The notes under the pieces are model-generated. The model worked only from the letters and a program-made list of their open reading frames with translations, was not told where the DNA came from and did no database searches. From Candidatus Zhuqueibacterota bacterium (GTDB lineage Bacteria > Zhuqueibacterota > QNDG01 > JABMRT01), in assembly GCA_013202295.1 (NCBI GenBank), contig JABMRT010000236.1, positions 1-42,319 on the forward strand: DNA of 42,319 nt, read 5' to 3'. The position numbers were made by a program, and so were the translations under genes. Below are positions 1 to 42,319 of this stretch, in pieces. How positions within the stretch are numbered: the stretch's first letter is position 1; the number at the start of each line of letters is the position of its first letter.

Positions 1-45
1 AATTTCGGAAAAAGGAAAAATTGAGTGTAAGCGTCTATTCTTTTT

Positions 46-78
46 AAATCGGTGTGCATCCGTGAAAATCCGTGGCGA
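46..78. repeat. Degenerate ATCCGTG intergenic repeat fragment
   Basis: The short stretch repeats ATCGGTGTG, ATCCGTGAAA and ATCCGTGGC in a row. A related string (AATCCGTG, then ATCGGTGAAAAT) occurs in another intergenic stretch near 8977-9001. Strings of this kind are common intergenic debris in many environmental bacterial genomes, from general memory. I see no coding potential here. Confidence 0.45.
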
Positions 79-188
79 ATTCATATTTGTTGACTAATGC
101 TACCCACTCAAGACAACATAGAGCCGTTTTAATAGTTATTTTGTACAAGTTTAATTTTATTATCTCCAAATGAATTGTTATATGTCAT

Positions 189-270
189 CTCAAATTCCGC
201 CTTGGCGGGATGAGAGATCTAGTTTTTTTGCTACTATGAGATTTCTCTCTGCGTTCGAAATGACAAAGCC
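189..270. repeat. Fold-back intergenic repeat upstream of ftcD
   Basis: The stretch holds a small inverted repeat (CCGCC at 197-201 against GGCGG at 204-208). It is followed by two loosely inverted arms, GAGAGATCT near 212-220 and AGATTTCTCTC near 240-250, separated by a T-rich spacer. It ends in GCGTTCGAAATGACAAAG. That ending resembles a dispersed non-coding repeat I recall from many bacterial genomes. The rest of the first 300 bases holds no gene that I can support. The ftcD promoter should lie in or just after this element. Confidence 0.45.
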
Positions 271-300
271 ATTGATTTAAATTAAGCACAGGGAAGCTGT

Positions 301-1953
301 ATGAAACTGGTTGAATGTGTGCCCAATTTCAGCGAGGGGCGTGATCAGACCCAAATCGATCACATTGCTTCTGCCATCCGAGCCATTGAAAATGTTATAC
401 TCCTGGATGTGGATCCAGGCAAGGATGCCAATCGCACGGTAGTGACTTTTATCGGTTCGCCCGAAGGTGTGCTCGAAGCGGCTTTTCAGGCCATTGCCGA
501 GGCTGCTGAGGTGATCGATATGACCACACAATCCGGGGAGCATGCCCGGTTGGGCGCCACTGATGTGTGTCCTTTTGTGCCGGTGTCTGATGTCACAATG
601 GAAGAGTGCGTCCAGCTTGCCAAAACATTGGGCGTACGTGTGGCCTCTGAATTAAACATTCCTGTGTATTTATATGAAGAGGCGGCAACCACACCATCCC
701 GCCAGAATTTAGCGGATGTCCGGTCCGGTGAATATGAGGGATTGGAGGACAAACTTAAAGACCCCAAGTGGAAACCGGATTATGGAGATGCCAAATTCAA
801 TGCCAAGTCAGGAGCCACGGTGATCGGCGCGCGCCCCTTTCTGATTGCCTATAATTTGAATCTGAACACAAAAGATGTTGGTATTGCCAAAGAGATAGCC
901 GGTTTGATTCGCGAGAGCGGCCGTATGGTCCGTGACGCAGATGGTTCAAAAAAGCGAGAGCCCGGATTGTTAAAGGCGTGCAAAGCTGTGGGCTGGTATA
1001 TGGAAGATTTCGGTTGTGCTCAAATCTCCATGAATCTCACGGATTTCAATGTCACACCTCCTCACATTGTGTATGATACCTGCAGCCAATTGGCTGAAGA
1101 GCGGGGTACGTGTGTGACTGGCAGTGAGCTGGTGGGATTGATTCCACTTGAGGCCATGCGTCAGGCAGGCATCCATTATCTCAAAAAGCAGGACAAGACC
1201 ATCGGCGTGCCGGAAGCCAAATTGATTCAAACAGCTGTCCAATCACTTGGATTAGACGATCTCTCTCCTTTTGATCCAAGTATAAAGATTATCGAGTACT
1301 GGATTTGCCCTGAAGCTCCCCTTGCCCAAATGTCCTTGAACAAATTTGCAGATGAACTCTCTACTAACAGCCCTGCGCCGGGGGGTGGCAGTGTGGCCGC
1401 CTTGTGCGGCGCACTGAGTAGTGCGCTGTCTTCCATGGTGGCTGCATTGAGTTATCCCAAACAAGCTGATGCCAAGACCAGAGAAGCAATGGAAGCTATC
1501 GGCGTGAAAGCGCAGCAACTGAAGGCCGAATTTCTCCTCGACGTCGATCGTGATACCGATGCTTTTAACAGGTTCATGGCTGCCATGCGCATGAAGAAGA
1601 AAACGGAGGATGAGAAACAACTCCGCGCCGAGGCCATGGAGTCCGCTTTGCAGGAAGCGGTTCGGGTACCTTTGTCCGTTTTGGAAAGGTGTGTAACAGC
1701 TGCGGAACTGGCGTTTGAGATGGTGCAGAAGGGCAACAAGAGTTCTGTGAGTGATGCGGCTGTGGGTGTGCTTTGCGCACGAACCGCGGCCGAGGGAGCG
1801 TATTTGAATGTGATGATTAATTTGAAAGATATAAAGACGGAGTCTTTCCGGAAAGAGAATGAGAAGAAGGCAAAGGCTTTAAAGAAGAAGGTGAATGACC
1901 TGGTTGATTGTGCGATGAGGGATGTGGAGGGGATTTTAGGGGAGAAAAAATAA
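301..1953 (+). CDS. ftcD: Bifunctional glutamate formimidoyltransferase / formimino-THF cyclodeaminase
   Basis: Cytosolic enzyme that moves the formimino group of N-formimino-glutamate to tetrahydrofolate, giving glutamate, and then deaminates 5-formimino-THF to 5,10-methenyl-THF. Residues 1 to about 330 are the formiminotransferase N- and C-terminal subdomains, starting MKLVECVPNFSEGR. They include SGEHARLGATD, whose His81 matches the catalytic histidine of the animal enzyme. Residues about 340-550 are the cyclodeaminase four-helix domain, with the folate-loop motif SPAPGGGSVAAL. The length of 550 residues fits the two-domain form. The ATG is preceded by AGGGAA. The last 40 residues are rich in lysine and glutamate. 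It is the only folate-linked exit for the hutUIH products seen here, although it lies about 31.6 kb from hutU. It appears to be transcribed alone. Confidence 0.95.
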   Translation: MKLVECVPNFSEGRDQTQIDHIASAIRAIENVILLDVDPGKDANRTVVTFIGSPEGVLEAAFQAIAEAAEVIDMTTQSGEHARLGATDVCPFVPVSDVTMEECVQLAKTLGVRVASELNIPVYLYEEAATTPSRQNLADVRSGEYEGLEDKLKDPKWKPDYGDAKFNAKSGATVIGARPFLIAYNLNLNTKDVGIAKEIAGLIRESGRMVRDADGSKKREPGLLKACKAVGWYMEDFGCAQISMNLTDFNVTPPHIVYDTCSQLAEERGTCVTGSELVGLIPLEAMRQAGIHYLKKQDKTIGVPEAKLIQTAVQSLGLDDLSPFDPSIKIIEYWICPEAPLAQMSLNKFADELSTNSPAPGGGSVAALCGALSSALSSMVAALSYPKQADAKTREAMEAIGVKAQQLKAEFLLDVDRDTDAFNRFMAAMRMKKKTEDEKQLRAEAMESALQEAVRVPLSVLERCVTAAELAFEMVQKGNKSSVSDAAVGVLCARTAAEGAYLNVMINLKDIKTESFRKENEKKAKALKKKVNDLVDCAMRDVEGILGEKK

Positions 1954-1986
1954 CACACCAAACTCTGCGAGGTGTTACATGCTCGA

Positions 1987-2005
1987 CGAGGTGTTCCTCA
2001 CCTCG
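1987..2005 (+). terminator. Hairpin after ftcD
   Basis: CGAGGTG and CACCTCG form a 7-bp perfect stem with a 5-base loop, 33 bases after the ftcD stop. A second GCGAGGTGTT copy sits just upstream (around 1966), so the hairpin may be part of a small repeat. The following sequence (GGGGAAGATTTTAAT) has only a weak T-tract, so termination is plausible but not certain. Confidence 0.4.
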
Positions 2006-2081
2006 CTAGGGGAAGATTTTAATATTCTATCGATAATTTTAAAACTGGAGTTTAAAACGATAACAAATAGTAGAGATAAAG

Positions 2082-2807
2082 ATGCGAACAGGAACTGACA
2101 TTAATTACGATCCCGATCAGAAAATCTGGCGGTATATAAAATTAAATAGATTCCTTGATATGATTAAAGATAATATGGTCCATTTCGCCTCTGCTAATCA
2201 ATTCGATGATCTTTTTGAAGGTGCTGTTGCTGTACAAGCATATGATTTTCCTGTTGATCCACGCTACTCCGAAATGGATTATACTGAAAGAGCCTTCTTT
2301 GCGCTGAAGAGATTGACTAAAATTAACTGTTGGCATATTGAAGACTATGAAAGTGCAGCTATGTGGCAGCTCTATTCTGATCAGGGAAAAGGAGTTGCTA
2401 TAGTATCGACTCCAAGGAAAATTGATAATTTTCTGACATCATATAAAATTAAACCAGAGTATAAGGATGAGAATCTATGGGGTGGGAATGTTAACTATGT
2501 TAACCTTCTTGAAGAGCATTTGGATGTTGGTATGTTGGAAAGATTTTATTTCAAACACAATGCTTTCTCTTGGGAGAAGGAATTTAGATGTGTTGTTTCA
2601 TTAAGGTATGCTGAAGAATCAGGGTGTCAAATTCCAGAATTTGGTATCTTTCTCAAGGCAAATCTGCTTGAGCTAATCGAGAGGATACACATTGGACCAT
2701 CGATTCAGCCAGAACAAAGAGAAAAAATATTTAAAGAATGTGAAAAATTTGAATTGGATGATCGGATTATCGTAAGCAGTTTGCTTGGTAGACCAAAATT
2801 TGTATGA
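2082..2807 (+). CDS. DUF2971-family protein
   Basis: Soluble protein of 241 residues with no signal peptide or membrane segment. It has the usual DUF2971 pattern: an N-terminal WRYIKLNRFLDMI..NMVHFASANQFDDLFEG segment, a central CWHIEDYESAAMWQLYSD.GKGVAI motif (residues about 85-110), and a later FSWEKEFRCVV motif. Proteins of this family are scattered through bacteria, often in accessory or defence-rich places, and their biochemical role is not established. The gene is visibly richer in A and T than ftcD before it and stands alone between two unrelated genes, which fits lateral acquisition. The start at 2082 agrees with the conserved beginning of the family, but no strong ribosome site is seen. 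Confidence 0.8.
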   Translation: MRTGTDINYDPDQKIWRYIKLNRFLDMIKDNMVHFASANQFDDLFEGAVAVQAYDFPVDPRYSEMDYTERAFFALKRLTKINCWHIEDYESAAMWQLYSDQGKGVAIVSTPRKIDNFLTSYKIKPEYKDENLWGGNVNYVNLLEEHLDVGMLERFYFKHNAFSWEKEFRCVVSLRYAEESGCQIPEFGIFLKANLLELIERIHIGPSIQPEQREKIFKECEKFELDDRIIVSSLLGRPKFV

Positions 2808-2902
2808 AGTAAATTATTGAATAGTTAATACAAGAGATTTAAAAAGCTTAAAAACAGTATACACATCATTTTAATGTGATTTGAAGCTGGGTGAGGGATA
2901 GT

Positions 2903-4135
2903 ATGAAGAAGATTATAAATTTTCTTTTAATTACATTAGTCTGCATGTGTACAAATTTATTCGCCTGGGAATCGCCGAATATCGGTGATTTGCAGGTCTT
3001 TCCCGAAGACAACCCCTGGAACTGGGATATCAGTACCTATGACGTACACCCCAATTCAGATAATTTCATAGCCAACAGCGGAGCAGGATATCACTTGCAC
3101 CCTGATTTTGGCATGGTCTGGGCGGGTGCGCCGAATGGTATTCCCTACATTACAGTGAATGATGGTGAGCCTCTGATCCCGATATATTATACTGCATTTG
3201 GAGAAGAGAGCGATCCGGGGCCGTTTCCGATTCCTCTTGACGCGGTTATCGAAGGTGGTTCAGATGGGGAGGGCGACCGCCATGTGATTGCAGTGGATCT
3301 GGACAATGCGATGCTGTATGAATTGTACCGAGCGTTTCCCGGTGAAATCCTGTGGGAGGCGCAATCAGGCGCGCAGTTTGATTTGACGAGTAACGCGATC
3401 CGCCCCGAGGGATGGACCTCCGCGGATGCGGCTGGATTGCCGATCTTTCCGGGGCTTGTTCGATATGAAGAGGTGTACATCGATCAGGAAATTGATCATG
3501 CGCTCCGGTTTACGGTTGAGCACACGCAGCGGGCATACATCTGGCCTGCGCGGCATTATGCCAGTCAGTCCGATAATCCGAATCTGCCGCCCATGGGATT
3601 GCGGTTTCGCCTGAAAGCCGACTTTGATATTACCCCATTTTCAGAGCCGGTGCAGGTGATCCTGACTGCCTTGAAGAAGTATGGCATGTTTGTCGCGGAC
3701 AATGGTAGCAATATGTATATCAGCGGCGCACCTGACGAGCGCTGGGATGATGAGGTGCTTTCAGAATTAGGGGCGATTGACGGATCCAACTTTGAGGCTA
3801 TTCTCACTGTGGATTCAAATGGAGATCCCATTTATCCGCCAGAAAACGCTGTAAACATCCAGGATTCCCAAACAATCGATTTCAGAATCGCCAATTATCC
3901 CAATCCTTTTAACGCGTCCACAGTAATTAAATACTGGATTCCAGAAGCAGGCGATGTTCAGTTGTACGTTTATAATTTAGCGGGGCAGGAGATTGCATCC
4001 TTGTATGATGGATATCAGCAGGCTGGCGATCATGAGTTCACATGGATTCCAACTGGTCTCACAAGTGGTCTATATATATATGTACTTCAAACTGGTAACT
4101 TTGCAGAGACGGGAAAGCTTGTTTATCAAAAATAA
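2903..4135 (+). CDS. Secreted protein with type IX-like C-terminal sorting domain
   Basis: The protein has 410 residues. It starts with a Sec signal peptide (MKKIINFLLITL.., likely cut after FAW or nearby) and ends with an 80-residue sorting domain. That domain begins NYPNPFNASTVIKYWIP and closes TGKLVYQK. The middle, about residues 30-300, is one globular domain with PIPLDAVIEGGSDGEGDRH, PGLVRYEEV, HALRFTVEHTQRAYIWPARH and ALKKYGMFVADNGS. This resembles a conserved secreted family of unknown function that I recall from actinobacteria and others. An in-frame GTG at 2891 is possible, but ATG 2903, with GTGAGGGAT in front and a proper signal peptide, is the better start. Expected place: cell surface or medium. 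The exact role is unknown. Confidence 0.85.
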   Translation: MKKIINFLLITLVCMCTNLFAWESPNIGDLQVFPEDNPWNWDISTYDVHPNSDNFIANSGAGYHLHPDFGMVWAGAPNGIPYITVNDGEPLIPIYYTAFGEESDPGPFPIPLDAVIEGGSDGEGDRHVIAVDLDNAMLYELYRAFPGEILWEAQSGAQFDLTSNAIRPEGWTSADAAGLPIFPGLVRYEEVYIDQEIDHALRFTVEHTQRAYIWPARHYASQSDNPNLPPMGLRFRLKADFDITPFSEPVQVILTALKKYGMFVADNGSNMYISGAPDERWDDEVLSELGAIDGSNFEAILTVDSNGDPIYPPENAVNIQDSQTIDFRIANYPNPFNASTVIKYWIPEAGDVQLYVYNLAGQEIASLYDGYQQAGDHEFTWIPTGLTSGLYIYVLQTGNFAETGKLVYQK

Positions 4136-4193
4136 ATGATATAATCCCACATGAGAGTTTGTGAACGATTCATATAAGTGAGGCAATAAAAAT

Positions 4194-4220
4194 TGGCGAA
4201 GGAGAGGATCTCTTTCGCCA
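4194..4220 (-). terminator. Bidirectional intrinsic terminator between convergent genes
   Basis: TGGCGAA (4194-4200) pairs with TTCGCCA (4214-4220). The stem continues inward through GGAGA against TCTCT with one G-U pair and a GGA loop, about 12 pairs in all. On the minus strand it is followed by ATTTTTATT, a good T-tract, so it should terminate the GlsB/YeaQ-like gene. It may also serve the secreted protein gene arriving from the left. Confidence 0.75.
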
Positions 4221-4274
4221 GCATAAAATTCATAAATAGAGGCGCGCGTTTATTTTGCACACCACTACATTCTG

Positions 4275-4517
4275 TCATTTCTTCTTGATGAGACTTATAA
4301 TCCAGAGCAACAGCAATGCCCCGATCAATGCGGCCACCAACGCTCCGATTATTCCATATGCCTCAATTCCCAAGACACCCAGCAGCCATCCGCCTAATAA
4401 CGCACCAACACATCCTACAATCAAATTCCCGATCAGGCCAAATCCTTTGCCCTTAAAAATTTTCCCAGCAAGCCACCCGGCCACGAGGCCAATCAGTAAA
4501 AAGAGAATAATGTTCAT
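4275..4517 (-). CDS. GlsB/YeaQ/YmgE-family small membrane protein
   Basis: Small inner-membrane protein of 80 residues with three hydrophobic helices and the glycine-rich signature of the family: GLVAGWLAGKIFKGKG near the start, GNLIVGCVGALLGGWLLG in the middle, and a final helix ending ISLIKKK. Members are often called transglycosylase-associated or stress-response membrane proteins, but their biochemical action is unclear. A longer reading frame to 4589 exists. ATG 4517 is chosen because CAGGAGGT lies just upstream at ribosome-site distance and because family members begin at this point. It is a single gene, convergent with the secreted protein to its left and followed by the hairpin at 4194-4220. 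Confidence 0.9.
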   Translation of the reverse strand: MNIILFLLIGLVAGWLAGKIFKGKGFGLIGNLIVGCVGALLGGWLLGVLGIEAYGIIGALVAALIGALLLLWIISLIKKK

Positions 4518-4595
4518 TACATACCTCCTGTTTGATTGTTGGGGATTTTTAATGTAATTAAGCTTAACAAAGATCTTGAAGAAATGCAATAAAAG

Positions 4596-4617
4596 GTTTC
4601 ACAGATAACAGGGATTA
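4596..4617. repeat. CACAGATAACAGGGATTA repeat fragment
   Basis: The string TTTCACAGATAACAGGGATTA resembles the reverse-complement type of the ATCCGTG repeat debris seen at 46-78 and 8977-9001. It lies in the non-coding space between the divergent GlsB/YeaQ-like gene and trkA. It is supported only by similarity in style. Confidence 0.3.
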
Positions 4618-4635
4618 TGTAAATTACTTTTGCAT

Positions 4636-4686
4636 GTTTCCCAAACAGGAGTTTGGGAACGAAAAAAAACGACACTTTTAAAGTGT
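4636..4686. repeat. Inverted-repeat element upstream of trkA
   Basis: TTCCCAAAC (4638-4646), a 4-base loop and GTTTGGGAA (4651-4659) make a perfect 9-bp hairpin flanked by AACG. Elements reading GTTCCCAAAC..GTTTGGGAACG are a dispersed intergenic repeat type that I recall from many genomes. A run of eight A residues follows, then a second palindrome ACACTTT-T-AAAGTGT (4672-4686). Neither is followed by a T-tract in the right place for a terminator of the neighbouring genes. A role as a repeat element, or as an operator close to the trkA promoter, is possible. Confidence 0.5.
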
Positions 4687-4742
4687 AATTTTAGGCGGTG
4701 CATTTAATCATTGAACCGGGATTAATTATTTTAGGAAATAAT

Positions 4743-6110
4743 ATGAATATTGTAATTATAGGTGGCGGCTCAATTGGAGTCACAATAGCTGAAAAATTGA
4801 TTTCTGAAGGCTATAAAATAATACTTATTGAAGAAAATGAAAATATTGTAAAAAGATTGACTCATGAGCTTGATGCTCTTGTAATACATGGGAATGGTAC
4901 GGATATCAATATTCTTAAAGAAATTGATATAGAAAACGCCTTTCTGTTCCTGGCATTGACCAATGATGACAATACAAACATGATAGCCTGTTCATTGGTA
5001 AAAAAATTGACAGGTTCTAAAATTACAGCAATAAGTAAAATTGAGCATTCCAATTATTATTTTGATAATGATATTATTAAACAAAAAGATTTCGGGATTG
5101 ATATGATGATAGAGCCCGTAAAGCTCTCCATTGAAAAAATTACAACTCTATTGAATTATCCCGAAGCGATTGAAATTATTAATTACTCTGATAAGCGGGT
5201 TCAGCTTGTGGGGATTAGAATAACAAATAATTTTAAATATATTAATAAACCTTTTCACGAATTGGTACTTGAAGATGAATTGTTTAAAAATATTAAAGCA
5301 GTCGCTATTTACAGAAATGAAGAAATTTTAATTCCTAAAGGAACGGATGTTGTTCTTCCAAAGGACAAGTTATATTTGATTGGTAAATATGAGCATATAC
5401 AGAATGTTCTTAAAACCTATTTTCATTCAAAAACCAAACTTAATAATATCATTATATCCGGCGCAACAAAAATGACTAAAGAACTTTCCAAACGTCTAAC
5501 AAAAAAGGGTAAAAAAGTTACAATTATAGAAGAGGATACGACATTGGCAGAGAACCTCTCAAAGGACCTGGATGATGTCATTGTAATAAATGGTTCTGCC
5601 ACTGATATAAGCGTAATAAATGATATAGAAATTGACAATTCCTGTTTTATATCAATCTCTAATGATGATGAATACAATGTTATCTCGGCAGTTACAGCAA
5701 AAAAATATAATGCAAAGAAAACCATATGTACAATTAATAATAAAGCGCTTGCCCCCATTGTTAATTCAATGACCAATATTGATATTGTGTTTTCGCCTCA
5801 TGTACTTATGGTTGGTGAAATACTTCATTACTGTAGAAAAGGGAACATCACATCAATTACACCTTTTGCAGAAATAAATGCAGAGACAGTGGGAATGGAA
5901 ATTACGGAACCTATTGGAATACTTAATACACCCCTTCAAAATATAAAATTTCCTCGAGGAATGATCATTGGAGTGATCATCAGAGATGAAGAAGTTATTA
6001 TTCCCAAAGGTCAGGATATGATACAGCTTGGAGACAAAATAATAATTTTTAACCTGCCCTCAGCATTACAGGAAATAGAAAAAATGTTTTCAAAAAAGTC
6101 AGTGTGGTAA
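4743..6110 (+). CDS. trkA: Trk potassium uptake regulatory subunit TrkA
   Basis: Peripheral NAD(H)/nucleotide-binding gating subunit of the Trk potassium transporter, 455 residues, the usual full length. It has two tandem RCK units. The first Rossmann half begins MNIVIIGGGSIG with the acidic end IEENE. The second begins near residue 235 with NNIIISGATKMTKELSKRL and IIEEDTT. Each is followed by a small RCK-C domain; both contain a KGxD motif (IPKGTDVVLPKDKLYLIG and IPKGQDMIQLGDKIIIF). The frame is open back to 4698, but ATG 4743 starts exactly at the conserved MNIVIIGGG and has AGGAAA upstream. trkH follows 7 bases later, so the two form an operon. The gene is visibly AT-rich compared with most of the window. 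Confidence 0.95.
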   Translation: MNIVIIGGGSIGVTIAEKLISEGYKIILIEENENIVKRLTHELDALVIHGNGTDINILKEIDIENAFLFLALTNDDNTNMIACSLVKKLTGSKITAISKIEHSNYYFDNDIIKQKDFGIDMMIEPVKLSIEKITTLLNYPEAIEIINYSDKRVQLVGIRITNNFKYINKPFHELVLEDELFKNIKAVAIYRNEEILIPKGTDVVLPKDKLYLIGKYEHIQNVLKTYFHSKTKLNNIIISGATKMTKELSKRLTKKGKKVTIIEEDTTLAENLSKDLDDVIVINGSATDISVINDIEIDNSCFISISNDDEYNVISAVTAKKYNAKKTICTINNKALAPIVNSMTNIDIVFSPHVLMVGEILHYCRKGNITSITPFAEINAETVGMEITEPIGILNTPLQNIKFPRGMIIGVIIRDEEVIIPKGQDMIQLGDKIIIFNLPSALQEIEKMFSKKSVW

Positions 6111-6117
6111 ATATTAA

Positions 6118-7605
6118 ATGAAATGGCAGATAATTCTTAAAGTTCAGGGATTATTACTTATAATCCTTTCAATCATGATGATATTCCCTTTATTATTCTC
6201 ATTATACTATAAAGGAAATGATACTTTTGCAATTTCACTTGCATTGATTATTACACTGGCAGTAGGACTTTTATTGGCTGTAACTTGTAAAGTAAAAAGA
6301 AATATAAAAGCAAAAGAAGGATTTATCATCGTATCGCTGGGCTGGATTCTTGCTTCCCTGTTCGGCGGATTGCCTTTTTACATACACGGGTCTTTCGGAA
6401 GTTATATTAATTGTGTATTTGAAGCAATGTCAGGTTTTACAACGACAGGCGCGACAATATTAACAGGTATCGAAAACATTCCAAAGGGACTTTTATTCTG
6501 GCGAAGTCTAACACACTGGCTGGGAGGAATGGGAATTATCCTGTTAACAATTGCCATACTGCCTTTTTTTGGAATCATATCAGGCCATTTATATAAAGCA
6601 GAAGTTCCGGGACCCACTAAAGATAAAATTAGTCCGAAAATAAAAGATACTGCCAAAATATTATGGCTGATTTATACTGGACTGACAGTGCTGGAAACAA
6701 TTTTATTAATGTTCGGTGGTATGGATTTGTATAATGCTCTCTGTCATACATTCGGAACCCTGGCCACCGGTGGTTTTTCTACGCTTAATTCATCAATTGC
6801 CGGATTTGACAATCTATATATTGAAATTGTTATTATAGTTTTTATGTATCTTGCAGGTGTTAACTTTCTTCTCCACTTTTATCTGATTAAAAGAAAATTC
6901 AAAGATTTTATTAAGGATAGAGAATGGCGTTTTTATACATCAGTATTGCTCATCGCGATTACGGCAATTACTTTAAATTTATTTTTAAATAATACCGATC
7001 CTCATTTTATGATGAAAAATGAAATTTCAGGAGAATTTAAAAACAACATTTTCATGGCATTAAGAGCTGCAGCATTTCAAACAGTTTCAATTACCACCAC
7101 CACAGGATTTTGTACTGCTGATTTTAATATGTGGCCATCTTTTTCAAGAATATTACTTGTCTTTATGATGTTTTTCGGTGGTTCTGCAGGATCAACCGGT
7201 GGGGGAATGAAACAAATACGCGTCTTAATTATATTTAAAAAAGTATTGAATGAAATTAAAAAAATGGCTCATCCAAAGGCTATATTTTATGTAAAAGTAG
7301 GAAAAAATCACATCCCTCAACCTATTGTCAGTCAAGTGACAGGATTTGTTATCCTTTTTATATTACTTTTCTCCGGAGTCACCCTCTTTCTCGCTTTCAT
7401 GGGATACGATCTCATAACCTCTTTTTCAGCAAGTATTGCAACACTTGGGAATATCGGTCCGGGATTGGCAAGAGTAGGCGCCGTTGAAAATTACGCCTTT
7501 TTTGATCCTTTGAGTAAAGTTGTTCTTGCTTTTTCAATGCTGTTGGGACGACTGGAAATATACTCTGTTCTGCTGTTCTTTTATTCAATAACTGAAAGAC
7601 GTTAA
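6118..7605 (+). CDS. trkH: Trk potassium transporter membrane subunit TrkH
   Basis: Polytopic inner-membrane potassium channel-like subunit, 495 residues, of the SKT (TrkH/KtrB) superfamily. The four pore-loop filter segments are recognisable: FTTTGATIL (around residue 105), TLATGGFST (around 215), TTTTGFCTADF (around 327) and ATLGNIGPG (around 445). Other conserved pieces are THWLGGMGIIL, LYKAEVPGP and FFGGSAGSTGGGMKQIR. Around ten or more hydrophobic segments are visible. It is translated from ATG 6118, seven bases after trkA, and shares its low GC content. Together they import potassium using the proton gradient, with TrkA as the nucleotide-dependent gate. No trkG- or kdp-type gene is nearby. 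Confidence 0.96.
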   Translation: MKWQIILKVQGLLLIILSIMMIFPLLFSLYYKGNDTFAISLALIITLAVGLLLAVTCKVKRNIKAKEGFIIVSLGWILASLFGGLPFYIHGSFGSYINCVFEAMSGFTTTGATILTGIENIPKGLLFWRSLTHWLGGMGIILLTIAILPFFGIISGHLYKAEVPGPTKDKISPKIKDTAKILWLIYTGLTVLETILLMFGGMDLYNALCHTFGTLATGGFSTLNSSIAGFDNLYIEIVIIVFMYLAGVNFLLHFYLIKRKFKDFIKDREWRFYTSVLLIAITAITLNLFLNNTDPHFMMKNEISGEFKNNIFMALRAAAFQTVSITTTTGFCTADFNMWPSFSRILLVFMMFFGGSAGSTGGGMKQIRVLIIFKKVLNEIKKMAHPKAIFYVKVGKNHIPQPIVSQVTGFVILFILLFSGVTLFLAFMGYDLITSFSASIATLGNIGPGLARVGAVENYAFFDPLSKVVLAFSMLLGRLEIYSVLLFFYSITERR

Positions 7606-7664
7606 ATTTTAGTGTTAGGCAAATTTCAAATCTTATAGCGGAATATTTAATAGGAGAATCTTAA

Positions 7665-8453
7665 ATGAAAATTAAACATTATCTTTATAATACATTTCTT
7701 ATCGATGATGGCAATACGAAGATTGCCATTGATCCGGGCCAGAATTTGTGGTTGTTTAAGCTCGGTAGTCTTATCCCCAAAACCGAATGGGAGACAATCA
7801 CACATATTTTAATCACCCATGGTGACCCTGACCACCATTGGCAGTCGGATCGAGTTGCTGAGGCATCGGGAGCGCATGTAATTTGTGGCAAAGAGATGAC
7901 GAAAATTGAAAATGGTCAAATACTATTAATCGATCCGCGTGGAAGAGAATTGACATCATGGATTCCGTTTGATAATGCACATGCTCTGGATGTGGGTGAA
8001 TCGGTCACCCTGGATGGTGTTAAAGTTGAAGCCGTAAAATCTGTGCATGGCCCGATTGCCATTCCGTTCTTTGGTTTTAAAATGAAAAAAACGCCGGGCC
8101 CGGAAGAGAGAACGGGTCTTGGATCCATGGGCTATAAAATCACCATTGGAAATAAAACCATCCTGAATCTTGGTGATTCGCTGCTCCTTGATGAATGGGA
8201 TGGATTAAAGCCGGATATTCTGATGCTTCCAATAGGTGGGCTGGGCAATAATGTATGGACCATGGATGTTGCTGATGGCTTGGAAGCAGTGAAACGGATT
8301 TCTCCAAAGAGGGTGATTCCCTGCCATTATAACGTCCCTCTATTCCTAATTAAAAAATTTGCAGCAGCTGATGATCAAATGTTCAAGCATGAGGTTGAGA
8401 AATTGGGGATAGAGTGTCATATCATGAATCGTGGTGATGAGATTGAAATTTGA
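7665..8453 (+). CDS. MBL-fold metal-dependent hydrolase
   Basis: Cytosolic metallo-beta-lactamase-fold protein, 262 residues, of the UlaG-like branch. The metal motif is THGDPDHHW (His52, Asp54, Asp56, His57), a variant of HxHxDH in which the second histidine is aspartate. Further family landmarks are DPG (23-25), SVHGP for the third ligand region, LNLGDSLLLDEW, LPIGG and PCHYN near the C-terminus. AGGAGA lies about ten bases before the ATG. The substrate cannot be told from sequence. It sits downstream of trkH by 59 bases and upstream of a small membrane protein, and base composition returns to the window average here. Confidence 0.85.
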   Translation: MKIKHYLYNTFLIDDGNTKIAIDPGQNLWLFKLGSLIPKTEWETITHILITHGDPDHHWQSDRVAEASGAHVICGKEMTKIENGQILLIDPRGRELTSWIPFDNAHALDVGESVTLDGVKVEAVKSVHGPIAIPFFGFKMKKTPGPEERTGLGSMGYKITIGNKTILNLGDSLLLDEWDGLKPDILMLPIGGLGNNVWTMDVADGLEAVKRISPKRVIPCHYNVPLFLIKKFAAADDQMFKHEVEKLGIECHIMNRGDEIEI

Positions 8454-8503
8454 TATTTTCAGTTCCAGTGGTTTACAAATATGAGATTGGTGACGACAAA
8501 TAA

Positions 8504-8932
8504 ATGAAAAAATCAGAGAGAAAGAATGTGAAAACAAAGAAACTGCTTACTATATCCTCAATCGTATTACTGTTATTCTTAAGCGGCTCGGCAATATACG
8601 GCGGGCTGATGTTGATGATTGATCCCAGCGGTGTTAAACTGGGGCTGCCATCCGAATTGCTTAATGACATTCCCTTTAGAAATTTCTTCATCCCTGGTTT
8701 GATTCTGTTTGTCATGAATGGACTGTTCAGCCTAATGATTGCCATTCTCACATTTAAAAAAGTGAAATACTATGATTGGCTTATCCTGTTTCAGGGATGC
8801 GTGCTCGCGGTTTGGCTGACGGTAGAGCTGGTGCTGGGAATTTTTGATCCGTTTCTTCACTATACCTGTTACAGCATTGCCGTGTTGTTAATTATTATGG
8901 GAATTCTACTCATTATCGGGAGGAAACGATGA
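8504..8932 (+). CDS. Small four-helix integral membrane protein, unknown function
   Basis: The 142-residue protein has a short basic N-terminus (MKKSERKNVKTKK) and about four hydrophobic segments: residues 14-36, 60-84, 90-112 and 117-138. It ends in GRKR. No domain is recognised. The ATG has no strong ribosome site. The stop codon overlaps the ATG of the broken gene at 8929 (ATGA), so the two once formed a translationally coupled pair. Confidence 0.7.
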   Translation: MKKSERKNVKTKKLLTISSIVLLLFLSGSAIYGGLMLMIDPSGVKLGLPSELLNDIPFRNFFIPGLILFVMNGLFSLMIAILTFKKVKYYDWLILFQGCVLAVWLTVELVLGIFDPFLHYTCYSIAVLLIIMGILLIIGRKR

Positions 8933-8997
8933 ATCAAGAGAAAAATGAAACCTATTGGAGCCAGTTTTTCCATCGAGAAATCCGTGTTGATCGGTGA
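8929..8997 (+). pseudogene. Truncated gene start, possibly of a SAM methyltransferase
   Basis: An ATG overlaps the stop of the preceding gene as ATGA, and GGGAGG sits five bases in front of it, the best ribosome site in the neighbourhood. It opens only 22 codons: MNQEKNETYWSQFF.., then HREIRVDR and a stop. The reading frame runs straight into the ATCCGTG-type repeat. Openings such as NETYWSQF are common at the start of class I SAM-dependent methyltransferases, from memory. I therefore read this as a gene cut off by deletion or repeat insertion. Too little remains to be sure of the family. The 184 bases after it, up to the phosphofructokinase, hold nothing I recognise. Confidence 0.4.
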
Positions 8998-9001
8998 AAA
9001 T
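8977..9001. repeat. ATCCGTG-type repeat inside the broken gene
   Basis: AAATCCGTGTTG and ATCGGTGAAAAT form a short copy of the same repeat type as at 46-78. It supplies the stop codon of the truncated reading frame starting at 8929. Confidence 0.4.
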
Positions 9002-9181
9002 ACAAAATCATTGTTTATCATTGGTAAGAAACAATCGGGAACTTAACACAATGGCACCATGATCTATTTTGAAATCATTGATCAATCAGGTTCACCTTTT
9101 CATACAAAAGAATACTAGAGACAAATCTGAATGATTACTTGCAGACGATTTTAAATGAGTAAATAGAAGCAAAGGACAAAT

Positions 9182-10530
9182 ATGAATTATAAAGAGGTCA
9201 TTGAACATCCCGAAAAATATGATTTCAACATACAAGCACTTGGCGATTGTTCTATTCCGAATCCTTTCCGAGGCCGTCGATTTATTGGTGATTTTGAAAG
9301 GGTCTCTTTTGCGGTAAAGCTTCACGAACTTGAACCGATATTTGAGTCAGGGAAGGATCTGCCTTCTTTTGAAAGGGCGGGTCCTCGCAAGAACATTTTT
9401 CATGATCCTCAGAAAACGCGAGCCGCCATAATTACCTGTGGTGGACTTTGTCCCGGGTTGAATGATGTTATTAAGAATATTGTAAATGTGCTATGGCAGG
9501 GATATGGCGTCCAAGATATTCTCGGATTGCGTTATGGATACCGTGGACTATCAGCCAAGCATACATTGCCGCCCTTGTTGCTCAATCCGAACAATGTGGA
9601 TACAATTCATGAACATGGGGGAACGATACTCGGTTCCTCCCGCGGCAATCAGGATATTGGCGAAATGGTGGAGACACTGATTAAAAAGAAGATCAACCTC
9701 CTTTTTACAATAGGAGGGGATGGAACTCTGCAGGGCGCAGGAGCGATTGCAGAGGAAATTTCAAAACGGAATTTGCCGATCAGCATCATCGGTGTGCCAA
9801 AAACAATTGATAATGATTTAAGCTTTACGGAAAAAACGTTCGGTTTCGAAACCGCAGTTTACGCATCGCCGATATTATTACAGCTGCCAACAATGAGGCC
9901 AAGGGTGCGTTCAACGGAATCGGTCTGGTTAAACTTATGGGACGCGATTCGGGATTTATCGCAAGCTATGCATCCATCGCAAATTCTGTGGTCAACTTTT
10001 GTCTTGTTCCAGAAGTGCCGTTGATCCTGCATGGAGAAAACGGTTTGCTTCGGGCTCTGGAAAGGCGATTTGATCAGAGAAAGGATCATGCTGTCATCGT
10101 TGTTGCAGAGGGCGCCGGTCAGGACCTTTTTCAGAAAAGTCCGGAGATATGTGAAAAATCAGGGGATCATATAAATAATGATATTGGCCTTCTGTTGAAG
10201 ACAGAAATTAACAACCATTTTAAAAAATGTGGAAAAGAAGTAAGCATAAAATACTTCGATCCCAGCTATTATATCCGTAGTGTTCCTGCCGAAGGCACTG
10301 ATGCTATTTTCTGTCATATGCTGGCTGAGCATGCGGTTCATGCAGGTATGGCTGGCAAAACAAATATGGTTGTGGGATTCTGGAGCAATACGTATACTTA
10401 TATTCCCATCCCATTAGCAACTCTGGCACGCCGAAAAGTGAATCTGAATGGCGATTTATGGAATGCTGTTCTGGGGCTGACACAGCAGGAGAAATATTTT
10501 AAGACGGGAAGCAGCGATACATTAGAATAA
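9182..10530 (+). CDS. 6-phosphofructokinase, reading frame interrupted by one base
   Basis: Glycolytic enzyme that phosphorylates fructose 6-phosphate. The gene is read in two frames. The 5' part ends its homology at FGFETAV near 9858, and the 3' part resumes at once as RIADIITAANNEAKGAFNG in the minus-one frame. Adding one T to the TTT at 9858-9860 gives a seamless protein of about 449-450 residues, the normal length of the long PFK clade seen in spirochetes, plants and trypanosomes. Motifs: TCGGLCPGLNDVI, TIGGDGTLQGA, PKTIDND, KLMGRDSGFIA and VAEGAGQ. The combination of GGDGT (not GGDD) and PKTIDND suggests ATP rather than pyrophosphate as donor. A sequencing error is more likely than gene death. 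It stands alone with weak signals upstream. Confidence 0.85.
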
Positions 10531-10618
10531 ACAATAGTATTTATACTTAGTGGTATATGAAATATGCTTGAAACGGATTTCATACAGTGAACAAATTCGT
10601 AGAAGAGGAGATGTAACA

Positions 10619-11074
10619 ATGAGCGTATTAAATAAATCCATCGGTTGCTATCCATTGGGCATTTGGATTGCGTTTGTCGCGCTTGTGCTGATTCTTATTG
10701 CATGGATCATGCAAAGTTACTCCCTAATCGACTGGGAAGGTGCAGTTGAGCTTGGTCTTCAGAATGAGAGTTTTTCGGGGAATGAGACTGAGCGAGCAGT
10801 CGCGGATGTCGAAAGAGGTATTGCAATCGCGGATATCTTGTGGGTTTTTCCGATCTGGCTTATTGCATTCATCGGATTGTTACGAAAGAGGTTTTTCGGC
10901 TTTCTTGCGGCTATGATGGAGTTCGCGATTTGCGTTTATTTTCCACTGTTTTATATCTTTCGGGATAGTTCGGGACAGGATATTGTATTGGGCGTGCTGT
11001 TGCTCTGGTTGATTCCTTCGCTCCTGGGTATCATGGGGCTTTGGGCAAACCGTGATTTATTTAGGGAGTCATAG
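10619..11074 (+). CDS. Four-helix integral membrane protein, unknown function
   Basis: 151 residues with hydrophobic segments at about 14-34, 77-95, 99-119 and 124-145. A loop between the first two carries acidic residues (WEGAVELGLQNESFSGNETERAV). The frame is open back to 10550. ATG 10619 is preferred because AGAGGAG lies at proper distance and the protein then starts just before its first helix. It is followed one base later by another membrane protein gene, so they are co-transcribed. No family name is recognised. The two following genes have similar size and topology, which suggests a small membrane gene cluster. Confidence 0.7.
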   Translation: MSVLNKSIGCYPLGIWIAFVALVLILIAWIMQSYSLIDWEGAVELGLQNESFSGNETERAVADVERGIAIADILWVFPIWLIAFIGLLRKRFFGFLAAMMEFAICVYFPLFYIFRDSSGQDIVLGVLLLWLIPSLLGIMGLWANRDLFRES

Positions 11075-11075
11075 A

Positions 11076-11513
11076 ATGATAGAACCGACTGTCTTGACAT
11101 GGATTTTAGCTGGCTTTGGGACGGTTATATTTCTCTTGCTCATGTCTGCACAGTTTATCATCTTAATCAAACCGAAAAGCCAACAGGCCAAAGACATTCT
11201 CATCGGTAAGGGTGAAGAATGGCGAGACCGGACCCATTTTAAATCGGCGTACGCATTCGCCTGGGCGGATTGGCTTGTTATCATGCCTCTCCTTGTTGCT
11301 AGCAATATCGGCGTGCTACTCGGACAGCAATGGGGTTATATCTTATGGATAGCCCTGGGAATTCTTTCAATTTATTTCAGCATCGTTTTCTGGGTGATGG
11401 AAAAGGAGTATACTTACCCGACCTATGGTCCTTTGGCCTATTACACCTATTTCTGGGGATTTTATCTTTATTGGGGAGTTGCTGTGATTGTATATTCTGG
11501 TTTAAGATTATAA
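11076..11513 (+). CDS. Integral membrane protein, unknown function
   Basis: 145 residues with about four hydrophobic segments: 6-30, 65-83, 88-107 and 122-143. A basic cytosolic loop KPKSQQAKDILIGKGEEWRDR lies between helices one and two. Aromatic-rich loops (YPTYGPLAYYTYFWGFYLYWG) precede the last helix. ATG 11076 comes directly after the stop of the upstream gene, with AGGGAG before it; the frame is open to 11052 but that would overlap the previous gene. No recognised domain. Confidence 0.7.
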   Translation: MIEPTVLTWILAGFGTVIFLLLMSAQFIILIKPKSQQAKDILIGKGEEWRDRTHFKSAYAFAWADWLVIMPLLVASNIGVLLGQQWGYILWIALGILSIYFSIVFWVMEKEYTYPTYGPLAYYTYFWGFYLYWGVAVIVYSGLRL

Positions 11514-11556
11514 TCTCGGCTCAATCTCCTCCATTGGACAAATCAAAGGAGTTGTT

Positions 11557-11982
11557 ATGAATCAACTAAAGAATAGATTGTTTTGGATAAAATTTCCATA
11601 TTGGTTGGGAATAGGTGCTGATGCACTCTGGGCAGTTGGATTACTTTTCCCATCAGTATTTGGCGCTCTAGTTGGTAACGCGGATTTCAATCCTGATTTA
11701 CAGACCAGATCAATTCTGTTAATTGCAGGCACCTTAATGACCGGCTGGACATGTCTTCTCATATGGGCGGTCAGAAAACCAATAGAACGAAGAGTTGTTA
11801 TCCTTTTAACTGCTTTTCCGGTAGTTTTTGGATTGTTTATTGTAACACTCATTGGATTTATAAACGGAAATGTCTTTATTGTTTGGGCTCTGATCAAGTG
11901 CATCATATTGATGCTATCCATGGTGACCAGTTATAATTTGGCTGGAAAAATGGAAAGGGAGATTGTAGAGAAGCATCAATAA
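11557..11982 (+). CDS. Integral membrane protein, unknown function
   Basis: 141 residues with about four hydrophobic helices: 16-36, 50-71, 79-101 and 105-125. The N-terminus is charged (MNQLKNRLFWIK) and the tail is hydrophilic (KMEREIVEKHQ). AAAGGAG sits 6-8 bases before the ATG. It is the third small membrane gene in a row on the same strand, 43 bases after the previous one. The layout GADALWAVGLLFP with a following polar loop is seen in uncharacterised membrane proteins of many environmental bacteria, but I cannot assign a function. Confidence 0.7.
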   Translation: MNQLKNRLFWIKFPYWLGIGADALWAVGLLFPSVFGALVGNADFNPDLQTRSILLIAGTLMTGWTCLLIWAVRKPIERRVVILLTAFPVVFGLFIVTLIGFINGNVFIVWALIKCIILMLSMVTSYNLAGKMEREIVEKHQ

Positions 11983-12037
11983 TCAGAGAGCATTTTCAAT
12001 TATCCTAGTTATATAATACCATAATGGAGTCATCCTC

Positions 12038-13621
12038 ATGATAGAGAGAAGAGAATTCTTAAAAATTGCGGGAGCTGCAACGGGTGGGATTATTCTCAAT
12101 CCATTGAATGCTTCGGAATATCGTTCAAAAAGAGCCGCGGATTATTTTGCAATCCATCCTTTTATTGAACAAAATCCCAATGCAGTTTTTATCATGAGAA
12201 CCGATGTGGATGTAAAGACAAATTCCGAGGCAGTTAAACAGGCAGGTCAACTGTTCGGGCAATCTGTATTCCAACTGACGGATGACGAAACCACAGGTGT
12301 GCCATTGAGTCATTTGTTCCCCATTAAACCAAATTTGACCTCATGGCAGTGGGACGCACCGCCGAATGTAGATTTTGAACAAGTGATGGGCATTGTGACC
12401 GATGTAAATTTTGTAGAAGGTGTCATCGAAAGCATGAAAGCGCTGGGTATCAATGCCGAGCAATTCTATATTCGTGATGCGAATGGTTCCGAAAATATTG
12501 AAAAAGCGGGGTACGGTGCGATGAGAGATCGTACCGGTGTCGATATCCAATTGGGTGCTGGAAATCCACAACTGCAATGGGTGGATGTTCCTGAGGGTGT
12601 ATGGTTTAATCGTATCCCCTATTTATGGCCCATGAATGCGCCGAATAGCTGGCTGCTGAATATCGCAAAATTTAAAGCCCATGGCATGGGATTGACTCTC
12701 TGCGCCAAGAATCTTCAGGGAAGCATCGCCTCACCGTATGTAAGCCATTGTTCAGCATTTGGTGCATCAATGGGCATTGATTCTGCCCATATACAACCCA
12801 ATGCATTTAATGTGATTGCGGATAATTATAATCGTCATAGAGATGCAGGTATTCCACGATGGGATGTAAGCGGATTGGATTTCACTGGTGGAAAAGGCAT
12901 GGAGACATGGGTCACACGTTGCCTGGATAATAATTCTATTTTAAAACCGGGATTAAATATAATTGAAGGCATTTACGGGCGGGATGGAGATGGCTTTTAT
13001 CACGGTCCGCATGGTGGTGTCGCCCAGGATTTTATGACCAATATAATCATCTTCGGTAAAAATGCTTTTTATGTGGATATCATCGGAAAATGGCTTGGCG
13101 GACATGAGCCCGGAAATTTCGGACTTTTTCATAACGCAAAAGAACGCGACTTTATCAACACATTTAATCCTGAAGAAATTCCTTTATATGAATGGAATGA
13201 AAGTGGAGAAGCGACTCTTTCTGATATAACAAATTTTGAACGTACTGGTCTCCGAACCAAATATCTAACAAAGCCAGGTGAAGATCAATATCATCTATGC
13301 AATGAACCGTATGAGTATGAAACATCGCTTGTTGATGATCATTCAACAAGCATACCGGAAAGCTTTGTTCTACGGCAGAACTATCCGAATCCATTTAATC
13401 CCTCGACATCCATTGAGTTCATTCTGCCAGAGAATGGAAAAACGCGATTAGAAATTTTAAACAGCCGCGGTGAAATTGTAGATATTATTGCGGATGGATT
13501 TCATCGAAAAGGAACTCACCTGGCTGTTTGGAGAAACCATAATTTGCCTTCGGGAACTTACTTCTATCGATTAAGATTTAATTCATACAATGAAGTCAAG
13601 AAAATGGTTCTTATAAAATAG
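12038..13621 (+). CDS. DUF362 protein with Tat-type leader and type IX-like sorting domain
   Basis: 527 residues in three parts. A twin-arginine-type leader MIERREFLKIAGAATGG is followed by a long DUF362-like domain (about 45-360) with LFPIKPNLTSWQWD, FYIRDANGS, NIAKFKAHGMGLTLCAKNLQG and DGFYHGPHGG. About residues 440-527 form a sorting domain that starts NYPNPFNPSTSIEFILP and ends EVKKMVLIK. DUF362 proteins are suspected redox or metal-related enzymes, but no activity is proven. A Tat leader implies folding, perhaps with a cofactor, before export. Joining it to an outer-membrane sorting tail is unusual. The next gene (DUF4412) is 37 bases away and may be in the same transcript. Confidence 0.85.
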   Translation: MIERREFLKIAGAATGGIILNPLNASEYRSKRAADYFAIHPFIEQNPNAVFIMRTDVDVKTNSEAVKQAGQLFGQSVFQLTDDETTGVPLSHLFPIKPNLTSWQWDAPPNVDFEQVMGIVTDVNFVEGVIESMKALGINAEQFYIRDANGSENIEKAGYGAMRDRTGVDIQLGAGNPQLQWVDVPEGVWFNRIPYLWPMNAPNSWLLNIAKFKAHGMGLTLCAKNLQGSIASPYVSHCSAFGASMGIDSAHIQPNAFNVIADNYNRHRDAGIPRWDVSGLDFTGGKGMETWVTRCLDNNSILKPGLNIIEGIYGRDGDGFYHGPHGGVAQDFMTNIIIFGKNAFYVDIIGKWLGGHEPGNFGLFHNAKERDFINTFNPEEIPLYEWNESGEATLSDITNFERTGLRTKYLTKPGEDQYHLCNEPYEYETSLVDDHSTSIPESFVLRQNYPNPFNPSTSIEFILPENGKTRLEILNSRGEIVDIIADGFHRKGTHLAVWRNHNLPSGTYFYRLRFNSYNEVKKMVLIK

Positions 13622-13658
13622 CGCCATATCATTATGTAATAATTTCAAGGAGGCACAC

Positions 13659-14405
13659 ATGAAAGTCCGTTTTATTATTATGCTCATCCTTTTACTCATG
13701 ATCTCATCCCTTCGCGCGGATGTGTACATGAAGCAGCGTGTTTCGCAGGATGCCTTTCAAATGATGGGGCAGTCGCAGCCGGCGGAAGCATCCATCAATG
13801 AAATCTGGATTACTGCGGACCGGGTTCGCACGGACCGGGGCACGCTGACCATGATCATTGACATGAAAACCAATACATTGACCACGCTCGATCATACTGA
13901 AAAGACGGTGACCGAGATGTCTCTTGATATCTCGAAGGCGATGATGGGGGGCAGATCTGATGCCAGTGCTGAAGACATGGAAGGCATGCAGCAGATGATG
14001 CAATCCATGATGCAGATGAAAATGACTGTCCAGCCCACGGGTGAGAAGCAAAAGATCGGGCAGTGGAACTGTCAGAAATACCTTCAAACGCTTGAAACTG
14101 TAATGGGCGATCTGACCACGGAGATCTGGGCCTCTGAAGAGATCAAGGTCGATATGGATGTGTATCAGAAATTTGCCATGGCTATGATGGCGCAGCAACC
14201 TGGAATGGCGGGATCGCTTGAGAATATGATGGTTGAAATGAAAAAGGTTAAGGGTGTGACCGTGCTCCAGAAAAGCAGCAATCAGATCATGGGTAGTAAT
14301 GTGAAATCCACCTCTGAATTATTAGAAGTGAAAGAGCAGAATTTTTCAAGTGATCTGTTTACCATTCCAGCTGGCTACAAAAAGAAATCCCTTACTGATC
14401 ATTAA
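13659..14405 (+). CDS. Exported DUF4412-family protein
   Basis: 248 residues with a clear Sec signal peptide (hydrophobic residues 5-18, likely cut after SLRA) and a periplasmic domain. The domain follows the DUF4412 pattern: DVYMKQRVSQDAFQMMG, EIWITADRVRTDRG, MIIDMKTNTLTTLDHTEKTVTEM, a methionine-rich acidic linker (MEGMQQMMQSMMQMKM), then QKIGQWNCQKYLQTLE and TTEIWASEEI. The family shares an LolA-like half-barrel look, but no function is established. The ribosome site AAGGAGG before ATG 13659 is very good. A strong hairpin follows the stop at 14436-14477. Confidence 0.85.
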   Translation: MKVRFIIMLILLLMISSLRADVYMKQRVSQDAFQMMGQSQPAEASINEIWITADRVRTDRGTLTMIIDMKTNTLTTLDHTEKTVTEMSLDISKAMMGGRSDASAEDMEGMQQMMQSMMQMKMTVQPTGEKQKIGQWNCQKYLQTLETVMGDLTTEIWASEEIKVDMDVYQKFAMAMMAQQPGMAGSLENMMVEMKKVKGVTVLQKSSNQIMGSNVKSTSELLEVKEQNFSSDLFTIPAGYKKKSLTDH

Positions 14406-14435
14406 TAGATAATTGAATCTTAAGCGATTCATTTT

Positions 14436-14477
14436 ACACCCCCTCATCCTTCAAATGTAACTCTTGTGAGGGGGTGT
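14436..14477 (+). terminator. Intrinsic terminator after the DUF4412 gene
   Basis: ACACCCCCTCA (14436-14446) and TGAGGGGGTGT (14467-14477) are perfect 11-base inverted arms with a 20-base loop, 31 bases after the stop codon. The sequence after it (ATGTTTAAATAAAATT) is only moderately T-rich. It probably ends the DUF362-DUF4412 transcript. Confidence 0.75.
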
Positions 14478-14578
14478 ATGTTTAAATAAAATTGTCTTCA
14501 GCCAGGGGTTGTATTTTACTTTAAAATTATTATCTTTGAAATACACAGTCAGATTTGTATGAAATAAAGGCAGCCCCA

Positions 14579-16849
14579 ATGTCACCAGTTGCACTTATAG
14601 TATTAGGACTTTTTTTTATTTCCGGCTTTGCCGGATTGATCTATCAAGTGCTCTGGATTAAAACCTTCTCCTTTATCCTCGGTAATACGGTTTATACCCT
14701 TTCCACCGTACTCGCTGCCTATATGACGGGTTTGGCGCTGGGCAGTTATGTGATCGGCAAGTGGAAGACCAAGAATCGAAATCCCCTGTTTCTCTTCGCA
14801 ATGCTTGAATTGGGCACCGCGATTTTCTGTTACATCCTGCATATCGTGTTTCAAAATCATATAAAGGATATTGGTGCGATTGGCGTGGTGGATCCCTCGC
14901 AAATCGGAGCCATGGCCTTGCGGTTCGGAATCGCTTTTCTACTGCTTCTTCCTCCTACCTTTCTTATGGGGGGGACATTGCCCGTGCTTTCCCAGTTTAT
15001 CGCACAGCAACGCGAGACGCTCGGACGCCGCATTGGCGTGCTTTACGGGGCCAATGTTCTGGGCGCCGCCTGTGGCACTTTTGTTACAGGATATTTTCTG
15101 ATTCGTCTGCTCGGTCTTGAAGCCACGAATGATGTGGCTGTGGCTTTAAACGGGATTGTGGCACTCGCTGCAATCATGATCGCCCATAAAGTCGCCGCTC
15201 AGGATGGTGCGAATCCGGTTCAGGCCCCGGCTCCTTCCACAACCGAAAAACCATCCGGTAAGCCGGTACTCCTTCTTACGTTACTCCTCCTCTCCGGCTT
15301 CACCTCTTTTGGATATGAAATCTTTTACGCCCGTTTGGCTTCCTATCTTCTTGGCGACAGGATTTTTGCGTCTACGACGATGCTGACGGCATTTATACTT
15401 GGCATCGGGATTGGCAGCCTGCTCATTGGCCGTCTGATTGACCGGACTGGCAGGGAATGGCTCTGGTTTGCATCTCTTCAGATTCTGGCCGGGATTTCCG
15501 CTGGGACTACGATTATCTATTTCCCCGAAATTCTGAAGTTTGCAAATCAAATAGAAGCGGGATTGGGATTCACAAATTCATGGCAGATCGTGTCCATCCG
15601 TTTTATTGAGGCTTTCATTTTAATGTGTCTGCCTGCGATTGCTTTCGGCGCATCTTTTCCCTGTGTAGTGAGAGCGCTTGGCCGATCCGGCGGAGTTATT
15701 TCAGGGCAAGTGGGCAAAGCCTACGCGTTTAATACAGTCGGCAATGTGCTGGGATCGCTGACTACGGGATTTCTCATTCTGCCTCTGGCAGGCACTTACG
15801 CGGGCATGGTTGGAATGGTCATGGTTTCATTGCTGATCGCCGGAGTCGCGGTCTACTTTGCACTGGCTGAAAAATCCAATAAAACACGCATGATTATGGC
15901 ATCCATCCCCGCAGTCGCGATTATTCTCATCTCCACACTGGCGGTTTCAAAGCAGGCCTATCCGTGGCCGCGTGAAGGCAAGCAGCTTCTCTTCGCTGAT
16001 GAAGATGCATCTGCGCTGATTACGGTTTATAAAGGAGAAATGGGATATTATCTGTATGGCGGGAATTCGATGCTTTCGTTTCCGACTGGCAACACCTCGG
16101 CCGAATCCGTTCAGAGCTTTCAGGCACATCTGCCGCTTCTCTTACATCCCGCGCCGAAAGACGCGCTGGTGATCGGTCTGGGATTCGGTGTCACATCAGG
16201 ATCGCTTGCTGTTTATGACGAGATTGAAACTGTGGAATCTATTGAGCTTTTCTCGGGTGCAGTGAAAGCGACATCCATTTTTCATGCATATAATAATGAT
16301 ATTATCAACCAGCCGAAATCCTCTCTTATTATTGCGGACGGCCGATATTATCTGAAACATGTATCAAAAAAATATGATATTATCGTTTCGAATGTTTCAA
16401 AGTCGGATCTGCCTGGAAGCGCCGGATGTTACACCCGTGAATATTTTGAGCTGGCCAGAGAGCGCCTCAAGCCGAATGGTCTGTTTATGGTGCATCTGTA
16501 CGGGGTGGGCGGCAAGATGTTGTTTAAAACATTACGGGACGTGTTTCCCTATGTCGAAGGATTTCTTGGATATCGCGGTACGGTTTACATGGCTGCTTCA
16601 ATGGAACCAATCAGGATGGATCGTGAACAAGTAACGCACAAGATCGAGACCCATCCGGTTTTTCAACAGGATCTTGAGCGCGGCTCAATTCAGACTTTTG
16701 ATCAGTTGTCCCAGCGGCATATCTTTGATCAGCAATACATCAATGAAGTTTATATGGATCCTTCTGTGCCGTTTTTAACGGATGATCGGCCGATCCTAGA
16801 ATATTCGTTATACTCCACCGGATCGGATTTATTTCGATCAGCTTATTAA
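14579..16849 (+). CDS. Fused multi-pass membrane / spermidine-synthase-like protein
   Basis: 756 residues. Residues 1 to about 470 hold some 14 hydrophobic segments arranged as two similar halves, each starting with a GFAGLIYQVLW or GFTSFGYEIFYAR motif. Residues about 500-720 are a spermidine-synthase-type Rossmann domain: DALVIGLGFGVTSG (nucleotide loop), ESIELFSGAV, IIADGRYYL, YDIIVSNVS and GCYTREYFELA. True aminopropyltransferases have an acidic DSTDP-type motif at the IIVSNVS position, and it is missing here, so polyamine synthesis is doubtful. Start 14579 has AAAGG upstream; a TTG at 14555 is also possible. A paralogue begins 5 bases after the stop, so the two are one operon. Confidence 0.85.
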   Translation: MSPVALIVLGLFFISGFAGLIYQVLWIKTFSFILGNTVYTLSTVLAAYMTGLALGSYVIGKWKTKNRNPLFLFAMLELGTAIFCYILHIVFQNHIKDIGAIGVVDPSQIGAMALRFGIAFLLLLPPTFLMGGTLPVLSQFIAQQRETLGRRIGVLYGANVLGAACGTFVTGYFLIRLLGLEATNDVAVALNGIVALAAIMIAHKVAAQDGANPVQAPAPSTTEKPSGKPVLLLTLLLLSGFTSFGYEIFYARLASYLLGDRIFASTTMLTAFILGIGIGSLLIGRLIDRTGREWLWFASLQILAGISAGTTIIYFPEILKFANQIEAGLGFTNSWQIVSIRFIEAFILMCLPAIAFGASFPCVVRALGRSGGVISGQVGKAYAFNTVGNVLGSLTTGFLILPLAGTYAGMVGMVMVSLLIAGVAVYFALAEKSNKTRMIMASIPAVAIILISTLAVSKQAYPWPREGKQLLFADEDASALITVYKGEMGYYLYGGNSMLSFPTGNTSAESVQSFQAHLPLLLHPAPKDALVIGLGFGVTSGSLAVYDEIETVESIELFSGAVKATSIFHAYNNDIINQPKSSLIIADGRYYLKHVSKKYDIIVSNVSKSDLPGSAGCYTREYFELARERLKPNGLFMVHLYGVGGKMLFKTLRDVFPYVEGFLGYRGTVYMAASMEPIRMDREQVTHKIETHPVFQQDLERGSIQTFDQLSQRHIFDQQYINEVYMDPSVPFLTDDRPILEYSLYSTGSDLFRSAY

Positions 16850-16854
16850 AAGTT

Positions 16855-19818
16855 ATGTTCATGGCTCAAAAACCATATTTATCCAAACAGACACTTTCTT
16901 TATTCGGGCCCTCCGGGATTCTGCATCTGGTCTTTTTTCTATCGGGCATGGCCGGGCTGATCTATCAGTTGGTTTGGTTACGCATGCTCGGACTGGTTTT
17001 CGGAGTCACGGTTTTTGCCGTGAGCACTGTGCTGACCGCATTCATGGCGGGCATTGCCTTGGGTAGTCTGGTCTGGGGTCGGATAGCAGATCGTATCCAA
17101 CGCCCCATTCTTCTCCTCTTGTTTTTTGAAATCGTTCTTGCTCTCTATGCGCTGGCTTTCCCCAAAATGCTCGCGCTGCTCATGACTTCTGCCCATCATC
17201 TGGCTTCTCCGGAAGCGACCTCCCTGGCATTTCGAAGCATGATCCGTTTTATATTAAGCTTTGCGTTGCTCCTCATTCCCGCCTCGATAATTGGCGGTGG
17301 GTTGCCTGTGGTCGGTAAGGTGCTGATCCGCTCATCCAAACGGATTGGCACGCAGATCAGCGGGCTCTATGCGGTATATCACGCCGGTGCGTTTTTGGGC
17401 TGTTTCCTTGCGGGATTCTTCCTGATCCGAATGCTTGGCATGCAAGGCACAGTGACTCTCGGTATCGCGTTAAATGTGTTCAATGGTTTTTTGCTGTTCT
17501 CCTTCGTCCTGAAAAAATCATTTAAATCCTCCATCAGCGCGAGCGATACCGGATTGGAGGAAACGGAGTTCCATCCTCCCGCTAATTTGCCTAAACACCG
17601 TATCTGGATTGCTGTTCTGCTGACCGCATTGATCCTCGAGGGATTTTGCGCTACGGCCTATGAAGTCACCTGGATGCGCATGCTCGGCCATTTTTCCGCA
17701 GATAAGAGCCTGGTCATGACCAGCACACTTTTTTGCGCCTTTCTTTTCGGCTTATTCGCTGGCAGCCTTTTAGTCAAACGCTGGATTGACCGCAGCCGAA
17801 GGCTGATCCTTCTCCTCGGATGGATAGAAGCCATGATCGGCTTGTCTGCATTGCTGATTGCCCCATTGCTTTTGCGGGTCGGCACACAATTTATGACGCT
17901 CCGTATGCACTATCCTGAATCGTGGTGGGCAACACTGGGTAGGGAGTATGGGATCTTCTTCAGCTTGCTTCTCATTCCCGTGATCTTGATGGGCATGACC
18001 TTTCCGATTTTCAGCCGACTGCTTTGTGATTCCATTCAGCATCTGGGCAGACGATTGGGTGGTTTGGGATTCCTGGACACTGCAGGATCCATTCTCGGCG
18101 CATTTATCGCTGGATTTTTATTTATTCCAAAAATAGGTATGTTTCGATCCTCAGAAATGATTGCATTGATCAGTGTGGGTGTGGGTGTTGTGTTGATTCT
18201 GATGGATTCACAATCGCGACACTCAATCCGCATTGCAATGGTTCTTGCTATTTTACTCGGAGTGGGAAGCCTTCAGCAATTCAACAAGAGGCAATCCGAC
18301 TGGCCGGTGTGGCAGGGTAAAAAGACGGAGGATCATCTCGTGTTCCACGCCGAAGGACCGGCCGCGATTGTATCCGCTTTTGACATTCTGGATGGTGAAC
18401 GGCGGCTCGCAATCAACGGGTCACTCTCTGCATTTGGCGAAAGTGATCTGGTGATTGATAAAATGCGCGGATTGATCCCGACACTGCTTCATCCCAAACC
18501 GCGAAAAGCGCTGACCGTGGGGCTTGGCATGGGTGTGGCAGCCCGGTCACTGTTGTTGCCTGAAATAGAGAGGCTTGATTGTGTGGAACTCAGCAAGACT
18601 GTTTCCCTCGCGTCCGACTCCTGCTATCACGGTGTGAATGATCGTATTGCCCACAATTCCAGGTTCAATCTGATTTTTGAGGATGGTCGCAATTATCTGC
18701 AATACACGGACAGCACATATGATGTGATCTCCTCCAACTCGATTCACGCACGGTTCAGTCCGTTTCTATATACCAAGGAATTTTATGCCCTGTGCGCGAA
18801 TCGGCTCAATCCGGGCGGAATCTTATGCCAGTGGCTAACCACCAACTGGATGACGGAATCGGAGTTCAAAGGATTGATCTCGGCGTTCGTTTCTGTTTTT
18901 CCCCATGCCCAACTCTATTCGAGCGGCATATCGAACTTGATTTTGGTCGGATCCGGTAAAACAATTACAGTGGATTATGATCGCTGGCAGTCAGCTTTCA
19001 GTCATCCGGATATGCAGCATCTGGTCGCGGATTCGCTGCTGCTTGATCCGCTGGATGTGGATCATTTGATTGCACGGTTCATCTGCGGGGATGACGCACT
19101 CCACCTTTATTCGGATGGAACATCTCCTGAATCAGATGACCGGACCTCCACAGAGTTCAGCCGTGTGGTGAAGCCGGTAGTGAACCCAGCAATTGTACAG
19201 AGTTTCATACAGTTGAAAGTCAGGTCAGCTCCCCTTCTCAAGAAAGTAGATAATCTATATCTGGCTGAGCTGGCGTATTTAGCGGGAGATCTGGCGTTCA
19301 ATTATCTTGGGCAGAGAGAGGCGGGTATTGAATCCCTACACGAAGCGGTGCAGCGGGACCCCGATTCATTCCGTTATCGGGATGCGCTCTCCAGTTATTT
19401 ACGCATTGCGGGCCGAATTCCGGAAGCGATTGAAGTGCTCCTTCCACTCACAACGAGACGATCTGATGCCCGGCTTTATCGGTATCTGGGCATGTTATAT
19501 CTCGAGTCAGGGCAAATAGATCAGGCGGAGCAAGCACTAAGATCACCAGCCGAGCAAGGAGACATCCTGAGCCAGTATTTTCTGGGGCTTACCTTGATGC
19601 AAAAGAGCCGGGCGCAGGATGCGCTGGAATGGATCCAAATTCTATTGTCTGTTCGCCCTGAGTTTTTAGACGCCCGGTTTCAGTTGGGTTTGGTCCATTT
19701 GATGCTTGGCCAGTCCGGTGAGGCATCCGAGGCATTTCAATCCTGCCTGGATCAAGATTATCGTGTTGAAGAGATCCTTCAGATTGTGGAACAGGTTCCA
19801 GAATTAAAATTGGATTAA
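16855..19818 (+). CDS. Fused membrane / spermidine-synthase-like protein with C-terminal TPR repeats
   Basis: 987 residues, paralogous to the gene just upstream. Two membrane halves (about residues 20-460) begin SGMAGLIYQLVWLR and EGFCATAYEVTWMR. A Rossmann spermidine-synthase-like domain (about 490-700) carries KALTVGLGMGVAARSL, RLDCVELSK, FEDGRNYL, YDVISSNSIHA and YTKEFYALC. The acidic catalytic motif of genuine spermidine synthases is replaced here too. Residues about 800-987 form at least four TPR-like repeats (LAELAYLAGDLAFNYLGQRE, YRYLGMLYLESGQIDQAEQAL, AQDALEWIQILLSVRPEF, LGLVHLMLGQSGEASEAFQ), probably for protein contacts. ATG 16855 lacks a clear ribosome site and is likely translated by coupling. 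Substrate unknown. Confidence 0.85.
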   Translation: MFMAQKPYLSKQTLSLFGPSGILHLVFFLSGMAGLIYQLVWLRMLGLVFGVTVFAVSTVLTAFMAGIALGSLVWGRIADRIQRPILLLLFFEIVLALYALAFPKMLALLMTSAHHLASPEATSLAFRSMIRFILSFALLLIPASIIGGGLPVVGKVLIRSSKRIGTQISGLYAVYHAGAFLGCFLAGFFLIRMLGMQGTVTLGIALNVFNGFLLFSFVLKKSFKSSISASDTGLEETEFHPPANLPKHRIWIAVLLTALILEGFCATAYEVTWMRMLGHFSADKSLVMTSTLFCAFLFGLFAGSLLVKRWIDRSRRLILLLGWIEAMIGLSALLIAPLLLRVGTQFMTLRMHYPESWWATLGREYGIFFSLLLIPVILMGMTFPIFSRLLCDSIQHLGRRLGGLGFLDTAGSILGAFIAGFLFIPKIGMFRSSEMIALISVGVGVVLILMDSQSRHSIRIAMVLAILLGVGSLQQFNKRQSDWPVWQGKKTEDHLVFHAEGPAAIVSAFDILDGERRLAINGSLSAFGESDLVIDKMRGLIPTLLHPKPRKALTVGLGMGVAARSLLLPEIERLDCVELSKTVSLASDSCYHGVNDRIAHNSRFNLIFEDGRNYLQYTDSTYDVISSNSIHARFSPFLYTKEFYALCANRLNPGGILCQWLTTNWMTESEFKGLISAFVSVFPHAQLYSSGISNLILVGSGKTITVDYDRWQSAFSHPDMQHLVADSLLLDPLDVDHLIARFICGDDALHLYSDGTSPESDDRTSTEFSRVVKPVVNPAIVQSFIQLKVRSAPLLKKVDNLYLAELAYLAGDLAFNYLGQREAGIESLHEAVQRDPDSFRYRDALSSYLRIAGRIPEAIEVLLPLTTRRSDARLYRYLGMLYLESGQIDQAEQALRSPAEQGDILSQYFLGLTLMQKSRAQDALEWIQILLSVRPEFLDARFQLGLVHLMLGQSGEASEAFQSCLDQDYRVEEILQIVEQVPELKLD

Positions 19819-19858
19819 GCTTCATCAAATCCTTATGAAATAACAACAAGGAGCATAT

Positions 19859-21076
19859 ATGTCCGTCGAAGTTTTAAAGAAATTGAAAGATGAAATCACT
19901 GAGGAACTTATCACGGATATCCTCCCCTTCTGGATGGAGAAGACAATCGATAAGGAACATGGCGGATTTATCGGAGAGATGTCGAATGATTTGACCATTG
20001 ATCCGGATGGAGCTAAAAGCCTGGTGGTTTGCTCTCGTATGCTGTGGACGTACGCGGCGGCGGCCCGCGTCCTTAAAGATGAGAAGTATCTGCCCATGGC
20101 AGAGCGGGCATTGGACTATCTGATGACCCGGTTCAAAGATTCTGAATATGATGGTTATTTCTGGTGGCTCGATGCGAAGGGCAATCCCCTCGAACTGGAT
20201 AAAAAAGTGTATGGACAGGCATTTACGATTTACGCGTTGAGCGAGCATGTGCGGGCGACCGACTCACAGCGCAGCCTGGATACGGCCAAACATCTATTTG
20301 AGCTGATTGAATCCAATGCCGTGGATAAGACGGGGCTCGGGTATTATGATTTCTGTGACCGTGACTGGTCTGTGATGGAGAATTTCCATCTGGGTGAGGG
20401 CGAGATTTCGGCGGCCAAGACCTATAACACACATCTGCATATACTCGAATCATACACCAACCTGCTTCGGGTCTGGCCCGATGAAAAGGTGGCATCCAAA
20501 TTGAAACTGCTGATCGAAATCCATCTTGATAAAATTTATAATCCCGACAACGGGCACATGGACTGCTTTTTTGACAAGGACTGGAACACACTTTCCGATG
20601 CGGTCTCCTATGGGCATGATGTCGAAACGTCTTGGTTGCTTTTTGATGGTGCGGAGGTACTGGGGGATGAAACACTTCTCAAGCGCGTCCGCAATCTGGC
20701 AGTCGAGATGGCCGCGCTGAACCTCGAACAGGGTGTGGATCCGGATGGCGGGATGTTCTATGAGGAGAATCCTCGAGAGGTGGCTGATCCGAACAAGCAT
20801 TGGTGGCCGCAGGCTGAAGCAGTGGTTGGATTTCTCAATGCGTGGCAGCTCAGCGGTGATCAAAAATTTCTCAACGCGTGTGTGAATTCCTGGAAGTTCA
20901 TCCAGAATAAAATCATCGATCATGAGCATGGCGAGTGGTTCTGGTCAGTCACCCGAGATGGTGAGGTCAACGAAGATCAGCCCAAGGTCTCACCATGGAA
21001 GGGGCCGTATCATAACGGGCGAATGGGGTTTGAGGTGATTGAAAGGGTGGCTAAAATGTTGAATGTTGAATGTTGA
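19859..21076 (+). CDS. Cellobiose 2-epimerase-like AGE-family enzyme
   Basis: Cytosolic (alpha/alpha)6-barrel sugar epimerase of the N-acylglucosamine 2-epimerase superfamily, 405 residues, full length. It most resembles cellobiose 2-epimerases, which turn the reducing glucose of beta-1,4-disaccharides into mannose. Landmarks: HGGFIGEMSNDLTID, SRMLWTYAAAAR, YNTHLHILESYTNLLRVW, SYGHDVETSWLLFDGAEVLG, KHWWPQAEAVVGFLNAWQ, HEHGEWFW and KGPYHNGRMGFEV. The conserved histidines in SYGHD, HEHGEW and YHNGR match the acid/base residues of the family. AAGGAG precedes ATG 19859. The sulfatase gene follows 59 bases later. Together they point to processing of plant- or algal-type saccharides, which is inference. 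Other AGE-family substrates cannot be ruled out. Confidence 0.85.
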   Translation: MSVEVLKKLKDEITEELITDILPFWMEKTIDKEHGGFIGEMSNDLTIDPDGAKSLVVCSRMLWTYAAAARVLKDEKYLPMAERALDYLMTRFKDSEYDGYFWWLDAKGNPLELDKKVYGQAFTIYALSEHVRATDSQRSLDTAKHLFELIESNAVDKTGLGYYDFCDRDWSVMENFHLGEGEISAAKTYNTHLHILESYTNLLRVWPDEKVASKLKLLIEIHLDKIYNPDNGHMDCFFDKDWNTLSDAVSYGHDVETSWLLFDGAEVLGDETLLKRVRNLAVEMAALNLEQGVDPDGGMFYEENPREVADPNKHWWPQAEAVVGFLNAWQLSGDQKFLNACVNSWKFIQNKIIDHEHGEWFWSVTRDGEVNEDQPKVSPWKGPYHNGRMGFEVIERVAKMLNVEC

Positions 21077-21135
21077 ATGATGAATTATAAATTAAAAGAA
21101 TCTCCATTTTTAATGATTAGAAGGAGGGGTGAATC

Positions 21136-22569
21136 ATGAAACAGTCCGAACAATCCCGAAGAACATTTATAAAAACTGCAGCGGCGGGATCTGCGGCATT
21201 GGCGCTGTCCGGTTTCATGTCTTGCGCGGACGGGAAGAAGCCTCCGAACTTTGTCCTTATTTTTTGTGATGACTTGGGATACGGCGACCTGGGAAGTTTC
21301 GGGCATCCCACCATTCGTACGCCGAATCTTGACCGCATGGCTGTCGAGGGCCAGCGCTGGACCCAATTTTACGCGGCTGCTCCGGTGTGCACCCCCAGCC
21401 GGGCGGCACTGATGACCGGGCGTTATCCTGTCCGAAGCGGCATGTGCAGTGACAAGCGGGGTGTGCTTTTTCCCGATTCAGCAGGTGGTTTGCCTGAAAC
21501 CGAAATCACGATTGCGACTGCTTTGAAATCCAAAAGCTATGCCACGGCTTGTGTGGGTAAATGGCATCTGGGACATTTACCGCAATACCTTCCTACCTCG
21601 CATGGATTCGACTCTTATTTCGGCATTCCGTACAGCAATGACATGGACAAGATCCGTCACATGAGCGTGAAAGATGAGATGGATCCCAAACCAGAGTATT
21701 ACAATGTGCCGCTCATGCGGAATGAAGAAGTGATCGAACGTCCCGCCAAACAGGGTGAGATCACCAAGCGATACACCGAGGAAGCTGTCCAATTCATCCA
21801 GACAAATAAGGATCAGCCTTTTTTCCTCTATCTGGCGCACACCATGCCGCATATCCCGCTGTTTCGATCTAAACAGTTCAAGGGTACCAGCCGGCGCGGG
21901 TATTACGGGGATGTGATCGAGGAGATCGACTGGAGTGTGGGTGAGATTGTCCGCACTCTGAAAAAAGAGGGATTGGACGAGAATACGCTCGTGGTGTTCA
22001 CCTCCGATAATGGTCCGTGGTTGCTTTTTGATCAACATGGCGGTTCGGCCGGGCCGCTTCGTAATGGCAAGGGCACGACTTTTGAGGGTGGGATGCGTGA
22101 GCCCACGATTTTCTGGTGGCCGGGGAAGATCCAGCCGGGAGTTGAAATGGGTATAGGCTGTACTATGGATGTGATGCCGACCTTCTGCGTATTGGCTGGC
22201 GCTGACATGCCCGATGACCGGGAGATTGACGGCAAGGATCTTTCCGGCACCCTGTTTAAGGGCAAGGAGTCCCCGCGCGAAGAGATGATTTATTATCGCG
22301 GTCAGCGGGTGTACGCGGCGCGTAAAGGGCCATACAAGGCGCATTTCATGACAGAACTGAGTTATCAGAGAGACAATCAATTCAAGCTGCATGATCCGCC
22401 CTTGTTATTTAATATAGAAGAAGATCCCTCAGAAAAATATAACATCGCTGCAGATTATCCCAAGGTGATCAAGGAAATTCAGAAGATGGTGGAACAGCAT
22501 CGCAAGACGCTTGGTCCGCCGTCAGACAACCTGGTTGAGCGCATCAAGGAGGGACCAGCGGTTCTGTAA
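21136..22569 (+). CDS. Exported type I sulfatase (arylsulfatase family)
   Basis: 477 residues. The leader SRRTFIKTAAAGSAALALSGF is Tat-like and ends in SCADG, where Cys30 could also be a weak lipobox cysteine. The sulfatase core follows: NFVLIFCDDLGYGDLG (metal aspartates 45 and 46), CTPSRAALMTGRYPVRSG with Cys85 as the formylglycine precursor in C-x-P-S-R, GKWHLGH, and TSDNGPW for the second metal pair. It hydrolyses sulfate esters on a carbohydrate or aryl substrate, and the substrate class cannot be decided here. The usual maturase (FGE or anSME) is not obvious in the window; the radical SAM protein at 38.3 kb looks like a peptide maturase instead. GGAGG precedes the ATG. A 28-bp palindrome follows the stop. 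Confidence 0.92.
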   Translation: MKQSEQSRRTFIKTAAAGSAALALSGFMSCADGKKPPNFVLIFCDDLGYGDLGSFGHPTIRTPNLDRMAVEGQRWTQFYAAAPVCTPSRAALMTGRYPVRSGMCSDKRGVLFPDSAGGLPETEITIATALKSKSYATACVGKWHLGHLPQYLPTSHGFDSYFGIPYSNDMDKIRHMSVKDEMDPKPEYYNVPLMRNEEVIERPAKQGEITKRYTEEAVQFIQTNKDQPFFLYLAHTMPHIPLFRSKQFKGTSRRGYYGDVIEEIDWSVGEIVRTLKKEGLDENTLVVFTSDNGPWLLFDQHGGSAGPLRNGKGTTFEGGMREPTIFWWPGKIQPGVEMGIGCTMDVMPTFCVLAGADMPDDREIDGKDLSGTLFKGKESPREEMIYYRGQRVYAARKGPYKAHFMTELSYQRDNQFKLHDPPLLFNIEEDPSEKYNIAADYPKVIKEIQKMVEQHRKTLGPPSDNLVERIKEGPAVL

Positions 22570-22579
22570 ATGATATAAT

Positions 22580-22607
22580 GGAGGATAGACTAATTAGTCT
22601 ATCCTCC
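22580..22607. terminator. Perfect 28-bp palindrome, bidirectional terminator
   Basis: GGAGGATAGACTAA at 22580-22593 is followed directly by its exact reverse complement. It lies in the 52-base gap between the convergent sulfatase and secreted-protein genes. On the plus side CCTTTTTATTTC follows after about 10 bases. As RNA it would fold into a 12-bp or longer hairpin in either direction, so a shared terminator is the simplest reading. Confidence 0.7.
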
Positions 22608-22621
22608 AAAGTAGTACCTTT

Positions 22622-23572
22622 TTATTTCATCAGGATCATGCGTTGAGTTTGTGATAATTTTCCTGCTTGCAGATGACTCAGATACACACCGCTTGGCAGT
22701 TCATCTCCTCTGTCGTTTTTTCCATCCCAGTCCAGAGAGTATGTATCCGGGGTTAAGTTTTCATTCATAAGCTTTCGGACGAGTCGTCCATTGATATCGT
22801 AAACGGATAGGATTGCCCGGGACAATACCGGAAGTGTGAAGCGTAAGGTAGTTGTCGGATTGAATGGATTTGGATAATTGGAATACAGGGTAAAGCCCTC
22901 CAGTGATTCATTTTCCTGTGCTACAGCAGAGCTCCCTTCTACAATCAGACTTATATTGTCGATTGCTATATCATAGAATGTTGAATAATCAGCCCATACT
23001 CCCGCTTTTATTCCCAAATAGATCGTGACTTCTTCCCCGGGATTCCCGGGGGGAGTATAATAGGGCGTTTGGTAGCCTACACAGCCGTCGTCCTGGAATG
23101 TGCCGTCTATGCCGGCAGCACAATAGTCCCAGGTGCTGAATGATATATATTTATCTGTATTGGCTTCATTCGGTGGTTTATAATCAACCCCATCAACTGG
23201 TTCTTCATCGCTGATGTAAATTTCACACCACAGATCGATCAGGTCACCTTCCGTTAAATCTTTAAAAGCACCACTCAATTCATAGGTTGTACCCGCTTCA
23301 AGAGTCAGTGCCTGGAAAACAAAGATGTTGGTGTAGGTGTCTTCCCCGACAAGTTCCAGGTAGGGCCCCTCACCTGCTGCAGGGCCGGAACCGTCATCGA
23401 CCGCAAAATCTGCTATCGATGGCGTGTTGCCACCCATATCGTAGACAGTCCAGCCTTCGTCGCTGTCAAACGTGCCGTTGACAATCATTTCCTGGGCATT
23501 GAGAAAGACGCATAACAACATCGTCAGACAACCCACCAGATAAATCCGCGTGAACCATTTTTGATTCTTCAT
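22622..23572 (-). CDS. Secreted carbohydrate-binding-like protein with sorting domain
   Basis: 316 residues. The signal peptide (KNQKWFTRIYLVGCLTMLLC..) likely ends after LNA. Residues about 28-215 form a beta-sandwich that starts MIVNGTFDSDEGWTVYD, the usual opening of CBM4/9-like (CenC-like) modules, with LEAGTTYELSGAFKD and FYDIAIDNISLIVEG as typical strands. Residues about 228-316 are a FlgD-like type IX sorting domain (NYPNPFNPTTTLRFTLP, then DWDGKNDRGDELPSGVY, ending QRMILMK). The ribosome site AGGAGG lies before the ATG at 23572. The gene is 38 bases downstream of the larger secreted gene on the same strand, probably one operon. It could bind glycans at the cell surface; ligand unknown. 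Confidence 0.85.
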   Translation of the reverse strand: MKNQKWFTRIYLVGCLTMLLCVFLNAQEMIVNGTFDSDEGWTVYDMGGNTPSIADFAVDDGSGPAAGEGPYLELVGEDTYTNIFVFQALTLEAGTTYELSGAFKDLTEGDLIDLWCEIYISDEEPVDGVDYKPPNEANTDKYISFSTWDYCAAGIDGTFQDDGCVGYQTPYYTPPGNPGEEVTIYLGIKAGVWADYSTFYDIAIDNISLIVEGSSAVAQENESLEGFTLYSNYPNPFNPTTTLRFTLPVLSRAILSVYDINGRLVRKLMNENLTPDTYSLDWDGKNDRGDELPSGVYLSHLQAGKLSQTQRMILMK

Positions 23573-23610
23573 TCGTTCCTCCTGTTAATGTAGGTTTTGT
23601 GTATGATATT

Positions 23611-26025
23611 TTACTCTACCATTAATATTTTTCTTGAATCGGTGTAGTCATTGGCCTGGATGTGGCATATATAGAGCCCACCTGCCAACCCGCTGGAAGT
23701 TTCATTGAATGGTGCCCATTTTAGAGTATGCGTGCCTGGATTTTTCATGCCTTCTAATAAGGTGCTCACGCATTGTCCGGAGATATTGTAGATTTTGAGC
23801 GTGACAAATGCGGGTTCATGCAGTATATAGGATAAAGTTGTGTTTTCAAAAAATGGATTGGGATAATTTTGCTGCAGCATGATGAATCCGGTCTGATCGT
23901 TAGAAATTAGTGTGTCCGAAACAGAAATCGAAACAGGCGACTCAAAAGTCTGGTTAATCCAAATCAGCATGGCACTGTCAGATTTTGAGGTTTTGAATTG
24001 TTTATCCATTGTTAGGGTGCTGCCGTCTATAGATATATGGGCAGGACGGTTTCCCCAATCTTCAATCAGAAATACAGGATTTTTAAGCACGCGGTCTTTA
24101 CCATCATCTGAGTCGGGTATCAACAAATCAAATTTACAGGAACTCTCTCCGGGAGTCATCTTCAATCGATATTCCATCATATCATGAGCAAATCCTTCAT
24201 AAATACAGGTAGAGTCTAAAAGTATTATTTGGCCAGGATGGAGCCAGTCCCGGATCCGATTGAGCACTGTTTCGCTCTCACCCGGTTGATTAAGCCCGAT
24301 CAGAGATATCCACTCACGATATTTTCGGCCTCTTGAATCCGTTTTGGTGTATTGCGACCAATTCTGTCCTTCGTAGACACCCGCACCGATCAGGCTGGTA
24401 TGAGAGACCTGTGATTTCCAGGTCCCGTGTGTTTTGCAGGGCTCCTGGTAGGGTTCCAGACCGACAGGCCAGTGGCACATTTGATAGGTTGTGTTGTGCC
24501 ATGATAGATCAAAAACAATGGGATAATGAGCATAAGTTTCTGGAACTTCAGGATCATGGGAAAAGACCGAATAGGCATCCGGAGCATCAGTAAAATGGGC
24601 AGTAGTAATAATCTGGTCCCAGCTATTGGTCAAAGATATAAATTGACGGTTGGGATAAAAATCCACATTCAGGCCATCCAGATTTGAAACAGATAATGCG
24701 GGTGTATTAAGGTGCTCAGAGGGATTACTTCCGGATCCAGCGATTACAATCAGCTCAGTCAGTTCATGCCAACTATTGAAATCTGAATCAAGTTTGGGGA
24801 AATATTGAATTTTCCGAAGGATTGTTCCATCCGGATAAATTGTATACCATTCGTCGACTTCGGGAAAATCCAATCCCGCGGTCCCCCCAGGAATCTGATA
24901 ATCAGGATTGCATAGCACATAATGCCAGTGTACAACCTTTCGGACCTCATTGTCTTCAACAAGATCCACACTGGACCAGCGCAGCAGCCGGTCCGACATG
25001 GGTTCGTGGCAACCAATGATTCCCCCGCCCCAGGTTTCGACAAATTCATAGGAGTAGAGCAGTTGATTGTTGAGATGCCAGACGGGAATGAACTGTGTCG
25101 CTTCCCAAAACACGAATTTGATATCCTGCCCATGAAAGGCGAAGGATTCGTCAAAGGAAATAACCAGGGCATTACCAAACTGACCCGACCAGTTGAAGTC
25201 CCGCCAGGTTGCCTGAAAACCGGTTTCTCTGTCGTCAATGTCCTGAACAGGTTTTTGAATGACGAAGAAATCGTCGAAAAAGATCTGAACAGGTAGGGAT
25301 TGATCAGGATGAACGAGGAGTGCCACATAAAATTGCTGATCTGAATGTCCCCAATCACGAGAGGGTGCCAGTTCCATCCAACCCTCAACCCATTGGCCCC
25401 GGATTTTCTGTCTGACCGCATAATAATAATGGAAGAATCCGGAGAGGTCATCCCTGAAAATTCGAATCTTCTGGTTGGTTGTGTTAAAGGGAACAGAAAA
25501 ATTAAAATTCAGGTGATGATTGTATCTGTCAGGGGACAAGCTGTTTGTGTTGTCTAAAACATGGTCCTGTCCGTTTTGGCGATCTTCGACCCGGACATAT
25601 TTTTCACCGGCAGAAGTTAGTTCAATGATAATGGATGTATAATTATCAAGATCGGGGTTCCCATTTTTCTCCTGGATCAGGGCCAGTCCAATTGCATTAT
25701 CCGGTTCAAAGGATACTTCTGCATAAAAGTGTCTGGAAACAGGTGTGGAATGATAGAAAGCAAAACTATTTGAGGGATCACTTAATTCTATTACAAGATG
25801 TCCATTTTCAAGAAACGGCTGCACCGGATCGCCGGTCCCGTTGAGCCAGACACCCTGCCAGTCATCGCTGAGAACGTCAAAGGAATCCTCAATAAGGATC
25901 TCCCCATTCTCGGAATTTTCTGGTTCTACAGCCTGTGCCCAATGATTTATAAACAACAGAATCAACAGAACACAGATTCTGGCTGCAGATTTCAGTTCTG
26001 GTATTTTTTTAAATGAAGAATCCAT
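23611..26025 (-). CDS. Large secreted protein with sorting domain, unknown function
   Basis: 804 residues. The N-terminus is basic and then hydrophobic (ICVLLILLFINHWAQA), a Sec signal cut near residue 32. Residues about 42-260 look like a LamG/concanavalin-type sandwich (ILIEDSFDVLSDDWQGVW, LENGHLVIELSD, FYAEVSFEPDNAIGLALIQ). The centre, about 270-690, contains tryptophan- and histidine-rich pieces (SYEFVETWGGGIIGCHEP, VVHWHYVLCNPDY, CHWPVGLEPYQEPCKTHGTW) that I cannot assign to a family. The C-terminus (from about 715) is a sorting domain starting NYPNPFFENTTLSYIL and ending SRKILMVE. No good ribosome site is visible before ATG 26025. It may be a polysaccharide-acting or binding surface protein, from context only. 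Confidence 0.8.
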   Translation of the reverse strand: MDSSFKKIPELKSAARICVLLILLFINHWAQAVEPENSENGEILIEDSFDVLSDDWQGVWLNGTGDPVQPFLENGHLVIELSDPSNSFAFYHSTPVSRHFYAEVSFEPDNAIGLALIQEKNGNPDLDNYTSIIIELTSAGEKYVRVEDRQNGQDHVLDNTNSLSPDRYNHHLNFNFSVPFNTTNQKIRIFRDDLSGFFHYYYAVRQKIRGQWVEGWMELAPSRDWGHSDQQFYVALLVHPDQSLPVQIFFDDFFVIQKPVQDIDDRETGFQATWRDFNWSGQFGNALVISFDESFAFHGQDIKFVFWEATQFIPVWHLNNQLLYSYEFVETWGGGIIGCHEPMSDRLLRWSSVDLVEDNEVRKVVHWHYVLCNPDYQIPGGTAGLDFPEVDEWYTIYPDGTILRKIQYFPKLDSDFNSWHELTELIVIAGSGSNPSEHLNTPALSVSNLDGLNVDFYPNRQFISLTNSWDQIITTAHFTDAPDAYSVFSHDPEVPETYAHYPIVFDLSWHNTTYQMCHWPVGLEPYQEPCKTHGTWKSQVSHTSLIGAGVYEGQNWSQYTKTDSRGRKYREWISLIGLNQPGESETVLNRIRDWLHPGQIILLDSTCIYEGFAHDMMEYRLKMTPGESSCKFDLLIPDSDDGKDRVLKNPVFLIEDWGNRPAHISIDGSTLTMDKQFKTSKSDSAMLIWINQTFESPVSISVSDTLISNDQTGFIMLQQNYPNPFFENTTLSYILHEPAFVTLKIYNISGQCVSTLLEGMKNPGTHTLKWAPFNETSSGLAGGLYICHIQANDYTDSRKILMVE

Positions 26026-26460
26026 TTCAGATTGTAGGTCGGTAAAAGACGCCCTCTGTAATGATATATGTTTAATCTAATAACTAATTCCTTGATTTCA
26101 AGGTTTTTCTACAAATAGTGGTCGGGATTCAGAGAGATGTTGCCCTTTGCTAAAAGATTTCCATAGATTGGATTATAATTAAAGCTTCCATTTTAAAATG
26201 TTCGGTTTTATATTTATTGACAAGGCGATGAATCTAATTTGCGCAATTTCGGATTAGTTTCACAATCGATGTGAGTGGAAGATCTACATCGAAAATTTCT
26301 TATGTTCAATGTCAATCCATACCCTGTTGATTTGATCGGGTAATGACTTAAGAATATTTTGTAATCAGCTCTGAATTTTAAACAAGTGAATCGAACCTGC
26401 TTTCGGTTTAAACTGTACTGGTATAATCTAGGCGCCGACGATGACCAAAGGGAAATTGTT
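26026..26460. other. Non-coding stretch between divergent secreted-protein genes
   Basis: About 435 bases, clearly AT-rich, lie between the large secreted gene (minus) and the exported protein gene (plus). I see no reading frame with a believable start, no RNA gene and no strong hairpin. It must contain the two divergent promoters, but I cannot point to boxes with confidence. Confidence 0.5.
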
Positions 26461-27237
26461 TTGAAAAACACATCAGCTCTTCCAGGAAGAATAGGTATCA
26501 CCCTCTTCACGATTGCCCTTTCATTTTCCTTGTTCTGTAATCATAAAAACGAAGGGACTACTACGATGCAAACCAGCGATGCGAACAATCCGGCTAAAGA
26601 AATATTGAAGCGAGATGGCCTTATTCCAAAAAGAGGTTCTCTGGTACGCCCCAATTTAATCGACTTATCAACATATTATACCGCTGCTTTAGATGATGAC
26701 TGGCTTGTTACTGCGGGCGCGAATTTACAGCCTCTGCCCAAAGGAGTGCAGACTTTTGTCGGTGTCGATTTTGATGTCAGGGGTCTGATTCAATTGGCCG
26801 GACTCAATCTCTATGATGAATCGGAAATGGATGAAGCCGAAAAAAAGGCCTATTATCCAATTACCGTTGAAAACATTAAAGTTCAACAAAAGGGGCAGAA
26901 GATCCATTTTCTCCATGCGTCTTCATGGTGGGCCAATGAAAATGAAAAAATCGGTGAGTATGTGATTCATTACGAGAATGGGGAAATCAAAAATATTCCG
27001 ATTCTTTATTTACAGTCCTTAAGGGATTGGTGGACCGCCCCGGGTGATCCCACTCCTAAAAACGCTGAAGTGGCCTGGAAGGGACAAAATGAGGCCACAA
27101 AGGCAGTCGGAAGCAATATCCTGATTTTTAAATATACATGGCTGAACCCATTGCCTGATACAAAGATAAACACCATTGATTTTGTTTCAACCATGACCAC
27201 GGCATCACCCTATTTAATCGCGATTACGATTGAATAG
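26461..27237 (+). CDS. Exported beta-sandwich protein, unknown function
   Basis: 258 residues from TTG 26461, which has AAAGGG eight bases upstream. The frame is open back to an ATG at 26386, but that adds an unlikely segment before the signal peptide. The leader MKNTSALPGRIGITLFTIALSFSLFC ends in a cysteine that could be lipidated, although FSLFC is a poor lipobox. Residues about 60-258 are a single all-beta domain with FVGVDFDVRGLIQLAG, KIHFLHASSWWANENEKIGEYVIHY, LRDWWTAPGDP and NPLPDTKINTIDFVS..AITIE. This module is common in secreted proteins of Planctomycetes and Verrucomicrobia in my memory, sometimes near sulfatases, and may bind sugars. Function unproven. Confidence 0.75.
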   Translation: MKNTSALPGRIGITLFTIALSFSLFCNHKNEGTTTMQTSDANNPAKEILKRDGLIPKRGSLVRPNLIDLSTYYTAALDDDWLVTAGANLQPLPKGVQTFVGVDFDVRGLIQLAGLNLYDESEMDEAEKKAYYPITVENIKVQQKGQKIHFLHASSWWANENEKIGEYVIHYENGEIKNIPILYLQSLRDWWTAPGDPTPKNAEVAWKGQNEATKAVGSNILIFKYTWLNPLPDTKINTIDFVSTMTTASPYLIAITIE

Positions 27238-27372
27238 TCTTTGCTGTTTCAACATCACAGGATGAACAGTCAACCTTTTTTATAGCTGTGCTTTTAAGTC
27301 GAAATTCAGTGGGAAACCGGTTGCAATTCAGAGAATTTTCGATTAGTTTGAAACCGAAAGGAGGGTTGGGCT

Positions 27373-27885
27373 ATGTGTAATAAACGCACAACTTCTGTCG
27401 GATTCTTCCTTATCTTAATACTGCTTTTGATGGGCTGCATTCGAAATCTTGATCCGGTCACGGACCCGCCGGATAATGACGACCCGGTTGTTGTCGATTC
27501 TATGAATACGATTCTAATATATCCAGATCAAAATGATATTCCGCTGCATGAAGATCCCGCGGGGATTAAGGATGTGGCACTTGAGGGTGATTCGCTGATG
27601 CTGGTCGCGGAGTCGGGCGGCGGGTGTGAAGTTCACGACTATGCCTTATTTGGATGCCATTGTTTTATGGAGTCTTTCCCAGTACAGACGAATGTGTTTC
27701 TGTCTCACGATGATCATGATGATCCCTGTGACGCGATTGTGATTGATACACTTCGGTTTGACCTGACGCCGCTCAAGGATGTGTTTCTGACCTATTACCC
27801 CACGGACGAGACTGTGATTTTACGGATTCGTGAGCCGGGTTCTGAACAGCCGATGGATACGATGCTGGTGTATGGGGTGCAGTAG
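27373..27885 (+). CDS. Small lipoprotein, unknown function
   Basis: 170 residues. A basic start (MCNKRTTSVG), a hydrophobic stretch and the lipobox LLMGC (Cys22) mark an exported lipoprotein. An acidic proline-rich linker (DPVTDPPDNDDPVVVDS) follows, then a small domain with paired cysteines in GGGCEVHDYALFGCHCF and a DHDDPCD motif. The last part (IDTLRFDLTPLKDVF) is strand-like. No family is recognised. AAAGGAGGG precedes the ATG at good distance. The next gene, also a lipoprotein, starts 18 bases after the stop, so the two probably share a transcript although their base composition differs clearly. Confidence 0.75.
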   Translation: MCNKRTTSVGFFLILILLLMGCIRNLDPVTDPPDNDDPVVVDSMNTILIYPDQNDIPLHEDPAGIKDVALEGDSLMLVAESGGGCEVHDYALFGCHCFMESFPVQTNVFLSHDDHDDPCDAIVIDTLRFDLTPLKDVFLTYYPTDETVILRIREPGSEQPMDTMLVYGVQ

Positions 27886-27903
27886 AATGTAAGGAGATAG
27901 ATC

Positions 27904-28881
27904 ATGACTTTTCGTGTGATTTTACCAAGCTTTCGATTCATTGTACTAGTCTTTCTATTAATTGTTTTTCAAAGTTGTGAGGCCCAAAAAGTAATTAACA
28001 CAAAAAATAAGGCTTATAAAAATGGCTACGCTGAAGGGTATAAGAATGCAAAAGAGTGGTATGAAGAAAAGGCATACAAAAAAGGTTATGACGAAGGATA
28101 TCAGGAAGGTTACAATGAAGGAATTATAAAAGCTGGACTTAAAGAGCGCATTGTTGGTGGACATGTAAGTATTAATATGGATGAATTAGATAGGATTGTT
28201 GCAGAAATAAAATACTCTCACAATCCATCTTCATCGTATAAAATACCAGTTAAAGAAGCTGTGATAAGCAATAAATTTGAGGCGTATTCCATCATTTATA
28301 ATAAAAGAATGATTGAAGAATATACGCGTTTGATGCTCGATAAACGTCCGAAAATGGACAAAAATCATTATTATGGTTTTTTTCAGGTTCAAGATAGTTA
28401 TTTATTGGAAGATTCGAATCAGATGCTTGTGGTCATGCGTAGTGTATTTGGGTGGGAATTTATACCATATGTTTTTGCCATATTTGAAATAGATGGTGTC
28501 TTACTTTCATTAAAAGGCTTAGTTGAAGAGTTATATGGGGCTAGTCTGGGTAAATTAACAGTTGAAGCCATAATAAAAGTTGAAGATAAAGGACACTTAT
28601 TAATTGGCAAGAATATTATGTCTGATGAAGGGAGATGGGAAAGTGTGTGGATTGATTTATTAAGCCCCTCTTTCTCAATTCGAAAATTATATGAAAAAGG
28701 GGTTGGGTGTGAACCGATGGAAGACTCGCAACGTATAGAATATACTTTGGATAAAGAGCAACTTAAGATGCAGATTATGATTTCAGAGAGAAAATATCTT
28801 GGAGGTAATGATTTTTCAGAATGGTCTTTAATAGAACAAGAAGATGTCGATTTAAAAGAGTTAATTGTTAAAGAGAATTAA
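27904..28881 (+). CDS. Lipoprotein with YxEGY repeats, unknown function
   Basis: 325 residues. The leader ends in the lipobox VFQSC (Cys25). Residues 37-80 are a run of aromatic-glycine repeats (AYKNGYAEGYKNA, then AYKKGYDEGYQEGYNEG) that should form an amphipathic helix like those in Yae1-type or flagellar-assembly proteins. The remaining 240 residues form a mixed domain with no recognised family (GFFQVQDSYLLEDSNQMLVVMRS, ALGKLTVEAI-type strands). The gene is much richer in A and T than the lipoprotein gene right upstream, which suggests separate origin. AAGGAGAT precedes ATG 27904. Confidence 0.75.
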   Translation: MTFRVILPSFRFIVLVFLLIVFQSCEAQKVINTKNKAYKNGYAEGYKNAKEWYEEKAYKKGYDEGYQEGYNEGIIKAGLKERIVGGHVSINMDELDRIVAEIKYSHNPSSSYKIPVKEAVISNKFEAYSIIYNKRMIEEYTRLMLDKRPKMDKNHYYGFFQVQDSYLLEDSNQMLVVMRSVFGWEFIPYVFAIFEIDGVLLSLKGLVEELYGASLGKLTVEAIIKVEDKGHLLIGKNIMSDEGRWESVWIDLLSPSFSIRKLYEKGVGCEPMEDSQRIEYTLDKEQLKMQIMISERKYLGGNDFSEWSLIEQEDVDLKELIVKEN

Positions 28882-29292
28882 TATTGTTTGTAAGATAGAT
28901 CGCAGCTAAAATTATACATTATTTCCCTGTGAACAAGATGTGGATAACTTGTTGGTAAGCGAAGCAAGGTTATAATTTGAGGGTGTCCGAGTTTTACGAT
29001 AAATTTCGTTGTATACGTTGTGGTTTAAAAGTAATTGAAGGACAAATATACATCCATTTAATCTCATTTATTTCAGAGATTCGAATTTTATGATGAGTGT
29101 ACAACGAACAAGGTACAAATCCGGTTTGATGAAGATGTGAGAGGCAAATAAATCCTTGAAGTGATGAGAGGGTGGTTGAATCCTGCCAGAGAAATGAAGT
29201 GTAAATGTTATGTATAGTGAGATGTCCTAATCCTCTAATAATTATGGTGATACATAAGTAAAACAACCTGCGAATTGACATAAGGAATCTTC
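28882..29292. other. Non-coding stretch, nothing firmly identified
   Basis: About 410 bases between the YxEGY lipoprotein and the DUF362 gene. A 95-codon minus-strand frame (28994-29281) looks random and lacks a family. One exact DnaA-box string TGTGGATAA lies at 28939-28947 inside a loose inverted repeat AACAAG..CTTGTT. Being single, it does not mark an origin. No RNA gene or terminator is convincing here. Confidence 0.5.
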
Positions 29293-30597
29293 ATGCGAAA
29301 GCCCCGTGTTTTTCTTGGCAACTGCTCTGCCTATCATGCCGAAGATATTAAAGATGTCATCCGGGAGGGATTGAGCCAGCTCGCGCTTACGAAACCCATT
29401 TCGGGCCGAATCACGATCAAACCCAACCTGGTGATGGCGCATCCGAAAGTAGCCACTGACGGGTACACGCGGGCCGAGGTCATTGGCGGAATTCTCGCTA
29501 ACTTGAACCTCAAAAAATCGTCAGAAAAGTGTGTAAAAATTGTGGAAAAGTCCGGGCTGGGTGTAACCACACAGTCAGCGTATCGATGGGCCGGGTATCG
29601 CGCGTTGGCACGTCAGTATCCCATTCGGCTGGTCGCGATGGAGGAGAGCCGGCGTACGCGCGTGGTGCTTCAGAAGAGCAAGGTGCACCCGCATGTGACG
29701 GTCGCGAAAGATCTGGTAGAACGTGATTTTCTTATTTTCGCACCGAAGCTGAAAACCAATGTGCTTTCGCACGCGCTGTCTGGAGCTTTAAAATTGAACA
29801 TCGGCAGTATAGATTCAAAAGAGCGGCTGTTTCATCATCATTTCGATCTGCCCGCAAAAATCGTGGATCTGCTTGAAGTGGCCAATCCCGATCTGATCGT
29901 GACGGACGGCATTCGGATGTCGTACGGAGGCAATCAGATGACACAGCACGGCACGGATCTCGGTGTCCTGATTCTTGCGGATAACGCAGTGGCGCATGAT
30001 ATGGTGTGCGCGCAAATGCTGAATCTCGATCCACATAAAATTGAGCATATTCAGGAAGCGATTGACCGGGAATATGGACCGGCTTCCCTGGATGAGATTG
30101 AAGTGATGGGGGATTATCCCATCGAAAAAGCGCAGGCCATTACCTCCAAACTGGATTTTGGATTCATGCCCGTGGATCAGTTTCCATCCAATTTCAAGAT
30201 TCATACCGGCACACCCTATTGCACGGGCGGGTGTCATGGCATCTTTCTGGACTGGCTGCATATGATTAAGGATCGCAGTCCCGGAGAATTGAAACGATTT
30301 CCCAAGATCCCAGTGCTGGTCGGGAAAGTTATCCAGAAGATCTCGGCGAAACGGGTGCTGCTCATCGGCGACTGCGCGGCAGCGTCACCGAATATCCAGT
30401 CCAAACACGTGGTTCGCATTCCAGGCTGCCCGCCAACCCATAAATGCATTGTCCTATTAATGATGATCCGCCTCTTTCTTTTTGCGCCGCTTGTGCGTCC
30501 TTCTTTGATTTTTGACGGCTTTGTCCTGTATCCGATCAAACGTATTAAGGGATGGCTGGTGAATCTGCGATTTAAACCGGAACTGGCTGAGGAATAA
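29293..30597 (+). CDS. DUF362-domain protein
   Basis: 434 residues, no signal peptide, so cytosolic. The DUF362 core includes RITIKPNLVMAHPKVATDGYT (residues about 38-58), KCVKIVEKSGLGVTTQSAYRWAGY, VERDFLIFAPKLKTNVLSHALSGALKLNIGS and PDLIVTDGIRMSYGG. The C-terminal third holds several cysteines (TPYCTGGCHG, GDCAAA, GCPPTHKC) that could bind a metal or an iron-sulfur centre, though no classical ferredoxin motif is present. A hydrophobic stretch near 390-415 may touch the membrane. AAGGA precedes ATG 29293. The aldehyde dehydrogenase gene begins 3 bases after the stop, a tight operon. This is the second DUF362 protein in the window and lacks the export signals of the first. Confidence 0.85.
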   Translation: MRKPRVFLGNCSAYHAEDIKDVIREGLSQLALTKPISGRITIKPNLVMAHPKVATDGYTRAEVIGGILANLNLKKSSEKCVKIVEKSGLGVTTQSAYRWAGYRALARQYPIRLVAMEESRRTRVVLQKSKVHPHVTVAKDLVERDFLIFAPKLKTNVLSHALSGALKLNIGSIDSKERLFHHHFDLPAKIVDLLEVANPDLIVTDGIRMSYGGNQMTQHGTDLGVLILADNAVAHDMVCAQMLNLDPHKIEHIQEAIDREYGPASLDEIEVMGDYPIEKAQAITSKLDFGFMPVDQFPSNFKIHTGTPYCTGGCHGIFLDWLHMIKDRSPGELKRFPKIPVLVGKVIQKISAKRVLLIGDCAAASPNIQSKHVVRIPGCPPTHKCIVLLMMIRLFLFAPLVRPSLIFDGFVLYPIKRIKGWLVNLRFKPELAEE

Positions 30598-30600
30598 TCC

Positions 30601-32193
30601 ATGACTCCAGATTCCCGAACCGATATGATTGTTTCCATCAATCCATCCACGCTGGAAGAAGTGGGGCGTGTGCCGCATACCCATCCTGAGGATGTGCCGG
30701 ATCTCGTCCAAAAAGCACGAGAAGCGTATCCTGCATGGCGGGACAAGGGCATTGACGCGCGGATCGAGATCATGAAACGCGCGCAGGATTTGCTTCTGAA
30801 ACAAGCCGAAGAAATCGCGGAGTTGATTACGCTTGAGATGGGGCGGCCGTTTACTGAAGCGCTGACCGTGGAAGTCGAAGCCAGTGTGGATTTGCTCTAT
30901 TATGACTGGAAGCACGCGCATCGGTTTCTGCGAAACCGGCGGGTGTGGCTGCATCATCCCTTTTTCATGCTGCGAAAAAGCTATATCCATTGCCAGCCAT
31001 TGGGTGTGCTGACCAATATTACACCGTGGAACTGGCCCCTGCTTATCCCGCTGGGTGTGATCGGGCCGGCACTCCTATCCGGAAACGCGATGCTGTTCAA
31101 ACCATCGGAGTATACACCGCTTACGGGTGATCGCATCCGAGACCTCTTTATCCAGGCTGGTGTGCCGGAAGACATTTTTATTAATTTGCATGGTAGCTCT
31201 GAAGTGGGCCAGGCCCTGGTGTTTTCAGACACAGAGAAAGTCTTCTTCACGGGAAGCACGAATGTGGGCCAGATCGTAATGGAGCAGGGGGCTCCTTCCC
31301 TGAAAAAAATCGTGCTCGAATTGGGTGGTCATGATCCGGCCATTGTGTGTGAAGACGCGGATGTGGATATCTCATCAAGCGGCGTTCTCTGGGGCGCGAT
31401 GAACAATTGTGGTCAGAACTGCAATGGCATTGAGCGTGTGTATATGCACGAAAACGTCGCGGACCGGTTCACAGATCTCCTCGTAGAAAAAACCCAGAAG
31501 TTACGCATCGGGGACGGCATGGATCCAGATACAGATATCGGACCACTTGCAACAGAATTGCAGTTTGAGAAGATTCTGTCTGTGGTTCAGCATGCCCAAA
31601 AATCGGGAATGGAAATCCTCACAGGCGGGAATCCCATTCAGGATAAAAAAGGGTATTACTTTGAACCGACTGTGATTCGATGCGATCCGAGCGGGCCTGA
31701 AATCCCGGATGACGAGGCATTCGGTCCGGTGGTATTTGTGCGATCCGTACAGGATGACGTTGAAGCTATCCGGCTGGCGAATGATTCACAATTCGGATTG
31801 GCCGGATCGGTCTGGACCTCCAATTCCCGGCATGGGCAGCGGATCGCGCAGCAGATTGAATCCGGATCGGTCATGGTCAACGATTCCGTCTGTTCCTTCG
31901 GCATCACCGAAGCGGGATGGACCGGGATCAAGAAGAGCGGAGTGGGTTGGATGCATGGGGAAAAGGGATTGGATGAGATGGTGAACATGCAGTTTATCAA
32001 TATTGACACGAATTCCAAATCCCAGAACTTCTGGTGGTTCCCGTATGGGCCGGATGTTCTAAAGGGTATCCGGGTTGGGATGACGCTGCTATTCGATCGC
32101 AATTGGTTCAAGAAGTTGGCGACTCTTCCGGCCATTCTCTGTCATCTTGCCGGATATCTACTAATTAATCGAAAGCAATCAAAAAAATTGTAA
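30601..32193 (+). CDS. NAD(P)-dependent aldehyde dehydrogenase family protein
   Basis: 530 residues, oxidises an aldehyde to the acid with NAD or NADP. Landmarks: NITPWNWPLLIPLGVIGPALLSGNAMLFKPSEYTP (cofactor-side segments), FTGSTNVGQIV, general base Glu240 in VLELGGHDP, catalytic Cys274 in NNCGQNCNG, and DEAFGPVV. The spacing of 34 residues between Glu and Cys is normal. Compared with typical members the C-terminus is extended by about 40 residues (TLLFDRNWFKKLATLPAIL..), ending in a hydrophobic patch that may associate with the membrane. GAGGA lies before the ATG. It is coupled with the DUF362 gene upstream, so both probably act in one unknown pathway. Substrate not predictable. Confidence 0.92.
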   Translation: MTPDSRTDMIVSINPSTLEEVGRVPHTHPEDVPDLVQKAREAYPAWRDKGIDARIEIMKRAQDLLLKQAEEIAELITLEMGRPFTEALTVEVEASVDLLYYDWKHAHRFLRNRRVWLHHPFFMLRKSYIHCQPLGVLTNITPWNWPLLIPLGVIGPALLSGNAMLFKPSEYTPLTGDRIRDLFIQAGVPEDIFINLHGSSEVGQALVFSDTEKVFFTGSTNVGQIVMEQGAPSLKKIVLELGGHDPAIVCEDADVDISSSGVLWGAMNNCGQNCNGIERVYMHENVADRFTDLLVEKTQKLRIGDGMDPDTDIGPLATELQFEKILSVVQHAQKSGMEILTGGNPIQDKKGYYFEPTVIRCDPSGPEIPDDEAFGPVVFVRSVQDDVEAIRLANDSQFGLAGSVWTSNSRHGQRIAQQIESGSVMVNDSVCSFGITEAGWTGIKKSGVGWMHGEKGLDEMVNMQFINIDTNSKSQNFWWFPYGPDVLKGIRVGMTLLFDRNWFKKLATLPAILCHLAGYLLINRKQSKKL

Positions 32194-32209
32194 TTAAAGG
32201 AGCGATGAA

Positions 32210-33010
32210 ATGAAATGTCATGAGATTGATTACCAGATCATGGGCGACGATATGCAGATCGTCGAAGTGGAACTCGACCGCGGTGAAACTGTGATCGCGG
32301 AGGCGGGGGCCATGAATTATATGGAGGACGGCATTACCTTTGAAGCCAAGATGGGCGACGGATCGAATCCGAGGGAAGGGGTGATGGGGAAATTGCTCAG
32401 TGTGGGCAAACGCGCTCTGACCGGTGAATCGATTTTCATGACGCATTTTAAAAATATTCATCCGGAGAAACGGCATGTGGCGTTTGCGGCACCTTATCCG
32501 GGCAAGATCATTCCGATGGACATGGCGAAAATCGGGGGTGAAATTCTCTGCCAGAAGGATGCGTTTCTGTGCGCAGCGCTGGGCACAGAGATCGGTATCG
32601 CATTCACCAAGCGACTCGGCGCGGGATTTTTCGGAGGTGAAGGATTCATTCTCCAACGCCTTCGCGGCGACGGGATGGTATTTGTGCAAGCGGGCGGCAC
32701 GGTGATTAAAAAGAAGCTGGAGAATGATACGCTTCGTGTGGATACAGGCTGTATTGTCGCGTTCACTACCGGGATTGATTATGACATTGAGATGGCGGGC
32801 GGATTAAAATCGATGTTCTTTGGGGGTGAAGGGATGTTCCTGGCGACCCTCCGCGGTACAGGTACTGTGTTACTTCAAAGTCTGCCCTTTTCCAGACTTG
32901 CGGATCGCATTATCGCGCATGCGCCTTCGGCCGGCGGCCAACGTAAGGGCGAAGGATCTGTTCTGGGTAAACTGGGTGGTATGCTTGATGGAGATGGATT
33001 CAGGTTATAA
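32210..33010 (+). CDS. AIM24 / TIGR00266-family protein
   Basis: 266 residues, cytosolic, built of a double beta-prism like other AIM24-type proteins. Characteristic pieces: [22 protein letters not shown] at the start, [87 protein letters not shown] and [22 protein letters not shown]. These are all in the family order. The biochemical function in bacteria is unknown; the yeast relative is mitochondrial. AAAGGAG precedes ATG 32210, 16 bases after the dehydrogenase stop, so it may be the third gene of that operon. Confidence 0.9.
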
Positions 33011-33069
33011 AAGTGCCTAAAGTAACTAAAATTTAAAATGCCCAAAATTGAAGGATAATACTCATCAAA

Positions 33070-33579
33070 ATGATCAAAATATCTGTGATAATTATACTCG
33101 GATTCGCTTCTTTCTCCTTTTCACAAGAGGCGGATACTTCCACAGTTGTTCAACTGGGGCAAGTCGCGCCAAACTTTACAGTTCAGACTTTGGATGGAGA
33201 GACCATCCAAATCTCCGATCTAAAGGGCAAGGTAGTCCTTCTCAATTTTTTCGCGACATGGTGCGGTCCCTGCAATGAAGAGCTGCCGGAACTGGAGAAA
33301 ACAATCTGGCCGAAATTCCGTGATAAGGATTATGTACAGCTCTCCATCGGGCGGGAGCACACAAAGGAAGAACTCCTCAAATTCCGCAAGGGAAAAGAAC
33401 TGACGATCCCGATGGCGTCTGATCCTGAACGGAAGATTTACAGCATGTTCGCGAAAATTTATATTCCGCGAAATGTCGTAATCGGCAAAGATGGAAAAAT
33501 TGCGTATTTGGAAATGGGATTCGATGAGGAGAAAGGTGCGGCGCTGATCCAGGCGATTGAGGATCAGTTGAAACTGTAA
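33070..33579 (+). CDS. TlpA-like periplasmic thiol-disulfide oxidoreductase
   Basis: 169 residues. A short signal peptide (MIKISVIIILGFASFSFSQ) is followed by a thioredoxin-fold domain of the TlpA/ResA type. The redox motif is FFATWCGPCNEELPEL (Cys65 and Cys68), preceded by GQVAPNFTVQTLDGETIQISDLKGKVVLLNF. The cis-proline is in IPRNVVIGKDGKI. Such proteins reduce or isomerise disulfides in the periplasm, for example in cytochrome c or cysteine-protein maturation; the partner is not seen here. It is 23 bases before the preferred hutU start and has the same orientation. No functional link to histidine breakdown is evident, so this is probably just positional. Confidence 0.9.
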   Translation: MIKISVIIILGFASFSFSQEADTSTVVQLGQVAPNFTVQTLDGETIQISDLKGKVVLLNFFATWCGPCNEELPELEKTIWPKFRDKDYVQLSIGREHTKEELLKFRKGKELTIPMASDPERKIYSMFAKIYIPRNVVIGKDGKIAYLEMGFDEEKGAALIQAIEDQLKL

Positions 33580-33602
33580 ATTGTTTCATAAGGAGAGTGA
33601 TT

Positions 33603-35291
33603 ATGTCTCGCCCCATGTTTGAGGAGTTCAGGCCCGAGGGTCCGATCAAGGCGCCCAGAGGCACGAAACTGTCCTGTAAAAATTGGGACACGGAAGCAGC
33701 GCTCCGCATGCTCATGAATAATCTCGATCCTCAGGTCGCGTTACAGCCTGAAGATCTTGTCGTTTATGGCGGAAGTGGTCGCGCAGCTCGAAACTGGAAA
33801 GCTTATACACAAATTGTGGACATCCTTAAAAAACTGGATGACCATCACACTCTATGCGTGCAATCCGGCAAACCGGTGTATATCGCGCCCACCCACCCGG
33901 ATGCGCCGCGCGTGATTCTGGCTAATTCCAACATCGTGCCCAAGTGGGCAACTCAGGAGCAGTTCGATATTTACGATGAAATGGGCCTGATGATGTATGG
34001 CCAGATGACGGCCGGCAGCTGGATTTACATCGCAACACAAGGTATCATCCAAGGCACGTATGAGACGTTTGCAGCAGTGGGCAGGCAGGAGTTTAACTCC
34101 GATACGCTTAAGGGCCGTTTTATCCTCACGGCAGGAATGGGTGGCATGTCGGGTGCACAACCTTTGGCGGGCACGATGAATGAAGCGGTCATCCTAACCA
34201 TTGAAGCGCGGCCGGAGCGTATCGCACGAAAAGTGAGAGAGGGCTACTGCGATCGCATGACTGCAGATGTGGAAGATGCGATTCGCTGGGTACGGGACGC
34301 GCAGGCACATAAGCGGTCACTCTCCGTCGGCCTGGTCGGGAATGCCGGAGAGGTGTATCCCTGGTTGGTGCAGCACGGGGAAGTGCCGGATATTGTCACG
34401 GATCAAACCTCAGCGCATAATCTACTCGATTATATGCCCATCGGCAATTTGCAGGAGATTGATACACTCCGCGAGAAAGATCCCAAAGCCTATAAAAAGC
34501 GGGCATTGGAAACCATTGCGAAACATACGGAAGCCATCCTCGACATGCAGGAAAGTGGTGCGGTGGCATTTGATTATGGAAACAATTTGAGGGCTCAGGC
34601 CGAGTTGGCGGGGCTTTCCATTCGCGACGAGAATGGATCGTTTAAATATCCGGGATTCGTACCCGCCTATGTGCGACCCCTGTTCTGCGAAGGACGAGGA
34701 CCCTTCCGGTGGGCCGCTTTATCTGGCGAAACCTCTGACATTGATCGCCTTGACACACTTGTCCTAGATATGTTCAAGGATAATGAATCTCTCTGCCGCT
34801 GGATTCATCTGGCGCGTGAAAAGATTCCGCATCTGGGATTACCCGCGCGCGTGTGCTGGCTGGGCTATGGTGAACGCGCGGAATTTGCGCTGGCCATGAA
34901 CGATCTTATCCGAAAAGGTGAGATCAAGGCGCCCATAGTGATCGGTCGTGACCATCTCGATTGCGGGTCCGTGGCGTCTCCAAACCGCGAAACGGAAGGG
35001 ATGCTCGACGGCAGTGATGCGATTGCGGACTGGCCTCTTCTCAATTTTGCACTCAACGCGGTGAACGGTGCCAGTTGGGTGAGCTTTCATCATGGGGGCG
35101 GCGTGGGAATCGGATATTCGCTGCATGCGGGCATGGTCATTGTCGCGGATGGCACCAAGGAACGTGACGCCCGGCTCGAGCGGGTGATGACGGTTGATCC
35201 CGGCCTGGGCATTGCCCGCCACGCGGATGCCGGGTATGAGAAGGCGATTGAAATGGCGAATCAGTACAATATTTCACTGAATAAATTGTAG
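33603..35291 (+). CDS. hutU: Urocanate hydratase
   Basis: Cytosolic NAD-dependent enzyme that hydrates urocanate to 4-imidazolone-5-propionate, second step of histidine breakdown. 562 residues, normal length. The urocanase signature HLGLPARVCW contains the active cysteine (about residue 418). The NAD-binding stretch ILTAGMGGMSGAQPLAG, together with WIYIATQGIIQGTYETF, GRDHLDCGSVASPNRETE and WVSFHHGGGVGIGYSLHAG, is textbook. The frame begins with a GTG at 33597, but ATG 33603 gives MSRPMFEEF with AAGGAG in front and is preferred. hutI follows 20 bases later and hutH overlaps hutI, so hutU-hutI-hutH is one operon. No hut repressor gene is beside it. Confidence 0.97.
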   Translation: MSRPMFEEFRPEGPIKAPRGTKLSCKNWDTEAALRMLMNNLDPQVALQPEDLVVYGGSGRAARNWKAYTQIVDILKKLDDHHTLCVQSGKPVYIAPTHPDAPRVILANSNIVPKWATQEQFDIYDEMGLMMYGQMTAGSWIYIATQGIIQGTYETFAAVGRQEFNSDTLKGRFILTAGMGGMSGAQPLAGTMNEAVILTIEARPERIARKVREGYCDRMTADVEDAIRWVRDAQAHKRSLSVGLVGNAGEVYPWLVQHGEVPDIVTDQTSAHNLLDYMPIGNLQEIDTLREKDPKAYKKRALETIAKHTEAILDMQESGAVAFDYGNNLRAQAELAGLSIRDENGSFKYPGFVPAYVRPLFCEGRGPFRWAALSGETSDIDRLDTLVLDMFKDNESLCRWIHLAREKIPHLGLPARVCWLGYGERAEFALAMNDLIRKGEIKAPIVIGRDHLDCGSVASPNRETEGMLDGSDAIADWPLLNFALNAVNGASWVSFHHGGGVGIGYSLHAGMVIVADGTKERDARLERVMTVDPGLGIARHADAGYEKAIEMANQYNISLNKL

Positions 35292-35311
35292 AATGCAATC
35301 AGGATTATAAT

Positions 35312-36526
35312 ATGTCTGAACTACTCTTACAAAACATCAAACAAGTTTATCATCCAGATTGGCTAAATCATGAAGGGCCGGTGTCGATCTATATAAATGA
35401 CGGCATCATTAAGAAAATCGCGGAGGGTGAATCCACCCCAGAAACGGAGGTGTTGGATTGCTCTGGGCTGATCGCTTTGCCCGGCTTCGTGGATTCGCAC
35501 ACGCATCTGCTGTTTGCCGGATCACGGGAGGATGAGCTCTACCTCCGTGCAAATAATGTCTCCTATCTGGAAATTCTCAAACAGGGTGGCGGGATTTACC
35601 GAACGGTAGAGGCTGTCCGCGCTGCTTCTGAGGAAGAATTGTTACAGAACGGATTGCGTTTTCTGGATGTCGCACTTCGCCAAGGCATTACCACGATTGA
35701 GATTAAATCGGGGTATGGACTCGATTTTGAAACCGAAGCAAAGATGCTTCGCGTCATCCGAAAGATGAATGAGATGCATCCCATTGACATTGTGCTGACC
35801 TTTCTCGTGCATTCAGTGCCGAAGAATTGGAAGCGTGAAGCTTATATCCAAACCGTGATGGAGGAGATGATTCCCGCGTTTCGTGAGTACGCGAACTGGT
35901 TTGATATCTTCCTTGAGGAGGGCGTGTTCAGCCAAGATGAAACGAGACTACTCATCCAAAGGGCTATTGATGCTGGGTATAAGATCGGTTTGCACGCGAA
36001 TCAGGTGTATGATCTTGGCGGTGTGCGTCTAGCGAATGAGATGGGTGTACGGCATGTGAGTCATCTTGAAGTCCTGTGCCAGGAAGATGCGGTTCGGATT
36101 ATTCAGAATCCTGATTTATATTCGGTGTTTCTCCCCGGAGCCGAGTCATTCGTGTTCTCTGAAAGAATCGGGCAGATCAATCAACTCCTCGACATTCCCG
36201 AACGGATTGTTCTGTCCACGGATTTCAATCCGGGATCATCGCCGGTGCTCTCGCCAACCATGATCATGGCAATGGCTGTGCTGCGATATAGGCTGTCTAA
36301 TCCCAAATTGCTGATTAACGCGTTTACGATCAATCCAGCTGAGATGCTTTTCTTGCCGGACAGAGGAAAGATCGAACAGGGGAAAGTGGCGGATTTGATC
36401 CTGCTTGATCTGGATCGATTCGAGCAAGTCCCTTACTTCGGTACAATTAACATGATCCGGCATGTAATAAAAAGGGGCAAGGTGTTTGACGTACAGCCTG
36501 AGATATCCAAATTGGAGTTAACCTGA
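35312..36526 (+). CDS. hutI: Imidazolonepropionase
   Basis: Metal-dependent amidohydrolase that opens 4-imidazolone-5-propionate to N-formimino-glutamate, third step of histidine breakdown. 404 residues. The metal-binding pair is His63 and His65 in GFVDSHTHLLFAGSREDE. Further markers are GGGIYRTVEAVR, TTIEIKSGYGLDFETE, GLHANQVYDLGG, VRHVSHLEVL and STDFNPGSSPV, with the late NPAEMLFL..G.IEQGKVADLILLD shell of the amidohydrolase fold. The start has CAGGA nearby. Its stop shares one base with the hutH start (TGATG), implying translational coupling. Confidence 0.96.
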   Translation: MSELLLQNIKQVYHPDWLNHEGPVSIYINDGIIKKIAEGESTPETEVLDCSGLIALPGFVDSHTHLLFAGSREDELYLRANNVSYLEILKQGGGIYRTVEAVRAASEEELLQNGLRFLDVALRQGITTIEIKSGYGLDFETEAKMLRVIRKMNEMHPIDIVLTFLVHSVPKNWKREAYIQTVMEEMIPAFREYANWFDIFLEEGVFSQDETRLLIQRAIDAGYKIGLHANQVYDLGGVRLANEMGVRHVSHLEVLCQEDAVRIIQNPDLYSVFLPGAESFVFSERIGQINQLLDIPERIVLSTDFNPGSSPVLSPTMIMAMAVLRYRLSNPKLLINAFTINPAEMLFLPDRGKIEQGKVADLILLDLDRFEQVPYFGTINMIRHVIKRGKVFDVQPEISKLELT

Positions 36527-38253
36527 TGCAAACCGAACATTACAGTCCGAAGACCATTGCGAAAAAAGGGGTCGTGATTGACGGCGAAACCCTGACCATG
36601 GATGAGATGATCGCTGTGGCACGTTACGGGGCCGAAGTTACGATCAACCCGTCTATCCGAAAGAAAATTCAGAGAAGCCGGGATTATGTGGAACAGGCGG
36701 TTGAAAAGGTGGTGGATTCAAACTTGACCGAAGAAGAGAAGCGGCCGTGGCTGATCTACGGTGTGACCACAGGATTCGGAAGCCACAAGGATTTTATCAT
36801 CCAGAGCCGAGAGGAAGCTAAAGTTCTCCAGCGGAACATTATCCTGAGTCATGCATGCGGGGTGGGGCAGACGCTTGACTCGGAGACGGTTCGGGCAATG
36901 ATGTTACTCAGGCTGAATTCTTTTGCGAAGGGATTTTCTGGGGTGCGTTACTGTCTGCTTGAATTGCTGGTCCTGATGTTGAATCACCATATCCATCCCA
37001 TCGTACCGGAAAAGGGATCAGTGGGATCGAGCGGGGATCTTTGTCCCCTGGCGCATATGGCGCTGGTGCTGATTGGGCGGGGTGAGGGACGGATCGATCA
37101 ATGCGATCCCATAAAAGGAGATTGGGAGACCCTTCGATGCATTCCGGGTGAAGAGGCCATCGCAGTAATCCACAGTGAGATGCAGGATCAGAATATTCCC
37201 TATCCATTCACTCTCAGTTACAAAGAAGGTCTGGCCCTGACAAACGGGGCGAACGTGATGACCTCTATCGGCGTTATGGCATATAGCGATTCATTTAATC
37301 TGCTGCGAAATTCAGACATTGCCGGGGCCATGACCCTTGAAGCGATTGGCGGGCGCACGCGGGCTTTTGATCCGAAAGTGCACGCGGTTCGACCCCACAA
37401 AGGACAGGTGGCCTGCGCTGAGAATATCCGAAGATTGACACAAGACAGCACACTTCTCGATACCAGCCGGGATGTGCATGACTCCTATTCTGTACGTTGC
37501 ATGCCTCAGGTACATGGCGCTTCTGATGATGCGATGGATTATGTGAAACGGGTGGTTGAAATTGAAGTCAATTCTGCCACGGACAATCCACTCTTTTTCG
37601 AACCGGACCCACCTCCACAAGACGGTGCGGATGATTTGCTTGCCTATTCCGCCGGCAATTATCACGGCCAGCCCGTGGCCATTGCCATGGATTTTCTCGG
37701 TCTTGCGATTGCGGAGCTGGCGAGCATTTCAGAGCGGCGTATTCAGAAACTACTCGATAAGCATCACAATCAAGGACTCAATCCGGATCTGTGCCTTGAT
37801 CCCCGGCTTCACTCCGGCTTGATGATCGCTCACTACACGGCTGCAGCGCTGGTTTCCGAAAACAAAGTGTACTGCCATCCTGCAAGCTGTGATTCTATTC
37901 CAACTTCCTCCAATATTGAGGATCATGTCAGCATGGGTACGTTCGCAGCGCGCAAGGCACGGATGATTCTTGAAAATGCAAAGAACGTGATCGCAATTGA
38001 AATGCTGTGCGCGGCCCAGGCGCTCGATTTCCGCGTGGGCATGTTGAAGCAGGCGGATGTGAACTCTGTCACAGGAAAACCGGGGAAGGGTACAATGACT
38101 GCTTTTCGAATTATTCGGGAGGCAGGCGTGAATCCTTTAAAAGAAGATCGGGAGATTTACCCGGATATTGCGAAAGTTCGGACTTTGATTGAATATCGTC
38201 ACATTATTGATGTGGTGGAAGCGGAGGTTGGAGAATTATATAGATATAAATAG
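36526..38253 (+). CDS. hutH: Histidine ammonia-lyase
   Basis: Removes ammonia from histidine to give urocanate, first step of the pathway. 575 residues, somewhat longer than the usual 500-510. The prosthetic MIO group normally forms from Ala-Ser-Gly; here the tripeptide is Ser168-Ser169-Gly170 in KGSVGSSGDLCPLAH. Other landmarks: YGVTTGFGSHKD, LQRNIILSHACGVGQ (the Ser-His pair typical of histidine-specific lyases), EGLALTNGANVMTS, QDSYSVRC-type HDSYSVRCMPQVHGA and NSATDNPLFF. The extra residues come from internal loops and the C-terminal part. It overlaps hutI by one base. The convergent radical SAM gene ends only 12 bases away, with no clear terminator between. Confidence 0.94.
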   Translation: MQTEHYSPKTIAKKGVVIDGETLTMDEMIAVARYGAEVTINPSIRKKIQRSRDYVEQAVEKVVDSNLTEEEKRPWLIYGVTTGFGSHKDFIIQSREEAKVLQRNIILSHACGVGQTLDSETVRAMMLLRLNSFAKGFSGVRYCLLELLVLMLNHHIHPIVPEKGSVGSSGDLCPLAHMALVLIGRGEGRIDQCDPIKGDWETLRCIPGEEAIAVIHSEMQDQNIPYPFTLSYKEGLALTNGANVMTSIGVMAYSDSFNLLRNSDIAGAMTLEAIGGRTRAFDPKVHAVRPHKGQVACAENIRRLTQDSTLLDTSRDVHDSYSVRCMPQVHGASDDAMDYVKRVVEIEVNSATDNPLFFEPDPPPQDGADDLLAYSAGNYHGQPVAIAMDFLGLAIAELASISERRIQKLLDKHHNQGLNPDLCLDPRLHSGLMIAHYTAAALVSENKVYCHPASCDSIPTSSNIEDHVSMGTFAARKARMILENAKNVIAIEMLCAAQALDFRVGMLKQADVNSVTGKPGKGTMTAFRIIREAGVNPLKEDREIYPDIAKVRTLIEYRHIIDVVEAEVGELYRYK

Positions 38254-38265
38254 GTTATAGTATCC

Positions 38266-39843
38266 CTAATGCCAGCAGAATGGATCTCTTTCCTTTTCAA
38301 AATCTTTTCCTAAACCGTCCGTGATCGCGAGACATCCTCCACAAACGGCTCTGAGATCGCAGTCGTCACATGCGGCTGATCCCCGGCGATATCGCTTCGA
38401 TTCCTTTGAATGATAAATTTCATTCAGAGACTGTGTGAGTAGATTCCCGATCGGCGAGGGGAATTTTCGGCAGGCGTGGGTTTCGCCATCCGGGAGGACG
38501 GCGAAAAAGCTGAAGGCCGCGCCGCAGCCGAAGCCCGTACATCCGCCGAAAAACGGCTCGTCTTTTTCCTCTCGAATAAGATTAATCAAGTTGTCCTTAA
38601 ATCCGATCACACGGTTTGTTTTGGCGGCTTCCACATACTCCCGCAGAAAAACCTGATATGCGTCCGGTTCCGGCAACAAAAGATCTGCGCCTTCACCCAC
38701 CGGACTGAGCCGATTGAATGTGAAGCTATTTGCATGGCCGCGTAACCGTTCCACAAGCGGAAGGATTTGATCGATATTATCCTTTGTCAGTGTCAGCATA
38801 ATCGCAGAAGAAACCTTGAGATCTCGAAGCAGACCGAGGAACTCCACCACGCTGGTGAAATGGCCTTTGCCCCGCATGAAGTCATTATGCTCAGGCAATC
38901 CCTCCAAACTGGTTTGATAGTAGGTGGGCATTTGAATGGCGAGCAGTTTTTCGATTTTCTCTCGCGAAACCGGGTTGCCTAAAATGGACGTAGAAAATCC
39001 CCGATCTGCAGCCGCCTGATAAAGTTCGAAAAATTTGGGATAGAGAAACGGATTGCCCCCTGTAAAGCAGACATGCCCCCGAACGCGATTGTCCTTGGAA
39101 AATCCGGACAGATCATCTAATATTTTGAGACCCTGATCCAGCGTGAGAGGCGAACGGTTGCTTCGATCATAACAATGCCGGCAGTTCAAATCGCATGCGT
39201 GTGTAATGTGCCATTGCAGGGTGAAATAGCGAGATGCGAGATGAGAATCCTTGATTTTTTCTGTGGATTTTAAAATGGGGTTATCTCGCCGGATTTTTGA
39301 GGAGAGTGGAATGAGAATTCCTTTGTTCTCGGCCTGATGAATGGCGCGGATCAGATTTCCGACAGGCACATTTTGTTCCCTTGCCGCAGATTCCAGATTC
39401 ACTTCTTCTGAGACAAGCTTGAGAGCCAGCAGATCCTGATCCGTTGCTGCGGCAGTTCTGATCTTCATGGATTCGGGATGCTTCCAAACCAGAATATATT
39501 CTTCTCTTTTTTCCGGGATTTTATAAGGCGGATTTACGGTTTCGACCAGTTTCCAATCCGAATGAATCAATTCGAGTGCAGGATTGAGTTCAGTCGATTC
39601 TCTATCTTCGTCTAGATCCAAAATGCTTTGAGAGATTTCTTCCCTCGTTAACTCAAGTCGTGCAAGCGTGGGCAAATAATTTGGGAAGGGATAATTCTTA
39701 TTTTTCTCCTCCAATATATCTGGGAAGGATTGGATTGAAGGGGTATCGAGCAGTACTATAAGCCTATTCCAGGCATTCTCACCCAGAAGATGAAAACAGG
39801 ATGGATAGACTTCTTCCAGATAATTTGTATTCAGATTGGGCAT
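38266..39843 (-). CDS. sbtM: Radical SAM/SPASM peptide maturase, SbtM-like
   Basis: 525 residues. Residues 1-200 form a helical N-terminal region (EVYPSCFHLLGENAWNRL, FPNYLPTLARLELTREEI) of the kind I recall from the SbtM thio(seleno)oxazole maturases. A small winged-helix-like stretch near 135-180 may recognise the leader. The radical SAM cluster is C217-x3-C221-x2-C224 in CDLNCRHCYDRS, followed by FTGGNPFLYP and TSLEG. The C-terminal SPASM/twitch part has cysteines at 435, 440, 458, 492, 495, 501, 504 and 523, enough for two auxiliary iron-sulfur clusters. It lies directly downstream of the cysteine-repeat peptide gene on the same strand. No good ribosome site precedes ATG 39843, so low expression is likely. 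The family name is from memory and was not searched. Confidence 0.8.
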   Translation of the reverse strand: MPNLNTNYLEEVYPSCFHLLGENAWNRLIVLLDTPSIQSFPDILEEKNKNYPFPNYLPTLARLELTREEISQSILDLDEDRESTELNPALELIHSDWKLVETVNPPYKIPEKREEYILVWKHPESMKIRTAAATDQDLLALKLVSEEVNLESAAREQNVPVGNLIRAIHQAENKGILIPLSSKIRRDNPILKSTEKIKDSHLASRYFTLQWHITHACDLNCRHCYDRSNRSPLTLDQGLKILDDLSGFSKDNRVRGHVCFTGGNPFLYPKFFELYQAAADRGFSTSILGNPVSREKIEKLLAIQMPTYYQTSLEGLPEHNDFMRGKGHFTSVVEFLGLLRDLKVSSAIMLTLTKDNIDQILPLVERLRGHANSFTFNRLSPVGEGADLLLPEPDAYQVFLREYVEAAKTNRVIGFKDNLINLIREEKDEPFFGGCTGFGCGAAFSFFAVLPDGETHACRKFPSPIGNLLTQSLNEIYHSKESKRYRRGSAACDDCDLRAVCGGCLAITDGLGKDFEKERDPFCWH

Positions 39844-39872
39844 TATTTATCCACAATGCATTTAAAAAGCAA

Positions 39873-39901
39873 ACGGCCCGCAAGCAGTTGCCAGGGGCCG
39901 T
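39873..39901 (-). terminator. Intrinsic terminator or attenuator between precursor and maturase
   Basis: On the minus strand ACGGCCC pairs with GGGCCGT, and inside it GCAA pairs with TTGC, giving about 11 pairs with a 3-base bulge and a CTGC loop. TTTGCTTTTT follows at once. It lies 27 bases after the peptide stop and 29 bases before the maturase start. Partial read-through would give much peptide and little enzyme, a common arrangement in RiPP clusters. Confidence 0.85.
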
Positions 39902-39928
39902 CATAAATTCAACAAAGCTATAGTTGAG

Positions 39929-40189
39929 TTACTTGCTGCAAGATCCGCCGCCACATGATCCTTTCGCTGTGGTGTCGGTTGCTGCTTCCTGGCCGCATGA
40001 GCCCTGGGCTGTTGTATCAGCAGCTCCCTGGCCGCATGAGGTTTTCATTTCTTCAACTGCTGCTTCGTCTGTGGCTTTTTCGGTATCGGTTTTGCTCTGG
40101 CTGCATCCACTTTGCAGTAGACTTACACTGCTGATGAGCCCGGCCAGTCCGATCCCAGCCAATGTCTTTTTCATTTGTTCCCGTGTCAT
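39929..40189 (-). CDS. sbtA: Cysteine-repeat RiPP precursor peptide, SbtA-like
   Basis: 86 residues from ATG 40189, chosen because GGAGG sits six bases upstream; the frame is open to 40273. Residues 1-29 (MTREQMKKTLAGIGLAGLISS.., ending LLQSGC) look like a signal or lipoprotein leader with Cys29 as a possible lipid site. An acidic linker (31-49) follows. The tail then carries cysteines at 52, 65, 79 and 84 in TSCGQ, GSCGQ, GSCGG and GSCSK, separated by AADTTAQG/AATDTTAKG-type spacers of 13-14 residues. The adjacent radical SAM/SPASM protein is the likely modifier. In related SbtA peptides some cysteines are selenocysteine (from memory); here all are ordinary TGC/TGT codons. Product and activity are unknown. 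Confidence 0.78.
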   Translation of the reverse strand: MTREQMKKTLAGIGLAGLISSVSLLQSGCSQSKTDTEKATDEAAVEEMKTSCGQGAADTTAQGSCGQEAATDTTAKGSCGGGSCSK

Positions 40190-40209
40190 CCCTCGCCTCC
40201 ATTTTGTTT

Positions 40210-40221
40210 GAGTGGCCACTC
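40210..40221. promoter_or_regulatory. Perfect 12-bp palindrome upstream of the peptide gene
   Basis: GAGTGGCCACTC lies 20 bases before the ATG of the cysteine-repeat peptide, just ahead of its ribosome site. A dyad here could be an operator or a leader hairpin. A related ACCACTC string lies further upstream at about 40323. No regulator gene is adjacent, so this is tentative. Confidence 0.3.
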
Positions 40222-40370
40222 TATGAATCAAGATAACGAACAATTTGAAAGGATGCAACCAGGAATATGACAAAAAGGTAAAAAGTTATGTATAATTACC
40301 GATGAGTATAGGATATATTGCAACCACTCAAAGTGCAGAATTCATGTAATTGACAAGTCAATGACGACTC

Positions 40371-41495
40371 TCACACCCTGCCTCTTGCGACCGAAATTTT
40401 CAATCCGCCATGATCTATAAAAAGGCTATCATCAAACTGCATACGAATTTCTTTCAACAAATGGCGATTGTGAGAAAGCAGGGTCACATGCCAGTCCGGG
40501 CATTTTTCCTTGAGGATCTGTCCAAATCGAGCGTAGAGATTTTGCAGATTCCCGCTGGACCCGATTCGCTTGCCGTAAGGTGGATTGGTGACGATCCATC
40601 CAGTCTCTTGCGGAGGATTGATATTGGATACAGCCTGACATGTGAACTTGATCCGGTCATCGACGCCAGCACGTTCGGCATTTTCTCCAGCGATCCGGAT
40701 TGCACCTGCATCGCGATCTGAGGCCAGAATGATTGGAATGTCGGAGGACTTCGGTTCTAAATTTCTCAAAATCTTCTGAAAGCGATCCAGATTGAAGCCC
40801 GACCATTGCATAAAGGCGAATTTTCGATTCGATCCAGGAGCAATATTCTGGGCCATCATTGCCGCTTCGATGGCGAATGTGCCTGATCCACAAAAGGGAT
40901 CGATCAATGGAGATTTAAAATCCCAGCCCGAAGCCATGAGGATGGCGGCTGCTAGATTTTCCCGGATCGGTGCTTTGGCCGTGGCCTGCCGATAGCCGCG
41001 CTGGTAAAGGGGCGCACCGGAAGTATCCAGGCTGATCTCGCAATGATCCCGCACAATCCGCACGAAAATAGGTTGGACTGCAGAACCCTCTGCATCCGAT
41101 GCCAATTCGGGCTGCCATCCCAATGCTTCGCCCAGTGCGAGATGCAGCCGTTCTGCGATGGCGCCGGTGTGAAACAGTTTGGACTTCTTCGTGGTGACAT
41201 GAAAAACGATGGACTGTTCCTGCTTCAGATATCGATTCCAATCCAGACGCTCGACTTTACGCCTCAACTCCGGGAATCCGGTCGTGTAAAAAGAACCCAA
41301 CCTGAGCAGAACACGGGTTGCGGTTCGAAGCCACACATTCGCGAGCCAACCGTCTTCCATTGAACCCTTAAACGCAATACCACCAGCCAGAGTCTGAATT
41401 GATTCAGGCTGGCTGACGAGAGAGCGCAATTCTTTCTCGGTCCAGGATTCCAATCCGGGCGGGGAGACAGCGAAGAAGGATTGGGCTTTACTCAT
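40371..41495 (-). CDS. RlmL-like THUMP-domain RNA guanine-N2 methyltransferase
   Basis: 374 residues, cytosolic SAM-dependent RNA methyltransferase, probably acting on 23S rRNA like the RlmL half of the enterobacterial enzyme. Residues 1-160 include an N-terminal ferredoxin-like part (FAVSPPGLESWTEKELRSL) and a THUMP domain (IFVRIVRDHCEISLDTSGAPLYQRGYR). The Rossmann domain has LIDPFCGSGTFAIEAA (199-205 for the SAM loop) and catalytic NPPY at 304-307 in TNPPYGKRIG. ATG 41495 is preferred over an in-frame start at 41567, since the protein then begins at the conserved FFAVSPPGLE. Its start overlaps the end of the upstream gene by 8 bases, implying coupling. The RlmK-type second half is absent. 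Confidence 0.9.
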   Translation of the reverse strand: MSKAQSFFAVSPPGLESWTEKELRSLVSQPESIQTLAGGIAFKGSMEDGWLANVWLRTATRVLLRLGSFYTTGFPELRRKVERLDWNRYLKQEQSIVFHVTTKKSKLFHTGAIAERLHLALGEALGWQPELASDAEGSAVQPIFVRIVRDHCEISLDTSGAPLYQRGYRQATAKAPIRENLAAAILMASGWDFKSPLIDPFCGSGTFAIEAAMMAQNIAPGSNRKFAFMQWSGFNLDRFQKILRNLEPKSSDIPIILASDRDAGAIRIAGENAERAGVDDRIKFTCQAVSNINPPQETGWIVTNPPYGKRIGSSGNLQNLYARFGQILKEKCPDWHVTLLSHNRHLLKEIRMQFDDSLFIDHGGLKISVARGRV

Positions 41496-42319
41496 CAGGG
41501 ACGTAATCCATGGGAAGCAGATCGGCCACACGCTGCGATGCCCAGACCCCATAGACCTTGAACGCATTGTAGGGGCGATAGTGGCCGTAAATATTAATTG
41601 TGGCAGTGAGACATTTCATTTCGATGTAGGAGGTCGGGTATTGCTCCAACTTGCCGATTCGTGCGCTGCCTTGCATTTTTGTGAAGTCTTTATATTGTAC
41701 AATCAGGAATTCGTTGAACGCGATTCGTTTGAGTTCTTCGATGGGCTCATTGTAGATAAAACTGGGGAATTTACTTCGAATGGGTATGCCCAGCGTGGTC
41801 AGTTTTGCAGTTTCAGGATGTATATAGGCCCGAAAGATTTCAAATCGACTCTGGTTATATTTGCCCTGCACCAATGTAGCAAAAAAATGACGAAGAGAAC
41901 CCTCGTAAATATCCTTTCGTTTTTTATGCCATTTTTGAGCCTGTTCTTCATCCTCCGGAATCATTTCATAAAAACGGGGATAAATCAGATAATGGATAAA
42001 ATCTTCTTCATAACTGAAGGATTTGAGGTAGATATCAATTCGGTATCCCAGTGATAGATTTTCAACCAGCAGCACCGTATCCGCCGCAGCGAGCAAGGCT
42101 CCGGTTTCAGGGTCCTCAGAAAACGTAAGTTTTTCTTCATTCAGAAGGCGACAGTTTTTCGAATTTTTAGAAACGCCGATAAACGGCTACGAAAGGTTTC
42201 AAGCTGCCGCTCCATTTTCTCGAGGTTTCGCGCAGAGATTTCAACCGTTTCACCCTCAAGCACAGTCGGTTCAAGTTTAACTTCCAATCCAATGACATCA
42301 TCGAAAAACAAATCAAGGC
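41488..42319 (-). CDS. Carboxypeptidase-regulatory-like surface protein, 3' part, frame interrupted
   Basis: The gene enters from beyond the right edge. The first piece reads FFDDVIGLEVKLEP..EISARNLEKMERQLETFRSR in one frame. Homology then resumes as FIGVSKNSKNCRLLNEEKL in the minus-one frame and continues through LVENLSLGYRIDIYL, YEGSLRHFFATLVQG and YGHYRPYNAFKVYG to the stop at 41488. Adding one T to the run at 42181-42183 (AAA on the plus strand) joins them. The pattern 'FIGxSKNSKNCRLLN...LVENLSLGYRI..L..F' is typical of Bacteroidetes-type carboxypeptidase-like regulatory proteins of unknown role, usually exported. The signal peptide and the leading beta-sandwich domain would lie outside the window. 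The downstream methyltransferase start overlaps its end. Confidence 0.7.

Follow-up and report, generated by a model that had tools for sequence, protein, structure and literature searches.

A radical SAM/SPASM maturase with a PME-like module and its signal-bearing Cys-Gly precursor: SbtA/SbtM as a probable anaerobic route to copper-buffering peptides

A gene pair encoding the precursor peptide SbtA and the radical SAM/SPASM maturase SbtM was found on contig JABMRT010000236.1 of a Candidatus Zhuqueibacterota bacterium, the 42,319 nucleotides of which are called the window here. The locus as such falls within a known curated family. New against the literature searched, which did not cover the 2021 SbtM paper, are the fusion of a PME-like module to the maturase, the reading of the precursor leader as an export signal, and the link to copper. 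By analogy with the thiooxazole peptides made by MNIO enzymes, SbtA/SbtM is probably an anaerobic, radical-SAM-based way of making a copper-buffering peptide that is bound to the envelope. The probability that modified, exported SbtA acts as a copper-binding buffer, and thus as the radical-SAM counterpart of the bufferins and oxazolins ('captophorins') that MNIO enzymes make, was estimated at about 0.6.

Both genes lie on the minus strand, sbtA (39929..40189, 86 aa) being upstream of sbtM (38266..39843, 525 aa) with a gap of 85 bp, exactly where the initial annotation had placed the two reading frames. SbtM scored 706.8 bits (E 1.7e-212) against NCBIfam TIGR04082, whose equivalog cut-off is 350, over positions 1-515 of 516, which confirmed the family assignment made earlier; it was the single copy above this cut-off in the whole genome. 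anSME, a match that would have spoken for another family, lay outside the 25 best families. The second-best family was ACGX (TIGR04340), another radical SAM/SPASM group, whose peptides by name carry Ala-Cys-Gly-X motifs. Its score of 160.9 bits on the catalytic half was far under its cut-off of 400 and more than 500 bits behind SbtM, and the ACGX model, of 341 positions, aligned from SbtM residue 206 on, hence without the PME-like module. The radical SAM domain (38746..39207, minus strand; PF04055, E 1.5e-15) contained the previously described C217-x3-C221-x2-C224 motif (39172-39195, minus strand), and the SPASM region (38275..38541, minus strand; PF13186, E 1.5e-8) contained the eight C-terminal cysteines, also described, at residues 435, 440, 458, 492, 495, 501, 504 and 523. 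All eleven cysteines were invariant across 13 homologues, and auxiliary Fe-S clusters would be expected in the SPASM region. In addition, the full-length model (mean pLDDT 83) matched the known radical SAM/SPASM peptide maturases CteB, SkfB and SuiB in Foldseek.

Histidine-degradation genes (plus strand) border the pair on one side and a gene for an RlmL-like methyltransferase on the other, so the pair was regarded as a stand-alone two-gene cassette. The GC content of sbtM was 47%, which is ordinary for the window and gave no sign of very recent transfer. A plasmid origin was rejected, as no plasmid match covered 80% of SbtM and the best had about 27% identity; the comparison of SbtM with viral contigs gave no match. 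Histidine-degradation genes were found near both contig ends, at 301-1953 and 33597-38253 (plus strand), the set consisting of a formiminotransferase/cyclodeaminase-like gene and hutU, hutI and hutH. Elsewhere in the window, two overlapping reading frames (280 and 197 aa) at 9182-10530 on the plus strand resemble a single phosphofructokinase-type gene interrupted by a frameshift, which points to an error in the assembly or to a broken gene, and protein tails of the YPNPFNP type, typical of FCB-group bacteria, were seen at 2891-4135, 12038-13621, 22622-23572 and 23611-26025.

The gap between sbtA and sbtM holds a terminator-like GC-rich hairpin with a T-rich run behind it (39864..39902, minus strand; fold z about -2.6). 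Comparable hairpins were present in most other linked sbtA-sbtM gaps, with z-scores down to -6.5; the exceptions were L035 and L038, where z was weak, and L036, which had no hairpin. The element is similar to a terminator, one that would keep the SbtA peptide more abundant than SbtM. Between or around the two genes, no known RNA element was found in Rfam up to E 1.

The peptide of the window scored 28.9 bits (E 6.9e-7) against TIGR04081, a 27-residue leader model with a cut-off of 30.5, and was filed as SbtA-like owing to the missing 1.6 bits. Several sbtM-adjacent SbtA homologues also scored under this cut-off, and adjacency, leader and core together make the assignment safe despite the sub-threshold score. 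The SbtA family named in the initial annotation was therefore retained, while the formal threshold was not reached. It is the one SbtA in the whole genome. The core (39935..40039, minus strand) carries the presumed modification sites C52, C65 and C79 (Cys-Gly) and C84 (Cys-Ser), in TSCGQ, GSCGQ, GSCGG and GSCSK, respectively; these are the four tail cysteines already reported, and a fifth, C29, which had been left out of that count, stands at the end of the leader. In an alignment of 12 precursors, C52 and G53 were invariant and C65 and C79 at least 90% conserved, and the cores were made up of repeats of the type (G/S)SCG(K/Q/G)GSCG. A selenocysteine reading was rejected for the window, where sbtA stops at TAA and has no in-frame TGA, so that no selenocysteine is encoded; none of the 12 precursors had a selenocysteine codon at Cys-like positions. 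An in-frame TGA occurs in some SbtA members and is not required for membership.

The leader has the layout of an export signal. Residues 1-28 of SbtA (40106..40189, minus strand) form a Sec-type signal peptide with a basic n-region and an uncharged hydrophobic stretch. The same layout, a basic N-terminus followed by such a stretch, was seen in 12/12 leaders of a set comprising ten peptides directly upstream of sbtM, one whose gene lies on a contig other than that of sbtM and one second copy, two of the 12 having been retrieved with the leader model, so that their leader similarity is partly by construction. Moreover, two cleavage types alternate at about one position: a lipobox-like [GAS]C in six of the precursors, including that of the window, and an AxA-type site in the other six. 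This exchange at a single position would be difficult to account for if the leader were not an export signal. In the window the lipobox-like sequence is QSGC, ending at C29 (codon 40103..40105, minus strand), which aligns with the Cys of five homologues that pass PROSITE PS00013. QSGC29 fails this pattern owing to the Q at -3, and among 16 lipobox-like signals sampled from about 0.48 Mb of the genome, SbtA alone had Q at this position. The lipidation of the window SbtA at C29 is therefore uncertain.

Homologous pairs were found in other genomes, most of them metagenome bins. SbtA was directly upstream of SbtM in 10 of the 13 SbtM loci read, which is not chance, and a Cys-repeat peptide thus does accompany most orthologues, so the refuting outcome named in the initial annotation, orthologues lacking such a peptide, did not arise. 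No SbtA was found in two SbtM genomes. One genome of the Omnitrophota phylum (L048/L050) had a second SbtA unlinked to sbtM, and a single SbtM maturase may serve several precursors there. In another genome of this phylum (L049), sbtM and the only SbtA found were on separate contigs, and this SbtA, like the one of L050, had a thioredoxin-reductase-like gene nearby. The distribution of SbtM is rare and patchy: it was present in 1/82 genomes of the phylum of the window, 1/392 sampled from the phylum of a planctomycete, 8/384 from that of an Omnitrophota bin, 1/388 from that of a Lentisphaerae bin and 2/44 from that of Candidatus Erginobacter, and one Omnitrophota order yielded no copies beyond the known one. 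A small tree of the catalytic half mixed the phyla and placed the window beside a Lentisphaerae sequence with modest support (0.78). Judged from these sequences, the mixing suggests horizontal spread or wide loss of SbtM.

The first 185 or so residues of SbtM, ahead of the radical SAM domain, form the PME-like module (residues 1-186; 39286..39843, minus strand), in which DUF2063-like helices are followed by an RRE-like fold. This assignment is based on a predicted model and on profile comparison. The full-length model matched PDB 3dee (NGO1945) in Foldseek with E 3.1e-7, and the model of residues 1-186 (pLDDT 89) had 3dee as its top match (E 2.8e-7, TM 0.66/0.62, 193 columns), followed by two TglI chains (8hi7, E 4.8e-4; 8hci, E 1.8e-3); beyond 3dee and TglI, nothing in the PDB was below E 0.19. 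3dee has been described as a DUF2063+RRE partner of MNIO enzymes, PME type 1; TglI is the partner of the MNIO TglH, and 8hi7 is likewise an MNIO partner protein (PMC12452194, PMC12668002). Independently, hhalign aligned nine SbtM N-termini with gathered DUF2063 proteins at E 1.1e-6, colinearly over about 176 columns, with a score of 51.8; the highest score among 60 column-shuffled controls was 23.7, and the reversed alignment scored 14.1. A second alignment gave E 9e-7. The DUF2063-like helical domain and the RRE fold after it, by which PME proteins are recognised, were thus found by both structure and profile comparison. Single-sequence matches were weak: the HvfC model matched 4/9 of the N-termini below its cut-off (best E 0.001), and PF09836 also stayed below cut-off. 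When the N-terminal profile was compared with the PDB by sequence alone, only chance matches to S100 proteins came up, and a DUF2063 profile search by sequence did not retrieve 3dee, so the link rests on the structure comparison and on the papers that name 3dee a PME1. TIGR04082 covers the same region (model positions 1-178); the module therefore belongs to the SbtM family as modelled. In two SbtM variants, L033 (6582-7889) and L036 (6581-7888), the start is late and the helical first part of the module seems to be missing. No PME-like module in SbtM was found reported in the literature searched.

Evidence on copper came from the relatives. The clearest case was L033, an Omnitrophota-phylum genome, in which genes for TolC-like, CusB-like and CusA/CzcA (TIGR00914, 1026 bits) proteins, SbtA, SbtM, DoxX and NDH2 are arranged consecutively on the same strand. 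The only NCBIfam match of this DoxX at the threshold used was HvfX (NF050144), a model named 'Cu-binding RiPP maturation protein', at 61.8 bits, under the curated cut-off of 80. CusA/CzcA-type transporters also move other metals. Bufferin clusters have doxX among their core genes (PMC12452194). In L050, the second SbtA is preceded by a thioredoxin-reductase-like gene and followed by genes for a Cu/Zn superoxide dismutase and a superoxide reductase. Some results count against the copper reading. A copper-type efflux operon was found at only one of about a dozen loci, and since those other than L033 and L050 have no obvious metal genes, the support from context is real but narrow. Furthermore, the neighbours in the window itself (hutH, the other histidine-degradation genes and the RlmL-like methyltransferase gene) are uninformative on metals, and a copper role could not be read from them.

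The chemistry of related enzymes was then considered. The products had been called poorly characterised in the initial annotation; this is less open than stated, since according to PMC11002830, which reports the work of Lewis 2021, Cys or Sec peptides lose four hydrogens to an SbtM assayed in vitro, and Cys is converted to a thiooxazole. MNIO/PME1 pairs install 5-thiooxazoles in the Cys-Gly motifs of Sec-signal precursors (PMC12668002, PMC12538549, PMC12452194), and precursors with a Sec signal go with PME type 1 (PMC12452194). These pairs yield thiooxazole ligands of Cu with a link to copper detoxification (PMC12668002), and copper binding is a property of the thiooxazole peptides studied to date (PMC12538549, PMC12668002). 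As radical SAM enzymes are typically O2-sensitive and MNIO enzymes use O2 (the latter from PMC12668002), SbtA/SbtM looks like an anaerobic version of the same process.

On these grounds the following order of events is proposed. In the cytoplasm, SbtM would hold the SbtA precursor through its N-terminal DUF2063+RRE module, and its radical SAM/SPASM domain would oxidise the Cys-Gly cysteines of the tail, C52, C65, C79 and perhaps C84, to thiooxazoles with the loss of four hydrogens each. Thiooxazole rings do not cross-link the chain, so the modified SbtA would still be exportable and could leave via Sec. The lipobox variants, probably including that of the window, would then be anchored as lipoproteins, and the AxA-type variants would be freed into the periplasm after cleavage by signal peptidase I. 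In the envelope or periplasm, the exported peptide would buffer copper.

It is conceivable, with the odds clearly against it, that the thiooxazole peptide made and exported in this way serves another purpose, namely protection from redox or oxidative stress, binding of another soft metal (Zn, Hg, Cd, Ag) or electron transfer in the envelope. This would suit the redox genes near SbtA or SbtM in some relatives (thioredoxin-reductase-like, superoxide reductase, Cu/Zn SOD, NDH2), the several metals covered by CusA/CzcA-family pumps and the lack of metal genes beside the window pair, but the DoxX of L033 resembles that of Cu-binding RiPP clusters, and copper is what the studied thiooxazole peptides bind. 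The initial annotation had suggested a natural product or a surface-bound modified peptide; a related reading is a classical secreted natural product, a signal or antimicrobial cut from its leader and released. RiPPs are often of this kind, and the signal-peptidase-I-type sites in half of the SbtA set would free the peptide; nevertheless, such a role is quite improbable, because neither a dedicated protease, nor an ABC exporter, nor an immunity gene stands beside the window pair, no gene for a protease, exporter or immunity recurs in the relatives, and the lipobox-like end in six precursors would keep the product on the membrane. Least probable of all is that SbtM forms thioether cross-links of the sactipeptide or ranthipeptide type on the Cys tail, as its structural likeness to the thioether-forming CteB, SkfB and SuiB might suggest, since its own family leads so widely, the assayed SbtM forms a thiooxazole (PMC11002830), and cross-linked loops would be likely to hinder Sec export of a signal-bearing precursor. 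Copper buffering by the exported, thiooxazole-containing SbtA was therefore kept as the preferred reading.

Compared with the thio(seleno)oxazole system of Lewis 2021, the pair has the same maturase family, an adjacent precursor, the same leader and a Cys-repeat tail; it differs in that the 12 precursors lack a selenocysteine codon and that the leader is read here as an export signal (lipobox or SPI). With the bufferins, oxazolins and fontiphorin (MNIO + PME1) it shares a Sec-signal precursor, repeated Cys-Gly, the DUF2063+RRE module, by analogy a thiooxazole product, and an HvfX-like DoxX in one relative. The Sec signal and repeated Cys-Gly core that mark captophorins are thus both found in SbtA. 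Unlike in that group, where the catalyst is an O2-using MNIO, catalysis here falls to a radical SAM/SPASM domain joined to the module, and the repeats are SCG(K/Q/G) instead of EGKCG. A PME protein is also expected to be co-encoded with an MNIO; no MNIO (PF05114) was found in the genome of the window, and in SbtM the module is fused to the radical SAM domain instead. The system was therefore not filed as a captophorin, although it may work like one. Like the DAG-RiPPs (lipoprotein RiPPs such as DybA and NedA), SbtA has a signal that ends in a lipobox-like Cys ahead of a presumably modified Cys core, and SPI-type and SPII-like forms occur inside one family. In contrast, the experimentally shown DAG-RiPPs are MNIO-modified (PMC12636315), SbtM is a radical SAM enzyme, and the window lipobox is non-canonical at -3.

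Taken together, the common recognition module, precursor architecture and product indicate that SbtA/SbtM shares the features of the MNIO/PME1 class with a radical SAM enzyme as catalyst. At odds somewhat short of even, we suggest that it forms an O2-independent branch of the copper-binding thiooxazole peptides, in which a single PME module and a single precursor type, with a Sec or lipoprotein signal and Cys-Gly repeats, work with either of two unrelated catalysts, an O2-using MNIO or a radical SAM enzyme, and that the product of the window is a radical-SAM-made, lipid-anchored RiPP, of which no report was found in the literature searched. PME1 proteins have been described as dedicated MNIO partners (PMC12668002). 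A PME-like module on a radical SAM enzyme, together with signal-bearing Cys-Gly precursors, links two RiPP families treated separately in that literature, predicts a function for the N-terminal domain of SbtM and suggests that catalysts have been swapped on a common recognition module. Lipoprotein RiPPs beyond the MNIO-modified ones have been predicted to exist (PMC12636315), and SbtA/SbtM offers radical-SAM candidates for them. Furthermore, the pair provides a concrete hypothesis for the role of the thio(seleno)oxazole RiPPs, which would be anaerobic, envelope-bound copper buffering.
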